Below, piece after piece: positions 1 through 64,000 of a stretch of DNA of 64,000 nt (positions within the stretch are counted from its first letter, which is position 1; every line of letters starts with the position of its first letter). Origin of the DNA: Bacteroidales bacterium (GTDB lineage Bacteria; Bacteroidota; Bacteroidia; Bacteroidales; UBA932). The stretch is taken from the NCBI GenBank assembly GCA_017477245.1, contig JAFUWY010000012.1:1-64000 (forward strand), in the 5' to 3' direction. Made by a program: the position numbers and the translations under genes. The notes under the pieces are model-generated. The model was not told the origin of the DNA and made no database searches. It worked only from the letters and a program-made list of their open reading frames with translations.

Positions 1-288
1 CATGTTGGCGGCGGCAGCGACGCGGGTGGTCACATAGCCGATGCAGGAGACCTCGAGGGTCGTGCCGGGAGCGACGCGGATCTCGAAGTCGCCGTCGATG
101 TTCGTGATGACACCGTTGGTGGTGCCGGGCACGACGACGGATGCTCCGATGATGGGTTCTCCCTTGGAATCCAGAACCTTACCCTTGCTCAGGGACTGGG
201 CGAACGCCGAGCCTCCCGCGAAGAGCAAAGCCACGCAGGCCACAAGCGCCATCAGCGCGTTGCGGCTCACTGAGAAATGAGATTTCAT
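1..288 (-). CDS. SusC/RagA-family TonB-linked outer membrane protein, N-terminal part (cut by window edge)
   Basis: Translation from the ATG at 288 stays open for 96 codons and runs off the left edge. It begins MKSHFSVSRNALMALVACVA, a signal peptide ending in GGSAFAQS, followed by the start of a carboxypeptidase-regulatory-like domain (KGKVLDSKGEPIIGASV, then NGVITNIDGDFEI). This is the usual N-terminus of a SusC nutrient transporter, which imports glycans through the outer membrane with TonB energy. Roughly three quarters of these residues match the SusC encoded at 2737-5896, so the two are close paralogues. Its signal peptide is intact, which makes it a useful reference for the frameshift in the second copy. 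The plug and barrel lie outside the window. Confidence 0.9.
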   Translation of the reverse strand, partial: MKSHFSVSRNALMALVACVALLFAGGSAFAQSLSKGKVLDSKGEPIIGASVVVPGTTNGVITNIDGDFEIRVAPGTTLEVSCIGYVTTRVAAAANM

Positions 289-366
289 CAAGCTTTTGAT
301 TTTTTGGTTGAACAATAGGTTATAAATAATGGTGTTTGTTTCGTGTCTTTTCAAGCCAAAAACGTG

Positions 367-374
367 CAAATTTA
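367..374 (-). promoter_or_regulatory. Putative -7 promoter box of the partial susC gene
   Basis: TAAATTTG on the minus strand fits the Bacteroidota -7 consensus TAnnTTTG. It lies about 80 bases before the ATG at 288, giving a long leader like that of the paralogous susC. No clear -33 TTTG was found at the usual distance. Confidence 0.45.
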
Positions 375-420
375 TAAAATTACTCGCTAACTTATCCACA
401 TAACTGTGTAAAAATAATAT

Positions 421-450
421 AAAAAAGGAGGCCGCATCCCTGCGGCCCCC
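421..450 (-). terminator. Rho-independent terminator of the susC-susD operon
   Basis: GGCCGCA (430-436) and TGCGGCC (441-447) form a 7-bp stem with a 4-base loop. On the minus strand the stem is followed by a run of T (421-426 read as A on the plus strand). It sits just after the SusD stop codon at 478. Confidence 0.8.
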
Positions 451-477
451 TTCCGGTTCAACTTTGTTTAACCATTA

Positions 478-2715
478 TTAATAACCGGGATTCTGGATTT
501 CATTGATCTCATCGGAGGTCAGTGCATGACCGTCCTTGGTAATACGGTTGAGGTGCTCCAGCGGAATCGGACGCAGGTAGTGCTGTGCCTTCTTGAAATT
601 ACCGCCGTTCGGGGAGTAGTACTTCTCGATATCACCGCCTGCCGTTCCTTGGTTGCCGGTATGGCCGAGGATATCCGTCATATCCTGGGTCCAGGCCTGG
701 TCGTTGAAGCGCAGGCGGTCCTCCAGGGTGCGGGTGCGGACGAGATCGTTGTAGCGCAGACTCTCGCCATACATCTCGCGGGACTTCTCGTTAAGCACGA
801 AGCAGAGGGCGCGGGTGAAAGCGTCGGATTTGTACTTCGGATTGGTTACGGCGAGGAAGTCCATGACGTACTGATCCTCGGGCGGGTAGTTGCCGTCGGT
901 GACGGTCGGGAGGACGGATGCCTCGGCGTTGACCGCATCGCGGTATGCCTGGTCCTTGTCCCAGCCGCCCACGGAGTAGAAATAGGAATTCTTGGGGTAG
1001 AAGACGCTTCGGTTGGTGTAAGCAGAGATGGAAGAGCGATAGCTGCTGGTTTCGAAGGCCATCCCGCCGTCCATGTACTTGTCACGCTCCTCGCCGGCGC
1101 GGAACTGGGCACGGTCGCGAATCGGCTTGAGTGCTGCGAGACCTTCGTTGATCTTTCCCTGGCGGATGAGCGCTTCGGCCCAGAAGAAATAATCTTCGGC
1201 GGAGCGGGCGATCACGAAGTCGCGGAAACTGTACTGAGAGTTATACACGTCGATGTCGCCTTCGAGATATTTGTTGAGCATGGCGAACTGACCATCCTTG
1301 TTGGGATTCATGCTGGTGTTCTCCGGCTCGGCAGCACTCTCGCTTCCGTAGGTCAGGAGGGCCTTGACGGTGGGGATGTATTTACCAGTGTTGTAGTCGA
1401 CGATACGGAAACGTTTCTCCGGCTTGGCGTTGTATGCGATATCGATATCCTCTGTGAGGAACTTCTGTCCATACTCCTTACGGTTGATGATGTACATGCC
1501 GCCGAGGTACTTGCTGAAGGTGGCTTCGGTGTTGTGCTCGCCGAAATACTCTTTCGTGTTGATCGTGCTTCCGTCCTTCACCTTATAGGTCATCTCATTC
1601 TCCTTCGTCGGGAGCTTGTTGATAGCCCAGGTAGTCTTGAAGGATTTCCAGAAACGGGAGTCGTTCTCCAGGTCGTAGAGGAAGTAGCAGTAGCGTGGTG
1701 TGTTTTTGAGACGCTGGTAGGAGCGCCCGCCGGCGACGTCACGCTGCATGAAACCGTTGAAGGCGTTCTGGTAAGGCATGACGAACCAGACAAGGGTCAT
1801 GTTGCCGGTATAGGCGGAGCCGCGCTCGGAGGTGCCGAGGTCGTATGAGGCCTTCAGCAGGATTTCGGAGTTCTTCTCGGTGATGTCGGAGCCGCTCTTC
1901 GTGTGGTTGGCATAAAGGTCCTCGAAGCGGGCGACGATCGGGTGGGCGTCGACCACGATCTTGGCATACTTGATGACCTCTTCGAGATCGCTGTTCACGT
2001 AGGAACTGTTCCAGTCAGCATTGCACTCGGAAGCCCTCCAGAGGTGGGCCTGTGCCAGGAAGTGTGCGGCGGCGTACTTGTCGACCTTGCCGTCGAGATC
2101 GGCCTTGGCGGGAAGCAACTTGTAGGCATTCTCCAGGTCGCTGATGATTTGCTCATAAACGTCCTTGCGGGAATCGCGTGCGTACTCGCGCTCTGGACCG
2201 GAGGCGGCGTGGATCACGAGGGGGATGTCGCCGTACTGGTTAACGAGGAAGAGATAATCGTAGCCGCGAAGGAAATAGGCGGTGCCGAGCGTTTCGTCCT
2301 TCTTGGCATATCCGTCGAGGATCTCAGCCTTGTCGATGATGGTATTGGCGCGGTTGAGCCAGGTGTAGAACATGCCCCAGACATGGTTTGCGCCCACGGT
2401 GTTGGCAGAACCTTCGACCTTGGCACCATATCGGGTGTCGTAGGTGTTGTATGCTTCGGAGGCACCGTCGCCGCCGATCATGAACTCGTTAGTGCCGGCG
2501 TTGGTGTAGGCCCAGATCTCGCCGTAGAACATCTGGCGGAACTGCAAGTATAGACTCTGGGACATGGAGTAGAGTCCATCCGGGGTATCCAGATATGAGG
2601 AGTCGACCTTGGTCCGTTGCACCTCGTTGAGGAACTTATCGCCGCAGGATGTGACGGAGAACAAAAGTGCTCCGGCAACTGCGAGGATGCTGAAAAGTCT
2701 GTTATTCTTTTTCAT
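478..2715 (-). CDS. SusD/RagB-family surface glycan-binding lipoprotein
   Basis: The 745-residue protein starts with a lipoprotein signal (lipobox VTSC, Cys about residue 24). It continues with features of SusD proteins: an early FLNEVQR segment, helical repeats around YFLRGYDYLFLVNQYGDIPLV, and a C-terminal EKSREMYGESLRYNDLVRT block. SusD proteins sit on the cell surface and cap the SusC barrel as a binding lid. At 745 residues it is longer than many SusD proteins (roughly 500-650), so it may carry extra loops. It lies 21 bp after the SusC gene on the same strand and ends at a strong terminator, so the two form one operon. The substrate cannot be read from the sequence; the nearby arabinose and hemicellulose genes only suggest one. 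Confidence 0.93.
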   Translation of the reverse strand: MKKNNRLFSILAVAGALLFSVTSCGDKFLNEVQRTKVDSSYLDTPDGLYSMSQSLYLQFRQMFYGEIWAYTNAGTNEFMIGGDGASEAYNTYDTRYGAKVEGSANTVGANHVWGMFYTWLNRANTIIDKAEILDGYAKKDETLGTAYFLRGYDYLFLVNQYGDIPLVIHAASGPEREYARDSRKDVYEQIISDLENAYKLLPAKADLDGKVDKYAAAHFLAQAHLWRASECNADWNSSYVNSDLEEVIKYAKIVVDAHPIVARFEDLYANHTKSGSDITEKNSEILLKASYDLGTSERGSAYTGNMTLVWFVMPYQNAFNGFMQRDVAGGRSYQRLKNTPRYCYFLYDLENDSRFWKSFKTTWAINKLPTKENEMTYKVKDGSTINTKEYFGEHNTEATFSKYLGGMYIINRKEYGQKFLTEDIDIAYNAKPEKRFRIVDYNTGKYIPTVKALLTYGSESAAEPENTSMNPNKDGQFAMLNKYLEGDIDVYNSQYSFRDFVIARSAEDYFFWAEALIRQGKINEGLAALKPIRDRAQFRAGEERDKYMDGGMAFETSSYRSSISAYTNRSVFYPKNSYFYSVGGWDKDQAYRDAVNAEASVLPTVTDGNYPPEDQYVMDFLAVTNPKYKSDAFTRALCFVLNEKSREMYGESLRYNDLVRTRTLEDRLRFNDQAWTQDMTDILGHTGNQGTAGGDIEKYYSPNGGNFKKAQHYLRPIPLEHLNRITKDGHALTSDEINEIQNPGY

Positions 2716-2736
2716 AAAGCAATAATCATAAGAGGA

Positions 2737-5700
2737 TTAGAAGCCGATGTTAAGACCGAATACAAGGCCGCGGTTGATGGAGGCATCTCCGGCATCGGAG
2801 TCTCTCCAGAATGCGGTGTCGTAGATGGAGAACGGGTTCTTGAGTTGGGCGGTCATGCGCACGGAGTTCAGGCCCATCCTTTTGACGAAGTTCTGCGGCA
2901 GGAAGTAGCCCAGGGAGATCTGGCGGACCTTGAGCCATCCGCCGTGCTTGTACTGGATCAGGTTGCCTGCGTACTTGTCAGCGGCGGACTCGACGGCCCA
3001 GGACGGACGTCCGTAGGTGGAGTTCTTGTTGAGTTCGGTGTAGTAGTCGATCTTGCGGGAAGGATCGGCCGTGGTCTGGCCGTGTCCGGTCTGCATGAAA
3101 TAGTCGAAGCGGCCGTACATGAACACGTCCAGGGTGAGGTTCTTCCAACGGAGGGTGTTGTTGAAACCCAGGGTCCAAAGCGGATCGCTGTTGCCCATGA
3201 TGACGTAGTCGTTGTTCGCATCGATCTTGTAGTCGCCGTTCTGGTCCTTGACGCGGGTCATGCCCGGAGCGAACTTGAATCCTTTCTCCGCGAACTTGGC
3301 CATTTCGGCTGCGTCTTCGGCGGATTCCGTCCAGAGACCAAGGGACTCGTAGGTATAAGCGACGGAGATCGGCTGCCCGATGAAGAGTCTCTCCGGAATC
3401 ATGTCTTCCTTTCCGTTCTGGAGTTCGATGATCTTGGTCGTGTTGTAGGCCAGGTTGACCGTGGATCTCCAGGAGAAATCACGCTTGGTGATGTTGACAG
3501 TGTTGAGCGTCAGGTCAAAGCCCTGGTTGTTGATCTGGCCGAGGTTTGCTTTCGTGCTGTCGTAACCGGAGACAGCAGGCAGGGAGACGCCGAAGATCAT
3601 ACCGTGGGTGAAGTTCTTGTAGACATCGAACACACCGCTGATACGGCCCTTCAGCACGGAGAAATCAACACCGACGTTGATGGCGTCCGTGGTCTCCCAA
3701 CCGATGGCCTGGTTGGCAAAAGAACTGGGCGTATAGTAGACGGCATAGGCCTTGTTGTCGAAAGTCGTCGTCGCGCCCGACAAGGTGTCCTTGGAAGAGT
3801 AAGGATCAATGCCGTAGTTGCCGGTACGTCCCCAACCTGCACGAAGTTTGAGCTGGTCGATCCAGCCTACGTGCATCCAAGGCTCCTGGTCGATGCGCCA
3901 GCCGAGGGCGACGGAGGGGAATGTTGCCCATTTATGGCCGGCACCGAGCTGGGATGCACCATCATAGCGGAGAGACGCCGTGATCATATAACGGTCCTTG
4001 AAAGTGTAGTTGACACGGGCCATGTAGGAGGCCATCTGGGATTCACTGAGCGAGTTGAAACTCGGCTCGCCTTTCCTTGTGTATGAACCGTTTCCGAGTC
4101 CCCACCATTTCTGGGTCATACCCTGGCCGATGGATGCGAGCGCGACCTCCTGACCAGTCATGTTGTAGAGTTCGGTATTCATCTTGTACCAAGCCTCCTG
4201 CAGGAGGGTCACGTTGAGGGAGTGGTCGCCGAAGGCGCGGTTGTAGGAGATGATGTTGTCGATGGTCCAGGAGAAGTACTTGTTGGCACTGGAGGTGACC
4301 AGGTCGATGTTGCCCATCATGCGACGGGTATTCGAGTTGCCGTCCATGTACTTGTAGGACTGGAAGAAACGGAGCTGCGGACCGAAAGTGGAACGGAAAG
4401 TAAGTCCCTCGAGGGGTTTCCACATCTTGCCGAAGTCGAGACCGGCGTAGAAGCTGCCCGTGAAGTCGTAGGAGAGACGGGATAACTGGGTCAGGCCGGC
4501 TTCGCCGACGACGGTGTAGACACGGTCGTTGCCGTCCGGGAGGAGGACTGCGTTACCGTCGCTGTCATAAGGAACGGCATAGGTGTGGATGCGCTGCGCC
4601 TTGGCGCGGAGGCTTCCGCCCACGGAGCCGTCCGGGCCGCCGGAATTATCGACACCGTATTCCTGGTCGCCGAAACGGGCGTTGATGGCGCCGCCCATGG
4701 AGAACCACTCGAGCGGAGTGAGGTCGACGCTGGTACGGAAGGTATAGCGGTTGTATTCCTGGCCGATGGTCGTTCCCTTGTTGTTCATGTAACCGAGGGA
4801 AACATAAGCCTTCATCTTGTCGGTGCCTCCGGAGGCGCTGAGGGTATGCTCGTGGGTGATACCGATGCGGTCGGTGAACTGTGTCCAATCCGTGGTCGTA
4901 ACCTTGGAAGGGTCCCAGGTGGTGGAGCGCTGGCCGGCGTTCCACTGCTCGAGGGTCAGGCCCCATCCTTTCAAGATGTTCTCCCAGGCGGTAGGGGAGA
5001 AGCCTTTGATGATCATGCCATCATAGTCAACCTGGATATTGGGTTGGTTGCCGGGAATATCGGTGTAACCGCCATAATAGCGGGCCCAACGACGCCACTC
5101 GAGGGTCTCGACAGCGTTGAAATAGGGAACCTTTTCGAAAATCTTCTCGGCGGTAACGGTACCGGAATAGTTGAGGGTGAGCTTGCCGCTCTTACCGCGG
5201 TTGGTGGTCACGAGGATGACACCATCGGAACCGCGGGCACCGTAGATGGCGGTGGCGGAGGCGTCCTTGAGGACGTCGATGGATTCGATATCCTGGGGGT
5301 TGATCATGTCGAGCCCGACGGACTGCGCCACGACGCCGTCGATGACGACGAGCGGGTTGCCGGAGGCGAAACTGTTCTTACCGCGAACCTGGATGGAGCC
5401 GGCGGAACCCGGACGGCCGTTGTTGCTGACCACGACGCCGGCGGCCTTGCCCTGCAGGGCTTCGACGGCGTTGAGGGCCGGATTCTGGAGAAGTTCTTCG
5501 GACTTCACGGAGACCATGGCGCCGGTAACGTCGCTCTTCTTCATGGTACCGTAACCGACGGCGACAGCCTCTTCGAGCATCAGGCGGTCATCTTGGAGGG
5601 TGACGGCCATGTTGTTGGCGGCCTCCACCTTCTGGGTGACGTAACCGATGCAGGAGATTTCCAGGATGGTCCTGGGGGCGACGCGGAGTTCGAAGTTGCC

Positions 5701-5896
5701 GTCGAGGTCGGTGATGACACCGTTGGTGGTGCCGGGCACCACGACGGAAGCGCCGATGATGGCTTCGCCCTTGGAATCCAAAACTTTACCCTTGATGGTG
5801 GACTGGGCGAATGCCGACCCCCCCCATAAAGAGCAAAGCCGCGACGGTCGCAAGCGCCATCAGCGCCCTGCGACCCACTGAGAAAATAGATTTCAT
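2737..5896 (-). CDS. SusC/RagA-family TonB-linked outer membrane transporter, frameshifted in the signal peptide
   Basis: From about 5853 to 2737 the frame is open. It holds the end of a signal peptide (GGSAFAQS), a carboxypeptidase-regulatory-like domain, a TonB plug (SDVTGAMVSVKSEELLQNP, then GSIQVRGKNSF and GARGSDGVILVTT) and a beta-barrel ending in NRGLVFGLNIGF. The natural ATG, by comparison with the paralogue at 288, is at 5896. Reading from it meets eight G (5818-5825 on the minus strand), one more than needed to stay in frame, and hits a stop soon after. With seven G the peptide would read LLFMGGSAFAQS, matching the paralogue's LLFAGGSAFAQS. The gene is therefore off, phase-variable, started from a weak internal TTG (5853), or affected by a sequencing error. 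The partner SusD follows; an HTCS regulator is divergent. Confidence 0.9.
5818..5825 (-). repeat. G8 homopolymer in the susC signal-peptide coding region
   Basis: Eight consecutive G on the coding strand. One base too many puts the ATG at 5896 out of frame with the rest of SusC. Tracts of this kind are prone to slipped-strand change and also to base-calling errors. Confidence 0.85.
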
Positions 5897-5970
5897 CAAG
5901 CTTTAGGATTTTGGTTGAACATTAGGTTATAATAAATAGGTATTATTTGATCCCGTTTCATCTTACCAAG

Positions 5971-5978
5971 CAAAGTTA
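5971..5978 (-). promoter_or_regulatory. Putative -7 box of the susC-susD operon
   Basis: TAACTTTG on the minus strand matches TAnnTTTG, about 75 bases before the susC ATG at 5896. The leader between them (ending GTTCAACC, AAGCTTGATGAAA) closely resembles the leader of the other susC gene, suggesting duplication of gene and regulatory region together. Confidence 0.5.
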
Positions 5979-6120
5979 CCGCTTCGCGGTTTGAATGATG
6001 GGCGCCGATATGTTCAAAAATGACGCACTAATCTGTCAAATGATGTATTTATTGCTATAGATATCATAAATATATTGAAAAAATAGCCACCTGTTTTGAA
6101 ATTCCATTCGGTGTTACAGG

Positions 6121-6152
6121 TTTGTGAAATCAAAAAGAAAATGATAATTTTG
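6121..6152 (+). promoter_or_regulatory. Promoter of the HTCS regulator gene
   Basis: TTTG at 6121-6124 and TAATTTTG at 6145-6152 are 20 bases apart, matching the Bacteroidota -33/-7 arrangement. The start codon follows at 6174. Confidence 0.6.
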
Positions 6153-6173
6153 TATTGATTAGCTGCTTTCCCC

Positions 6174-9100
6174 ATGCGCCGACTGTCCTTCCTTTCCGTC
6201 CTGCTGCTCCTGCCGCTTGTGTCCCCGGCCCAGGAGATCCGTCTGTCCAACCGTTTCGTCAACGATGTCGCCGTGGATGCGGACGGCCTGGTCTGGGTGG
6301 CTACTGAGGAGGGCCTGAACTGTTTCGACGGCATCCGGGCCCGCTCCTTCCTCAAGCAGACCGACGGACTGCCGGCCAACCTGGTCAATGACGTATTGGT
6401 CGACCGTTCGGCCCCCACGGTCTGGGTCGCCCTGCAGAAAGGCGGCCTGGCACGCTATGACAAGCAGACGGGTTCCTTTATATATTATAGGGCCGGCGAG
6501 GGGCCGGAATCCCTCTCCGACGATGATGTCACCCACCTCGAACAGGGGGAGGACGGCTCTGTGTGGGTAGGCACCTTCTCGGCCGGCATCGACCGGCTGG
6601 ATCCGGCGACCGGGACATTCACCCGTTACAATGCCCAGGATTTCCCGGGATACCGGGATGCACCGCTGCATACGTTCCTGCTGTTCGCAGACAGGCTCTT
6701 CCTCGGTTATTACGCGTCCGGGGTGAGCATCCTGTCGCTGAACGACCATTCGCGGATTGACCTGCAATACGATCCGGCGAATCCCAGTTCCATCCCTTCC
6801 GATGAAGTGCGGGCCCTGTTGATAGACAGCCATAAACGCCTCTGGGTGGGCACGACCCGCGGATTGGCGCTTTATTCCGCTGCCAGCCACGATTTTGTCC
6901 GGTTCCTGCCGGACCGGACCGTCTATGATCTCATCGAGGACAGCCACGGTCGGCTGCTGGTTGCTGCCGGACCGGACGGTGTCCTCTCCCTGGATATCAA
7001 TACTGCAGACCCGCTGCCCGCAGGAGCCGCCTTCGACCAGCTGGTCGCCTTTGGCAGCAATGAGCGCACGGAGGCCCGCAGCCTGGAGACGGACCGGTTC
7101 GGCAACCTGTGGATCGGAACCTACGACGACGGCCTGATCTTCCGCAACGGCCGGGTACCCGGGGCTGGGAAACTGGAGCAGACCGGTGACCTGCAGGCCG
7201 GCCCCGCCGGCTTCGCTACCGTGCCCGGTCATCCCGACCAGGAGGTACGCGTGTCCCTGGAGGACGGCGACCGGCTGTGGCTCGGCGCCGACAATGGCGT
7301 GTACTGCGTCGAGCGTCGCGGACGGAGGGTCACGGCTTTTATCGAGCGGGAGGACCTCGAACCGCTGGACATGGTCCGCGCCCTGGCCAGGGACGAGGCG
7401 GGCAACCTTTGGGTGGGTACGTACGGCGGCGGTCTGGCCATCTATGGCCCCGATCTGCAGATGCTGGCCCGGTACGACGGCAATGACGGCCTGGGCAGCG
7501 ACACCGTCAACCAGCTGCTCCGGGACTCCCGGGGCAGGATCTGGGCGGCGACGACGGCCGGCCTGCCCTGTTTCAGCGAAGGCCCCCACTGGAGCCCTTC
7601 GCTGAAAAACGTGCAGGACGGCCTGCCCGACGAGAACATCCGGGCCCTGGCGGAGGACGCTGCGGGGAATCTCTGGATGAGCACCAACAGCGGGGTGTCC
7701 TGCCTGTTGACGGACGGCAAGGTCATCTCCTTCGACGCCCGGGACGGCCTGCCGGACGGCAATTATTACAGCGGAGCCACCGTCACCGGTGCGGACGGAA
7801 GGATCTTCTTCGACAGCACGGACGGGGTCGGCTGGGTGGACCCGCCGGTCCTGCTCGCCCGCAGGGACCTGCCGCCCGTGACCTTCCTGACACCCGAGTC
7901 CGGGCTCGTTGCCGATTACAACAACAATTACCTGCAGGTCCGCTTCTGCGTGCCGGATTACGCCTACTCCCGCAATACGGAGTATTCCTACCGCATCGTG
8001 GACCTGGACCCGGAGTGGCATCCCTGCGGCAAGGAACTGGAATTCAATCATCTCCCGTACGGGCAGCACACCCTTCAGGTCCGCGCCCGGCTGCACTCGC
8101 AGGATTGGGGGGAGGACATTTCCTCCGTAGGACTGGATATCCGCCCGCCCTTCTGGCTGACGTGGTGGGCCAAGGCGTTCTATATCCTGCTGACCGTAGC
8201 CGCCGTGGTCGCGGCGGGCCTCTACGTTGCGCGCCGCGCCGCCCGGCGCAACCGCCGCCGCCTCCATCGCGAACGCATCATCCAGGAACGCCGGATCAAC
8301 GAGGAGCGCCTGGTCTTCTATACCAACATCACCCACGAACTCCGGACGCCGCTCACCCTGATCCTCGGCCCGCTGGAGGACCTGGCCACCGACGAGACCA
8401 TCCCCGGAACGGCCCGCAAGCGGATCGACAAGGTCAAGCAGAGCGCGCAGCAGCTGCTCGGGCTGGTGAACCAGATCCTCGAGTTCCGCAAGACGGAGAC
8501 CCGCAACCGGGAACTGACCGTCACCTACGGCGACTTCTCCCGCTTCGTGGAGGAGACCGGAGCCCGGTTCCGCGACCTGTCCGTGGACAAGGCGGTCTCG
8601 TTCGTGCTCTCCATCGAGCCCGAGGTGCGGATGTGGTACGACCAGGAGGCTGTCACGATCATGCTCAACAACCTCCTGTCGAATGCCCGGAAATACACGC
8701 CGTCCGGCAAGGTGGTCCTCTCCCTGCAGCATGTCGGGGACAAGGTCGCCCTGGCCGTCAGCGATACGGGCTGCGGCATCGCGGCAGAGGATCTGGAACA
8801 CATCTTCGACCGCTATTACCAGGTCTCGGGGCCGCACCAGGCGTCCGGAACCGGCGTCGGGCTGGCCCTCGTCAAGAACCTCTGCGACCTGCACCATGCC
8901 GACCTGTCGGTGACGAGCGAGCCGGGCCGAGGGAGCGAGTTCCGCATCGTCTTCGATCCGGCCGAGGAGTACCCCGAAGCGAAACGGGTCGGTCCTGCCC
9001 CTGTCGTCGAGGAGCCCGAGCCGCCCCAGCCGGAGGAGCCCGGCAAGGTCCGGATCCTGGTGGTCGAGGACAATACCGACATCCTGGAGTATATACGCGA

Positions 9101-9782
9101 GTCCCTCGTGCCGGAGTATGTGGTCCTGCAGGCCGTCAACGGCCGCGAAGGCCTCAAGATTGCCGTCCGGGAGATTCCGGACATCATCGTCAGCGACATC
9201 ATGATGCCGGTGATGGACGGCATCGACCTCTGCAAGGCCGTACGGCGCGACGTCCGGACCTCGCACATCCCCGTAGTCCTGCTCACCGCCAAGGGCTCCG
9301 ACGAAGCCCGGACCGAGGGCTACGAGGTCGGCGCGGACAGCTACCTGGTCAAGCCCTTCAACAAGACCCTCCTGCGCAGCCGCCTGCACAACCTGCTGGA
9401 GCGGCGCGACCGCGCCAAGCAGCAGGTGTCCGAATCCGGCACGGCCGAGGACCTCTCCCCGGTGGACAACCAGTTCCTGACGCGCTACACGCGCTTCGTC
9501 GAGGAGCACCTGGGCGACGAGAAGATCGACATCGCCTCGCTGGCCGGCGAATTCGCGATGAGCCAGTCCACGCTCTACCGCAAGGTCAAGGCCGTGTCCG
9601 GCCTTTCGCCCAACGAACTCATCCGCAATATCCGGCTGGACAAGGCCGCCGCGCTCCTCTCCAAGACCGACCAGTCCGTCTCCGAGATCGCCTGGCAGGT
9701 GGGCTTCGGAAGTCCGGTCTATTTCCGCAACTGCTTCAAGGAACGGTACGGCAAGACGCCGACCGAATACCGGGAGAAATAA
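6174..9782 (+). CDS. Hybrid two-component system regulator (HTCS): periplasmic sensor, histidine kinase, receiver and AraC-type DNA-binding domain
   Basis: The single 1202-residue protein senses a glycan breakdown product in the periplasm and controls transcription. Domains in order: signal peptide (1-20); propeller repeats of the Reg_prop type (VWVATEEGLNCFDG, LWVGTTRGLALY, LWMSTNSGVSC); a Y_Y_Y-type domain near 580-650; a membrane segment near 660-685; HisKA with phospho-acceptor H721 (THELRTPL); HATPase (NNLLSNARKYTPSG, DTGCGIA, GTGVGLALVKNL); receiver with probable phospho-acceptor D1008 (VSDIMMPVMDG); C-terminal AraC helix-turn-helix ending RYGKTPTEYREK. All key motifs are present. It is divergent from the susC-susD operon, the typical position for the regulator of that locus. 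Confidence 0.95.
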   Translation: MRRLSFLSVLLLLPLVSPAQEIRLSNRFVNDVAVDADGLVWVATEEGLNCFDGIRARSFLKQTDGLPANLVNDVLVDRSAPTVWVALQKGGLARYDKQTGSFIYYRAGEGPESLSDDDVTHLEQGEDGSVWVGTFSAGIDRLDPATGTFTRYNAQDFPGYRDAPLHTFLLFADRLFLGYYASGVSILSLNDHSRIDLQYDPANPSSIPSDEVRALLIDSHKRLWVGTTRGLALYSAASHDFVRFLPDRTVYDLIEDSHGRLLVAAGPDGVLSLDINTADPLPAGAAFDQLVAFGSNERTEARSLETDRFGNLWIGTYDDGLIFRNGRVPGAGKLEQTGDLQAGPAGFATVPGHPDQEVRVSLEDGDRLWLGADNGVYCVERRGRRVTAFIEREDLEPLDMVRALARDEAGNLWVGTYGGGLAIYGPDLQMLARYDGNDGLGSDTVNQLLRDSRGRIWAATTAGLPCFSEGPHWSPSLKNVQDGLPDENIRALAEDAAGNLWMSTNSGVSCLLTDGKVISFDARDGLPDGNYYSGATVTGADGRIFFDSTDGVGWVDPPVLLARRDLPPVTFLTPESGLVADYNNNYLQVRFCVPDYAYSRNTEYSYRIVDLDPEWHPCGKELEFNHLPYGQHTLQVRARLHSQDWGEDISSVGLDIRPPFWLTWWAKAFYILLTVAAVVAAGLYVARRAARRNRRRLHRERIIQERRINEERLVFYTNITHELRTPLTLILGPLEDLATDETIPGTARKRIDKVKQSAQQLLGLVNQILEFRKTETRNRELTVTYGDFSRFVEETGARFRDLSVDKAVSFVLSIEPEVRMWYDQEAVTIMLNNLLSNARKYTPSGKVVLSLQHVGDKVALAVSDTGCGIAAEDLEHIFDRYYQVSGPHQASGTGVGLALVKNLCDLHHADLSVTSEPGRGSEFRIVFDPAEEYPEAKRVGPAPVVEEPEPPQPEEPGKVRILVVEDNTDILEYIRESLVPEYVVLQAVNGREGLKIAVREIPDIIVSDIMMPVMDGIDLCKAVRRDVRTSHIPVVLLTAKGSDEARTEGYEVGADSYLVKPFNKTLLRSRLHNLLERRDRAKQQVSESGTAEDLSPVDNQFLTRYTRFVEEHLGDEKIDIASLAGEFAMSQSTLYRKVKAVSGLSPNELIRNIRLDKAAALLSKTDQSVSEIAWQVGFGSPVYFRNCFKERYGKTPTEYREK

Positions 9783-9784
9783 AA

Positions 9785-9816
9785 AAGAAGGCGTGGCCGG
9801 ACGGCCACGCCTTCTT
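9785..9816. terminator. Bidirectional terminator between the HTCS gene and pckA
   Basis: A 14-bp stem (9785-9798 with 9803-9816, loop GGAC) lies between two convergent genes. On the minus strand it is followed by six T, giving a strong terminator for pckA. On the plus strand the following sequence is only moderately T-rich. Confidence 0.8.
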
Positions 9817-9836
9817 GCTTGTCCTTCAGCGGGAGA

Positions 9837-11444
9837 TTACTCAAGCACAGGACCGGCGGCGACGAGCGCCTTGCCAGCTTCGTTGCTCTCGTACTTGTGG
9901 AAGTTCTTGATGAAGCGGCCGGCGAGATCCTGGGCCTTCTCTTCCCACACCTTCGGATCAGCGTAGGTGTCGCGCGGATCGAGGATGCCGGTGTCGACGC
10001 CCTGGAGCTTGGTCGGGACGGCGAAGTTGAAGTAAGGGATCTGCTTGGTCTCGGCTTTGTCGATGCTGCCGTCGAGGATCGCGTCGATGATTCCGCGGGT
10101 GTCCTTGATGGAGATGCGCTTGCCGGTGCCGTTCCAGCCGGTGTTGACGAGGTAGGCCTTGGCGCCGCTCTTCTCCATGCGCTTCACCAGCTCCTCGGCG
10201 TACTTGGTCGGGTGGAGCTCCAGGAAGGCCTGGCCGAAGCAGGCGGAGAAGGTCGGGGTGGGCTCGGTGATACCGCGCTCAGTGCCGGCGAGCTTGGCGG
10301 TGAAGCCGCTCAGGAAGTAGTACTTGGTCTGCTCGGGGGTCAGGATGGAGACCGGAGGCAACACGCCGAAAGCGTCGGCGGACAGGAAGATGACCTGCTT
10401 GGCGGCAGGGCCCTGGGACACCGGGCGGACGATCTTGTTGATGTGGTAGATCGGGTAGGAAACGCGGGTGTTCTCGGTGACGCTCTTGTCGTTGAAGTCG
10501 ATCTTGCCCTCGGCGTCCACGGTCACGTTCTCGAGGAGCGCGTCGCGGCGGATGGCGTTGTAGATATCGGGCTCGGACTCCTTGTCCAGTTTGATGACCT
10601 TGGCGTAGCAGCCGCCTTCGAAGTTGAAGACGCCCTCGTCGTCCCAGCCGTGCTCGTCGTCGCCGATGAGCAGACGCTTCGGATCGGTGGAGAGGGTGGT
10701 CTTGCCGGTGCCGGACAGACCGAAGAAGATGGCGGTGTTCTCACCGTTCATGTCGGTGTTGGCCGAGCAGTGCATGGCGGCGATGCCCTTGAGCGGCAGG
10801 TAGTAGTTCATCATGGAGAAGAGACCCTTCTTCATCTCGCCACCGTACCAGGTGTTGAGGATGACCTGCTCCTTGCTGGTCACGTTGAAGGCAACGCAGG
10901 TGTCGGAACGGAGACCCAGCTCCTCGTAGTTCTCCACGCGGGCTTTGGCGGCGCAGTAGACCACGAAGTCAGGCTCCTGGTCGAACTCGGCCTGGTTCAT
11001 CGGACGGATGAACATGTTGGTCACGAAATGGGCCTGCCATGCCACCTCCATGATGAAGCGGACCTTCATGCGGGTGTCCTTGTGCGTGCCGCAGAAACCG
11101 TCCACGACGAAGAGGCGCTTGCCGCTGAGCTGCTTGAGAGCCAGGTTCTTGACCTCTTTCCAGACCTTCTCGGACATCTCGTGGTTGTCGTTGGGATACT
11201 CCGGGGTGTTCCACCACACGGTGTCCTTGGAGTTCTTGTCCATCACGATGTACTTGTCCTTGGGGGAACGTCCGGTATAGACGCCGGTCATCACGTTGAT
11301 GGCGCCGAGCTCGGTCACCTGACCCTTGTCGTAGCCTTCCAGGCCCGGCTTGGTCTCTTCGTTGTAGAGCACTTCGTAAGTCGGATTGTAGAGGATCTCG
11401 GTCACTCCCTTGATTCCGTACTTGCTTAAATCAATCTTGGGCAT
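9837..11444 (-). CDS. pckA: Phosphoenolpyruvate carboxykinase (ATP)
   Basis: The 535-residue cytoplasmic enzyme interconverts oxaloacetate + ATP with phosphoenolpyruvate + CO2 + ADP. In fermenting Bacteroidales it often runs in the CO2-fixing direction toward succinate. Family marks: [15 protein letters not shown] near residue 52, the P-loop GLSGTGKTT (242-250), the following metal-binding STDPKR and GDDEHGWD motifs, and RVSYPIYHI. Length matches the usual 530-540. A full -33/-7 promoter precedes it and a strong terminator follows, so it is transcribed alone. Confidence 0.97.
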
Positions 11445-11476
11445 AATTTGTTGTATTTTAAGAGTTTATTCTATAT

Positions 11477-11509
11477 CAAAGGTATAGCGTTCTTTTTAGG
11501 CCGCGCAAA
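11477..11509 (-). promoter_or_regulatory. Promoter of pckA
   Basis: On the minus strand TTTG (11509-11506) and TACCTTTG (11484-11477) are separated by 21 bases, a good fit to the Bacteroidota -33/-7 consensus. The pckA ATG follows about 32 bases later. The -33 element is part of a second possible -7 box, TATATTTG. Confidence 0.6.
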
Positions 11510-11524
11510 TATAATGATTTTCCG

Positions 11525-14500
11525 TTACTTTTCCAATGTGACGGCCATCAATCCGATGACCACGTCGTTGGACAGGGTCCTCAGCTCGAGCGATGCGAGT
11601 TCCTTGCCCGCGTCGAGCGGCATGCTGAGGATCTGGGCGGCGCCGCCCGGGATGCCCCGGTCGGTCACCTTGACGTAGTCGTAGAGCTGTCCGTTCTCCT
11701 CCGCCTTGAGGTAGTTCACGCTGAGGTCGCGGCCGGCCTGGCCGTCGCTCAGGAGCACCCGGTACGGGATCTTGGGGGAAGTCCAGAAAGCCAGGGCATC
11801 CCGGTAGTAATCCTGCTCGATGGAGCACCAGTTGATGGGGTTCAGCAGGGGCATCACGCTGGTGCTGCCGTCCGTGTACTTGACGGTCACGGTGCCGTTG
11901 TCGATGCGGCTCTGCATGTTGTTGGTGCTGCCGGCCATCAGCAGGTAGGCGCGCCGGGCCTTGCCGGCCAGCGGGAACGTGAGCGCGTCGGGATAGTTGT
12001 CCCAGAGCGAGGTGTAGGCGATGTTCCATCCTTCGGCAGGGGAGCGGAAGGAGACGCCGAGCCCGGTGTCGAACATGCCCTCGGAGATGCGGGCGCGCAG
12101 GCCGTCGTCCTCGATGTCCGGCTTGACGAAAGGCGTGCACCAGTCGCCGACGCCCTGGATGGGGATCTGCAGGGTGGTGACGGGCGGACGCGGGGAGAGA
12201 TATTCGTTGCGGAAGATGTCGTCCACGTTGGAATTGAAGGCGGAGCTGATGTCCACCATCTCGGCGTTCGCCATGGCATCGGGGTTGATGTCATCCAGGC
12301 CCATCGCGCTCATGTAGGCGGGATCGGCGGCGTTGGCCCGGGCGGTCGGCACGGGCTTATACACCGGGGCCTGCGGCAGGGCGGTCCGGTCCACGACGAT
12401 GGTCTGGACCGTGTCGGAATTGCCCGCGGTCTCGAGGTAGGCGCCGCCGCCGGCATTGGAGCGGATGACGATCCGGAGCGGCTGGGGGAAGTGCTGCTCC
12501 ACCTCGTAGATGTCCTTGTTGCCTTCGCGGCGGAAGGAATAGCTCAGGTACGGGGTCTTGATGGAAGCCTCCTCCCATTCGTCGGGGAAGGCCGGCTTGA
12601 GGATGCACATGCCTTCGAGCGCATCGGGCAGGATGCCGAACAGACCGTTGATGATGGCCCGGGAGGTGATGCCGACGTTGTCGGCGAAATCGCGGTAGGC
12701 TTCGTTCCTGGCCTTGTCGTAGTAGCTGATCTGGCCGAAGTTGCCCGGGCACAGGCCCAGGTACATCTCGTCCAGGAGGTCCGCCTTCAGGAGCCGGAAG
12801 CCGGAATCGTTGCGGCCTGCCTGCAGGTAGGCGAGCGCCATGTTGGCCACCTCGGCGTGCGCGACGTTGTTGGTGCTCCAGACATAGGGCATCCAGTCGG
12901 AGGTGGAGACGGTGAAGAGGTCCTGCTCGGGCTTGGGCAGCCGGAGACCCAGGGCCTTAAGGGCCCGGGTGTCGTAGTCGTAGCTGACCGGGATGTGGGG
13001 GATCTCGTTGTCCACGTAGACCGTGGCGCGGTAGGCCTGCTCAGGCGTGCAGGCGCCGCAGTCGATCGGGGTGTAGACGGACCAGATGGCCGCGTCGGGA
13101 TGGATGCGCTGCAGGCCCATGAGGTCCTGGAACTCGGCCCAATGGCCCAGGTCGTCCAGCCACAGCCTGTCGTTCATGGCCTTCAGGATGGCCTCCGCCT
13201 CTTCCCGGTACGGGGCCGGGTCCTCTCCGATGATCTCGGCGATGCGGGCCGTCTTGAGGTTCGAGAAATAATTGTAGGCGGAGGAGTGGGTGACGGCGCC
13301 GCCGTTGTAGTAGAGGGCGTCGCTGGCCCAGATGCAGCAGTAGGCGTCGTAGAGATGGTCCCCGTCGGGGTCGAAATTGCGTTTCTCCCACTGATGGTGC
13401 AGCACGATGTACGGCCACATCTGGCGCATGAACTCCGGATCGGCATCATAGCCGAAGTGGCGCATCATCTCGTCGATGTAGTTGAGGTTCATGTCGTAGT
13501 GGCTGATCTGGTCGGTCCGGCCCGGGGTGTTGCAGATATAGCCGTTGGAGTACATCGGCGTGCCCCACTCGCGCTTGGCGCGCGCGAGGTTGTTCTCCGG
13601 TCCCTGCTGGGGATGCTCGTAGACGGGCGGGACGTCGGTCACCATCGCGGTGGTGTAGGCCGCGAAATGGGTCCGGGCGCGGTCGTTCCAGCCCATCACG
13701 TCGCCCGTGTAGGCGCCGCGCCAGCCCAGGTAATGGTTGCGCCAGCCCACGGCGCCGTGCAGGTAGCTGATGCCGTCCCAGATGCCGTCACCGGCATGCA
13801 CCATGTTGGATCCGAGCGTATTGAAGAAGGGGTCCGGGGTGTTGATCTCGACCATCGAGGCCAGCTCTTCCCAGGCCTTCTCCTCGCGGGCGTAGCGCGT
13901 CTCCCCGGCGGCGGTTTCGGGCACGCTCAGGGCGTTGCCGCTGAAGACCAGGTAGGAGACCGGGGCGGCGTCCCAGGTGACGACGCTGAGGTCCCGCTCG
14001 TCGGCGGAAGCCTCGAAATTCTCGCGGGGATCCACGCCGAGATCGCCGTTTCGGCTCATCTTGGTGCTGGCGATGCGACACTGCTTCACCTCCAGCACGG
14101 GGGTGCCGCGGAAGCCGTCGGCCTCCACCTTCCAGATGGCGCCCTCCTCGAACTGGGAGGCGAGCAGGGTGATGCGGAGTTCGCCCTTGCCCCAGGCGTC
14201 GTCCCGGACCTTGTAGCTGCGGCGTCCGCCCTGGTAGCGGGCTTCGCACCAGGAGGTCGAATCCAGTTGCTTCCGCACCCCGTCCAGGGTTAGGTAGAAG
14301 CGGAAATTCCAGCTGTTGTCGGCGTCGAAGGAGGCGAAGACCGGGCGGTCGCTCGTCTCCATGCGGAAACGCGTGTGGGTGCCGTACAGGGCGCGGGTGT
14401 AGCGGTTGTCTCCGTTGAGGCAGACGATCTCCCGGCCGTCGGGGAAGTAGTGCATCGTCCGGACGCCGTCCTGCTGTTGGGGAGCGCAGGCGTTCGTAGC

Positions 14501-14557
14501 TGAAAGGAGCGCCACGAGACAGGCGATTGCACCGAAAAGATGTTGGGTTTTTCTCAT
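11525..14557 (-). CDS. DUF4450-like secreted glycoside-hydrolase-type protein
   Basis: The 1010-residue protein starts with a lipoprotein or signal peptide (SATNACAPQQQ). It then has an N-terminal beta-rich region (HYFPDGREIVCLNGDNRYTR), a helical middle with GWRNHYLGWRGAYTGDVMGW and HHQWEKRNFDPDGDHLYDAY, and a C-terminal beta-rich part. The middle resembles the (alpha/alpha)6 barrel of the GH-L group (GH63, GH65, GH95-like). The N-terminal signature resembles Bacteroidota proteins called DUF4450. Catalytic residues cannot be assigned with confidence; acidic candidates lie around DPDGDHLYD. The ATG at 14557 is 28 bp after the recQ stop on the same strand, so read-through is possible. A role in glycan side-chain removal is inferred from size, secretion and neighbours. 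Confidence 0.7.
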   Translation of the reverse strand: MRKTQHLFGAIACLVALLSATNACAPQQQDGVRTMHYFPDGREIVCLNGDNRYTRALYGTHTRFRMETSDRPVFASFDADNSWNFRFYLTLDGVRKQLDSTSWCEARYQGGRRSYKVRDDAWGKGELRITLLASQFEEGAIWKVEADGFRGTPVLEVKQCRIASTKMSRNGDLGVDPRENFEASADERDLSVVTWDAAPVSYLVFSGNALSVPETAAGETRYAREEKAWEELASMVEINTPDPFFNTLGSNMVHAGDGIWDGISYLHGAVGWRNHYLGWRGAYTGDVMGWNDRARTHFAAYTTAMVTDVPPVYEHPQQGPENNLARAKREWGTPMYSNGYICNTPGRTDQISHYDMNLNYIDEMMRHFGYDADPEFMRQMWPYIVLHHQWEKRNFDPDGDHLYDAYCCIWASDALYYNGGAVTHSSAYNYFSNLKTARIAEIIGEDPAPYREEAEAILKAMNDRLWLDDLGHWAEFQDLMGLQRIHPDAAIWSVYTPIDCGACTPEQAYRATVYVDNEIPHIPVSYDYDTRALKALGLRLPKPEQDLFTVSTSDWMPYVWSTNNVAHAEVANMALAYLQAGRNDSGFRLLKADLLDEMYLGLCPGNFGQISYYDKARNEAYRDFADNVGITSRAIINGLFGILPDALEGMCILKPAFPDEWEEASIKTPYLSYSFRREGNKDIYEVEQHFPQPLRIVIRSNAGGGAYLETAGNSDTVQTIVVDRTALPQAPVYKPVPTARANAADPAYMSAMGLDDINPDAMANAEMVDISSAFNSNVDDIFRNEYLSPRPPVTTLQIPIQGVGDWCTPFVKPDIEDDGLRARISEGMFDTGLGVSFRSPAEGWNIAYTSLWDNYPDALTFPLAGKARRAYLLMAGSTNNMQSRIDNGTVTVKYTDGSTSVMPLLNPINWCSIEQDYYRDALAFWTSPKIPYRVLLSDGQAGRDLSVNYLKAEENGQLYDYVKVTDRGIPGGAAQILSMPLDAGKELASLELRTLSNDVVIGLMAVTLEK

Positions 14558-14585
14558 ATGACTGGTTGATATCTGGTTGATTGTC

Positions 14586-16442
14586 TTAACATTCTCCCTG
14601 GTCGGCCAGGTCCCGGTAGCGGGCCATGGCGTCGGGTGGCAGGCCGCTGCCCGGGTCGGCGCAGGCGGCGCGGAATTCCTGCAGGGTGGCGCCGGGATGC
14701 GCGGCCCACCAGGCGCGGACGGGGGCGTCCGGGGAAGGAGCCTGGCGGCGGGCCCGGCAGACGTCGCAGGTCCCGCAGTCCGCGGACTCCTCCTGTCCGA
14801 AATACCTCAGCAGCCAGCGCGAGCGGCACAGGTCCGTCCCGGAGGCATATCCGACCATGGCGTCGGCACGCTCCCGGGCGTTCTCCAGCAGGAAGGCGTA
14901 TTTCTCCTTCTGGAGGTCGACGTTGCCGGGCATCAGGCGGTTGTGGTGCAGGAAGACGACGCTGCAGCGGTCGCCCGGGATGTATTTGATCACGTGCTGC
15001 AGGGAGGTGTTGTAAAGCAGCTGGCGCAGCTTGGGCACGGTCAGGCCGCAGGCGGCCGCCACGGTGTCCTCCCGGATCGGGACCGGGTAGGAGAAGATGC
15101 CGGTGTAGCGGCGCATCAGCACCTCCAGGAGCGTGACCATCGCCGGGTCCGGCAGGTCGATGTCGTAGAGGGAGTTGCGGTCGGCCAGGATCCCGACCTG
15201 CGTGGCGATCTCCACGTCCTCGGAGAAGGTGAGGTGCTCCGAGCGCTCGAGGTATTTGAGCGCGTAGTGCACGGAGGCGGGGTTGAGCTTGAAGTGCCTG
15301 GCGAACGCGGCCAGGTCGAACTTGAGCTGGCGGCCGATGCCGTTCTCGTAGGGGATGCCGGCGAAGATGTGGAGCTTCTGGTAGACGTCCGCGATGTATT
15401 CCAGCGGGGGGAACGAAACCTCCTGCAGCTGCTTGAGCCGGCGTACGTCCGTGCCGTTCCAGAGCAGCACGGCGTAGGACCGCTTGCCGTCGCGCCCGGC
15501 GCGGCCCGCTTCCTGGAAGTAGGACTCGGGGCTTTCCGGCAGGCCGGTGTGCGCGACGAAGCGGACGTCGGGCTTGTCGATGCCCATGCCGAAGGCGTTG
15601 GTGCAGACCATTACGCGGATCGCGCCGCGCTTCCAGGCTTCCTGCCGGGCTTCGCGCGTGTCGCCGGACAGGCCGGCGTGGTAGCAGGAGGCGCTGATGC
15701 CGTTGGCGGCCAGCAGGGCGGCCGTCTCCTCGCAACGCCGGCGGCTGCGCATGTACACGATGCCGGAGCCGTCCACGCCGCGGCAGATGTCCAGCAGCTG
15801 GCCGGTCTTGTCCTCGCAGCGCCGGACGATATAGGTCAGGTTGGGCCGCTCGAAACTGCTCCGGAGCAGGAGCTTCCCGCGGAAGGCGAGCTTGTCCATG
15901 ATGTCCTCCGCCACCCGCGGGGTGGCCGTGGCGGTGAGGGCGATCACGGGGACGTCGACCGTCTGCCGCAACTCGCTGATCGACAGGTAGTCCGGCCGGA
16001 AGTCGTAGCCCCACTGGGAGATACAGTGGGCCTCGTCCACGACGATGTAGCTGAGCGGGAGGATGTCCAGGTAGGAGCGGAACAGTGCGGTCTTGAGGCG
16101 CTCCGGCGAGACGTAGAGGAACTTGAAATCGCCGTAGGCGGCGTTGTTGAGCGCCAGGTCCACGGCCCTCCGGTCCATCCCGGCGTGGATGGCCAGGGCC
16201 TTGATGCCCCGGGCCTCCAGGTTCTGGACCTGGTCCTTCATCAGGGCGATCAGGGGCGTGACCACGAGGGCGAGCCCCTCTTTCATCAGGGCCGGCACCT
16301 GGAAGCAGACGGACTTGCCGCCGCCCGTGGGCAGGATGGCGAGCACGTCCCTGCCTGCCGACGCGGCGGAGATGATCTCCTCCTGCATCGGCCGGAAGGC
16401 GTCGTAGCCCCAATACTGCTGCAAGACCTCCAGGGCGCTCAT
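14586..16442 (-). CDS. recQ: ATP-dependent DNA helicase RecQ
   Basis: The 618-residue helicase unwinds DNA 3'-5' during recombination repair. Visible motifs: a Q-motif region (YWGYDAFRPMQEEII), Walker A LPTGGGKSVCFQVPAL, the DEAH box VVDEAHCISQWGYDFRPDY, motif III ALTATATPRV, motif VI QEAGRAGRDG, and a C-terminal zinc site with cysteines in CRSRWLLRYFGQ...CGTCDVC. No HRDC domain is obvious at the end. I chose MSALEVLQQYWGY at 16442 because RecQ proteins normally begin shortly before this motif. Longer frames reach 16616 but overlap the promoter and start of the divergent gene. Confidence 0.95.
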   Translation of the reverse strand: MSALEVLQQYWGYDAFRPMQEEIISAASAGRDVLAILPTGGGKSVCFQVPALMKEGLALVVTPLIALMKDQVQNLEARGIKALAIHAGMDRRAVDLALNNAAYGDFKFLYVSPERLKTALFRSYLDILPLSYIVVDEAHCISQWGYDFRPDYLSISELRQTVDVPVIALTATATPRVAEDIMDKLAFRGKLLLRSSFERPNLTYIVRRCEDKTGQLLDICRGVDGSGIVYMRSRRRCEETAALLAANGISASCYHAGLSGDTREARQEAWKRGAIRVMVCTNAFGMGIDKPDVRFVAHTGLPESPESYFQEAGRAGRDGKRSYAVLLWNGTDVRRLKQLQEVSFPPLEYIADVYQKLHIFAGIPYENGIGRQLKFDLAAFARHFKLNPASVHYALKYLERSEHLTFSEDVEIATQVGILADRNSLYDIDLPDPAMVTLLEVLMRRYTGIFSYPVPIREDTVAAACGLTVPKLRQLLYNTSLQHVIKYIPGDRCSVVFLHHNRLMPGNVDLQKEKYAFLLENARERADAMVGYASGTDLCRSRWLLRYFGQEESADCGTCDVCRARRQAPSPDAPVRAWWAAHPGATLQEFRAACADPGSGLPPDAMARYRDLADQGEC

Positions 16443-16457
16443 ATCTTTGCAAAGATA
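16442..16457. promoter_or_regulatory. Perfect 16-bp palindrome containing the recQ -7 box
   Basis: TATCTTTGCAAAGATA is a perfect palindrome. Read on the minus strand, TATCTTTG (16457-16450) fits the -7 consensus and ends only 7 bases before the recQ ATG. The other strand carries the same box by symmetry. Confidence 0.5.
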
Positions 16458-16512
16458 CTTTTTTGACGGCATATTTATGCCAGCATTTGGAAGATTCGTA
16501 CAAGATTTTCCG

Positions 16513-16520
16513 TACATTTG
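16513..16520 (+). promoter_or_regulatory. -7 box of the acetylesterase-GH31 gene
   Basis: TACATTTG matches TAnnTTTG and lies 19 bases before the ATG at 16540. A TTTG occurs 23 bases upstream, slightly beyond the usual spacing. Confidence 0.5.
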
Positions 16521-16521
16521 A

Positions 16522-19644
<3,123 letters not shown>

Positions 19645-19659
19645 TTCCGGGGAAATGAT

Positions 19660-19667
19660 TATCTTTA
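19660..19667 (+). promoter_or_regulatory. Weak -7-like box before the mutarotase gene
   Basis: TATCTTTA differs from the -7 consensus only in the last base. It ends 6 bases before the ATG at 19674, in an AT-rich gap after the GH31 gene. It may start the arabinose operon. Confidence 0.35.
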
Positions 19668-19673
19668 CACGAT

Positions 19674-20756
19674 ATGAAAGCTGCTAAAACCATTCTGCTG
19701 GCGCTCTGCGCCCTCGCTGCGGCCGCCTGTGCGCCGCAGGGAAACCGTATGTACAAGCTTCACAACAACGCCGGGATGGAGGTGACCATCACCAACTACG
19801 GCGGCCGCGTCACGGCGCTCGTCGTGCCGGACAAGGACGGCGTGAAGCGGGACGTGGTCCTGGGATTCGACAAGGTCGAGGACTACTATCCCGAGAACAA
19901 CGAGACCGACTACGGCGCCTCCATCGGCCGCTACGCCAACCGCATCAACCAGGGCAAGTTCACCCTGGACGGCGTGGAATACAGCCTGCCGACCAACAAT
20001 TTCGGCCACACCCTGCACGGAGGCCCCACCGGCTGGCAGTACCAGCCCTACAAGGTGGTCGAGGCCGACGCCCGGCACATCAAGCTCCGGATGGACTCCC
20101 CGGACGGTGACAACAACTTCCCGGGTGCCGTCACGGCCTTCGTCACCTACACGCTGACCGACGACAACAAGCTAGATATCGCCTACGAGGCCGTGACCAC
20201 GGCCCCGACGATCATCAACATGACCAACCACTGCTACTTCAACCTGTCCGGCGACCCGGCGAACCACAGCATCGTCGACGACGTCCTCTACGTCAACGCC
20301 TCGCACTTTACGCCGGTGGACTCCACCTACATGACCACCGGGGAGATCCTGCCGGTGGCGGGCACGCCGATGGACTTCACGACGCCGCACAAGGTCGGGG
20401 ACCATGTCACCGATTTCAGCTACCAGCAGCTCAAGAACGGCAATGGCTACGACCACAACTGGGTGCTCGACACCGGCGGCCGCATCGACGAGGTGGCTGC
20501 CGAGTTCTACTGCCCGCAGACGGGGATCGACCTCAAGGTCTACACCAACGAGCCCGGCATCCAGGTCTACTCCGGCAATTTCCAGGATGGCTCCGTGACC
20601 GGCAAGGGCGGTGTGGTCTACAAGAACCGCCCCGGCCTCTGCCTGGAGACCCAGCACTATCCCGACAGCCCCAACAAGCCCGAGTGGCCGTCCGTCGTAC
20701 TGCGTCCCGGCGAGACCTACCGCAGCCGCTGCATCTTCGCTTTCTCCGTGAAATAA
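19674..20756 (+). CDS. galM: Aldose 1-epimerase (mutarotase), predicted lipoprotein
   Basis: The 360-residue protein interconverts alpha and beta anomers of sugars such as L-arabinose, speeding uptake and catabolism. It has a lipoprotein signal (ALAAAACAPQG, Cys about 20), so it probably acts in the periplasm or at a membrane surface. Family marks: ITNYGGRVTALVVPD, GASIGRYANRINQGKF, the catalytic His in HTLHGG, TNHCYFNLSGD, and the catalytic Glu in CLETQHYPDSPN. Only 6 bp separate it from the symporter gene, so they are co-transcribed. In Bacteroides thetaiotaomicron the mutarotase of the arabinose operon has been called AraM, which fits this context. Confidence 0.95.
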   Translation: MKAAKTILLALCALAAAACAPQGNRMYKLHNNAGMEVTITNYGGRVTALVVPDKDGVKRDVVLGFDKVEDYYPENNETDYGASIGRYANRINQGKFTLDGVEYSLPTNNFGHTLHGGPTGWQYQPYKVVEADARHIKLRMDSPDGDNNFPGAVTAFVTYTLTDDNKLDIAYEAVTTAPTIINMTNHCYFNLSGDPANHSIVDDVLYVNASHFTPVDSTYMTTGEILPVAGTPMDFTTPHKVGDHVTDFSYQQLKNGNGYDHNWVLDTGGRIDEVAAEFYCPQTGIDLKVYTNEPGIQVYSGNFQDGSVTGKGGVVYKNRPGLCLETQHYPDSPNKPEWPSVVLRPGETYRSRCIFAFSVK

Positions 20757-20762
20757 TAACCA

Positions 20763-22496
20763 ATGATCGATCATATGCTTAGATTCCTGCCTCTACAGGC
20801 CGCGGACCTCAACCGCATCTCCCTGGCGTCCTGGGACTGGATCGTCATCGCCATCTTCTTCCTGGCGATGGTGTGGATCTGCTGGGACGTCTCCCGCAAG
20901 AAGAAAGAAACCTCCGGCGACTACTTCCTGAGCGGCCGTTCGGCGACCTGGATCGCCATCGGCGCTTCCATCTTCGCCTCCAATATCGGTTCCGAGCACC
21001 TCATCGGCCTGGCCGGCACCGGCGCCTCCGCCGGCATGGCCCAGGCCCACTGGGAGATCCAGGGCTGGATGATCCTCATCCTCGGCTGGGTCTTCGTGCC
21101 GTTCTACGAGCGGAGCATGGTCTACACCATGCCCGAGTTCCTCGAGAAGCGTTACAACAAGGAGAGCCGCGGCATCCTCACCTGGCTGTCGCTCGCCAGC
21201 TACGTCCTCACCAAGGTCTCCGTGACCGTGCTCGCCGGCGGACTCGCGCTCAACACCCTGCTCGGCATCAACTTCTGGGTGGCCGCCCTGGCCCTCGTGA
21301 TCATCACGGCCATCTACACCGTCATCGGCGGCATGGAGTCCGTGCTCAAGACCTCGGTCCTGCAGACGCCGATCCTGCTGATCGGCTCGCTCGTGATCCT
21401 CTGGCTCGGCCTTAAGGAGCTGGGCGGCTGGAACGCCATGATGGACATCTGCAGCGCCCAGCCCGTCAACCAGTACGGCGACACGATGACCGACCTGATG
21501 CGCAGCGGCAAGGATCCCGAGTTCCCGTGGTACGGCGCCCTGTTCGGCTCCGCCATCATCGGCTTTTGGTACTGGTGCACCGACCAGTTCATCGTCCAGC
21601 GCGTCCTCTCCGGCAAGGACCAGAAGGAGGCCCGCCGGGGCACCATCTTCGGCGCCTACCTCAAGCTCCTCCCGGTGTTCCTGTTCCTCATCCCGGGCAT
21701 GATCGCCTATGCACTCACCAAGACCCCGGATTCCCAGATCGGACAGACCCTCGCGACCGCCCTCGGTCTCCAGGCCGACGGGACGGTGGCCAATCCGGAC
21801 ATCGCTTTCCCGATGCTGGTCAACACCCTCCTGCCGGTGGGCCTGAAGGGCGTCGTGATCTGCGGTATCCTCGCCGCCCTGATGAGCTCCCTTGCCTCGC
21901 TGTACAACTCCTCCGCGATGCTCTATACCATCGATATCTACAAGCGCAAGCATCCGGAGACGGACGAGAAGAAACTCGTGCGCATCGGCCGTATCGCCAC
22001 CATCGTGGTGGTCGTGCTCGGCGTGCTGTGGATCTTCGTGATCCAGCGGATGGGCAAGAGCCTCTACAACTACATCCAGAGCGTGCAGAGCCTGCTCGCC
22101 CCGGCCATCGCCGCGGTGTTCCTGCTGGGTATCTGCTGGAAGAAGACCTCCCCGAAGGCCGGTATGTGGACCCTCATCGTGGGTCTGGTGCTCGGCTTCA
22201 CCCGCCTGATCACCATGATCGTCAACCCGGAGTCGCACAACCTCTTCACCTTCATCTTCAACGAGCTGAACGTCTATGCGTTCTGCGTCTGGATGTTCCT
22301 CTTCTGCGTCGTGCTGGCCATCGTGGTCACGCTGCTGACCCCGAAGCCGTCCGAGGAGCAGGTCCAGGGCCTGTGCTTCGGCACGGCCACGCCCGAGCAG
22401 AAGGCCGTCACCCGCGCCTCCTGGGGCACCTGGGACATCGTCCACACCGTCATCATCCTGGCCTTCACGGTCGCGTTCTACATCTATTTCTGGTAG
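20763..22496 (+). CDS. Sodium/sugar symporter of the SSS family (probable arabinose uptake)
   Basis: The 577-residue inner membrane protein has about 14 hydrophobic segments, starting WDWIVIAIFFLAMVWICW. It shows the SSS signature region around SGRSATWIAIGASIFASNIGSEHLIGLAG and FWYWCTDQFIVQRVLSGKDQKEARRG. Its position between the mutarotase and the arabinose catabolic enzymes points to L-arabinose, as in the araP gene of B. thetaiotaomicron. That specificity is inferred from context only. The ATG at 20763 starts 6 bp after the upstream stop. Confidence 0.93.
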   Translation: MIDHMLRFLPLQAADLNRISLASWDWIVIAIFFLAMVWICWDVSRKKKETSGDYFLSGRSATWIAIGASIFASNIGSEHLIGLAGTGASAGMAQAHWEIQGWMILILGWVFVPFYERSMVYTMPEFLEKRYNKESRGILTWLSLASYVLTKVSVTVLAGGLALNTLLGINFWVAALALVIITAIYTVIGGMESVLKTSVLQTPILLIGSLVILWLGLKELGGWNAMMDICSAQPVNQYGDTMTDLMRSGKDPEFPWYGALFGSAIIGFWYWCTDQFIVQRVLSGKDQKEARRGTIFGAYLKLLPVFLFLIPGMIAYALTKTPDSQIGQTLATALGLQADGTVANPDIAFPMLVNTLLPVGLKGVVICGILAALMSSLASLYNSSAMLYTIDIYKRKHPETDEKKLVRIGRIATIVVVVLGVLWIFVIQRMGKSLYNYIQSVQSLLAPAIAAVFLLGICWKKTSPKAGMWTLIVGLVLGFTRLITMIVNPESHNLFTFIFNELNVYAFCVWMFLFCVVLAIVVTLLTPKPSEEQVQGLCFGTATPEQKAVTRASWGTWDIVHTVIILAFTVAFYIYFW

Positions 22497-22506
22497 TCAA
22501 CCCGTC

Positions 22507-22527
22507 ATCCCGGGCTTGACCCGGGAT
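22507..22527. repeat. REP-like palindrome between the symporter and the ribulose-phosphate epimerase gene
   Basis: ATCCCGGG (22507-22514) and CCCGGGAT (22520-22527) flank the loop CTTGA. There is no T run, so it is not a normal terminator. It occupies most of the 42-bp gap and could stabilise or attenuate mRNA between the two genes. Confidence 0.7.
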
Positions 22528-22538
22528 CTGAGTAGAAT

Positions 22539-23261
22539 ATGTTAGAAGAACTGAAAATCAAAGTATGCCAGGCCAACCTGGACCTGGTCAGGCACGGACT
22601 GGTGATCTTCACCTGGGGCAACGTCTCCGCCATCGACCGCGCCAGCGGCCTGGTGGTGATCAAACCCTCGGGCGTGAGCTACGACAACATGAAACCCGAA
22701 GACATGGTGGTCGTGGACCTGGACGGCAAGGTGGTGGAGGGGAGTCTCAACCCTTCCTCCGACACACCGACGCATGTCGTGCTCTACAAGGCTTTCCCGA
22801 ACATCGGGGGCGTGGTCCATACCCACTCCACCTACGCCACGGCCTGGGCCCAGGCCGGCCGCGATATCCCCAACATCGGCACCACGCATGCGGATTACTT
22901 CCACGATGACATCCCCTGCACGCGCAACATGACCCGCGGCGAGGTGTTCGGTGAATACGAGAAGGAGACCGGCAACGTCATCGTGGAGCGTTTCCGCGGG
23001 ATGAATCCCGACGACACACCCGCGGTGCTGGTGCGCAACCACGGCCCCTTCACCTGGGGCACGGACGCCGACAACGCCGTCCACAACGCCGTGGTGCTCG
23101 AGGAGGTCGCCAAGATGGCCTATATCTCCGCGGACATCAACGTGGGCCGGGAACTGCCCTTCTGGTACATCCGCTCCGTCAAGATGAACAAGCTCCTGAT
23201 CGAGAAGCACTACAGCCGCAAGCACGGCCCAAACGCCTATTACGGGCAGAAAAAGAAATAA
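22539..23261 (+). CDS. araD: L-ribulose-5-phosphate 4-epimerase
   Basis: The 240-residue cytoplasmic enzyme converts L-ribulose 5-phosphate to D-xylulose 5-phosphate, the last step of the arabinose pathway. It is a class II aldolase-fold metalloenzyme. Visible marks are WGNVSAID near 26-33, KPSGVSY, the metal-site residues D75 (SSDTPTH), H94 and H96 (VVHTHSTYA) and H168 (RNHGPFTWG). Length matches the usual 230-240. Its stop codon shares a base with the possible upstream ATG of the next gene. Confidence 0.96.
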
Positions 23262-24823
23262 TGACAACTAAACCAACAATAACCGCTATGGCATTTGAAA
23301 ATTGTGAATTATGGTGGGTGACCGGCGCACAGCTCCTCTATGGAGGAGACGCCGTGGTCGCCGTGGACGGACACTCCAAAGAGATGGTCGCCGGCCTCAA
23401 CGCTTCCGGCAACATCCCCGTCAAGATCGTTTATAAAGGTACGGCCAACAGCAGCAAGGAGGTCGAGGATGTGATGCAGGCCGCCAACAACGCCCCCGCG
23501 TGCGTCGGCGTCATCACCTGGATGCATACCTTCTCCCCGGCCAAGATGTGGATCAAGGGCCTGCAGATCCTGCAGAAACCGCTGCTCCACTTCCATACGC
23601 AGTACAATGCGGAGATTCCCTGGGACCAGATCGACATGGACTTCATGAACCTCAACCAGAGCGCCCACGGCGACATCGAGTTCGGACACATCTGCGCCCG
23701 CATGCGCGTCCCGCGCAAGGTCGTGGTCGGCTACTGGAAGAGCCCCGAAGCCCAGCGCCGCATCGCCATCTGGGCGCGCGTGAGCGCCGCCCTGGCCGAC
23801 GCGAAGCAGGTCCGCTGCCTGATGTTCGGCATGAACATGAACAACGTGGCCGTCACGGACGGCGACCGTGTCGAGTTCGAGCAGCGCCTCGGCTACCACG
23901 TGGACTACTATCCGGTGTCCTCCCTGATGGACTACTGGAAGAAGGTCACGCCCGAGGAGACCGATGCCCTGGTGGAAGAGTACAAGAAGCTCTATACCAT
24001 CAAGATCGACGAGACCGGTCCCGAGGTATACTGGGAGAAGGTGCGCAACGCGGCCCGTGCCGAGATCGCCATCCGCCGCGTCCTCGAAGCCAAAGGCGCC
24101 ACCGCCTTCACCACCAACTTCGACGACCTGGGCGACGCCGACGTGGACGACCCGAACTTCGTCGGTTTCGACCAGATCCCCGGCCTGGCCACCCAGCGCC
24201 TCATGGCCGAAGGCTACGGCTTCGGCGCCGAGGGCGACTGGAAGACCGCCTGCCTGCAGCGTACCCTTTGGGTCATGTCCCAGGGCCTGCCCGGAGGCTG
24301 CTCCTTCCTCGAAGACTACACCCTGAACTTTGCCGGCGAGAAGTCCTCCTGCCTCCAGAGCCACATGCTGGAGGTCTGTCCGATGATCGCCAGCGACCGC
24401 CCGAAGCTGGAAGTCCACTTCCTCGGCATCGGCATCCGCAAGCAGCCGACGGCCCGCCTGGTGTTCACCTCCAAGACCGGCCCCGGCGCCAAGGCCACCA
24501 TCGTGGACCTTGGCAACCGCTTCCGCGTAATCGTGCAGGATGTCGACTGCATCGAGCCGCAGCCCATGCCCAAGCTTCCCGTGGCGTCCGCCCTGTGGAT
24601 CCCGCGTCCCAGCTTCGAAGTGGGTGCCTGCGCCTGGATCCTGGCCGGCGGCTCCCACCATTCGGCGTTCAGCTACGACATCACGGCCGAATACTGGGGT
24701 GACTTCGCGGAATTCACCGGCATCGAGTTCCTGCACATCGGCAAGGACACGACGATCCACCAGTTCAAGCGCGAGCTGCGGATGAACGAAGTGTATTATC
24801 TGCTGAACAAAGCCCTGAAGTAA
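23261..24823 (+). CDS. araA: L-arabinose isomerase
   Basis: The 520-residue enzyme converts L-arabinose to L-ribulose, the first step of the pathway. Recognisable blocks: [15 protein letters not shown] at the start, [67 protein letters not shown] (catalytic Glu) and [10 protein letters not shown] (metal-binding His). The ATG at 23261 overlaps the araD stop. An internal ATG at 23288 ([10 protein letters not shown]) fits family alignments better, because AraA usually begins only a few residues before the ELWxVTG motif. Only one base separates its stop from the kinase ATG. Confidence 0.96.
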
Positions 24824-24824
24824 G

Positions 24825-26420
24825 ATGACCGACCCGAAAACCCTCATCGAATCCGGGGGCGCCGTCCTAGGCATCGAACTGGGCTCGACCCGCATCAAGT
24901 CCGTGCTCATCGGCCCGGACTTCAAGCCGCTCGCCCAGGGCAGCCACGAGTGGGAGAACCAGCTCGCGGACGGCCTCTGGACCTACAGCATCGAGGCCGT
25001 CCACGCGGGCCTGCAGGCCAGCTACGCAGACCTGCGCGCCCAGGTGAAGGCCCGGTACGGCTGCGAGATCACGCGCCTGTCCGCCATCGGCGTCAGCGCG
25101 ATGATGCACGGCTACATGCCTTTCGGCGCCGACGGCAGGATCCTGGTGCCCTTCCGCACCTGGCGCAACACCAACACCGGGGCCGCCGCGGCGGAGCTGT
25201 CCGACCTTTTCCGTTTCAACATCCCGCTTCGCTGGAGCATCTCCCATCTGTACCAGGCCATCCTGAACGGGGAGGAGCACGTGCCGCAGATCACCTTCCT
25301 GACCACGCTGGCCGGCTATGTCCATTGGCAGCTCACGGGCGAGAAGGTCATCGGCATCGGCGATGCCTCCGGCATGATCCCGGTCGATCCGCATACGAAG
25401 GACTACAACGCCCGGATGGTCAAGGCGTTCGACACGCTCGTCGCCCCGCACCATTTCCCCTGGAAACTGCGGGACATCCTGCCCAAGTGCCTCCCGGCCG
25501 GCGCCGATGCCGGCAGCCTGACGCCGGAAGGCGCCCTGTTCCTGGACCCGTCCGGGACCTTGCGGGCCGGTGCCCGGCTCTGCCCGCCCGAAGGCGACGC
25601 CGGCACGGGGATGGTCGCGACCAATGCCGTCGAGCCGCAGACGGGCAACGTCTCCGCCGGCACGTCCTCCTTCTCGATGATCGTGCTGGAGAAGGACCTC
25701 TCCCAGCCCTATGAGATGATCGACATCGTCACCACGCCGGAAGGCGCTCCCGTGGCGATGGTGCACTGCAACAACTGCACGTCCGACATCAACGCCTGGG
25801 TGAACGTCTTCGCGGAATTCCAGCAGCTGATGGGGCAGCCGGTCGACCGGGGCGAGCTCTTCACGCGCCTGTTCGAGGTGGCCCTGCAGGGCGACGCCGA
25901 TTGCGGCGGCCTGCTCTCCTACAACTATATCTCCGGCGAGCCTGTCACCGGCCTTGCCGAAGGCCGTCCGCTGCTGGTCCGGGGCGCTTCCGACCGCTTC
26001 ACGCTCGCCAACCTGATGCGTGCGCACCTGTATGCGTCGGTGGGCGTGCTCAAGATCGGCAACGACATCCTCTTCGGCGAGGAGCAGGTGGGCGTGCGCC
26101 GCATCACGGGCCACGGCGGCCTCTTCAAGACGAAAGGCGTGGGGCAGCGCTTCCTCGCCGCCGCACTCAATTCGCCGATCTCCGTGATGGAGACGGCGGG
26201 CGAGGGCGGCGCCTGGGGCATCGCCCTGCTGGCCGCCTTCTGCGTGGACAACCCCGGCGGGCTGTCGCTCGCCGCGTGGCTGGACACGGTCGTCTTTGCA
26301 GGCAACGAAGGCGTGCAGGTGCAGCCGGATCCGGCGGACGTGGCCGGGTTCGACGCCTGGATCCGCCAGTACCGGGATTGCCTGCCGGTCGAAGAAGCGG
26401 CCGTGCGCTGCAAGAAATAG
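24825..26420 (+). CDS. araB: FGGY-family carbohydrate kinase, probable L-ribulokinase
   Basis: The 531-residue kinase has the FGGY fold: [17 protein letters not shown] (phosphate 1 motif) at the N-terminus, [43 protein letters not shown] and a C-terminal [13 protein letters not shown]. The position directly after araA and araD indicates that it phosphorylates L-ribulose. Sequence alone does not separate ribulokinase from xylulokinase; Bacteroidota ribulokinases are divergent from the E. coli enzyme. Genes araD, araA and this kinase are nearly contiguous, so one mRNA is likely. Confidence 0.85.
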
Positions 26421-26423
26421 GCG

Positions 26424-26825
26424 ATGGAACTCGTCTGGGATCCGCTCCGCCGCAAACAAGTCGCTGCCACACCCGAAGAACGGGTGCGGCAGTGGTTTAT
26501 CGTGCAGCTCCGGGATGCATTCGGTGTCCCGGAGCACATGATGCGCAGCGAGGTCGGGTTCCGGTTCGGCGGCAAGCCGTACCGCGCGGACATCCTGGTC
26601 TACGGCCGCGATGCCGCGCCGCTGCTCGTCGTGGAGTGCAAGCGGCCCGACGTGGCGCTCACGCCGGCCGTGCTGGAGCAGGCGATGCGCTACAATTCCG
26701 TGCTCCGGGTGAGGTTCCTGGTCGTGACGAACGGAAAAAAGACGTATCTTTACAGGCTGGAAGGGGAGACCTTCGTCCCGTGCGAGACCTTCCCCAGCTA
26801 TGAAGAAATGCTATGCCAACGATAA
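26424..26825 (+). CDS. HsdR N-terminal-like (HSDR_N_2) nuclease-fold protein
   Basis: The 133-residue protein has the core of a PD-(D/E)xK fold: E in MMRSEVGF, D in YRADILVYG and the ECK motif in LLVVECKRP. This is the N-terminal domain of type I restriction subunit R, here as a stand-alone protein without helicase or methylase partners. Such solitary proteins are common in Bacteroidota near housekeeping genes. Their function is not established. It begins 3 bp after the araB stop, and its 3' end overlaps the CCA transferase gene by 13 bp. Confidence 0.8.
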   Translation: MELVWDPLRRKQVAATPEERVRQWFIVQLRDAFGVPEHMMRSEVGFRFGGKPYRADILVYGRDAAPLLVVECKRPDVALTPAVLEQAMRYNSVLRVRFLVVTNGKKTYLYRLEGETFVPCETFPSYEEMLCQR

Positions 26826-28237
26826 CCGACCAGTTTCTCAACCGTCCCATCTTCCGGATTGTCAGCGAGATCGCTGCCGACAAGGGCGTGCGCGCCTTCG
26901 TGATCGGCGGCTATGTCCGCGACTGCTTCCTGGGCCGGCCCTCGTGCGACATCGACATCGTCGTGGAGGGCAGCGGCATCGATTTCGCCCGGGCGGTGGG
27001 GGAGCGGACCCGCCAGCACGTCTCCTATTTCAAGAATTTCGGCACGGCGATGCTGCACTTCCGCGGCGACGAAGTCGAGTTCGTCGGCGCCCGCAAGGAG
27101 TCCTACCGCCGCGAGTCGCGCAAGCCGATCGTCGAGAACGGCACGCTCGAGGACGACCAGCAGCGCCGGGATTTCACCATCAACGCGATGGCGTTCTCGC
27201 TGCAGCGGGAGGATTTCGGTGCGCTCGTGGATCCGTTCGGCGGCATCCGCGACCTGGATGCCGGTATCATCCGTACCCCGCTCGATCCGGACACGACCTA
27301 TTCCGACGATCCGCTCCGGATGCTGCGCGCGGTGCGCTTCGCCACCAAGCTTTCCACGCCGGACCGTCCGTTCTCCATCGTGCCCGAGTCGATGGCGTCG
27401 ATGCGTCGGATGGCCGACCGGCTGAAGATCCTCTCCTGCGAGCGGGTCGCCGAGGAGCTGAACAAGATGATGGTGACGGCGCAGCCGGCCATGGCCTTCC
27501 GCCTGATGGACGAGGCCGGCCTGCTCAGGTACGTCCTGCCGGAGCTCCTGGCCCTCAAGGGCGTGGAGACCGTGGACGGCCGCGGCCACAAGGACAATTT
27601 CGAACATTCCCTGGCTGTCCTTACTAACGTTGCGGAGAAATCTGACAATCTTTGGTTGAGGTGGGCTGCACTTTTACATGATATCGGCAAGCCGGCCAGC
27701 AAGCGCTACGACCCGGCGCAGGGCTGGACCTTCCACGGCCACGAGGTGGTCGGCGCCCGGATGGTGCCGAAGATCTTCGACCGCCTGCGCCTGCCGCTGG
27801 ACGAGATGAAGTATGTGCAGAAGCTGGTCCGCCTGCATCTGCGCCCGATCGCCCTCGTGGACGACGGGGTCACGGATTCCGCCGTGCGCCGCCTGCTCTT
27901 CGATGCGGGCGACGACATCGACGACCTGATGGTCCTGTGCAATGCCGACATCACTTCCAAGAACGAGGCGAAAGTGGCCCGCATCCGCGCCAATTTCGAA
28001 CTGGTGAAGCGCAAGCTCGTGGAGGTGGAGGAGAAGGATGCCATCCGCAATTTCAAGAATCCGATCGACGGGGAGTACGTGATGCAGGTCTACGGCATCC
28101 CGCCTTGCCGGGAGATCGGCGTCCTCAAGGAGATGGTCAAGGAGGCCATCCTGGACGGGGTGATCGGCAACAATTTCGAGGAGGCCGACGCTTTCATGCG
28201 CCAGCATGCGCCGGAGCTGGGCCTGCACGAAGCCTGA
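26813..28237 (+). CDS. cca: CCA-adding tRNA nucleotidyltransferase with HD domain
   Basis: The 474-residue enzyme adds or repairs the CCA 3' end of tRNAs. The head domain shows FVIGGYVRDCFLGRPSCDIDIVV with the metal-binding DxD, then RRDFTINAMAFS and DPLRMLRAVRFATKL. The C-terminal part has an HD phosphohydrolase motif (LLHDIGKPASKR, FHGHEVVGA). This head-plus-HD arrangement is typical of Bacteroidota Cca proteins. The start overlaps the preceding gene, implying translational coupling. A short AT-rich pocket near 27620-27680 contrasts with the GC-rich gene around it. Confidence 0.95.
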   Translation: MPTITDQFLNRPIFRIVSEIAADKGVRAFVIGGYVRDCFLGRPSCDIDIVVEGSGIDFARAVGERTRQHVSYFKNFGTAMLHFRGDEVEFVGARKESYRRESRKPIVENGTLEDDQQRRDFTINAMAFSLQREDFGALVDPFGGIRDLDAGIIRTPLDPDTTYSDDPLRMLRAVRFATKLSTPDRPFSIVPESMASMRRMADRLKILSCERVAEELNKMMVTAQPAMAFRLMDEAGLLRYVLPELLALKGVETVDGRGHKDNFEHSLAVLTNVAEKSDNLWLRWAALLHDIGKPASKRYDPAQGWTFHGHEVVGARMVPKIFDRLRLPLDEMKYVQKLVRLHLRPIALVDDGVTDSAVRRLLFDAGDDIDDLMVLCNADITSKNEAKVARIRANFELVKRKLVEVEEKDAIRNFKNPIDGEYVMQVYGIPPCREIGVLKEMVKEAILDGVIGNNFEEADAFMRQHAPELGLHEA

Positions 28238-28248
28238 CCTCTCCCGCC

Positions 28249-29502
28249 ATGATCGACAACTACCTGCAATATCTCGCGACCATCCGCCGCTATTCTCCCC
28301 GCACCGTCGAGATCTATCGTTCCGTGCTGGAAGAATACATGGGTTTTATGTCTTCCGGGGACGCTCCGCTCAGCAAGGCTTCAGCCCTGCAGGACTTCGC
28401 GCTACGCGCTCATCCCTCCCAGCCTGACGGCTGGGCCCCTCCCGTTCACGAGGCCACGGGCGGCCACGGTCCTGCCGGGCTGAACCTTGCTGCCACTTCG
28501 CGTCGGGAAGAAACGGCCGGCGCAGCGGAGACGGCAGTCGGGTCTGCAGACCGTGGCCACCCTCGGCCTCGTAAGAGGGAGGGGCCCGCAGCCGAAGGCT
28601 GTGGGAGGGGTCCGGCGCAGCCGGACGTCTGCAGACCCGAGCTGCCGCGGAGCGAAGCGGTCGTTTCCGGGGGCAGTTGTCCGCGGAGCGGAGCGGATGT
28701 TTCCGAATGGCTGAATGTCCAGGCGATCCGGAGTTACGAGGTGTATCTGCTGGATGAGAAGAAGGAGAGCGCGAAGACGGTAAGCCTGCACCTGAGCGTG
28801 CTGAGCGGGTTCTGCCGGTTCCTGATGAAGCAGGGGCTGCTAGAGAGCAACCCCGTGCGGCTCGTTGCGCGCCCCAAGCAGGAGAAACGCCTGCCGGTCT
28901 TCTACCGCGAAGATGCGATGCAGCAGTATTTTGAGCAGACGAAAGGCGTGCTCGAGTACGGGAAATACGAGGACCAGCTCCGGCGGATGATCCTCGGGAT
29001 GCTCTACGGCACCGGCATCCGCCGGTCGGAGCTCATCTCGCTCAACCGCAGCAGCGTCGACCTGTCCCGCCGCGTGCTGCGCGTACGCGGAAAAGGCGAC
29101 AAAATCCGCGAAATTCCGCTGACCCCTTCGCTTTGTGACGAAATTTTGCTATATTTACAATCGGTTGACTCTTTGAAATGCGCGGATACGGCCCCGGAAG
29201 CCCCGCTTCTGCAGACCCCGCGGGGCGGACGTCTCTACCCGGTCTACGTGGACCGGGCGGTGAAGGAAGCCCTCGGCGATGTCCCCGGCATCAGCGGCAG
29301 GAAGTCCCCGCACGTCCTGCGCCACACGCTGGCGACGGAGCTGCTGGACGGGGGAGCGGACCTCAATTCCATCAAGGAACTGCTGGGCCACGGCTCCCTG
29401 GCGGCGACCCAGGTCTACACGCACAATTCCATCGAGCGGCTGCAAAATGTTTATAAATCTGCCCACCCAAGGGCAAAAAACGATGGTAACCATGGAGATT
29501 AA
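28249..29502 (+). CDS. Tyrosine recombinase (XerC/XerD-like) with a large in-frame insertion
   Basis: The 417-residue reading frame from ATG 28249 encodes an N-terminal SAM-like segment (YLQYLATIRRYSPRTVEIYRSV), then about 100 residues of low-complexity Gly/Pro/Arg-rich sequence. The rest of the core-binding domain follows (WLNVQAIRSYEVYLLDEKKESAKT) and then the catalytic domain. The active-site set is complete: R258 (GTGIRRSEL), H355 and R358 (HVLRHTLA), H381 (LLGHGSL) and Y390 (QVYTH). XerC-type enzymes are normally about 300 residues, so the extra block explains the length. It is encoded by palindromic DNA (28414-28705) and lies in the linker between two helices. Chromosome dimer resolution is the default role. 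The end overlaps the next gene. Confidence 0.87.
   Translation: MIDNYLQYLATIRRYSPRTVEIYRSVLEEYMGFMSSGDAPLSKASALQDFALRAHPSQPDGWAPPVHEATGGHGPAGLNLAATSRREETAGAAETAVGSADRGHPRPRKREGPAAEGCGRGPAQPDVCRPELPRSEAVVSGGSCPRSGADVSEWLNVQAIRSYEVYLLDEKKESAKTVSLHLSVLSGFCRFLMKQGLLESNPVRLVARPKQEKRLPVFYREDAMQQYFEQTKGVLEYGKYEDQLRRMILGMLYGTGIRRSELISLNRSSVDLSRRVLRVRGKGDKIREIPLTPSLCDEILLYLQSVDSLKCADTAPEAPLLQTPRGGRLYPVYVDRAVKEALGDVPGISGRKSPHVLRHTLATELLDGGADLNSIKELLGHGSLAATQVYTHNSIERLQNVYKSAHPRAKNDGNHGD
28414..28609. repeat. Large imperfect inverted repeat inserted in the recombinase gene
   Basis: Arm 1 (28414-28471) and arm 2 (28549-28609) are near reverse complements of about 60 bases: CCCTCCCAGCC pairs with GGCTGTGGGAGGG, GGGCCCCTCCC with GGGAGGGGCCC, and CGGCCACGGTC with GACCGTGGCCA. 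About 77 bases lie between the arms. It resembles a palindromic mobile repeat that stays open in the host reading frame. Confidence 0.8.
28532..28647. repeat. Second, overlapping inverted repeat (CTGCAG-centred arms)
   Basis: CGGCAGTCGGGTCTGCAGAC (28532-28551) is the reverse complement, with one gap, of GTCTGCAGACCCGAG plus CTGCCG (28627-28647). A small hairpin GTCCGGC/GCCGGAC lies inside. It overlaps arm 2 of the larger inverted repeat, so alternative folds are possible. Confidence 0.75.
28645..28705 (+). repeat. Two 25-bp direct repeats at the right end of the insertion
   Basis: Copies at 28645-28669 and 28681-28705 (both starting CCGCGGAGCG and ending GTTTCCG) match at 22 of 25 positions. 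Their 36-bp period keeps the reading frame. Confidence 0.8.
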
Positions 29503-29785
29503 ACTCAAAGCCCTGAAGTTCGAAGCCAGCGAGCAGCTCGCCGCCTTCGTCGACAAGAAAGTCTCTCGGCTCGCGAGGTTCTGCGAAGACCTCACGAATG
29601 AGGTCGAGGTGGCGCTCGAAGACCATCTCAAGCAAGGCAAGCAGGCCAAGATCCAGATCCACATCCCGGGCGAGGAGCTCATCATCGAGCGCGAAGCCGA
29701 CACCTTCGAGAACGCGATCACAGAAGCGGTGGATGCCATGAAGGAGAAACTCACCCGCGTCAAAGAAAAGAAATTCGAGAACTAA
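29492..29785 (+). CDS. hpf: Ribosome hibernation-promoting factor (HPF/YfiA family, short form)
   Basis: The 97-residue protein from MEIKLKALKFEASEQL to VKEKKFEN matches the short RaiA/HPF fold: VDKKVSRLARFCEDLTNEVEVALED, then KIQIHIPGEELIIEREADTFENAITEAVDAMKEKL. These proteins bind the 30S decoding region and stabilise inactive ribosomes. It lacks the C-terminal dimerisation domain of long HPF. The ATG at 29492 is preferred; 29483 is an in-frame alternative. Its start overlaps the recombinase stop (29502), and a terminator follows. Confidence 0.9.
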   Translation: MEIKLKALKFEASEQLAAFVDKKVSRLARFCEDLTNEVEVALEDHLKQGKQAKIQIHIPGEELIIEREADTFENAITEAVDAMKEKLTRVKEKKFEN

Positions 29786-29803
29786 TCTTCTCCCACCCAT
29801 TCA

Positions 29804-29829
29804 GGGCCGCCCTCCGGGGCGGCCTTTTT
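29804..29829 (+). terminator. Terminator after the hpf gene
   Basis: GGCCGCCC (29805-29812) and GGGCGGCC (29817-29824) form an 8-bp stem with loop TCCG, followed by TTTTT. It ends right at the stop of the convergent holA gene. Confidence 0.85.
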
Positions 29830-29830
29830 G

Positions 29831-30874
29831 CTACAGGTTCAGCAGCTTCGCCGTGAGTTCGACCAGCAGCTGGCCGTCGGTGGCGGCGCCGCCGTCGCCG
29901 CCCTTGCCGAGGTAGTCGTACTCGCAGAGCAGCGAGACGGCGGCCATGGCCTTGCGGACGGGGTAGTTGCGCACGGCGGTGTCGTATTCCTTATAGAAAT
30001 AGGGATTCACGCCTGCGAGGGCGCGGGCTTTGTCTTCCGGCGAAGGGTAGCCGCCCTTGCTGAGCAGGGCGCCGTACTTGAGGATGCGGCTGTAATGGGT
30101 GAACAGGGCGCTCACGGCCATCGGCATGGCGAACCTGGCGCTGTCGCCCAGGTGCGCGGCGATCTTGAGGGCCTGCTGGGCGTGCTTGTAGGAGAGCTCC
30201 TTGGTGAGCTCGAAGATGCTGAACTGGCGGGAGATGCCGACGTTCTTCTCGATGTCTGACACGGTGACGCGGGTCGTGCCTTCGGGCAGGGCCTTGGTGA
30301 GCTTGTCCGTCTCCACGACGATGGTGGAGAGGTCCGTGCCCACGGACTCGGCGAGCAGGGCGGCCGCCTGCGGCTCGATCTGCAGACCGCGCGTACTGTA
30401 GTAATGGTGGATCCAGTCCGGGATCTGGTAGTCCCGCAGGGCGGGGGAATCCACGACCGTGCCGACCTTCTGGACGCTCTTGTAGAAGGACTTGCGCTTG
30501 TCGGCCGAGGCCTTGTGCATCAGGATCACCAGGACGGTGCTGTCCAGGGGCTCGTTGCAGTAGAACGCGAGCTCCTCGATGCCCTTCATCTGCTGGGCCT
30601 CCTTGACCACGACCAGCTGGCGCTCGGCCATCATCGGGAAGCGGCGGGCGGCCGTGACGACCTGTGCGGCCGTGACCTCGCCGCCGTAGCAGACGGTCTC
30701 GTTGAAATCCTTCTCCTCCTCGGGAATGCAGCTGGCCAGGATGGCGTCGCATACCAGTTCGGGGTAGTACGGCTCGTCGCCCATCAGCAGGTAGACGGGG
30801 CTGAAGCGGCCTGCGCGCACCTCGGAAAGGATTTTCGCACACTGTGCGTCGATATTCACGGAACTCTTGGCCAT
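29831..30874 (-). CDS. holA: DNA polymerase III subunit delta
   Basis: The 347-residue protein is the clamp-loader delta subunit. It shows the HolA pattern: [20 protein letters not shown] at the N-terminus, [20 protein letters not shown], a middle [16 protein letters not shown] segment, and a helical collar domain ([21 protein letters not shown]). It opens the sliding clamp together with the other loader subunits. It is convergent with hpf and divergent from the GH51 gene; a -7 box lies just upstream of the ATG. Confidence 0.93.
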
Positions 30875-30881
30875 ATCACTA

Positions 30882-30889
30882 CAAATTTA
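30882..30889 (-). promoter_or_regulatory. -7 box of holA
   Basis: TAAATTTG on the minus strand matches the consensus and ends 7 bases before the holA ATG (30874), the same spacing as for recQ. This implies a very short or absent leader. Confidence 0.5.
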
Positions 30890-30903
30890 CGCAAAATTCT
30901 TCT

Positions 30904-30911
30904 TACATTTG
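30904..30911 (+). promoter_or_regulatory. -7 box of the GH51 gene
   Basis: TACATTTG matches the consensus, 31 bases before the ATG at 30943. It is nearly back to back with the holA promoter. Confidence 0.5.
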
Positions 30912-30942
30912 TACAAATGCAACCACAATTCCTGACAAGCAA

Positions 30943-32490
30943 ATGAAGAGACTGATTACCTTCCTGGCGGGCGGCCTGCTGCTCGCCGCGGCATCCCTGT
31001 CCGCACAGGATGCCACGGTCCGCGTCCACGACGCCGGCACCGGTGTCACCATCCCGGCCGAGATCTACGGCCAGTTCTCCGAGCATCTCGGACGCTGTAT
31101 CTATGGCGGCCTCTGGGTCGGCAAGGATTCCAAGGTCCCCAACGTAGAGGGTTACCGCAAGGACGTGTTCGATGCACTCAAGGCCCTGAAGGTCCCCGTG
31201 ATGCGCTGGCCGGGCGGCTGCTTCGCCGACGACTACCACTGGATGGACGGCATCGGCCCGCAGGAGAAGCGCGGCTACATGACCAACAACTCCTGGGGCG
31301 GCACCCTCGAGGACAACAGCTTCGGCACCCACGAGTTCCTCAACCTCTGCGAGATGCTGGGGATCGAGCCGTACATCAGCGGCAACGTGGGCAGCGGCAG
31401 CGTCGAGGAGATGGCCAAGTGGGTCGAGTACATGACCTCCGACGCCAAGACCCCGATGGCCGACCTGCGCCGCGCCAACGGCCGGCAGGAGCCCTGGAAG
31501 GTCAAGTATTTCGGCATCGGCAACGAAGCCTGGGGCTGCGGCGGCAACATGACGCCGGAGTACTACAGCGACCTCTTCCGCCGCTACGGCACCTACCTGC
31601 GCAACTACGCCGGCAACCGCCTCTTCAAGATCGCCAGCGGCGCCTCCGACTACGACTACAACTGGACCCGCGTGCTGATGAAGAACCTTGTCGGCAAGGG
31701 CATGAACGGCATCTCGCTCCATTATTATACTGTCACGGGCTGGAACGGCAGCAAGGGTTCCGCCACCAAGTTCACGGACAAGGACTACTACTGGTTCCTG
31801 TCGAAGACCATCGAGATCGAGGACGTGCTCAAGAAGCACATCGAGATCATGGACGAGGCGGACCCGTCCGGCCGCGTCGCGCTGCTGCTCGACGAGTGGG
31901 GCACCTGGTTCGATGTGGAGCCGGGCACCAACCCCGGGCACCTCTACCAGCAGAACACGATGCGTGACGCCATCGTGGCCGCGCTCAACTTCGACATCTT
32001 CCACAAGTACACCCGCCGCCTGAAGATGGCCAACATCGCCCAGGTGGTCAATGTGCTCCAGGCGATGATCCTGACCAACGAGACCCAGATGGTCCTGACC
32101 CCGACCTACCATGTCTTCGAGATGTACAACGTCCACCAGGATGCCGAGTTCCTCGAGTCCGAGGTGATGACCCCGCACATCAAGACCGACCGCAAGCTGT
32201 CCGTGCCCGAGGTGGACGCCACCGTGTCCCGCAAGGACGGTCAGATGCACATCTCCCTGGTCAATACGGACCTCAAGAAGGCCAGGAAGGTGCTCGTGAG
32301 CTTCGACGAGGCCGGCGTGAAGGACATCCTCTCCGCCCGCGTACTGACCTCCAAGGATGTGCGCGACTACAATGACTTCTCCAAGCCGGAGGTCGTCAAG
32401 CCTGTCATCTTCAAGGACTACAAGGTCACCAAGGCCGGCCTGGAAGTCACGCTGCCGCCGTGTTCTGTCGTGGCCATTGCGGCGAAGTAG
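30943..32490 (+). CDS. GH51 alpha-L-arabinofuranosidase, secreted
   Basis: The 515-residue enzyme removes L-arabinofuranose side groups from arabinan or arabinoxylan, feeding the arabinose pathway at 19.7-26.4 kb. A signal peptide ([22 protein letters not shown]) precedes a (beta/alpha)8 domain. The acid/base E195 lies in GIGNEAWG and the nucleophile E318 in LLLDEWGTW. Other family blocks are [20 protein letters not shown] and [15 protein letters not shown]. The C-terminal beta domain ends [12 protein letters not shown], typical of GH51. I placed the start at ATG 30943 because upstream in-frame codons overlap the promoter. A terminator follows, so it is a single-gene unit. Confidence 0.96.
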
Positions 32491-32515
32491 GAACGGAATT
32501 CGAAACATATGGATC

Positions 32516-32545
32516 AAAATCGCCTTTTCGGAGGCGATTTTTTTT
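32516..32545 (+). terminator. Terminator after the GH51 gene
   Basis: AAAATCGCC (32516-32524) pairs with GGCGATTTT (32533-32541), loop of 8 bases, followed by more T. Confidence 0.88.
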
Positions 32546-32546
32546 G

Positions 32547-32554
32547 TAACTTTA
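32547..32554 (+). promoter_or_regulatory. Weak -7-like box before the ABC exporter genes
   Basis: TAACTTTA differs from the -7 consensus only in the last base, 35 bases before the ATG at 32590 and just after the GH51 terminator. Confidence 0.35.
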
Positions 32555-32589
32555 CGCGATTTTAGTGTATTGCGCCAAACCATTGAATT

Positions 32590-33450
32590 ATGGCTATCAT
32601 CGAATGTAAAAGTGTCTGCAAGAATTTCGGGGAGAAGGTCGCCCTCGACCACGTCAGCCTCGAGATTCCCGAAGGACGGATCTTCGGCCTGCTGGGGCCC
32701 AACGGCGCCGGCAAGACGACCTTGATCCGCATCATCAACCGTATCACCATCCCCACGGACGGCGAAGTCTGGTTCGACGGCCGCCCGATCACCCAGTCCG
32801 ATGTCGAGAAGATCGGCTACATGCCCGAAGAGCGCGGCCTCTACCGCAAGATGAAGGTCGGCGAGCAGGCCATGTATCTCGCGCGCCTCAAGGGCATGTC
32901 CACCCGCGACGCCCAGCAGGCCCTCAAGGAGTGGTTCGTCCGCTTCGGCATCCAGGACTGGTGGGACAAGAAGGTGGAGGAGCTCTCCAAGGGCATGGCC
33001 CAGAAGCTCCAGTTCATCACCACAGTGGTCCACAAGCCTTCGCTGATGATCCTGGATGAGCCGTTCTCCGGCTTCGACCCGGTCAACGCCGAGATCATCC
33101 GCCAGGAGATCCTGCGCCTCAAGCAGGAGGGTGCGACCATCATCCTATCCACGCACAACATGGAGTCCGTCGAGGAGCTCTGCGACGACATCGCCTTGAT
33201 CAACAAATCCAAGCTCGTCATCACCGGCGGCGTGGAGGAGATCCGCCGCAAGTACGGCAACAACAACGTCGAGCTGGTCTGGACCGACGGGTCCGGACGC
33301 CACACCGAGGTCCTGCCGCGCGAGACCGACGGCGCCTCGACCCTCAGGACCTACCTGGAGAAGGACGGCGTGCAGATCAACTCCTACAAGGAGCTGATGC
33401 CGCGCATGAACGACATTTTCATCAAACTCGTAACGGAAGGGGAGGAATAG
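32590..33450 (+). CDS. ABC transporter ATP-binding protein (NatA-like)
   Basis: The 286-residue ATPase has Walker A GPNGAGKTT (36-44), a Q-loop near RITIPTDGEVWFDG, signature LSKGMAQKLQFI, Walker B LMILDEPFSGFDP and the H-loop STHNMES. The C-terminal DUF4162-like extension (NNNVELVWTDG to end) is common in exporters of the NatA type. It pairs with the ABC-2 permease 3 bp downstream. The exported substrate (ions, peptides or drugs) is unknown. Confidence 0.93.
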   Translation: MAIIECKSVCKNFGEKVALDHVSLEIPEGRIFGLLGPNGAGKTTLIRIINRITIPTDGEVWFDGRPITQSDVEKIGYMPEERGLYRKMKVGEQAMYLARLKGMSTRDAQQALKEWFVRFGIQDWWDKKVEELSKGMAQKLQFITTVVHKPSLMILDEPFSGFDPVNAEIIRQEILRLKQEGATIILSTHNMESVEELCDDIALINKSKLVITGGVEEIRRKYGNNNVELVWTDGSGRHTEVLPRETDGASTLRTYLEKDGVQINSYKELMPRMNDIFIKLVTEGEE

Positions 33451-33453
33451 GCC

Positions 33454-34809
33454 ATGAATTGGAAGACTACAGGCATCATCATCAGCCGCGAGTACCTCAA
33501 CAAGGTCAAGAAGAAGAGTTTCATCTGGACGACGCTGCTCGTCCCGATCCTCGTCGCGGGCCTGACCATCGGCATCATGGTGGCCATGATGAACACCAAG
33601 GAGAAGACCAAGACCATCGCGGTCGTGGACGAATCCGGCATCGTGCTGCCGTACCTGACGGACAGCGAGACCATCCACTACCAGCCGCTGCAGGGCGTGG
33701 CGCTGGACAGCATCAAGACCAACCTGTCCTCCTACGGCTTCGACGGCGTGCTGTCCGTCGGACAGCTCGATACGCTGGAGAAGACGGTCCCCGCGGACCT
33801 CTATTCGCCCAAGCCTTTCGGCATGGAGCTGGTGGACAACATCAACGCGCGGATCAACCGGGCGGTCGAAGACTACCGCATCGCGTCCTACCACATCGAA
33901 GGCCTGGACCAGATCCTCAAGGACGTGAAGGCGAACGTCCGCCTGCGCTCCTATACGGTCTCCGACAGCGGTGAGGAGAAGATCTCCGAGGCCGGTGTCT
34001 ATTCCATCCTCTCCATGATCCTCGGCATCTTCCTGTTCATGTTCATCACGCTCTTCGGCGGCATGGTCATGAGCTCGGTGATCGAGGAGAAGGCCAGCCG
34101 CGTGGTGGAGGTGCTCGTGAGCTCCGTCAAGGCCACCGAACTGATGTTCGGCAAGATCATCGGCATCGCCCTCGTGGCCCTGACCCAGTTCCTGCTCTGG
34201 ATCGTGCTTTCCGTTGCGATCATCAGCATCGGCGGGGCCGTCATCGGATTCGACAAGCTCGCCGGCGGCGACGCCACGGAGATGGTCAGTTCGATGGGCG
34301 GCGTGGACGCCGAACAGCTGGAGGCCGTCACGGCCCAGGTAAGCGAGGAGAGCGGACTCTCCACGGTGGTGAGCACCCTGACCAACATCCCCTGGGGCCA
34401 GCTGATCGGCCTGTTCCTGGTGTACTTCGTGTTCGGCTACCTGCTGTATGCCTCGATGTTCGCCGCCATCGGCTCTGCCGTTGAGAACGAGGGAGATACG
34501 CAGCAGCTGCAGCTCCCGCTGACCATCCCGCTGATGCTGGCCTACATCATCGCGCTCTATGCGTTCCGGGCTCCGGACAGCTCGATCGCCTTCTGGGGCT
34601 CGATCATCCCGTTCACCTCGCCGATCGTGATGATCTCGCGCCTGCCGTTCGGCGTGCCGGCCTGGGAGATCATCCTGTCCATCGTGCTGCTGGTCCTCAC
34701 CTTTGTGCTTTTTGCCTGGGCGTCCGCCAAGATCTACAAGGTGGGCATCCTGATGTTCGGCAAGAAATCAACCTGGAAAGATCTTTGGAAATGGTTCAAA
34801 CAAAAATAG
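33454..34809 (+). CDS. ABC-2 type transporter permease (NatB-like)
   Basis: The 451-residue membrane protein has an N-terminal segment KKKSFIWTTLLVPILVAGLTIGIMVAMM, a large extracytoplasmic domain to about residue 180, then five or so hydrophobic segments (starting VYSILSMILGIFLFMFITLFGGMVMSSVIEEKASRVVEVL). The EEKxxRxxEVL motif is characteristic of ABC-2 permeases. It forms an exporter with the upstream ATPase. Its 3' end overlaps the start of the next gene by 19 bp. Confidence 0.92.
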   Translation: MNWKTTGIIISREYLNKVKKKSFIWTTLLVPILVAGLTIGIMVAMMNTKEKTKTIAVVDESGIVLPYLTDSETIHYQPLQGVALDSIKTNLSSYGFDGVLSVGQLDTLEKTVPADLYSPKPFGMELVDNINARINRAVEDYRIASYHIEGLDQILKDVKANVRLRSYTVSDSGEEKISEAGVYSILSMILGIFLFMFITLFGGMVMSSVIEEKASRVVEVLVSSVKATELMFGKIIGIALVALTQFLLWIVLSVAIISIGGAVIGFDKLAGGDATEMVSSMGGVDAEQLEAVTAQVSEESGLSTVVSTLTNIPWGQLIGLFLVYFVFGYLLYASMFAAIGSAVENEGDTQQLQLPLTIPLMLAYIIALYAFRAPDSSIAFWGSIIPFTSPIVMISRLPFGVPAWEIILSIVLLVLTFVLFAWASAKIYKVGILMFGKKSTWKDLWKWFKQK

Positions 34810-35639
34810 TTGCAATCTTGATGACGGCCCTGGTGGCCTGCTCCTGCCAGTACCGGACGGACTGGCGGAAATACCGGATGGACGGTCACCGGACGGGCGT
34901 CACGGCCCCGACGGCCGACAATGTCCCCCAGGCGCTCGGCACCCTCACGGACTCCGTGTACCTTGCTCCGAACGGCCGGACGTTCCCGAAGGGGAGCGCC
35001 ACGTATGCGGCTGCGGCGGGCATGATCGCCGTGCAGCCGCAGATGGCGCGCCTCAAGGAGGTGATCGGCCACACGACGCACGAGATGGCCGCCCATGCCC
35101 CGGAGAGCGAGCTCTCCAACTGGCTGGTCGACCATCTGATGAGCGAGGTCGCCCGGCTGACCGGGCGCAAGGTCGATGTCGGTATCGCCAATTTCGGGGG
35201 TATCCGCGTGGACCTGCCGAAGGGGGACGTGCTGATGGATGACCTCGTGTCCATGTTCCCGTTCCGGAACTATCTGAGTTATGTCGCCCTGAAGGGCTCC
35301 GACCTGCAGGCCATCTTCGATTTCATGGCCGAGCGGCGCCCGCAGGTGCTCGGCGGCGTGAAGTTCGTGCTGACGGACCACCACATCGATACGCTCCTGG
35401 TCGGCGGGCAGCCGATCGACCCGGAGAAGGTCTACGGCGTGGCCACGATCGACTTCCTGCTGGATGGCGGGGACGGGCTGACCATCGCGAAGAACGCGAA
35501 GGAGCTCATCATCACGGACCAGCTGATCATCGACGTGATGCTGCCGTATGCCCGCAGCTTCGCCGAGGCCGGCAAGCCGATCGAATATTTCACGGATGGC
35601 CGCGTGGTCGTCCACAGGACCAAGGAGGAAAAGCGATGA
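34791..35639 (+). CDS. 5'-nucleotidase C-terminal domain lipoprotein (half of a split enzyme)
   Basis: The 282-residue protein has a lipoprotein signal (LVACSCQ) and matches the C-terminal substrate-binding domain of UshA-type 5'-nucleotidases: SELSNWLVDHLMSEVARLTG, VGIANFGGIRVDLPKGDV, DLVSMFPFRNYLSYVALKG, and YGVATIDFLLDGGDGL near the end. The metallophosphatase half is encoded by the next gene, overlapping by 4 bp. In most bacteria both domains are one protein, with the metal domain first. Here they are separate and in reverse order, an arrangement seen in Bacteroidota. Both halves are predicted lipoproteins and probably work together on periplasmic nucleotides. Confidence 0.9.
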   Translation: MVQTKIVAILMTALVACSCQYRTDWRKYRMDGHRTGVTAPTADNVPQALGTLTDSVYLAPNGRTFPKGSATYAAAAGMIAVQPQMARLKEVIGHTTHEMAAHAPESELSNWLVDHLMSEVARLTGRKVDVGIANFGGIRVDLPKGDVLMDDLVSMFPFRNYLSYVALKGSDLQAIFDFMAERRPQVLGGVKFVLTDHHIDTLLVGGQPIDPEKVYGVATIDFLLDGGDGLTIAKNAKELIITDQLIIDVMLPYARSFAEAGKPIEYFTDGRVVVHRTKEEKR

Positions 35640-36442
35640 GACGGATACTGATAGCGATCGCGGCCGTGTTGGCCGCCTGTGCCTGCCAGCCGCGTCTGGT
35701 AATTCTGCACACCAACGATACCCACAGCCATTTCGAGCCGCTCCGCGGCGGCGAGGACACCGGCGTGGGCGGCGTGGTGGAGCGGGCTGCCTTCGTGGAC
35801 TCCGTCCGCGCCGCGCACGGCGCCGGCAAGGTGCTCCTGCTGCATGCGGGCGATTTCGGCCAGGGTACGTCCTATTTCACGGAACTGAAGGGACGGCTCG
35901 AGCCGGAGATGATCAACGCCCTGGGCTATGACTGCGTGGCCCTGGGCAACCACGAGTTCGACAACGGCATCGAAGACCTCACGGAGCGCCTGAAGATGGT
36001 CCGGCCGGAGACGAAGTTCGTCTGCGCCAACGTGGACCTCTCTCCCTTCGAGCTGGGCGAATACGTCAAGCCTTACGCCATCGTGCAGCGCGGCGGCATG
36101 AAGATCGGCGTCATCGGCCTCGAGTCGGACCTGTCCACCAATGTCAGCAAGACCATCTCCTCGCGCATGCAGCAGCTTGACAGCGTGGAGGAGACCAACC
36201 GCTGGGCCGATTACCTGCATGACACCGAGAAGTGCGACATGATCATCCTCCTGTCGCACCTGGGCTACGGCGAGGACCAGAAACTGGTCCCGCAGAGCCG
36301 CTGGCTCGACCTGGTGGTCGGCGGCCACACGCACACGTTCGTGGACGGCCTGCTCTATGTCAAGGACTCCCGCGGGCGCAAGGTCCCGGTCATCACCGAC
36401 GGATGCTGGGGTCTCGAGATGGGCCAGGTCAACGTCCGGTAA
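35636..36442 (+). CDS. Metallophosphoesterase lipoprotein (5'-nucleotidase N-terminal domain)
   Basis: The 268-residue lipoprotein (signal ending AACACQ) carries the calcineurin-like metal site: HTNDTHSHFEP (D and H ligands), HAGDFGQG, LGNHEFDNG, LLSHLGYGED and GGHTHTFVDG. It would hydrolyse 5'-nucleotides or similar phosphoesters outside the cytoplasm. It lacks the substrate-binding C-terminal domain, which is the product of the upstream gene. Its 3' end overlaps the convergent zinc-ribbon gene by 14 bp. Confidence 0.92.
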   Translation: MRRILIAIAAVLAACACQPRLVILHTNDTHSHFEPLRGGEDTGVGGVVERAAFVDSVRAAHGAGKVLLLHAGDFGQGTSYFTELKGRLEPEMINALGYDCVALGNHEFDNGIEDLTERLKMVRPETKFVCANVDLSPFELGEYVKPYAIVQRGGMKIGVIGLESDLSTNVSKTISSRMQQLDSVEETNRWADYLHDTEKCDMIILLSHLGYGEDQKLVPQSRWLDLVVGGHTHTFVDGLLYVKDSRGRKVPVITDGCWGLEMGQVNVR

Positions 36443-36815
36443 GGGGACGCTTGCGCCTCACATTGAAAATCTTGGTATTGGAGCGGTAGAAACTGATGTC
36501 GAAGCACGCATAGTCGTCGTGCCGGCAGCTGCCTTTCCGATACCCCGTGACGAAGGCCGGATCGAATCCGGCCTTTTTCAGGTCTGCAAGGGGAGCAGAG
36601 GTCCTGTTGTCCTTGAGCATCCCGTCCAGGATCTGGTAGTTCCGGCTGATGGCGGCAAGGGTCTCGGCCCGGAAACGTCTCCGTTCCTGGATCACCCGGT
36701 TGTGCCATTTGTTCTTGCAGGAGACACTGCAGAAATGCTTGTCTTTCCGCCCGTAGAAGGCCGTGCCGCACTCCAGGCAGGCCCCCTCGTCTTCGTTTTG
36801 CTTAGGGTAGCTCAT
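36429..36815 (-). CDS. Small zinc-ribbon protein of unknown function
   Basis: The 128-residue protein starts MSYPKQNEDEGACLECGTAF and has a four-cysteine zinc site: C-x2-C (CLEC) and C-x3-C (FCSVSCKNKWHN). A basic helical stretch follows (RVIQERRRFRAETLAAISRNY), then KIFNVRRKRPL at the C-terminus. This suggests nucleic-acid or ribosome contact, but no known family is assigned. The ATG at 36815 was chosen; the frame extends to 36860 with no better start. Confidence 0.7.
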   Translation of the reverse strand: MSYPKQNEDEGACLECGTAFYGRKDKHFCSVSCKNKWHNRVIQERRRFRAETLAAISRNYQILDGMLKDNRTSAPLADLKKAGFDPAFVTGYRKGSCRHDDYACFDISFYRSNTKIFNVRRKRPLTGR

Positions 36816-37138
36816 CGTTCGGCTTTTCCGAAAGATGGGGAATTTGTGCGGGTCCGGCAAGCATCTTTAAAAATCGTCCGCAATTTTTTGCGATTTCTTA
36901 TGGATCCCCGTTTCCGGCGGGGACCCATGTTATTTTTTGAAGGGCAAAGAATCCGTCGGTGCGGCGCAGACGATTCTTTGCAGGATCGATAAGAATCGTC
37001 AAAAACGGATAAGAATCGTATGAATCTGCATGCCGGCGGGCCTGCAGGCCTTGCAAGCCCGATCATTTGTTTTTCCTTTGCAACGGGATCCGGACCGCGC
37101 GGCCGGAAGCCCGCCAACCACACTTAAAGAAAGACTTT
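36816..37138. other. Intergenic region upstream of ssb with inverted and direct repeats
   Basis: No convincing gene is seen. It holds a CCCCG/CGGGG hairpin near 36906-36922 and the repeated GATAAGAATCGT motif with its inverted partner (listed separately). The AT-rich part between 36860 and 37020 contrasts with the GC-rich genes on both sides. It probably contains the promoters of the divergent zinc-ribbon and ssb genes. Confidence 0.55.
36970..37019. repeat. GATAAGAATCGT direct repeats plus inverted copy
   Basis: GATAAGAATCGT occurs at 36988-36999 and 37008-37019 (20-bp period). ACGATTCTT (36970-36978) is the inverted partner, able to form a 9-bp stem with 36991-36999. The 20-bp spacing would place two protein-binding sites about two helical turns apart. 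Confidence 0.7.
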
Positions 37139-37486
37139 ATGGAACAACTGAACAAAATCGAATTGCGGGGCGTCGTCGGAGGCGTCCGCTTCCAGACCTA
37201 CGAAGACAACATGATGGCCCGGATCAACCTGGCGACCAACTATGCGTACAAGGACCGGGAGGGAACGGCCGTCATCGACACGTCCTGGCACAGCGTCGTG
37301 GCCTGGGAGGGCCGGAATATCCAGGGCCTCAAACGCATCGGCAAGGGGACCAAGCTGCACGTCATCGGACGTCTCCGCTACCAGAAGTATACGGGAACGG
37401 ACGGGGTCGACCGCGTGGCGACCGACATCCTGGCCAACCGCCTGGCCATCATCGAGGACCCGGAACCGATGTCGTATGAGATGTAG
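37139..37486 (+). CDS. ssb: Short single-stranded DNA-binding protein
   Basis: The 115-residue protein is an OB-fold SSB: MEQLNKIELRGVVGGVR, then MMARINLATNYAYKDREG, IDTSWHSVVAWEG and KLHVIGRLRYQKYTGTDGVDR. It is shorter than chromosomal SSBs (150-180 residues) and lacks an acidic tail ending in DDDLPF-type residues, so it may not recruit the usual SSB partners. Its 3' end overlaps the first possible ATG of the fimbrial operon. Confidence 0.9.
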   Translation: MEQLNKIELRGVVGGVRFQTYEDNMMARINLATNYAYKDREGTAVIDTSWHSVVAWEGRNIQGLKRIGKGTKLHVIGRLRYQKYTGTDGVDRVATDILANRLAIIEDPEPMSYEM

Positions 37487-38135
37487 GCCATGCCTTTCCG
37501 GAGGTCGGGACGGGACCGGCGACAGCCTCACTCCTGTGGCCCCGTCCCGGGCTCCCTTGATCCGGTATCTGCTGCTCCTGCTGCTTCTCTGTCCGGCGGT
37601 CTGTGCCGGCCAGCGGCCTTCCGAGGACCTGGAACACCGGGCGAGGATCGGCTTGTCGCAGAACCTGGCGGACTATCTCCTGCTCGGGACGCTCAACGCC
37701 GAGCTGCAATATTCCCTGCATCGCTCCTGGACCCTCCAGGCCGGGGCCCGGTACAACAACTGGACCTGGTACCCCCGGCAGGACATCCAGTTCGAATCGC
37801 GCCGGCAGACCTATTTCCTGGGCGCGCGCTGGTGGCCCTGGTACACCTATTCGGGCTGGTGGGCCGGCGCGAAGCTCCAGTATGAAGAGTACAACCGGGG
37901 CGGCATCGTCTCTCCGGAGACGGAAGAGGGAGATGCGGTCGGGCTCGGCATCGGGGCGGGGTATGCCATCCACATCAGCCCCTGGCTGAATGCTGATTTC
38001 GGCCTGTACGGATGGGGCGGGATGACCCGCTATGTCACCTATGCCTGTCCGTATTGCGGCCGCCGCACCGATGCGGGATCGAAGGCGTTCCTGCTGCCCG
38101 ACGAGATCCGTATCGCATTGCAATTCATCTTCTGA
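37476..38135 (+). CDS. DUF3575-like protein of the fimbrial locus
   Basis: The C-terminal 185 residues match the DUF3575 pattern: LADYLLLGTLNAELQYSLHRSWTLQAGARYNNWTWYP, an aromatic stretch LGARWWPWYTYSGWWAGAKLQYEEYN, and an ending DEIRIALQFIF, typical of a small beta-barrel. The hydrophobic IRYLLLLLLLCPAVCAG is a signal peptide. The first ATG is at 37476, overlapping ssb, but the signal peptide suggests a later start, either GTG 37536 or TTG 37557. Genes of this family lead fimbrial operons in Bacteroidales and are thought to help outer-membrane assembly of Mfa/Fim fimbriae. Confidence 0.82.
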   Translation: MRCRPCLSGGRDGTGDSLTPVAPSRAPLIRYLLLLLLLCPAVCAGQRPSEDLEHRARIGLSQNLADYLLLGTLNAELQYSLHRSWTLQAGARYNNWTWYPRQDIQFESRRQTYFLGARWWPWYTYSGWWAGAKLQYEEYNRGGIVSPETEEGDAVGLGIGAGYAIHISPWLNADFGLYGWGGMTRYVTYACPYCGRRTDAGSKAFLLPDEIRIALQFIF

Positions 38136-38162
38136 ACTACTTTTGTTACGACCTGATTTTCC

Positions 38163-40163
38163 ATGAAAACGAGAACCTTCCCGGTCCTGGTCGTGCTGTT
38201 GGTGCTGGTATCCGCCTGCGGCACGCAGCGCAAGGCGCGTACCGTGCGCGAGGGCCGCATGACGGCCTCCCTGCAGCTGCCCCGCCAGGCCGACTACCTC
38301 CCGGAGTACCGGGGGGTCACGGCCCCCGTGCGCGACACCCTGCGTGTCACCGACCTCGACGGGCGCGAGATGATCCTGATGAAGGCCGTGCGCGACGAGC
38401 GGAGCGGCGAGATGGTCGCCGCCGAGATGCTCGACGCCGCGATGGTCACCGCCCGTTTCCGTAACATCGCCGAGCGCCACGGCCGTGTCGACCTGGAGTT
38501 CCAGGTCGTCGTCCCGCCCGACATGCTGGACGCCCGCTGGCAGCTGCGCCTGCACCCCGACATGTTCGTCCTGCAGGACAGCGTCCGGCTCGACGACGTC
38601 GTGGTCACGGGCGCCGACTACCGCCGCGCCCAGCTGCGCGGCTACCAGCAGTACGAGAAGTTCCTCTCCCGGATCATCGACGACTCGCTGGTCTTCGTGG
38701 ACCGGCGCAACCTCGAGATCTTCATCGAGCGCAACATCCCGCAGGTCTATGCCCTCAAGACCGACTCCACCTTCGTCTCCGACGAGGTCTTCGCGTCCTA
38801 CTTCGGCGTGACCGAGCAGGAAGCCATAGACCACTACACCAACAAGCTGCGGTGGCGCCGCAACGAGCGGCGCAAGGCCGCCCGCCCGAAGATGTTCGCC
38901 CGCTACGTCAAGGTACCGCTCGTCACCGACGGCATCCGCCTGGACACCGTGATCCGCGCCGACGACGGCACCTTCATCTACAATTACGTCCAGACCATCA
39001 ACACCCGGCCCAGGCTCCGCAAGGTGGACATCGTCCTGTCCGGGGAGATCTACGAGCAGGACAGACAGGTCTACACCGTACCGCCCTGCGACCCGCTGAC
39101 CTTCTACATCTCCTCCGTGTCCGCCTTCGCGGACGGCACGGAGCGCTACATGACTACGGTCATCTCTCGGAGCGTCGAGGCTGCCGCCTCCTGCAACATC
39201 GATTTCCGCACGGGCCGCGCCGACATCGACGAGCGGCTCGGGGACAACGCCCGCGAGATCGCGCTTGTCCGGGAGAACCTCCGCAACCTGCTGCTGAACG
39301 AGACCTACGAGCTGGACAGCGTCACCATCGCGGCCTCCGCGTCGCCGGAAGGGTCCCTGGCGTCGAACGACGCCCTGACCCTGCGGCGGTCACGCGCCGC
39401 GTCCGACTACTTCCAGCGGTACATCGCGTTCGTGCGTGACTCCGTGCGCCGCGAGGACGGCGCTTTCATCACGGTTGGCGACGACCTGACGGAGACGGTC
39501 CGAGGGTCCGGCCGCGCCCGGCGCGAGATCCCGTTCCTGGCGCGGCCCGGCGGAGAGGACTGGGGCCGGCTGGACGCCCTGGTGGCCTCCGACAGTACCC
39601 TGACGGCGGAGCAGAAGGCCCGCTACATCGAGCTCCGCGCGGTCCCGGACCCGGATGTGCGCGAGAAGCGCATGCGCGCCGAGCGCTGGTACCGGCACGT
39701 GCTGGACACCCACTATCCGCGCCTGCGGACCGTGCGCTTCACCTTCTTCATGCATCGCAGGGGGATGGTCAAGGACACCATCCACACCACCCAGCTCGAC
39801 ACCGTCTACATGAAGGGCGTGCAGGCCATCCGCGACCACGACTACGAAGCGGCCCTCGCGTTCCTCGCGCCGTACCACGACTACGACACGGCCGTCGCCT
39901 ACGTGGCCCTGGACCGCAACGCCTCGGCCCTGGAGATCCTGGAGCCGATGCCGCGTACGGCCACCGTCGACTACATGCTCGCCATCCTGTACGCCCGGCA
40001 GGGCGACGACCAGCGGGCCGTCCAGCACTTCCTGGACGCCTGCGCGAAGGAGCGCAGCTTCCGCAGCCGCGGCAACCTCGACCCCGAGATCGCGACCCTG
40101 ATCCGCCGTTACGGGCTCAACAAGGAGCCGGAGGAAGATGACTTGGGTGATCTGTTGCAATAA
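38163..40163 (+). CDS. Fimbrial-locus lipoprotein with OmpA-like and TPR-like regions
   Basis: The 666-residue lipoprotein (LVSACGTQRKAR) has an N-terminal beta-rich region of the DUF3868 type, a middle segment resembling OmpA peptidoglycan-binding domains (SCNIDFRTGRADIDERLGDNAREI, then DSVTIAASASPEGSLASNDALTLRRSRAASDYFQRY), and C-terminal helical repeats (VYMKGVQAIRDHDYEAALAFLAPYHDYDTAVAYVALDRNASALEIL) resembling TPRs. Its place between a DUF3575 gene and fimbrillin genes fits a cell-wall anchoring or assembly role. Domain limits are approximate. It ends KEPEEDDLGDLLQ. Confidence 0.8.
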   Translation: MKTRTFPVLVVLLVLVSACGTQRKARTVREGRMTASLQLPRQADYLPEYRGVTAPVRDTLRVTDLDGREMILMKAVRDERSGEMVAAEMLDAAMVTARFRNIAERHGRVDLEFQVVVPPDMLDARWQLRLHPDMFVLQDSVRLDDVVVTGADYRRAQLRGYQQYEKFLSRIIDDSLVFVDRRNLEIFIERNIPQVYALKTDSTFVSDEVFASYFGVTEQEAIDHYTNKLRWRRNERRKAARPKMFARYVKVPLVTDGIRLDTVIRADDGTFIYNYVQTINTRPRLRKVDIVLSGEIYEQDRQVYTVPPCDPLTFYISSVSAFADGTERYMTTVISRSVEAAASCNIDFRTGRADIDERLGDNAREIALVRENLRNLLLNETYELDSVTIAASASPEGSLASNDALTLRRSRAASDYFQRYIAFVRDSVRREDGAFITVGDDLTETVRGSGRARREIPFLARPGGEDWGRLDALVASDSTLTAEQKARYIELRAVPDPDVREKRMRAERWYRHVLDTHYPRLRTVRFTFFMHRRGMVKDTIHTTQLDTVYMKGVQAIRDHDYEAALAFLAPYHDYDTAVAYVALDRNASALEILEPMPRTATVDYMLAILYARQGDDQRAVQHFLDACAKERSFRSRGNLDPEIATLIRRYGLNKEPEEDDLGDLLQ

Positions 40164-40201
40164 CACAATATACTGATATTCAATTCTAAAAATCATTGGA
40201 C

Positions 40202-41251
40202 ATGAACAAAAACTTCATTTTGATCCCGGTCGCGGCCTGCCTGGCCGCCGGGTGTGCCAAGGCACCGGTCCCGGCGGTGACCGAAACCGACCTGACCGTC
40301 AACCTTGCCGGGCTCTCCGCGACCAAATCCACGGACGGCTCGGCCTCCGAAAACAGGATCGGCAACCTGACCCTGTTCGTCTTCGATGCCGGCGGCATGC
40401 TGGACGTGTCGCATGCCTGCACGCAGGCGGAGATCGATGCCGGGCGGGCGACCCTCCGGATCAAGACCGGCACCAAGGTCGTATATGCCGTGGCCAACAT
40501 GAACGAGGGCCTGGCCGCGCGGGCGAACGCCGTGGTGCGGCAGGCGGACCTGGATGCCGTGCCCTACGCCCTGTCCGACAACGGACCGTCCAGCCTGGTG
40601 ATGCGCGGCGTGTCCGCCGCCGCTCCCGTCACGGGCTCGGGCGGCACCGCGACGGTGTCGCTCGCCCGCGGCGTGGCCCGTGTGTGGCTGGGAAGCGCCC
40701 GGAACAACCTGCCGGCCCCTTACGGGAGCGTGAAGGTCCGCCACGCGTTCCTGTGCAACGTGGTCGGCAACCGGGACCTGGGAGGCCAGGCCGCGCCGGA
40801 TCCGGCGCGCTACGTCAACCAGGAAGCGACCCGCGGCCACGTACGGGCGCAGGTGATCGGGACGGGCTCCGTCGAGGCTGAATGCAAGGACCTGACATTC
40901 CGGTCGCTGGGAGACGACCTGGCCTGGAATGCTACCCGCACCTATGACCAGTGCTTTTTCTATGCTTTCCCCAATGCGCTCACGACGCCCAACCAGGGTT
41001 TCCACACGCAGTTCCTGCCCACGGCGACGGTCCTGATGGTGGTCGTGACCATCCTGGGGACGGACTACTACTACCCGGTCCCGCTCAGCGGCGGCATCGC
41101 CGCCAACACGGAGTATCGCGTGGACCTGACGCTGTCCGGTCTGGGCAATACCGCGGACGACCCGTTCATCCGCATCGAGAAGGCGGACCTGTCCGCCAAC
41201 ATCCGCGTCAGCCCCTGGGACACCGGGGCCGGCATCTCCGAAAACATCTGA
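40202..41251 (+). CDS. Fimbrillin-family (FimA/Mfa-like) lipoprotein
   Basis: The 349-residue lipoprotein (LAAGCAKAPVP) has the fimbrillin N-domain pattern: DLTVNLAGLSATKST, then NLTLFVFDAGGMLD and KVVYAVANMNEGLAA. The C-terminal part is YYYPVPLSGGIAANTEYRVDLTLSGLGN followed by VSPWDTG. These subunits are exported as lipoproteins, trimmed by a protease and polymerised by strand exchange. The gene may encode the shaft or an accessory subunit. The ATG at 40202 is used; an earlier TTG is less likely. Confidence 0.87.
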   Translation: MNKNFILIPVAACLAAGCAKAPVPAVTETDLTVNLAGLSATKSTDGSASENRIGNLTLFVFDAGGMLDVSHACTQAEIDAGRATLRIKTGTKVVYAVANMNEGLAARANAVVRQADLDAVPYALSDNGPSSLVMRGVSAAAPVTGSGGTATVSLARGVARVWLGSARNNLPAPYGSVKVRHAFLCNVVGNRDLGGQAAPDPARYVNQEATRGHVRAQVIGTGSVEAECKDLTFRSLGDDLAWNATRTYDQCFFYAFPNALTTPNQGFHTQFLPTATVLMVVVTILGTDYYYPVPLSGGIAANTEYRVDLTLSGLGNTADDPFIRIEKADLSANIRVSPWDTGAGISENI

Positions 41252-41271
41252 ACCCTTTTAAATCCATCACT

Positions 41272-42372
41272 ATGAAAATGAACCAGAATCTGATCCTGTC
41301 GCTGGGGCTTGCCTGCTCCGCGCTGCTCGCCGGAGCCTGCACCAAGGTGGTCTCCGGCCCCGATGCCCCGTCCTTTCCCGGACAGGGAGAAGTATCCCTG
41401 ACGGTGCGGCTCGGCGCACCGTCCACCAAGGTAGCGGCCCAGACCGAGGCCAACGAGAAGATGATCCGCAACGTGCAGGTCTTCGTGTTCCGCGCGGGGT
41501 CCGGCAGCGATGCCGGCAACCTGGAAGTCGCCGCGTCGGCCGGTTTCGATGCGGAGCTCGACGTCTCGACCGGCCAGTACTCCGGCCTGACGCTGAAATG
41601 CACGACGGGCGAACGGGAGATCTGGGCCGTGGTCAACGATTCCCGCGACCGGACGGCTGGAGCGGACGCCATCGCCACGAAGGCCGACCTGCTCGCGCAG
41701 ACCCATTCCCTGGCGGATGCCCGTAAGGAGAAGCTCCTGATGGCGGGCACCAGCGGCGTGCTTTCGCTCCGCGAGGGGAAGGAGGAGATCCGCCTGGAAG
41801 TGAAGCGCCTGGCGGCTTCCGTCGTGCTGGAATCCGTCAGGAATGATTTCCTGGCGCCGGCTTACCGGAAGGCTGGCGCATTCCGGGTGGAAGACTGTTA
41901 TCTGCTCAATGTCCCCGGCGTGACCAATTTCGGCGGGACGACCGAACCTTCGGCGCTCCCGGCCGAGTCCTGGCTGGCCCGGCAGGCGGCGGAGAAGGCC
42001 GTCTGCGCCGAGGGGGTGATCTACGACAAGGTGACGCCGAAGGTCGTGGAATACGGCGCCTCCGACACCACGCCCCATTCGTTCTATGCCTATCCGAACA
42101 ACTGCGCGCCCAGCGAGGACGCCACCTGGATGCCCCGGGCCACCCTCCTGGTCCTCGAGGCCTCCCTGAACACGGGCGGAGAATGGGTCAAGTATTACTA
42201 CCCGGTAGTCCTGGGCGGGGGACTGCAGTCCAACAGGCAGTACCGGGTCAGCCTGACGATCCACCGCCCGGGGTCCCTGGACCCCAACGTTCCCGTGCGG
42301 TTCGATGACGTGACCCCGGTCATCGAGGTGCAGGACTGGGATACCGGCGAGCGGTATGACCAGGAGATCTGA
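41272..42372 (+). CDS. Second fimbrillin-family lipoprotein
   Basis: The 366-residue lipoprotein (SALLAGACTKVVSG) has GEVSLTVRLGAPSTK, RNVQVFVFRAGSG and EREIWAVVNDSRD in the N-domain, and YYYPVVLGGGLQSNRQYRVSLTIHRPG followed by VQDWDTGERYDQEI in the C-domain. It resembles the preceding fimbrillin but is clearly different, so the two are likely separate subunits. The final codons overlap the FimB/Mfa2 start by 17 bp. Confidence 0.87.
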   Translation: MKMNQNLILSLGLACSALLAGACTKVVSGPDAPSFPGQGEVSLTVRLGAPSTKVAAQTEANEKMIRNVQVFVFRAGSGSDAGNLEVAASAGFDAELDVSTGQYSGLTLKCTTGEREIWAVVNDSRDRTAGADAIATKADLLAQTHSLADARKEKLLMAGTSGVLSLREGKEEIRLEVKRLAASVVLESVRNDFLAPAYRKAGAFRVEDCYLLNVPGVTNFGGTTEPSALPAESWLARQAAEKAVCAEGVIYDKVTPKVVEYGASDTTPHSFYAYPNNCAPSEDATWMPRATLLVLEASLNTGGEWVKYYYPVVLGGGLQSNRQYRVSLTIHRPGSLDPNVPVRFDDVTPVIEVQDWDTGERYDQEI

Positions 42373-43192
42373 CCGTTCCCGGGCGGGGGCTTTCCTGCTT
42401 GCCGCGCTGCTGCTCGGTCTTCCGGCCGCCTGTTCGGTCAAGGAAGACCGGGCGGAGTGCCCGGTCTACGTCACCGTCCTGACGGACCGGTTCCTGCAGC
42501 GCGGGTTGGATACGGGCACGCTTTCGTTTGCCGCGGCCCGTCCGATCGGGCGGGAGACGATCGGCTTCCTGTCCTACATCCGGAACGGCTACGTGCAGGC
42601 CTGCCCGCGGGATTATGCGCGCGTGTCCGTCCTCTCGGGCGCCGACCCGGCGTGGCTGACGGACGATGCCCTCGTGATCCCGCAGGGCCGGGAAGCCGGG
42701 CTCGTGTGGGCCTACGGGACGGCTTTCTCCGCCAACGCCGACGAGTATGTCGTGGACGCCGAACCACACAAGCAGTACTGCCTGGTGTGCTTCCTGTTCG
42801 ACGGCAGCCCGACCGCTCCGGAAGGGTATCCCTGGCGTTTCCGCCTGCGTGCGGAATGTGCGGGGATGGATCTCTATACGCTGGAACCGCTGCCGGGCGA
42901 CTACGCCGAACCCATCGGCCCCAACGGGGTCGGGGAGTGGTTCGGCGTCCTGCCCCGGCAGCGGACCAACAACATGAAACTGGAGGTGTATCTCCCTGAT
43001 CCGGACAACCCTTCCGCCGGTCAGACCGAATACGTCGTCGACCTGGGCCGCGCCTTCGCCGAACAGGGATACGACTGGAGCCTGGAAGACCTGAAGGATA
43101 TCGAGGTCCAGGTCGGATTCACGAGCGCCGAAGTGACATTGGATGTCCGGGAATGGGAACACGACGACCATTATCAGGATATTGAGATATAA
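42356..43192 (+). CDS. FimB/Mfa2-family fimbrial anchor lipoprotein
   Basis: The 278-residue lipoprotein (LGLPAACSVKEDRAECPVYVTV) matches the FimB/Mfa2 group, which anchors fimbriae in the outer membrane and limits their length. The SVKEDRxxCP start, the FLSYIRNGYVQACPRDYARV region and the C-terminal beta strands (VEVQVGF-like, TLDVREWEHDDHYQDIEI) support this. It overlaps the upstream fimbrillin gene, showing tight coupling. Confidence 0.85.
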   Translation: MTRRSDRSRAGAFLLAALLLGLPAACSVKEDRAECPVYVTVLTDRFLQRGLDTGTLSFAAARPIGRETIGFLSYIRNGYVQACPRDYARVSVLSGADPAWLTDDALVIPQGREAGLVWAYGTAFSANADEYVVDAEPHKQYCLVCFLFDGSPTAPEGYPWRFRLRAECAGMDLYTLEPLPGDYAEPIGPNGVGEWFGVLPRQRTNNMKLEVYLPDPDNPSAGQTEYVVDLGRAFAEQGYDWSLEDLKDIEVQVGFTSAEVTLDVREWEHDDHYQDIEI

Positions 43193-43204
43193 TGATGTAA
43201 AAGT

Positions 43205-46200
43205 ATGATCAGTAATAAGTTGAATAAATACATCCTCGGGCTTGCCGTCCTGTGTGCCTGTGCGGTGTCCTGCGAGCCGGAGCCGGTGCAGACGCGTTTC
43301 TATGGCCCGGAGGAGACGCTGGAGCGGGCGGAAATGCAGTTCGGCATCTCCCTGCAGGATGCCGGCGGCGGGACCAAGGCTTCGCTGCTCCGGGATGTCG
43401 AATCCGCCGGGTCCGGCGCCCTGGTCCTGGTGTTCCGTTCGGCGACCCGGCGGCTGGACTCCTACCGCTATTTCACGGAAGACGAACTCCGCCATCAGGA
43501 GCAGGTGCCGCTCCGGTTGCGGGTCCCGCTGACGGCATGCGACTTCTATATCCTGGGCAACCTGAATGCGGTCGGCCGGGCCGACGGCCGCCCGACGCAC
43601 CTGATGGAGGCCCTGGGGGCATCCTTCCCCGTGGACGAGGCGGCGCTGGAGGCCTGGGTCTACCGCCTGGACGGCGGAGACCTCAACGGACAGTGGCGGC
43701 GTGAAAACTTCGCGGAAGTCGCTGCGTTCGGCATCCCATACATGCATGTCAGCAAGGGCGTGGACGTGGCCGCACAGGTCCGGCAGGGGCAGGGGATCCC
43801 GGGCGCGGACCGCTGCCGGCGCCTCTTCAGCAAGGTCACGCTGCGGATCGACCACGCCGCCTTCGACGGCGGCGGGGCGCAGCCGGGACTGTTCGTCAAC
43901 ATGCACCTCTACCTGCGCCAGGCCAACGGCCGCATGCAGCCTTTCTCCGAGGTCCCGCAACGGGCCTCGGAGGCGGCCGACGTGCTGGCCAGCGCGGACT
44001 ATGATCCGGACATGACCGCATCCAACGCTTCCGTGACGACGTTCAGTTTCTACGTGCCCGAGAACATGCAGGGGGACCTGCTGCCGGACAACACGGACAG
44101 CCGGAACAAGACCCTGGACGAACTGGTACGTCATGGATATCAGGACGTTGCACCGAGGCTGACCTACGTGGAGTTCACCGGGCGCCTGGATCCGGCGGCC
44201 GGCGGCTACGGGGGCGACGTGACCTACCGGTTCTATCCCGGAGCGGACAACTGCCGAAATTTCGACCTGGAGCGCAACCGGGAGTACGACATCACGCTGA
44301 CCTTCCGCGTCGGCAGCCTGTTCGAGCCGGACTGGAAGGTCGAACCGTCCAACTGGTCGGACGGCCGGCTCTTCTGCCTGACGGGAGACGCGGCGTTCAC
44401 GGACAGGCTGCCTGAAGGGCGCCTGCTCGCCGTGCGCCGCAACCGTCCGGGCGCGGTCTATGTCTATATGGATCCGCAGGCGGCCCTGGGCGGCCCCAAC
44501 GCGCTGCGGGGCAAGGATTTCTCCCCGTCCGCAGCCTTCGTGCCGGCCAGCGTGGCCGACTGCGCCTGGTACGGCGGCCTGATGGTGCCCGGCGATCCGG
44601 ACCGCGCCTGGCTGGCGGCGCGCGGCATCACGCCGGCCTGGGACCCGGCCGCATGCCGGCTGGCCTTCGCCGTCACGGACGCGGCGCGGTTCGGCGCCCA
44701 CCTCGGGGAGGCGCGCACGCTCTCCCTGCGCCTGCTGCCGGCCGGCGGGACCGTCACGTTCGAGCTGCGGCTCCTGCCGGACATCGGGGTGAGTGTGGCC
44801 GGCGGATTATCCCTCACGGAGGATTTCTACCTCGGGCAACGGCGGACGGTGACGGTGAGCGGGTTCGCCGGATCGACGGTCTGCTACGCAGCGGACCAGG
44901 ATCCCTGCGGACGGTCCGGCAGCGGAGCGCCCCACACGGCCAACGTGCAGTGGAAGGCTGCGACCGCGTCGGATGCCGCCTATCCGGGCTGTGCCGTGGA
45001 TGCGGCCGGACGCGTCGTGCTGGATGTCTCCGATCCTGCGTATGCTTCCCAGCGCTGCGGGGGTACCCTCGATGTCTATGCCTACTATCCCAACCGGTTC
45101 CTTCCTTCGCACGGCGGCTGGGTCTCGAAGGACGGCCGGATCATCTTCTTCTCCGAGGATGCCCTGAATGATTCCTTCGAGGTCCCGGTCCGGATCACCG
45201 AACCGCGTCTGCATGTGACGGAGGAGGAGCAGCACCTGCCGATCGACGGGAACGGGGTCCGGACGGAGTTCGGGTACTGGAAGGCCGACGGCTCGGAACG
45301 CCTGCCGGCTTCCTCCTTCGACCCCGTCCTGCTGCAGACGCGCCTGGGCTTCGGACTGCGTTCGAGGACCGGTGCGCCCTATTCCGCCTGGGCGTCCTGC
45401 CTGGCCCTGGACCCGGCGACCGGGGAGATGTATGTACGGGAGACGACAAGCAGCGCGGGCAACCTCGAAGAGGGGCGATACGAACTGGTCAACGGGGCGT
45501 ACAGCAGGGACCTGGCTTCCTGGCAGGTGGATCCGCTGGTGCTGGATGACCTCTACGGGAATTCGCCGGCTTTCCGCATCCGGGTCACGAAACTGCAGAT
45601 CCGAGGCATCAAGAACGGGATCCATACGAGTCGGGAAGGAACGGATGGAGACACCGGCGGGACCATCCTGTCCGTCGGCTATTTCAATACGAATACCGCA
45701 TCCGGCACGGACCAGCAGCTGACGGAAGACACGCGTTTCAGCGTCAGCGCGGACTATCATTTCGTGCACGGAGACCTGTCGCGGATCAGCTGGACCCGCA
45801 GCGGCGAGGCTACCTCCTACACTTGCCGGCGGGCGCCGTACGAGACTTTCGCCCCCGTGGTGGACTTCGTCGTGGATGAGGAAGACGACGGGGATGGCGG
45901 GACCTTGTCCTGGGTGTATGACGAGACGCATCAGGTCCGGCAGTCCTCGAGCGGGGAGCCGGTGCCCGGAGGTCTGGTCATCCCGTACGGGAGCCAGGGC
46001 ATGACCGGAACGTATACGAACAAATGGGACCACCGGCGTTTCTCGGTCCAGGTGTTTTTCACCCTCACGTATCCGGTCATCAATGCGAGCATCCTGGTGG
46101 TGGCGCGTCCCGGGGACCGCTATGCCTCGGTCTACCTGATGCCGCAGAAGACCATCAAGTACCTCAGGGCGCTGGGGCCGTCGGTCGATACGGCTGCGAG

Positions 46201-46555
46201 ACACTGGATAATGCAGCTGTTCAACGATTCCGGCTGGATGGCCAGCGTGCGGTTCAACGACTGTTACCAGGTGCGTCCGGGCTGGAACCAGTACCACCGG
46301 CCGGGTCCGTGGACGGGGAGTCCGCGGAGCGACTATGATATCAGATACCTGTGGGAGTACCTGTACAACCACACGAATGTGGACAGCTGGACGCAAAACG
46401 CAATCAACCTGGTGGAATCGACGAATCCGACCCTGGCCAGCACGATTGCGAATGCGGCATACGTCGAGGGGTATGGATCTCGATACTTTACCACGCTGGC
46501 GTCGAGTTCTTCGGTAGCACGTGGTATTTGGTGGACGAAAGGAGAGGCTTTTTAG
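43205..46555 (+). CDS. Large fimbrial tip/accessory lipoprotein (DUF4906-like)
   Basis: The 1116-residue lipoprotein (AVSCEPEPVQTRF) follows FimB/Mfa2 by 12 bp. The N-terminal third looks fimbrillin-like: ALVLVFRSATRRLDSYRY, CDFYILGNLNAVGRAD and NREYDITLTFRVGS. The rest is beta-rich with repeated SVAGGLSLTEDFYLGQ and YYPNRFLPSHGGW segments, and the C-terminal region has KYLRALGPSVDTAARHW and GYGSRYFTTLASSSSVARGIWWT. Bacteroidales fimbrial operons often end with such a DUF4906-type protein, thought to be the tip adhesin or a tip-associated subunit; the assignment is by pattern and position. Confidence 0.78.
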   Translation: MISNKLNKYILGLAVLCACAVSCEPEPVQTRFYGPEETLERAEMQFGISLQDAGGGTKASLLRDVESAGSGALVLVFRSATRRLDSYRYFTEDELRHQEQVPLRLRVPLTACDFYILGNLNAVGRADGRPTHLMEALGASFPVDEAALEAWVYRLDGGDLNGQWRRENFAEVAAFGIPYMHVSKGVDVAAQVRQGQGIPGADRCRRLFSKVTLRIDHAAFDGGGAQPGLFVNMHLYLRQANGRMQPFSEVPQRASEAADVLASADYDPDMTASNASVTTFSFYVPENMQGDLLPDNTDSRNKTLDELVRHGYQDVAPRLTYVEFTGRLDPAAGGYGGDVTYRFYPGADNCRNFDLERNREYDITLTFRVGSLFEPDWKVEPSNWSDGRLFCLTGDAAFTDRLPEGRLLAVRRNRPGAVYVYMDPQAALGGPNALRGKDFSPSAAFVPASVADCAWYGGLMVPGDPDRAWLAARGITPAWDPAACRLAFAVTDAARFGAHLGEARTLSLRLLPAGGTVTFELRLLPDIGVSVAGGLSLTEDFYLGQRRTVTVSGFAGSTVCYAADQDPCGRSGSGAPHTANVQWKAATASDAAYPGCAVDAAGRVVLDVSDPAYASQRCGGTLDVYAYYPNRFLPSHGGWVSKDGRIIFFSEDALNDSFEVPVRITEPRLHVTEEEQHLPIDGNGVRTEFGYWKADGSERLPASSFDPVLLQTRLGFGLRSRTGAPYSAWASCLALDPATGEMYVRETTSSAGNLEEGRYELVNGAYSRDLASWQVDPLVLDDLYGNSPAFRIRVTKLQIRGIKNGIHTSREGTDGDTGGTILSVGYFNTNTASGTDQQLTEDTRFSVSADYHFVHGDLSRISWTRSGEATSYTCRRAPYETFAPVVDFVVDEEDDGDGGTLSWVYDETHQVRQSSSGEPVPGGLVIPYGSQGMTGTYTNKWDHRRFSVQVFFTLTYPVINASILVVARPGDRYASVYLMPQKTIKYLRALGPSVDTAARHWIMQLFNDSGWMASVRFNDCYQVRPGWNQYHRPGPWTGSPRSDYDIRYLWEYLYNHTNVDSWTQNAINLVESTNPTLASTIANAAYVEGYGSRYFTTLASSSSVARGIWWTKGEAF

Positions 46556-46567
46556 GATTAATTGTAT

Positions 46568-47710
46568 TTAATAGCCTTTCTCCCGGTTCATGTTTTGATC
46601 CCACCAAATGTCATTGAAACTAGTGTTGAAGAAATTGATAAATAGTTGATGGACACGTTCGTAAACAAACATGTTCCTGGTCTCGGAGAGCGTCATCTCA
46701 CCTTCTCCGAATGACAGGATGGGACCGTTGCCGACGGCCATGGGCCAGATCCAGGCGTATCGTTCGCGCAGGTCCTGGGGGTTGAGGGCATAGCGGGGAT
46801 CGCCGTAATAGACCTGCGGCAGTTTGAAATAATCCCAGGACCGGTCCGGATGGTAGCCGGGATCGTAGGGCTGGAACCAGCGGAAATCCGGGTTGTGCCA
46901 GAGGTTCTCCTCGTAGAGGTTCCAGGCCTTGAGCCAGACCCAGGGACGGACGTTCTCGTGCACGTTGCCGTGGTCGATGATCCCGATGTAGTCGAAAGCG
47001 GGGTGGAGCGTACCTAGGTTAGCGTTGAGGGGCTCCGGCCCGATGATCTCCAGCTCGACGTGCCGGGAGTAGTCCTCCCGGGCATAGCCGTGGAACTCCA
47101 TGGCGAGCCGGGAATAGAAAGCCTCTCCGGGCGAGACGCCTCCGGGCAGGGCGAATTCGTAGCCGGAGAAGAGGATCCTCGGCTCGCCGTCGACCCGGAC
47201 GCGGATGCCTTCCATGGGGATCTCCTGCCGGGACGTGGCCACGAAGCGGACCTCCCGGCGGGAGGTCCCTTCTCCGTTCCAGAGCGTGATGGCGGACTGT
47301 CCTTCGGCGATCCATTCGAGGTGATAGCGGGTCCTGCCGTCCCCGTCCGGGACGATGTTGATGCACCGGGCCGAGGAGGAGGCGTTGACGCCTTCGAAGC
47401 GGGGATCGTCGGAGCTGACCTCGAAGACGATGGCGTTGCCCGGGTGGATGTTGACCTGCATCGTGTCCAGGCGTTCCCGGCCGAAGCGGAAGTGTCCGTC
47501 GCGCCAGATGCCTTCGAAAACGTAGGCGGAATCCTTGTGGTGGCCGCGTTCGTGGTCGAGCACGCGGACGGAGAAAGCGGCGGCCGGCAACTGTATTTCC
47601 GGCGGGTTGTCGCGGTTGGGCGCATCGGGACGCAGTTTGTCACAGGAGGGGAGGAGGGCGGCGGAAAGGAGGATCAGGGCCGCCGGGAGAAGGAGTCTCA
47701 GGTCTTTCAT
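46568..47710 (-). CDS. Lipoprotein of unknown function
   Basis: The 380-residue protein starts MKDLRLLLPAALILLSAALLPSCDKLRP, a lipoprotein signal. It has two beta-rich parts (IQLPAAAFSVRVLDHERGHHKD, IRVRVDGEPRILFSGYEFALPGG) and a Trp-rich C-terminal region (VRPWVWLKAWNLYEENLWHNPDFRWFQPYDPGYHPDRSWDYF) ending FNDIWWDQNMNREKGY. I recognise no family. It is convergent with the fimbrial operon and only 12 bp from its last gene, so it may be unrelated to it. Upstream in-frame codons (to 47848) run into the promoter of the divergent barrel gene and were rejected. Confidence 0.75.
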   Translation of the reverse strand: MKDLRLLLPAALILLSAALLPSCDKLRPDAPNRDNPPEIQLPAAAFSVRVLDHERGHHKDSAYVFEGIWRDGHFRFGRERLDTMQVNIHPGNAIVFEVSSDDPRFEGVNASSSARCINIVPDGDGRTRYHLEWIAEGQSAITLWNGEGTSRREVRFVATSRQEIPMEGIRVRVDGEPRILFSGYEFALPGGVSPGEAFYSRLAMEFHGYAREDYSRHVELEIIGPEPLNANLGTLHPAFDYIGIIDHGNVHENVRPWVWLKAWNLYEENLWHNPDFRWFQPYDPGYHPDRSWDYFKLPQVYYGDPRYALNPQDLRERYAWIWPMAVGNGPILSFGEGEMTLSETRNMFVYERVHQLFINFFNTSFNDIWWDQNMNREKGY

Positions 47711-47800
47711 CAGTTTGTCGTTTACGCAGCGCCCGCACCGTGCCGACGCCCATACAAATATAGGAATTATGCGCCAAAAAGTCGCCGGAAGTCGTTTTTT

Positions 47801-47831
47801 TTTGAAAAAAATACATTTGGCAGTATCTTTG
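47801..47831 (+). promoter_or_regulatory. Promoter of the beta-barrel protein gene
   Basis: TTTG (47801-47804) and TATCTTTG (47824-47831) are 19 bases apart, a near-ideal Bacteroidota promoter. Another -7-like box, TACATTTG, lies at 47812-47819. Confidence 0.65.
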
Positions 47832-47869
47832 CAGTGCAAAACATGCATCCAAATTAAAACAATTGTACA

Positions 47870-48478
47870 ATGATGAAAAAGATTGTATCTATTCTTGCAG
47901 CATCCATGATGCTCCTTGGTGTGAACGCAATGGCTCAGCCGTCCATCGGCGCCGGTTACCTTTCCTCTACTGAAATTGTCAAGTCCGGCAATTCTTCAAC
48001 GACCAGGACCCCGCTGAACGGTTTTTACGCCGGCCTCAGCTACACCCTGCCTATCGCTTCCGGCTTCAACTTCACCCCCGGTGTCTATTATGGTATGGCC
48101 ATGAAGAGCAATGCCACCTCCATCTTCGGTATCAAGCTTGAGGGCAAGCAGACGGACAGCTTCATCAACGTCCCCCTGCACTTCAGCTATGGCGGCGAAC
48201 TGGGCAGCGGCCTGCGCCTCTTCGTTTACGGCGGCCCCAGCGCTTCCGTTGCGATTGCCTCCAAGATCTCTTCCGGCAACACGACCTATGACCGTCTGGC
48301 CGACAATGACAACCTCCAGCGTTTCGACATCATGCTCGGCGCCGGCGTCGGCCTCGAGTTCAACGACCTGATCCGCTTCCAGGTGGGTTACGACTGGGGT
48401 ATGCTGAACCGCTACGATTCCGACAACTACACGGTCCGCCGCAACCAGCTGACCGCCGGTGTCGCGTTCCTCTTCTAG
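47870..48478 (+). CDS. Small outer membrane beta-barrel protein
   Basis: The 202-residue protein has a signal peptide (ASMMLLGVNAMAQ) and alternating strands typical of an 8-stranded barrel: LNGFYAGLSYTLPIASGFNFTPGVYYGMAM, FINVPLHFSYGGELGSGLRLFVYGGPS, RFDIMLGAGVGLEFNDLIRFQVGYDWGML, ending QLTAGVAFLF. This is the OMP_b-brl/porin-like family. It has its own promoter and terminator. Starts at 47870 and 47873 are equally possible. The function is unknown. Confidence 0.87.
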   Translation: MMKKIVSILAASMMLLGVNAMAQPSIGAGYLSSTEIVKSGNSSTTRTPLNGFYAGLSYTLPIASGFNFTPGVYYGMAMKSNATSIFGIKLEGKQTDSFINVPLHFSYGGELGSGLRLFVYGGPSASVAIASKISSGNTTYDRLADNDNLQRFDIMLGAGVGLEFNDLIRFQVGYDWGMLNRYDSDNYTVRRNQLTAGVAFLF

Positions 48479-48502
48479 TTTGAATCTTTGCTCAATCTAC
48501 GG

Positions 48503-48531
48503 GCCGTCCGCTTTGCGGGCGGCTTTTTTTT
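48503..48531 (+). terminator. Terminator after the beta-barrel gene
   Basis: GCCGTCCGC (48503-48511) pairs with GCGGGCGGC (48515-48523) with one G-T pair, loop TTT, followed by eight T. Confidence 0.87.
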
Positions 48532-48533
48532 GC

Positions 48534-48541
48534 TATATTTG
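48534..48541 (+). promoter_or_regulatory. -7 box of the His-rich protein/metal efflux operon
   Basis: TATATTTG matches the consensus and ends 8 bases before the ATG at 48550. It directly follows the upstream terminator. Confidence 0.5.
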
Positions 48542-48549
48542 CAAACCTT

Positions 48550-48915
48550 ATGAAATTGTCTGCTTCCTGCAAGAACCTCCTGATGGCGGTGTTGACCGTG
48601 CTGCTGTCGCTGGGGTATGTCAGCTCAACCATGTGCTGGCATACGCATGTCATCGGCGGCAAGGTCATCGTGCACTCCCATTTCTTCTGGAAAGGCCACG
48701 CCGCGGCGAACACCGACGGGGGCCACACCCCGGGCCAGCTGCAGACCATCCAGGAAGCCAACGACTTGACATTCACCGATTCCATCCTGCCGGAATTCCA
48801 CCTGGACAGGATGGAGGTCCTGACCGATATTTTCTTCGCGCCCGACGTCTGCGTGCAGCAGAAGCCGGTGCTGCGCCAGCGCTCGTTGCGCGCCCCGCCC
48901 GTTTTGCCCTGTTAG
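48550..48915 (+). CDS. His-rich small exported protein preceding the metal efflux operon
   Basis: The 121-residue protein has a hydrophobic N-terminus (LLMAVLTVLLSLGYVSSTMC) and a His-rich stretch, CWHTHVIGGKVIVHSHFFWKGH, with further His at HTPGQ and FHLDRM. The spacing suits metal binding. It lies 51 bp upstream of the CusB-type adaptor on the same strand, with a promoter in front, so it is probably the first gene of that operon. A periplasmic metal chaperone or sensor role is inference; I do not recognise a family. Confidence 0.7.
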   Translation: MKLSASCKNLLMAVLTVLLSLGYVSSTMCWHTHVIGGKVIVHSHFFWKGHAAANTDGGHTPGQLQTIQEANDLTFTDSILPEFHLDRMEVLTDIFFAPDVCVQQKPVLRQRSLRAPPVLPC

Positions 48916-48966
48916 CTATCTGAACAAGAACTGTTAGTTATACACCGCAAAACCTTTATTTCCAGC

Positions 48967-50073
48967 ATGAAAAAAATATTGGTAGCACTGGCGCTCATCC
49001 TGCCGGTGCTCACAGGATGCCGTCAGGGCGAGACGGCAGCGCCCGGGAAGGATTTTACCTTCACGGGAGACGAGGTGACCGTCCGCTCCGATTCCCCCGT
49101 GGCCCGCGAACTGGTCGTCGAACCTGTCGTGGCCTCGGCCTATGAATCTTCCTTCCGTACCGTCGGCACGGTAGAGCCCGTCGCGGGCCGCGTGGCCGAG
49201 GTGGCCGTGCCGTTCGCCGGCCGCATCACCCGCGCGCTGGTGCGCCTGGGCGACCAGGTCCGTGCCGGTCAGCCCGTCTACGAGATGAGTTCCTCCGCCT
49301 TCTACGAGGCCGTCAAGGAGTATTTCGAGAACCAGCTCGCGGACAAGAATGCCGCCGCCAACCTCAAGCGCCGCGAGGCGATGCACGAAGCGGGCATCCT
49401 GTCCGAACGCGAGTTCGAGGAGGCACGCGCCGAGGCGGAGAACGCCCGCAACGCCTACCAGATGTCCCGGATGGCCCTGTCCGTCTACCACGTCGACCTG
49501 GACCACCTGGAGATGGGCCGTCCCATCACGGTCACGGCGCCGATCTCCGGCCGCGTGGTGGCCTTCGACCTGACCCCGGGCCAGTACGTCAAGGAGGACG
49601 CCGGGCCCGTGGCGACGATCGCCGAACTCTCCCGCGTCTGGGTCTCCGCCCAGGCCAATGAACTGCAGGCCGCCCGCATCCAGCCCGGCCTGACCCGCGC
49701 GCAGGTGTTCCGCGACAGCGCGCCGGATGCGCCGGTGGATGGCCGCATCGTCTACGTCGGCGAGATGCTGGACGAGCAGACCCGCGCCACGGACGTGATG
49801 CTGGAGTGCGAGAACGGCCAGCGGCAGCTCAAGCCGGGCATGTTCGTCTCCGTCGTGTTCACGACCCCGAAGGCGGACGCCCTGCTGATCCCGGCCGCGG
49901 CCGTGTTCCAGGGCGAGGGCGGCAAGTATGTCTACGTCGAGAAGGAAGCGTTGCATTTCGAGCGCCGGACCGTCCGGGTCGAGAGCGCCGGCGAGGGACG
50001 CGTCTGCGTGGTCTCCGGCCTCTCCGTCGGGGAGCGCATCATCGCTTCCGGGGGCATTTACCTGAGCGAGTAG
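48967..50073 (+). CDS. Efflux RND periplasmic adaptor (CusB/CzcB type)
   Basis: The 368-residue lipoprotein (LPVLTGCRQGE) is the membrane-fusion subunit linking the inner membrane pump to the outer membrane channel. It has a lipoyl-type half (VAEVAVPFAGRITRALVRLGDQVRAGQPVYEM), a helical hairpin (YFENQLADKNAAANLKRREAMHEAGILSEREFEEARAEAENARNAY) and the second half (GRPITVTAPISGRVVAFDLTPGQYV). It starts the core three-gene pump cassette. Confidence 0.93.
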   Translation: MKKILVALALILPVLTGCRQGETAAPGKDFTFTGDEVTVRSDSPVARELVVEPVVASAYESSFRTVGTVEPVAGRVAEVAVPFAGRITRALVRLGDQVRAGQPVYEMSSSAFYEAVKEYFENQLADKNAAANLKRREAMHEAGILSEREFEEARAEAENARNAYQMSRMALSVYHVDLDHLEMGRPITVTAPISGRVVAFDLTPGQYVKEDAGPVATIAELSRVWVSAQANELQAARIQPGLTRAQVFRDSAPDAPVDGRIVYVGEMLDEQTRATDVMLECENGQRQLKPGMFVSVVFTTPKADALLIPAAAVFQGEGGKYVYVEKEALHFERRTVRVESAGEGRVCVVSGLSVGERIIASGGIYLSE

Positions 50074-50076
50074 GCC

Positions 50077-53000
50077 ATGCACAAGTTGATAGAACTGGCC
50101 TTGAGGCGGCGCTGGCTCGTCGCCGTGGCCTTCCTGCTGATCTCCGCGTTCGGCGTCTACAGCTGGACGCAGCTCGCCGTCGATGCCTATCCGGACATCG
50201 CCGACGTGACCGTCCAGGTGGTAACCCAGGTCCCGGGCCTCGCGGCCGAGGAGATCGAGCAGCAGATCACCATCCCCCTGGAGCGTTCGCTCAACGGCAT
50301 CCCCTCGCTCAGCATGATGCGGAGCAAGAACGCATTCGGCCTCTCCATCATCATCCTGGTCTTCGAAGACGGCACCGAGGATTACTGGGCACGCCAGCGC
50401 GTGCGTGAGTGCATCGGCGACGTCGACCTGCCGTACGAGGCCGTGCCGGAGCTGAATCCGCTGACCTCGCCGACGGGAGAGATCTACCGTTACATCCTCG
50501 AGAGCGACAACCATACCCTCCGCGAACTGACGGACCTCAACCACTGGGTCATCATCCCGCGCCTCCAGCAGATCCCCGGGGTGGCGGCCGTGAGCAACTA
50601 CGGCGGCCTGACCACGCAGTACCAGCTGGAGATCGATCCGAACCTGCTGCTCAAATACGGCCTGTCCCTGGGCGACGTCGAGGACGCGCTGGCGGGCAAC
50701 AACGCCAACAGCGGCGGCAGCATGCTGACGAGCGGCGACGTGAGCTACGTCGTCCGCGGCGTCGGCCTGATCGAGGACCTCGAGGACCTGGGCCGCGTGG
50801 TCGTCAAGTCCGTGGACGGTTCGCCCGTCTACCTGTCCGACCTGGGCGAGCTCAAATACGGCAACCTGGAGCGCAAGGGCGTGCTCGGCTTCGTGGACGA
50901 CGAGACGTCCATCGAGGACGGCGTGGAGGGCATCGTGCAGATGCTCCGCTACCAGAATCCTTCCAAGGTGCTGGAGCAGGTCCATGCCGCCGTGGACGAA
51001 CTCAACACCGACGTCCTGCCGAAAGGCGTCAGGATCCGCCCGTTCATGGACCGGACCGAGCTGGTCGGCACGACCCTCAGCACGGTGGAGCATACGCTCT
51101 TCTTCGGCATGCTCCTCGTGATCGGGATCCTGTTGATTTTCCTGGGCAGTCCGCTCAGCGCCCTGATCGTCGCGGCGACCATCCCGATCTCGCTGCTGAT
51201 CGCCTTCATCCTGATGCACCTGACGGACATCCCGGCCAACCTGCTGTCGCTGGGTGCCATCGATTTCGGCATCCTGGTGGACGGTGCGATCGTGATGACG
51301 GAGACGCTGCTGAAGCTGCGCGAAGAAGCCCCCGACAAGCCGCTGGACGCCCGGCGGACCATCCGGCGCATCGCCGACGTGGCCAAGCCGATCTTCTTCT
51401 CCACGATCATCATCATCGTGGCCTATATGCCGCTCTTCACCTTCGAGCGCATCGAGAAGAAACTCTTCACCCCGATGGCCTACACCGTGGGTTACGCCCT
51501 GCTGGGCGCCCTGGCCGTGGCCCTCATCCTCATCCCGGGCCTCGCGTACTCGCTCTACCGCAAGCCGCAGAAGGTCTACCGCAACAAGGTCATGGAGTCC
51601 CTGACCGAGAAATACAAGCACAGCACGGACCGGGTCATGGACCGTCCGAAGGGTATTTTCGCGGGCATCGCCGTGATCCTCGTGCTCGTGGGCGTCCTGG
51701 CCACCACGGTGGGCAAGGACTTCCTGCCCGCCCTTGACGAGGGCGGCATCTGGATCCAGATCCAGGCGCCGCCGGGCATCTCGCTCGCGAAGTCCACGCA
51801 GATGGCCAGCGACCTGCGCGAGCGGATGAAACAGTTCGACGAAGTCACCTATGTCATGACGCAGGTCGGCCGCGACGACGAGGGCGCGGAGGCGTTCACC
51901 TCCTCGCACATCGAGTGCTGCATCGGCCTCAAGCCTTATTCCAGCTGGAAGTGGGGCAAGACCAAGGCGGACCTGGTCGAGGAGATGGCCGCCGCGATCA
52001 ACGAGATGCCCGGCTACCGCGCCGGTTTCTCGCAGCCGATCATCGACATGGTGATGGACCAGATCGCCGGCTCGCACAGCGACCTGGCGGTCAAGGTCTA
52101 CGGCGACGACCTCACGGAGGCGCGCCGCATCGCCGAGGACGTGATGGCGGTGGTGTCGGACATCCCGGGGGCCACCGACGTGATCATCGACCAGGAGCCG
52201 CCGCTGCCGCAGCTCAAGATCACGGCGGACCGGGAGAGCATCGCCCAGTACGGGCTCAATGTCTCCGATATCGCGGACCTGATCGAGATCGCCATCGGCG
52301 GCAAGGCCATCTCGCAGGTATTCATCGGATCCAAGGTCTACGACGTGATCTGCCGCTTCACGGAGGCGTCCCGCGACACCCCGGAGGAGATCGCCGCCCT
52401 GACGCTCATGTCCTCCGACGGCGTGCCCGTGCCCCTGTCCGCCGTGGCGGAGGTCAAGACCGTCCTCGGCGCCAGTTCGATCACCCGCGAGATGAACAAG
52501 CGCCACCTCACCGTGCGCCTCAACCTGCGCGGCCGCGACCTGACTTCCTACCTGGAAGAGGCGCGGGCGCGGATCGCCAAGGAGGTCGAGTACGACCACA
52601 CCGCTTTCCAGGTGCGCTGGGACGGCCAGTTCGAGAACCAGCGGCGCGCCTACCGGCGCCTCGCGGTCATCATCCCGTTCGTGCTCGCCATCATGTTCCT
52701 GCTGCTGTTCGGCGCCTTCGGCAAGTTCCGCCAGGCGGGCCTGCTGATCTCGCTGCTGCCGCTGGCGCTGCTGGGCGGCCTGCTGGCGCTCAACGTGCGC
52801 GGGATGACCTTCAACGTCTCCTCGGCCGTGGGATTCATCGCCCTGTTCGGCCTGACGATCCAGAACGGCGTCATCATGATCTCGCACATCAACAGCCTGC
52901 GTCGGGACGGCGTGCCGCTGCGCAAGGCCGTCGTGGAGGGCGCGGCACACCGGCTCCGCCCCGTGCTGATGACGGCCACGGTGGCCATCCTCGGCCTGCT

Positions 53001-53178
53001 GCCGGCGTCGCTCGCGACGGGCATCGGCTCGGACGTGCAGCGCCCGCTCGCCACGGTCATCGTGTACGGCCTGCTGTTCTCCACCATCATCACCCTGTAC
53101 ATCCTCCCGACGCTCTACTACCTGATGGAGCGCCGCCATGAGGACAAAAACGTCAAGTCCGATGAAGAATATCTGTAG
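50077..53178 (+). CDS. Heavy-metal efflux RND transporter (CusA/CzcA type)
   Basis: The 1033-residue proton-driven pump has twelve membrane segments, the first near residues 13-30. The HME-subfamily signature GAIDFGILVDGAIVMTE lies in segment 4 near residue 400. Other marks: QVVTQVPGLAAEEIEQQIT, LNPLTSPTGEIYRYIL, TVGKDFLPALDEGGIWIQIQAPPG and FIALFGLTIQNGVIMISHI. The acidic DFGxxVDGA motif identifies the heavy-metal group, but Cu/Ag versus Zn/Co/Ni cannot be decided here. The pump gene begins 3 bp after the adaptor. Confidence 0.95.
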   Translation: MHKLIELALRRRWLVAVAFLLISAFGVYSWTQLAVDAYPDIADVTVQVVTQVPGLAAEEIEQQITIPLERSLNGIPSLSMMRSKNAFGLSIIILVFEDGTEDYWARQRVRECIGDVDLPYEAVPELNPLTSPTGEIYRYILESDNHTLRELTDLNHWVIIPRLQQIPGVAAVSNYGGLTTQYQLEIDPNLLLKYGLSLGDVEDALAGNNANSGGSMLTSGDVSYVVRGVGLIEDLEDLGRVVVKSVDGSPVYLSDLGELKYGNLERKGVLGFVDDETSIEDGVEGIVQMLRYQNPSKVLEQVHAAVDELNTDVLPKGVRIRPFMDRTELVGTTLSTVEHTLFFGMLLVIGILLIFLGSPLSALIVAATIPISLLIAFILMHLTDIPANLLSLGAIDFGILVDGAIVMTETLLKLREEAPDKPLDARRTIRRIADVAKPIFFSTIIIIVAYMPLFTFERIEKKLFTPMAYTVGYALLGALAVALILIPGLAYSLYRKPQKVYRNKVMESLTEKYKHSTDRVMDRPKGIFAGIAVILVLVGVLATTVGKDFLPALDEGGIWIQIQAPPGISLAKSTQMASDLRERMKQFDEVTYVMTQVGRDDEGAEAFTSSHIECCIGLKPYSSWKWGKTKADLVEEMAAAINEMPGYRAGFSQPIIDMVMDQIAGSHSDLAVKVYGDDLTEARRIAEDVMAVVSDIPGATDVIIDQEPPLPQLKITADRESIAQYGLNVSDIADLIEIAIGGKAISQVFIGSKVYDVICRFTEASRDTPEEIAALTLMSSDGVPVPLSAVAEVKTVLGASSITREMNKRHLTVRLNLRGRDLTSYLEEARARIAKEVEYDHTAFQVRWDGQFENQRRAYRRLAVIIPFVLAIMFLLLFGAFGKFRQAGLLISLLPLALLGGLLALNVRGMTFNVSSAVGFIALFGLTIQNGVIMISHINSLRRDGVPLRKAVVEGAAHRLRPVLMTATVAILGLLPASLATGIGSDVQRPLATVIVYGLLFSTIITLYILPTLYYLMERRHEDKNVKSDEEYL

Positions 53179-54394
53179 TCTGATCCTGATGTTGCTGCCG
53201 GCTGCCCTGTGGGCGCAGCCGGTCAGCTACCAGCAGTATATGCAGGCCGTGGCCCGCGACAACGCCGCCCTCATGGCGGAGAAATACAATGTCGAGATTG
53301 CCGCCGCCAACCTCCAGGCCGCGCGGGTCTTCAACGATCCGGAGCTTTCGCTGGCCTATTCCGACAACGAGGACAACACCCTGATGATGGGCCGCAGCTA
53401 CGAAGCCGGCCTGTCGTACGGCGTCTCCCTGGGCGGCCTGCGGCGGGCGCGGATCGGCGTCGCCGCCACGGAGCAGGAGCTGACCCAGGCTGCCCTGGCG
53501 GATTATTTCCGGACGCTGCGCGAGGAGGCGACCGTGGTCTGGAGCGAGGCCTGGGAAGCCCGGGAGCGCGAGCGGATCCTGCGGTCGTCCTACGAGACGA
53601 TGCAGCGCATCGCCGCGGCGGACAGCCTGCGTGCCGCGCTGGGCGACATCCGCCGCACGGATGCGATGCAGTCCTCGCTGGAAGCCCTGACCCAGAAGGG
53701 GGACTGGATGCAGGCGCACGCCGACTACCTGAATGCCCTCGCGGAACTGTCCCTGTTTGCCGGCGGCCTGCCGGTGGGGGACCTGGCGGAGGAGGGGCTG
53801 CCCTTGCTCGCGCCCGACGCCGCGCCGGGCCGGCTGATGGAGATCGCCGAGCAGAACCGCGCCGACCTCAAGGCGGCGGAGCTCTCGCATACCCTGTCGC
53901 AGAAGAACCTGGCCCTGGTCCGCGCGTCCCGCGCGATGGAACTGGGCTTCGAAGTAGGTTATTCCTACAATACCGAGGTGCGCAACGAGATCGCGCCGGC
54001 TCCCGCTTTCAACGGCCTTACTTTCGGGGTGTCCATCCCGCTGAAATTCTCCTCGCTCAACCGGGGCGAACGGGCGGCCGCCGAGGCTTCCGTGTCCCAG
54101 GCCGAGCGTTACCTGCAGGCGGCGCGCCAGGCCGTGCGGACGGACGTCCTCCAGGCCTGGAACGCCTGGCAGGCCGCATGCGAGGTGGCGGAGCATTATT
54201 CCACGCAGATCGTCGCGGATGCCCGGACGATCCGCGACGGGATCGAGTTCTCCTACACGCGCGGCGATGCCTCGCTGCTGGAACTGCTGACCGCCGTGCG
54301 CACGTACAACGACGTCGCCTTGTCGGCGGCGGAGGCGCAGGCGGCGCGGCTGGCCGCCGCCGCGCACTTGCAGGCCGCCTTGGGCGTCGAATAG
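53138..54394 (+). CDS. TolC-family outer membrane efflux protein (CusC type)
   Basis: The 418-residue protein has a signal peptide (MKNICSLILMLLPAALWAQ) and long coiled-coil helices typical of TolC channels: YMQAVARDNAALMAEKYNVEIAAANLQAARVFNDPELSLAYS and a second repeat ending ERYLQAARQAVRTDVLQAWNAWQAACEVAEHYSTQIVADA. It completes the tripartite pump. The gene overlaps the pump gene; ATG 53162 (MKNICS) is a likely alternative start, because the signal peptide begins there. Confidence 0.92.
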   Translation: MRTKTSSPMKNICSLILMLLPAALWAQPVSYQQYMQAVARDNAALMAEKYNVEIAAANLQAARVFNDPELSLAYSDNEDNTLMMGRSYEAGLSYGVSLGGLRRARIGVAATEQELTQAALADYFRTLREEATVVWSEAWEARERERILRSSYETMQRIAAADSLRAALGDIRRTDAMQSSLEALTQKGDWMQAHADYLNALAELSLFAGGLPVGDLAEEGLPLLAPDAAPGRLMEIAEQNRADLKAAELSHTLSQKNLALVRASRAMELGFEVGYSYNTEVRNEIAPAPAFNGLTFGVSIPLKFSSLNRGERAAAEASVSQAERYLQAARQAVRTDVLQAWNAWQAACEVAEHYSTQIVADARTIRDGIEFSYTRGDASLLELLTAVRTYNDVALSAAEAQAARLAAAAHLQAALGVE

Positions 54395-54414
54395 GTAATT
54401 CCCGGAGAAATCCC

Positions 54415-54422
54415 TATCTTTG
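54415..54422 (+). promoter_or_regulatory. -7 box of tcdA
   Basis: TATCTTTG matches the consensus and ends 8 bases before the ATG at 54431. Confidence 0.5.
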
Positions 54423-54430
54423 GCCTTGCG

Positions 54431-55171
54431 ATGGAGAATGCCTATTCCAACCGGACCGAACTGCTGGTGGGCCCCGATGTGCTGGCCCGCCTGCACGAAG
54501 TGCGCGTGATCCTGTTCGGGGTCGGCGGCGTGGGCAGTTGGTGCGCCGAAGGACTGGTCCGCTCGGGCGTCCGGCACCTGACGCTTGTGGACGCCGACCG
54601 GATCAGCGAGAGCAATGTCAACCGCCAGCTGATGGCGACCCGCCGCACGGTGGGCCAGGTCAAGGTCGAGGCGCTCCGGGAGCGTCTGCTGGAGATCGAT
54701 CCGGAGGCCGAGATCGTCTGCCTGCAGAAGGTTTTCAGCGCCGAGACGGCAGGGGAGTTCTGCCTGGACGGTTACGACTACATCCTGGATGCCATCGATT
54801 CCCTGAAGGACAAGGGAGAACTGATCCTGCGGGGGACGCGCACGCCGGCCGTGTTCTTCAGCGCGATGGGCGCGGCGCTCAAAGTCGACCCCACGCAGGT
54901 GCGCGTGGCCGAATTCTGGAATGTCCGCGGCTGCCCGCTGGGGGCGGCGCTTCGCAAGAAATTCAAGCAGAACCATACCTGGCCCGGCCATAAGTTCCGC
55001 TGCGTCTACGACGAAGAGGTGCTGCCGAACCGGGGGAGTGTGGCCGTTGCCGAGACCGACCTGTTCAACAAGGCGCAGATCAACGGCTCCCTGGCCCACA
55101 TCACGGCGATTTTCGGGATGACGCTTTGCGGGCTGGTGATCGAAGATGTCTATCAGAAAGTAGTCGGATGA
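54431..55171 (+). CDS. tcdA: tRNA threonylcarbamoyladenosine dehydratase
   Basis: The 246-residue E1-like enzyme makes cyclic ct6A at position 37 of ANN-decoding tRNAs using ATP. It shows the ThiF/MoeB nucleotide-binding motif VILFGVGGVGSWCAEGLVRSG, the LVDADRISESNVNRQLMAT block, YILDAIDSLKDKGELI and the C-terminal NRGSVAVAETDLFNKAQINGSLA. Length and order of motifs fit TcdA/CsdL. Its stop overlaps the ATG of the following ABC gene (ATGA). Confidence 0.93.
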   Translation: MENAYSNRTELLVGPDVLARLHEVRVILFGVGGVGSWCAEGLVRSGVRHLTLVDADRISESNVNRQLMATRRTVGQVKVEALRERLLEIDPEAEIVCLQKVFSAETAGEFCLDGYDYILDAIDSLKDKGELILRGTRTPAVFFSAMGAALKVDPTQVRVAEFWNVRGCPLGAALRKKFKQNHTWPGHKFRCVYDEEVLPNRGSVAVAETDLFNKAQINGSLAHITAIFGMTLCGLVIEDVYQKVVG

Positions 55172-56460
55172 TGCTGGAGATCCTTCCCGGTGAACAGGTC
55201 GCCCTGGTGGGCGGCAACGCCTCCGGCAAGAGCCGGATCGCCGCCGCCTTTGCAGGCGGCGCGGGGGCGCGGTACATCACGTTCCGTGATTCCTACGGCA
55301 GCTACGGCGACCGCAATTTCTTCATGCAGCAGCGCTGGAACCTCTTTACGCTGGAGGACGACCCGCCCTCCGCAGGGGAGCAGCTGCGCAAGGAAGCGGC
55401 CGCGTGCGCGGATGCGACTGCGGCCGCCCGGCGGCTGGAGGAACTGACCGCCCTGTTTGCCCTCGGACCGGTGCTGGACAAGCCGCTGGTCACGCTCTCT
55501 TCGGGCGAGCTGCGCAAATTCCAGCTCACGCGCGCCCTGCTGGGCGGGCCTTCCGTGCTGGTCATCGACAATCCCTATATCGGGCTGGACCCGTCCGCGC
55601 GGGCCTCGCTCACGCGGCTGCTCGCTTCGCTCGCCGCCACGATGACGCTCGTGCTGGTGCTCTCGCGCGTGGCGGAGATCCCGCCGTTCATCACGCATGT
55701 GGTCCCTGTGGCGGACGGTGTGGCGGGCGCCAAGGTGCCGCGCGAAGCGTATCTCGAGTCGGTGCTCCCGCCGGCGGTGATCCGCCTGCGCGGGGTTACG
55801 ATCCGTTTCGGACAGCGGGTGATCCTGGACCGTCTGGACTGGACGGTGCGGGAAGGAGAACATTGGGTGCTGACCGGCGCCAACGGCAGCGGCAAGAGCA
55901 CGTTGCTGAGCCTGATCACGGCTGACAATCCGATGGCCTATGCCTGTGATATCGAACTCTTTGGACGGCCCCGGGGGAGCGGTGAGACCATCTGGGACAT
56001 CAAGCGCCAGATCGGCTTCGTGAGCCCGGAACTGCATCGCGCCTTCCAGGTGGATGCCCCGGCGCTCGACATCGTGGCGAGCGGCCTGTTCGATACCGAA
56101 GGCCTGTACCGCCATCCGACGGAGGAGCAATATGATGCCGCGCGCCGCTGGATGGCCGAATTCGGCATCGAGGCGTTGGCCGCTCGGCAGTTCCTGCGGC
56201 TCTCCAGCGGGGAGCAGCGGCTATGCCTGCTGGCCCGCGCCTTCGTCAAGAATCCGCCCCTGTACATCCTCGACGAACCCCTGCACGGCCTGGACGAGCC
56301 GCAGCGCCGCCGCGTCAAGGCCCTGCTGGACCGGATCTGCGGCGCTCCCGGCAAGACCCTCGTGATGGTCTCCCATTACCCGGAAGAATACCCCGCCTGC
56401 ATCGACCATAGCCTCACCTTGCAGACGGGGGCATATCCCCCGAACCCCCTGCGGCCATAA
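55168..56460 (+). CDS. ABC-type ATPase with two nucleotide-binding domains (ModF-like)
   Basis: The 430-residue protein has two ABC domains. Domain 1: Walker A ALVGGNASGKSRIAAAF, signature LSSGELRKFQLTRALLGG, Walker B VLVIDNPYIGLDPS. Domain 2: Walker A LTGANGSGKSTLLSLI, signature LSSGEQRLCLLARAF, Walker B LYILDEPLHGLDEP and H-loop VSHYPEEYPACI. No membrane partner is adjacent. ModF-like proteins of this arrangement are known, but the role is unclear. The last residues (TGAYPPNPLRP) are encoded by the first copy of a 104-bp tandem repeat that carries one extra G, so the native C-terminus seems to have been replaced. Start ATG 55168 overlaps the tcdA stop. Confidence 0.88.
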   Translation: MMLEILPGEQVALVGGNASGKSRIAAAFAGGAGARYITFRDSYGSYGDRNFFMQQRWNLFTLEDDPPSAGEQLRKEAAACADATAAARRLEELTALFALGPVLDKPLVTLSSGELRKFQLTRALLGGPSVLVIDNPYIGLDPSARASLTRLLASLAATMTLVLVLSRVAEIPPFITHVVPVADGVAGAKVPREAYLESVLPPAVIRLRGVTIRFGQRVILDRLDWTVREGEHWVLTGANGSGKSTLLSLITADNPMAYACDIELFGRPRGSGETIWDIKRQIGFVSPELHRAFQVDAPALDIVASGLFDTEGLYRHPTEEQYDAARRWMAEFGIEALAARQFLRLSSGEQRLCLLARAFVKNPPLYILDEPLHGLDEPQRRRVKALLDRICGAPGKTLVMVSHYPEEYPACIDHSLTLQTGAYPPNPLRP

Positions 56461-56695
56461 ACCCCTTTCCGTATTTGCCCTGCAGGCAAATACCCGGGGC
56501 CGGCCGGTCCGCTGATGCGGACTTTGCAGACGGGGCATATCCCCCGGACCCCCTGCGGCCATAAACCCCTTTCCGTATTTGCCCTGCAGGCAAATACCCG
56601 GGGCCGGCCGGTCCGCTGATGCGGACTTTGCAGACGGGGCATATCCCCCGAACCCCCTGCGGCCATAAACCCCTTTCCGTATTTGCCCTGCAGGC
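56419..56695 (+). repeat. 104-bp tandem repeat, about 2.7 copies
   Basis: Units begin at 56419, 56524 and 56628, each starting TTGCAGACGGGG; the first has an extra G. Each unit contains the inverted repeat TTTGCC/GGCAAA around CTGCA and a GGCCGGCCGG block. The third copy ends near 56695. The first copy supplies the stop codon of the ABC ATPase gene. Confidence 0.9.
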
Positions 56696-56715
56696 TTTTC
56701 ATGTTAAACACAGTG

Positions 56716-56831
56716 GTGGACCAGGTCCACTTTGAAGGCCTGTACCAGGTCCACCGGATATGCCCCAGAAGCCCCTCTGAGCCACACTAGGTGGACCTGG
56801 TACACCCCCTGAAATCCGACCTGGTCCACCC
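56716..56831. repeat. Palindromic element, left copy (flanks the 51-bp array)
   Basis: GTGGACCAGGTCCAC (56716-56730) is a perfect palindrome. TGTACCAGGTCCACC (56741-56755) is the exact reverse complement of GGTGGACCTGGTACA (56790-56804). The first 52 bases are identical to the right copy at 57311. Confidence 0.88.
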
Positions 56832-56850
56832 GACGGTGAAAACCAACGCC

Positions 56851-57258
56851 GCCAGGGGCGCTGCGACCTCTCTCAGCCCTTGGCAACTGGTTTTTCTGTC
56901 TGCCAGGGGCGCCAGAGTCCTTCTCTGCCCCTGGCAACAACCTCTTCATCCTACCAAGGGCGTTACGACCTCTCTCTGCCCCTGGCAACTGGTTTTTCTG
57001 TCTGCCAGGGGCGCCAGAGTCCTTCTCCGCCCCTGGCAACCGCTTTTTCTGTCCGCCAGGGGCGCTGCGACCTCTCTCTGCCCCTGGCAACAACCTCTTC
57101 ATCCTACCAAGGGCGCTACGACCTCTCTCCGCCCTTGGCAACCGCTTTTTCTGTCCGCCAGGGGCGCTGCGACCTCTCTCCGCCCCTGGCAACTGGTTTT
57201 TCTGTCTGCCAGGGGCGCTGCGACCTCTATCCGCCCCTGGCAACTGCTTTTCTTTTTC
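56851..57258. repeat. Eight contiguous 51-bp repeats with hairpin-forming ends
   Basis: Units start at 56851, 56902, 56953, 57004, 57055, 57106, 57157 and 57208, with no length change. Most start GCCAGGGGC and contain the inverse GCCCCTGGC 17 or so bases later. Units 3 and 6 start ACCAAGGGC. Two interior subtypes alternate (GCTGCGACCTCTCTC and GCCAGAGTCCTTCTC). The arms can pair within a unit or with the next unit. Confidence 0.92.
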
Positions 57259-57310
57259 CCGAAGCCGCCGAGAAGGAAAGTCAGGTAGGAAAGCCGGGAG
57301 GGAAAGTCGG

Positions 57311-57427
57311 GTGGACCAGGTCCACTTTGAAGGCCTGTACCAGGTCCACCGGATATGCCCCAAAGGGGCTTCTGAGGCAGGGTAGGTGGACCTGGTACAC
57401 CCTATAAAGTCGGACCAGGTCCATCGG
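57311..57427. repeat. Palindromic element, right copy (flanks the 51-bp array)
   Basis: GTGGACCAGGTCCAC at 57311-57325, TGTACCAGGTCCACC at 57336-57350 and GGTGGACCTGGTACA at 57385-57399. It has the same order and spacing as the left copy, in direct orientation. Identity is complete for the first 52 bases and lower afterwards. Confidence 0.88.
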
Positions 57428-57472
57428 GAGGGACCTCAATTTCTTCTGGGCGGGAGCAATGTCGCCGGGCAA

Positions 57473-57629
57473 GCGGGGCCGCCGGGAGTTCCCAAAACTC
57501 CCGGCGAGCCCCGCTAACCGCCGCGTCTGGTTATGCGCGGCGGTGGTGCACCATCAAAACCCTTCATTTCAGAATGAAATACCTAACATCTCCCCGCAGG
57601 GAACAGCCGCGCCGCGTATTGCGCGGCTG
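57473..57629. repeat. Three consecutive GC-rich hairpins
   Basis: Hairpin 1: GCGGGGC plus CCGGGAGT pair with ACTCCCGG plus GCCCCGC (57473-57514). Hairpin 2: ACCGCCGCG with CGCGGCGGT (57517-57544). Hairpin 3: CAGCCGCGC with GCGCGGCTG (57604-57629). None is followed by a T run. Confidence 0.8.
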
Positions 57630-57727
57630 CGATTCGCCCGTACTGTGTCTCGCATCGCTATGCTTCGCCTACACCGTATCCTTATTGAAAATGATCTGCT
57701 TCTATTATCCATCTCTCTCCACCCACC

Positions 57728-57959
57728 AAAAGCGTGATATGCAACGGGTTGATTGGCAATCAAAAACGAAGATCACTGGTCCTTCTGGAGGCACCAGTGA
57801 TTATTAAATAATGTTCAGTGTCAATAGTTTGCTCATCACGCCTCGAAAGCGTGATGAGGAACAAGCTGAATGTCAATCAAAAGCGGAGATCAGAGGTCCT
57901 TCTGGAGGCACCAGTGGTTCTCAAATATTGCTCATTGTCAATAGTTTGCTCATCACGCC
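57728..57959. repeat. 117-bp tandem duplication with conserved hairpins
   Basis: Two copies, offset by exactly 117 bp, share GTCCTTCTGGAGGCACCAGTG, CAATAGTTTGCTCATCACGCC and AAAGCGTGAT segments. Copy 1 forms ATCACTGGT/ACCAGTGAT (57772-57780 with 57793-57801). TCATCACGC/GCGTGATGA (57833-57841 with 57849-57857) spans the junction. The rest has diverged. Confidence 0.85.
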
Positions 57960-58093
57960 ACCCAGTAAAAGGGAGTTGGGTGTTGGTTAGTTAAAGAGAG
58001 AGGAGTGGAATGAAGACGAGAAGACGAGGTGGATGATACAGGATAAGATAGCTCAAGACGTGTGGGCGGCTCAGCGTTGAGCAGGGGTGTAGC

Positions 58094-59067
58094 TTAACGC
58101 TGGTCTCGCCAAGCGAAGTAGTCGCGGATGGCGTCGGCGACGGGGGTGTGGGGGAGTCCGAGTTCGCGGTCTGCCTTGCCGGAGTCATACCATTCTTCGA
58201 TCAGCAGCTGGTCGGTGTTGCGCGTGCAGAGCATCGTACGCACGCCCATCGCGCGGAGCAGGTCGCCCAGGCGGCCGGCGAGCCGGACCAGGCCGTCCGG
58301 CAGGTTCACGAAACACTGCCAATAGCCGCAGACCCGTGCCTGCAGGGCATAGAATTCTTTCAGCGTAAGCGATTCTCCCGTAAGAAGATAGCGGCCGCTG
58401 TCGCCTTGCTCCAGGGCATGGACGATGGCGGTAGCGGCGTCCCGGACATGCAGGAAACTCTTCCCGCCGCGCGGCCCGGCCATGAGGGGCTTGCGCCAGG
58501 CGGCCAGCAGCAGCGTGGCCGAGGAGGGCTTGGTGTCGTAGGGGCCGACCATGAAGCCGGGGCAGACGATGACGATGCGATGGCCGGGGTGGGTGGCGGC
58601 CCAGCCTAGCAGTGCGTCTTCACCGACTTTCTTGCTGATGGCATAAGGGGCGTGGCAGAAGGGAGCGGCGAAGGGTGCCGACTCGTCGGTCGGGTGTTCC
58701 TTCGTCCCGGCCGCGAGGGTGTTGGCCGTGCTCGTGTGGACCAGCGTGCGGATGCCGGTATGTTCCAGGACCCGGCAGAGCAGGCGCGGCAGGTCCCGGT
58801 TGACCGGGTTGAAATCCTCCACCCGCGGCAGGCGCATGTCCGTGGTGCCGATGCAGTTGATGATGGCCTCGCACCCGTCGGCCGCCCGGAGCAGGGTCTT
58901 GTCATCCAGCGGATTGCCATACTGCACTTCCGGGAGCGGGCACGAGCTGGGGAGATCGCTGGCAAGTCCGGTCGGCGCAGCAGGACGCGGACGGCCTCCC
59001 CGCGCTCCAGCAGGAGGCGGAGGACGTTGTGGCCGAGCAGGCCGGAAGCGCCGAGCAGCAGGATCAT
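58094..59067 (-). pseudogene. NAD-dependent epimerase/dehydratase (extended SDR), frameshifted
   Basis: The N-terminus reads MILLLGASGLLGHNVLRLLL, the NAD(P)-binding GxxGxxG motif, from ATG 59067. The frame then leaves the expected protein near 58965. The rest continues in another frame to 58094: DLPSSCPLPEVQYGN, then AINCIGTT-like GCEAIINCIGTTDMRLP, VHTSTANTLAAG, the active-site-type YAISKK, and ending VADAIRDYFAWRDQR. Adding one base near GACTTGCC (minus strand) restores a single reading frame. It is either a recent pseudogene or an assembly error. Typical products act on NDP-sugars or similar compounds. Confidence 0.85.
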
Positions 59068-59177
59068 CGGTCAGGGATTGTCATCCTCAAAGATAGCGAA
59101 AAAACCGCAACCCTCCCAACCGGCAGCTTCCGCCGGCGCAGGTGAAGAATAAATTTGAGGAAGCCGGAAAAACGTTG

Positions 59178-59185
59178 TAAATTTG
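59178..59185 (+). promoter_or_regulatory. -7 box of the flavodiiron protein gene
   Basis: TAAATTTG matches the consensus, 27 bases before the ATG at 59213, in the gap after the divergent epimerase gene. Confidence 0.55.
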
Positions 59186-59212
59186 TCATCTTATCATTAA
59201 CGACAACGCATT

Positions 59213-60403
59213 ATGATCCGCCCCATCACTGATTCCATCCGCTATATCGGCGTCGACGACGCCACCCTCGACCTCTTCGAGAGCCAGTACCTGGTCCCGG
59301 AAGGGATGTCCTACAACTCTTATCTGATCCTTGACGAGAAGGTCGCCATCCTCGACACGAGCGACGGCCGCACCGCCGCCGAGTGGATGCAGAACCTGGA
59401 AGGGGCGCTGAACGGCCGCCAGCCGGACTACCTGGTCGTCCACCACATGGAGCCCGACCACTCCGCCTGCGCCGCCGCCCTGCTTGAGAAGTATCCGTCC
59501 CTGACGCTCGTGGCCACGGCCGCCGCCCTCAAGATGCTGCCGCAGTTCTTCGAAGGTGCGCAGCTCGAGGGCCGCACCCGCGCCGTAGGCGAGGGCGACA
59601 CCCTCGAACTCGGCGCCCACACGCTGCAGTTCCTGCTGGCCCCGATGGTCCACTGGCCGGAAGTGATGATGAGTTTCGACCGCACCGACAAGGTGCTCTT
59701 CAGCGCCGACGCCTTCGGCAAATTCGGCTCCCTTGAGCAGACCGGCGGCCTCTGGTGCACGCCGGAGACCGACTGGGCCTGCGAGGCGCGCCGCTACTAT
59801 TTCAACATCTGCGGCAAATACGGCGCCCAGGTCCAGCGCGTGCTCGCGAAAGTGGCCCCGCTCGGCGTCCAGACCATCTGCCCGCTCCACGGGCCGATGC
59901 TCCGCGACACCCTCGCCGAGGCCCTGCGCCTCTACGGCATCTGGAGCAGCTACGGCGTGGAGACGCCCGGCGTCTTCGTGGCCTACGCCTCCATCCACGG
60001 CGGCACGGCCGAAGCCGCCGAGAAGTTCGCGCAGATGCTGCGCGACAAGGGTTGCCCGAAAGTGGCGACCACGGACCTGACCCGCGACGACATGGCCGAG
60101 GCCATCGAGGACGCGTTCCGCTACGGCACCCTCGTCGTGGCGGCCTCCTCCTATGACGGCGGCCTCTTCCCGCCGATGTACGACTTCCTCTGGCACCTGC
60201 AGATCAAGGGCTGGCAGAAGCGCCGCGCCGCCGTGATCGAGAACGGCAGCTGGGCTCCTTCCGCCGGTCGCGTGATGACCGAGATGCTCTCCGCGATGAA
60301 GGAGGTCACGCTCGTGGGCGATAAAGTCACCCTGCGCTCCCGCATGCACGCGGGCGACATCCCGGCCCTGGAGGCCCTTGCCGACGCCGTACTCGCTGAA
60401 TAA
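59213..60403 (+). CDS. Flavodiiron protein (FprA-type A flavoprotein)
   Basis: The 396-residue cytoplasmic enzyme reduces O2 to water and/or NO to N2O, protecting anaerobes. The metallo-beta-lactamase-like half carries the di-iron ligands H78-x-E80-x-D82-H83 (HMEPDH), the His in APMVHWPE, the Asp in FSADAFG and the His in CPLHGP. The flavodoxin half starts VFVAYASIHGGTAEAAEKFA, which binds FMN. No extra rubredoxin domain is present. The gene shares its strand with the next two and probably leads them. Confidence 0.95.
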   Translation: MIRPITDSIRYIGVDDATLDLFESQYLVPEGMSYNSYLILDEKVAILDTSDGRTAAEWMQNLEGALNGRQPDYLVVHHMEPDHSACAAALLEKYPSLTLVATAAALKMLPQFFEGAQLEGRTRAVGEGDTLELGAHTLQFLLAPMVHWPEVMMSFDRTDKVLFSADAFGKFGSLEQTGGLWCTPETDWACEARRYYFNICGKYGAQVQRVLAKVAPLGVQTICPLHGPMLRDTLAEALRLYGIWSSYGVETPGVFVAYASIHGGTAEAAEKFAQMLRDKGCPKVATTDLTRDDMAEAIEDAFRYGTLVVAASSYDGGLFPPMYDFLWHLQIKGWQKRRAAVIENGSWAPSAGRVMTEMLSAMKEVTLVGDKVTLRSRMHAGDIPALEALADAVLAE

Positions 60404-60410
60404 CAGGAAG

Positions 60411-60860
60411 ATGAGACGCATCCTCTTCGTCTGCCACGGCAACATCTGCCGCTCGCCGATGGCCGAGTTCATCCTCAAGGCCATGGTCCGGGCCTACGGC
60501 ATGGAAGGGGATTACTACATCGAATCCGCCGCCGTCTCCGAAGAGGAGACCGGCAATCCCATCTATCCGCCTGCGAAGCGGTGCCTCACGCAGCACGGCG
60601 TGCCCTTCGACGCGCAGAAGCGCGCCCGCACGGTCACGCCCGCCGACTATGACCGCTTCGACCGCATCATCGTGATGGACCGCTCCAACCTGCGCTGGAT
60701 CCAGCGCATATTCGGCGCGGATCCGGACCGCAAGATCCACATGATGATGTCCTACTGCGGCCTGTCGCGCGACGTGGCCGATCCCTGGTACACCGGGGAT
60801 TTCGAACAGACCTTCCAGGACATCCTGTCGGCCTGCGAGGCCATGCTGAACCTGTCATGA
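60411..60860 (+). CDS. Low molecular weight protein-tyrosine phosphatase
   Basis: The 149-residue enzyme begins MRRILFVCHGNICRSPMAE, with the P-loop C-x5-R-S (C8, R14) and the general acid Asp in VADPWYTGDFEQTF. Length and motifs fit LMW-PTPs, which act on phosphotyrosine proteins or tyrosine-kinase-linked exopolysaccharide control. The ATG at 60411 was chosen; it is 8 bp after the flavodiiron stop. Its own stop overlaps the next start (ATGA). Confidence 0.94.
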   Translation: MRRILFVCHGNICRSPMAEFILKAMVRAYGMEGDYYIESAAVSEEETGNPIYPPAKRCLTQHGVPFDAQKRARTVTPADYDRFDRIIVMDRSNLRWIQRIFGADPDRKIHMMMSYCGLSRDVADPWYTGDFEQTFQDILSACEAMLNLS

Positions 60861-62149
60861 AAAGAATCCTCCTCCTCTTTGCGATCCTGCTGGCGGCGGC
60901 CTTCGCCGCCGGCGCGCAGACCGGCACCTGGTCCGGGAAACTCGATGTCCAGGGCGTGCGGCTGACGCTCGTATTCCACCTGGACGAGGCGGTGCCCAGC
61001 CTGGACTCGCCGGACCAGGGCGCCAAGGGGATCCCGGCCCGGCTGGAACGGACGGCGACGGGGATCCGCTTCGCGGTCCCGTCCATCGGGGCCGTCTATG
61101 AGGGGACCTATCTGGGCAGCATCGTGGCGGGGACCTTCTCCCAATCGGGACAATCCTTTCCGCTGACGCTCGTCCCCGGAGCTTCGAAACCCAAACGGCC
61201 GCAGACGCCGGTCGGCCCCTTCCCGTATGTGCAGGAAGAGGTGACGTTCACCAACGGCGACGCGGTCCTGAAAGGGACGCTGGTGCTGCCGGAGGGATGC
61301 TCCAGGCAGACGCCCGTGCTGGTCATGGTCACCGGCAGCGGCCTGCAGAACCGGGACGAGGAACTATTTGAACACAAGCCTTTTGCGGTGATCGCAGATG
61401 CGCTGGCCCGCGCCGGGGTCGCCTCGCTGCGCTACGACGACCGCGGCTTCGGCGAATCGACCGGCGACACGGTCAATTCCACCACGGAGGACTTCAAGGA
61501 CGACGCCCGCGCCGGCGTGCGCCTCCTGCGGGAGCGCTTTGAGCGCGTAGGCGTGCTCGGCCACAGCGAAGGCGGCACCATCGCCCTGATGCTGGCCGCA
61601 GAAGGGGAGGCCGATTTCGTCGTGAGCCTCGCCGGCGCCGTGGTGTCCGGCGCGGAGACGCTCCTCTGGCAGAACCGGCTCGCCCTGGCGGCGGCCGGGG
61701 TCCCGGCGGGAACGATAGATACCTACTGCAAACTGCTCTCCGAGGCCTTCGCGGCCTGCACAGCCAGCGCTCCGCTGCCGACCGCAGACGGCAGGGACCT
61801 GCCGGAGGCCCTGAAACAGAACTACCAGGCCGTGGCGATGCAGCTGCGAAGCCCGTACCTGAACTATTTTCTGGCCCTGGATGCCCGCCCGCTCCTGCCC
61901 CGGATCACCTGTCCGGTGCTCGCCCTCAACGGAGCGAAGGACACCCAGGTCGACGCCGGGCCGAACCTCGCCGCGCTGCGCGCCGGCCTGCCGGCCGCCA
62001 CACCGCGCCGCATCGAGGCGCTCGACGGCCTGAACCATCTCTTCCAGCACTGCACGACCGGCGCCTCCGCCGAGTACAAGGAAATCGAGGAAACCTTCGC
62101 GCCCGAAGCGCTCGCGTGCATCCTCTCCTGGCTGCAAGACCTTCGCTGA
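60857..62149 (+). CDS. Secreted alpha/beta-hydrolase-fold protein
   Basis: The 430-residue protein has a signal peptide (ending AAGAQ), an N-terminal beta domain of about 100 residues (WSGKLDVQGVRLTLVFHLDE, then GTYLGSIVAGTFSQSGQSFPLTL), and an alpha/beta-hydrolase domain. Motifs: VMVTGSGLQNRDEELFEHKPF, SLRYDDRGFGEST, nucleophile Ser in GHSEGGTIA, Asp in LNGAKDTQV, and the probable catalytic His in LDGLNHLFQ. Similar Bacteroidota proteins are annotated as alpha/beta hydrolases of unknown substrate. It is coupled to the phosphatase gene by a 4-bp overlap. Confidence 0.9.
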   Translation: MKRILLLFAILLAAAFAAGAQTGTWSGKLDVQGVRLTLVFHLDEAVPSLDSPDQGAKGIPARLERTATGIRFAVPSIGAVYEGTYLGSIVAGTFSQSGQSFPLTLVPGASKPKRPQTPVGPFPYVQEEVTFTNGDAVLKGTLVLPEGCSRQTPVLVMVTGSGLQNRDEELFEHKPFAVIADALARAGVASLRYDDRGFGESTGDTVNSTTEDFKDDARAGVRLLRERFERVGVLGHSEGGTIALMLAAEGEADFVVSLAGAVVSGAETLLWQNRLALAAAGVPAGTIDTYCKLLSEAFAACTASAPLPTADGRDLPEALKQNYQAVAMQLRSPYLNYFLALDARPLLPRITCPVLALNGAKDTQVDAGPNLAALRAGLPAATPRRIEALDGLNHLFQHCTTGASAEYKEIEETFAPEALACILSWLQDLR

Positions 62150-62173
62150 GCGGCTTTCCGCCGGGGGAGCCGC
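62150..62173 (+). terminator. Possible weak terminator after the hydrolase gene
   Basis: GCGGCT (62150-62155) and AGCCGC (62168-62173) form a stem with a GC-rich loop. There is no clear T run directly after it, though a T-rich stretch lies 10 bases on. Confidence 0.35.
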
Positions 62174-62192
62174 ACGAATTTACTTTTTATGG

Positions 62193-62222
62193 TTGACTAG
62201 CTAATTTTTTTAGCTATATTTG
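62193..62222 (+). promoter_or_regulatory. Promoter of the propeller-like lipoprotein gene
   Basis: TTG (62193-62195) and TATATTTG (62215-62222) are 19 bases apart. The ATG follows 9 bases after the -7 box, implying a very short leader. Confidence 0.6.
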
Positions 62223-62231
62223 CGGAAAACC

Positions 62232-63314
62232 ATGATTATGCACTCAATCAGAATCTGCCCGATTGTCGCCGCCATTGCCGCGACCATGTTTTACGGATGC
62301 CGGAGCACGGCCCCGGACCTGTTGACCCTCGACGTACTGGAACTCTCCGGCGCCGATACCCTGACCGCCTGGACCCTGGACCGGTCCGTGCGGCCGGCTG
62401 AATCTTTCGAACTGGCCCCAGACCGGGTGCTGGGCTATGCCGCGCTGCGCGGGTATGACGGCTCCCTGCTGATGGGCTTTAGAGGGGACAGCGTATTCTG
62501 GGCCGGACCGGACGGGAGATTCACGACGGTCTTTTCCCGGAAAGGCCGCGGGCCGCAGGAATACCTCAGCAGCGAGCCTTTGCTGGATCCGGAAGGCCGG
62601 ATCCTAGTCCTTGACGTGATGCAGCGGAGGGCCTATACCTATCTGCCGGACGGCACGTTCGTGTCGCGACAGGACAGTGTCAATTATGCCGACATCCATT
62701 TCTTCCCGGACGGAAGCCGGGCCGTGATCGAGATGCCCAGCATGAAAGGCACCCGCATCTTCTCGGTCCTGGCCCCGGACGGCAGTGTGCTGCGCAACGG
62801 TCCGTCGCGGGTCGAGAACGGCTGGGTCGTGATCGGCCACTATAATTTCTTCGCACAGACGGACGGGTCCTGCTATCTCAAAAACGACAATATCGACTCC
62901 CTTTACCACCTGTACCCCGACCGCACCGAGGTGGAGGCCGTGCTGCGCAAACCGGCCAAACCGGCGGATACGGTCCAGAATGACGAAGACGGCTCGTTCT
63001 CTATCCAGACCAATTACGGACGTTTCATCGACCGCTCCTGCGTGGTGTTCGGGCATCTCCTGTTCTACAGCGTCCGGGATGACGAAAAGAAGGTCACCCA
63101 CCATTTCGTCTGCGACCTGCGGTCCGGTGAAATGCTCTTCCACGGACACAAGGCTCCGCTGCTGCGCGTCGGCGACCGGGATGTGCGCACCTGGCCGGTG
63201 TACGTGAAAGGCCGCGATGCCTGGTGCAAACTGACCCGCGCCGATGCGGCCGCCCTGATCGACGGCTACGACGACGAGAGCAACGACGCCTACCTCCACA
63301 TCACCCTCAGATAA
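62232..63314 (+). CDS. Lipoprotein of the BF3164/6-bladed beta-propeller type
   Basis: The 360-residue protein has a lipoprotein signal (ATMFYGCRSTAPD) and repeated blade-like segments: GYAALRGYDGSLLMGF, VFSRKGRGPQEYLSSEPLLDPEGRILVLDV, YTYLPDGTFVSRQD, IFSVLAPDGSVL and DNIDSLYHLYPDRTEVEAVLRK. The GRGPQEY motif is typical of Bacteroides 6-bladed-propeller lipoproteins of the BF3164 group. The biological role is unknown. ATG 62232 or 62238 are both possible starts. Confidence 0.82.
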   Translation: MIMHSIRICPIVAAIAATMFYGCRSTAPDLLTLDVLELSGADTLTAWTLDRSVRPAESFELAPDRVLGYAALRGYDGSLLMGFRGDSVFWAGPDGRFTTVFSRKGRGPQEYLSSEPLLDPEGRILVLDVMQRRAYTYLPDGTFVSRQDSVNYADIHFFPDGSRAVIEMPSMKGTRIFSVLAPDGSVLRNGPSRVENGWVVIGHYNFFAQTDGSCYLKNDNIDSLYHLYPDRTEVEAVLRKPAKPADTVQNDEDGSFSIQTNYGRFIDRSCVVFGHLLFYSVRDDEKKVTHHFVCDLRSGEMLFHGHKAPLLRVGDRDVRTWPVYVKGRDAWCKLTRADAAALIDGYDDESNDAYLHITLR

Positions 63315-63326
63315 GACGAACACCGC

Positions 63327-63686
63327 ATGAAGAAACTTACCCGCAAAGAAGAGGTGATCATGAACCACTTCTGGGACCACGGCCCGCTGTTCGTGCGCGA
63401 ACTGCGCGAACTGTACCCCGAGCCCCGTCCGCATTTCAGTACCCTGTCCACCCAGGTGCGCACGCTCCAGGAGGAGGGATTCATCGGCCACAAGGCCTAC
63501 GGTCCCACCTATCAGTACTTCGCCCGCGTGAGCCGGGAGGAGTACAAGCAGCGCTCGCTGATCGGCCTGATCGACAAGTACTTCGACAATTCTTACATCA
63601 GTGCCGTGTCCGCGCTCGTCAAAGAGGAGAAGATTTCGGTCGAGCAGCTCCGCGAACTGATCGAACTGGTCGAGAAACAGTCCTGA
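63327..63686 (+). CDS. BlaI/MecI/CopY-family transcriptional repressor
   Basis: The 119-residue protein has a winged-helix domain: LTRKEEVIMNHFWDHGPLFVRELRELYP, then STLSTQVRTLQEEGFIGHKAYGPTYQYFA, with C-terminal dimerisation helices. BlaI-type repressors are cleaved or released when the membrane partner BlaR1 senses a beta-lactam or other signal. The partner gene begins 5 bp downstream. Confidence 0.93.
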   Translation: MKKLTRKEEVIMNHFWDHGPLFVRELRELYPEPRPHFSTLSTQVRTLQEEGFIGHKAYGPTYQYFARVSREEYKQRSLIGLIDKYFDNSYISAVSALVKEEKISVEQLRELIELVEKQS

Positions 63687-63691
63687 CGCCC

Positions 63692-64000
63692 ATGGCACCG
63701 CTCCTCATCTACGAAGGCAAGGTGGCCGTCGCGCTCATCGCCTTCTACCTGTTCTACAAGCTCCTGCTCCGCAAGGAGACTTTCCACCGGCTCCAGCGCG
63801 CCGTCCTGGTCGGGACGGTGGTGCTCGCTTTCGTGCTGCCGTTCTGTGTTATCACGCTCCACCGGACGGTACCGGCACAGACGGCCCTGCCCGGTATCGA
63901 CGGCGTGGCGGCGTCCGCTCCGGCGGGACAGGCCCCGTCCACGCCGATGGCAGGAAGTCCCTGGTGGATGACGGCCCTGACCGTCCTGTTCTGGGCGGGC
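63692..64000 (+). CDS. BlaR1/M56-family membrane sensor peptidase, N-terminal part (cut by window edge)
   Basis: The 103 codons visible begin MAPLLIYEGKVAVALIAFYLFYKLLLRKETFHRLQR, a membrane segment followed by the conserved basic FHxxNR-like stretch of M56 proteins. A second segment follows (AVLVGTVVLAFVLPFCVITL), a periplasmic linker, then WWMTALTVLFWAG entering a third. The HExxH protease site is outside the window. Pairing with a BlaI-type repressor supports the call. Confidence 0.82.
   Translation, partial: MAPLLIYEGKVAVALIAFYLFYKLLLRKETFHRLQRAVLVGTVVLAFVLPFCVITLHRTVPAQTALPGIDGVAASAPAGQAPSTPMAGSPWWMTALTVLFWAG

Follow-up and report, generated by a model that had tools for sequence, protein, structure and literature searches.

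A tandem array of 51-bp units in a Bacteroidales genome: probable membership in a REPIN/BIME-like repeat paired with an unnamed RAYT-like family

Introduction

What is the array of eight 51-bp units that lies between an ABC ATPase gene and an epimerase-like gene in a Bacteroidales genome, and to which gene does it belong? The initial annotation of the window (the whole stretch of 64,000 nucleotides analysed here) described the units as spacerless hairpin repeats and considered a structured RNA, a protein-binding array or a repetitive peptide gene. On the evidence presented below, the array very probably consists of tandem copies of a REPIN/BIME-like repeat, presumably mobile, which would be bound and served by an unnamed RAYT-like protein family.

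The array and its junction

The features of the junction, in window coordinates, are as follows.

55171..56460, plus strand: ABC ATPase gene, left of the junction (Pfam ABC_tran; putative start codon; matched in seven of eight relatives)
56419..56695, plus strand: 2.7 copies of a 104-bp tandem repeat; the ABC gene has its 3' end and stop codon inside this repeat
56715..56828, plus strand: dispersed element of about 114 bp, upstream of the array, carrying inverted sites of GGTGGACC/GGTCCACC
56851..57258, plus strand: 51-bp array of eight units (register print, Tandem Repeats Finder, family consensus)
57308..57436, plus strand: second copy of the approximately 114-bp element, downstream of the array, used as the search query
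58094..58927, minus strand: NAD-dependent epimerase/dehydratase-like gene, convergent, right of the junction (Pfam Epimerase)

The eight repeats were confirmed as consecutive 51-mers in register, starting at 56851, 56902, 56953, 57004, 57055, 57106, 57157 and 57208; Tandem Repeats Finder reported a period of 51 and 7.9 copies at 56851-57251, and the eighth unit deviates in its final bases. The array exists as described and greatly exceeds what chance would produce. Each unit consists of a 9-nt arm, a 16-nt inner spacer, a 9-nt inverted arm and a 17-nt T-rich linker.

The whole junction is rich in repeats, comprising the 104-bp tandem, the two 114-bp elements that flank the array and a 117-bp tandem pair. 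Since the stop codon of the ABC gene falls inside the 104-bp tandem, the last residues of the protein come from the repeat. The 114-bp element, with inverted sites 75 bp apart, was found at 20 places in the genome (our grouping), 16 of them beside 51-bp units; it may be a unit belonging to another transposase-like gene. The 117-bp unit is present in two tandem copies at 57729-57959 and has inverted ends of the GCGTGATGAG/CTCATCACGC type.

A dispersed family of 51-bp units

The search for homologous arrays, suggested by the initial annotation, was successful: further arrays are present in the same genome, and relatives have arrays too, mostly built on other motifs. A DNA search of the source genome gave 40 matches. 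A profile built from 56 units (R1) gave at least 155 matches at about 25 places on 18 of the 48 contigs (our grouping); the scan scored 150 of 2520 candidates and near-palindromic places match R1 on both strands, and 155 is not a unit count. Over the non-redundant loci retrieved, 108 of the 124 steps shorter than 350 bp between adjacent units on the same strand were 51 bp, the others being 50 (3), 52 (4), 102 (2), 157, 201 (3), 277, 286 and 303 bp. Steps of 50 or 52 bp accounted for 7 of the 115 steps in the range of 50-52 bp.

Units of the same array are more alike than units of different arrays (75.5% versus 63.7% in 20 arrays with at least three units), with no decay of likeness over lags 1 to 4 within arrays; this is as expected for dispersal followed by local amplification. 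The arms are the most conserved parts (entropy of 0.52 and 0.53 bits, versus 0.99 for the spacer and 1.34 for the linker), and the consensus of the 56 units contains neither GTAG nor CTAC. According to a rough ORF call, the arrays occupy convergent, co-directional and divergent gaps. On contigs C9, C10, C12, C14, C17 and C47 of the source genome (G000), arrays come to within about 1 kb of a contig end; the assembly may therefore break at such places, and copy numbers are probably lower bounds.

A transposase-like gene enclosed by arrays

One gene of the source genome is located between two arrays of the window-type unit (L023 2777-3491 and 4868-5224).

G000, contig C7, 27034-27978: P0002, 315-aa HUH/Y1 transposase-like gene

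P0002 has no Pfam or NCBIfam match. The Pfam Y1_Tnp search found four other genes and missed this one, which was recognised by inspecting the gene between the arrays. Its translation contains SHLH, with the tyrosine of AYVNRNGY 58 residues past the first histidine, and H79, H81 and Y137 are invariant among 45 aligned relatives (44 of the 80 named loci described below and one viral sequence). With an HUH motif and a single predicted catalytic tyrosine, P0002 appears to be a member of the HUH/Y1 (IS200/IS605-TnpA_REP) superfamily. Y137...N141 is followed by G142, giving Y---NG instead of the class-2 signature Y---NP.

The source genome contains nine matches to P0002 at E 0.001. Comparison of the P0002 profile with six other genes of this genome gave E 1.7e-49 over 279 columns, with histidine aligned on histidine and tyrosine on tyrosine. 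Of these six paralogues, two were compared with known families: L030 and the C16 gene (L012/L250) matched NCBIfam REP_Tyr_transpos (1e-9 and 8e-8, both below the curated cut-off) and Pfam Y1_Tnp (4e-6 and 1e-4). The Y1_Tnp protein L031 matched the P0002 profile at E 2e-5 with 77% probability. The curated RAYT family NF047646 did not match P0002, and the four Y1_Tnp proteins of the genome scored 31.8-38.3 against its cut-off of 80. Among PDB chains, the top hits of the P0002 profile were 2xm3 and its kin, which we take to be ISDra2 transposase chains; they aligned at the HUH motif with a weak E of 0.04, nearly tied with an unrelated chain at 0.048. Comparison with E. coli RayT was not significant either for the P0002 profile (E 0.067, versus 0.12 for the unrelated neighbour YafL) or for the paralogue set (E 0.02).

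Of 300 genomes sampled from the genus, 242 have relatives of P0002 (E 1e-10). Such relatives are also present in named Bacteroidales, many from rumen or horse, including Candidatus Cryptobacteroides, Egerieousia and Cacconaster. The IMG/VR viral contig L245, which may be prophage or host DNA, encodes a relative with 36% identity.

Gene-motif pairs within genomes

The motifs of the P0002 unit are the inverted CCAGGGGC and GCCCCTGG. They occur 25 times in the P0002 locus and 0, 0, 1, 0, 0, 0 and 1 times in seven other transposase-like loci, the eight loci being of different lengths. The C16 gene has a motif of its own: two units of CAYAACGTCC, with half-steps of 19/32, lie on either side of it. 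This motif is present in the source genome in 21 exact copies, forming nine pairs with a spacing of exactly 51 bp, plus three single copies, while the reversed control pattern gave none. P0002 and the C16 gene both show the REPtron/REPIN-RAYT arrangement, in which a gene is flanked by its own repeat and the repeat is dispersed. Judged from these sequence patterns, P0002 is likely the partner gene of the 51-bp units. A third transposase-like gene, on C15 (L249 11611-12498), has GTTTCCCA motifs on either side, stepping by 72 bp, so the 51-bp step does not hold throughout the wider superfamily. The flank method described below gave no clear array for the remaining transposase-like genes of the genome.

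Repeat dispersal in other genomes was surveyed with R1 and one query from G074. R1 gave 14 matches in G216 and 6 in G113, where the P0002 relatives are 70 and 69% identical and have CCAGGGGC flanks. It also gave five matches in G124 (C13, C17, C77) and one in G193 (C43), although the genes there have CCGGGAGC. One match was found in G008 and none in G074, G056 and G015. In 40 other genomes (24 of the genus), R1 produced a single weak match, in G008.

Motifs change with the protein while the step is retained

Flanks of 600 bp were searched for the 8-mer with the most alternating inverted occurrences, and same-strand steps were measured with one mismatch allowed. In the genus set, 53 of 70 transposase-like loci had an alternating inverted flank motif stepping by 50-52 bp, and both flanks carried the motif in 41 of the 70. 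Such a step was found in none of 21 methyltransferase-gene loci, a control set from which 5 of 26 short loci had been dropped and in which one flank usually held the gene's own end (a partial match), and in 0, 2, 1, 0 and 0 of 70 loci in five dinucleotide-preserving shuffles. In the 42 genus loci with at least two alternations, 266 of 329 steps were 50-52 bp, and 242 were exactly 51 bp. The step was also found in 60 of 80 named loci, a second set made up of the best 80 of 269 and sharing part of its genomes with the genus set. The method did not detect a 50-52-bp step in 17 of the 70 genus loci and 20 of the 80 named loci. Three loci (L102 and L123 of the 70, L229 of the 80) had wrong gene borders, and at least L123 and L229 count as positives; L102 and L123 were left out of the protein alignment and kept in the flank counts.

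The pooled sets were filtered for two alternations, an intact frame and a 50-52-bp step, giving 77 loci, reduced to 54 at a protein identity cut of 90%. In this set, selected for steps of 50-52 bp, the step was 51 in 47 loci, 52 in four and 50 in three. The motif was present on both sides of the gene in 51 of the 54 loci, with the nearest copy at a median of 12 bp past the stop codon. The 54 loci gave 44 different 8-mers, some of them shifted frames of one motif. Distances between opposite motifs also varied (24/27, 25/26, 22/29, 23/28, 17/34, 21/30 and others), and their sum stayed near 51.

The more alike two proteins are, the more alike their motifs tend to be (r 0.305; mean 0.00 and maximum 0.137 in 1000 permutations). 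Among the 24 pairs with 70-90% identity, 71% shared at least 8 of 16 motif matches, against 4% of pairs below 40%; the relation is not monotonic, only 12% of pairs at 60-70% identity reaching this level. For the P0002 flank the automatic choice was the spacer 8-mer GCGGAGAA, and the arm was used instead in the similarity test. Clades with other motifs, e.g. GGAACAAA and CCGGGAGC, occur among P0002 relatives. Beside the P0002 orthologue of G074, the array at L091 1582-1915 is built of a 121-bp super-unit of 51 plus 70 bp.

Occupied and empty sites

The window junction was compared through the ABC gene in the seven relatives that have it. Two of them lack any array: in G124 and G008 the epimerase gene directly follows the ABC gene, leaving no room for one. 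Two others have different motifs with a 51-bp step, namely units of the CGGGGTGC type with steps of 24, 27 and 24 in G074, and, in G113, GCGGAAGACGTCC twice, 51 bp apart, with an inverted copy and a different gene following. G216 has a different neighbour, with no array noticed in the stretch viewed, and in G193 and G015 the junction is truncated by a contig end.

Arrays also occur within genes. A four-unit 51-bp array (L028 2855-3057) lies in frame in a methyltransferase-like (PG_1098/THUMP-like) gene, the one full-length copy in the source genome, and lengthens the protein by about 69 residues, at the end of the first matched Pfam domain or beyond it. The orthologue of G015 has no insert, that of G074 has its own two-unit version, and that of G008 has a diverged insert in the same place. 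The G074 unit is also in frame within a helicase gene, presumably HrpB.

Comparison with known systems

The closest parallels are with REPIN/BIME-RAYT systems (TnpA_REP) of P. fluorescens SBW25 and E. coli. According to the portions of the sources considered, these likewise comprise short dispersed inverted motif pairs, sometimes in tandem and mostly intergenic, and transposase-like genes flanked by their own repeat type, with several independent pairs per genome (PMC3116915, PMC8266576). Tandem REP clusters are already described there and elsewhere (parts of PMC3116915 and PMC8049555). Unlike REPIN-RAYT, the unit consensus here has no GTAG guide, the protein is about 315 aa long with Y---NG, and E. 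coli RayT is not detected directly by the P0002 profile. SBW25 doublets peak at 71 and 110 bp, whereas here one 51-bp step is common to many motifs. Since the curated RAYT cut-off, Y---NP and GTAG are all missed, P0002 and its units were not filed as canonical RAYT and REP.

The TnpA_Y1 subclass 2.6 of Bacteroidetes, set beside the present family by description only, also has atypical repeats, lacking GT[AG]G, on the flanks of its genes, with copies elsewhere in the genome and "atypical secondary structures"; its proteins are listed with 179 aa and YIH[QN]NP, and the portion of the source considered mentions no fixed step (PMC6006769). TIRYT/TIRtrons resemble the present system in having HUH/Y1 proteins flanked by non-GTAG inverted repeats with dispersed copies and clusters, but most of their repeats share GGGGWSAS, and the relevant section mentions no constant period (PMC3733652). 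Rickettsia palindromic elements and intragenic REPs are likewise inserted in frame into conserved genes (same section of PMC3733652); the insert here, in contrast, is a four-unit 51-bp array in a methyltransferase-like gene. BrickBuilt of Porphyromonas gingivalis is also a Bacteroidales repeat, combining a MITE with a tandem minisatellite; it was compared by description rather than by sequence, and the extract considered mentions no RAYT link (PMC4596501). Among the papers listed for the open-licence PMC literature, none dealt with a fixed-period repeat family, which is no proof of absence; the 51-bp step common to different motifs is the new point here.

Origin of the arrays and alternative explanations

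The preferred explanation of the window array, as a tandem cluster of a REPIN/BIME-like repeat, would operate as follows. Each unit carries the inverted pair CCAGGGGC and GCCCCTGG, and pairs recur every 51 bp. The P0002 protein could bind and nick the units as single strands and spread them to new sites, where arrays would then gain and lose units locally through slippage or unequal exchange. The step would be set by the way in which the enzyme or its DNA substrate spans the motif pairs.

A bolder version, which we put forward tentatively as a possible rather than a probable property, is that this HUH transposase-like family of gut Bacteroidales measures DNA. Any motif could then serve if its pairs recurred at 51 bp, and the ruler would be the conserved part of recognition or copying, not the sequence or the hairpin; arrays might, for example, be copied or excised as roughly 51-nt units.

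Another possibility, unlikely in our judgement, is that the units are binding sites for an architectural or regulatory protein of the chromosome and that the transposase-like gene is simply one further place with such an array. The arms are indeed conserved as motifs rather than as pairs, as their low entropy shows, and the phasing is near-constant at about 25 dispersed places. Against this, the motif is tied to the transposase-like gene, being present on both flanks in nearly all of the selected loci, and changes with the protein, and two different gene-motif pairs coexist in one genome. A protein-binding array was the closest of the three ideas in the initial annotation; the evidence goes further, to a mobile REPIN-like repeat.

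A structured non-coding RNA or regulatory hairpin array, with arms selected for pairing, is very improbable. Inverted motif doublets do occur in the units, but their GGGC/GCCC core hardly varies; it can therefore always pair, which is uninformative either way on a hairpin. The arms and the changes within them are as originally described: unit 6 is doubly changed (CCAAGGGC/GCCCTTGG), unit 3 has a broken pair and unit 1 a G-T pair. The double change had been taken as part of an incomplete case for selected structure. Over 142 genome units this position is G-C in 97, G-T in 31, A-C in 12, T-C in one and A-T in one, the sole A-T being window unit 6, which is no more than independent changes give. 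For the pairing test, 142 of 152 profile hits were kept, with near-palindromic units at a few loci counted on both strands. Summed arm pairing was 1111 of 1278; shuffles within arrays averaged 1111.3, with 1154 of 2000 reaching the observed value, and a global arm shuffle averaged 1112.5. In the 56-unit alignment, all five covariation and pairing measures fell inside the shuffle range, and the RNAalifold covariation term was -0.14. Covariation across homologous units, the basis of the RNA proposal, was thus absent, and a structured RNA supported by covariation was rejected on the shuffles and the alignment. The two alternative folds envisaged along the array exist as geometry, the arms pairing about as well inside their own unit as with the following one (7.82 and 8.02 of 9), but are no evidence of folding. 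The highest Rfam score in window 56400-58100 was 27.8 bits against a gathering threshold of 150, and the location of arrays in gaps of all three orientations also argues against an RNA.

Least probable of all is a repetitive peptide gene with a 17-codon repeat, which would suit a unit length divisible by three, long frames open on both strands and the in-frame array of the methyltransferase-like gene, but is opposed by the absence of a Pfam match for either long window frame, by the 50- and 52-bp units and by some sister motif families that step by 50 or 52 bp.

Implications

The way in which RAYT-linked repeats spread is called unresolved or poorly understood in the portions of PMC3116915 and PMC8266576 considered. 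The relatives of P0002 offer dozens of natural gene-motif pairs that keep the 51-bp geometry while the motif changes with the protein, a ready data set for the residues that contact the motif and for the feature that sets the step. The repeats may explain some assembly breaks, as well as the Pro/Gly-rich in-frame insert in a conserved gene. The pairing of gene and repeat also suggests a function for a protein family that is matched in most of the sampled genomes of the genus and whose member P0002 has no Pfam or NCBIfam model.
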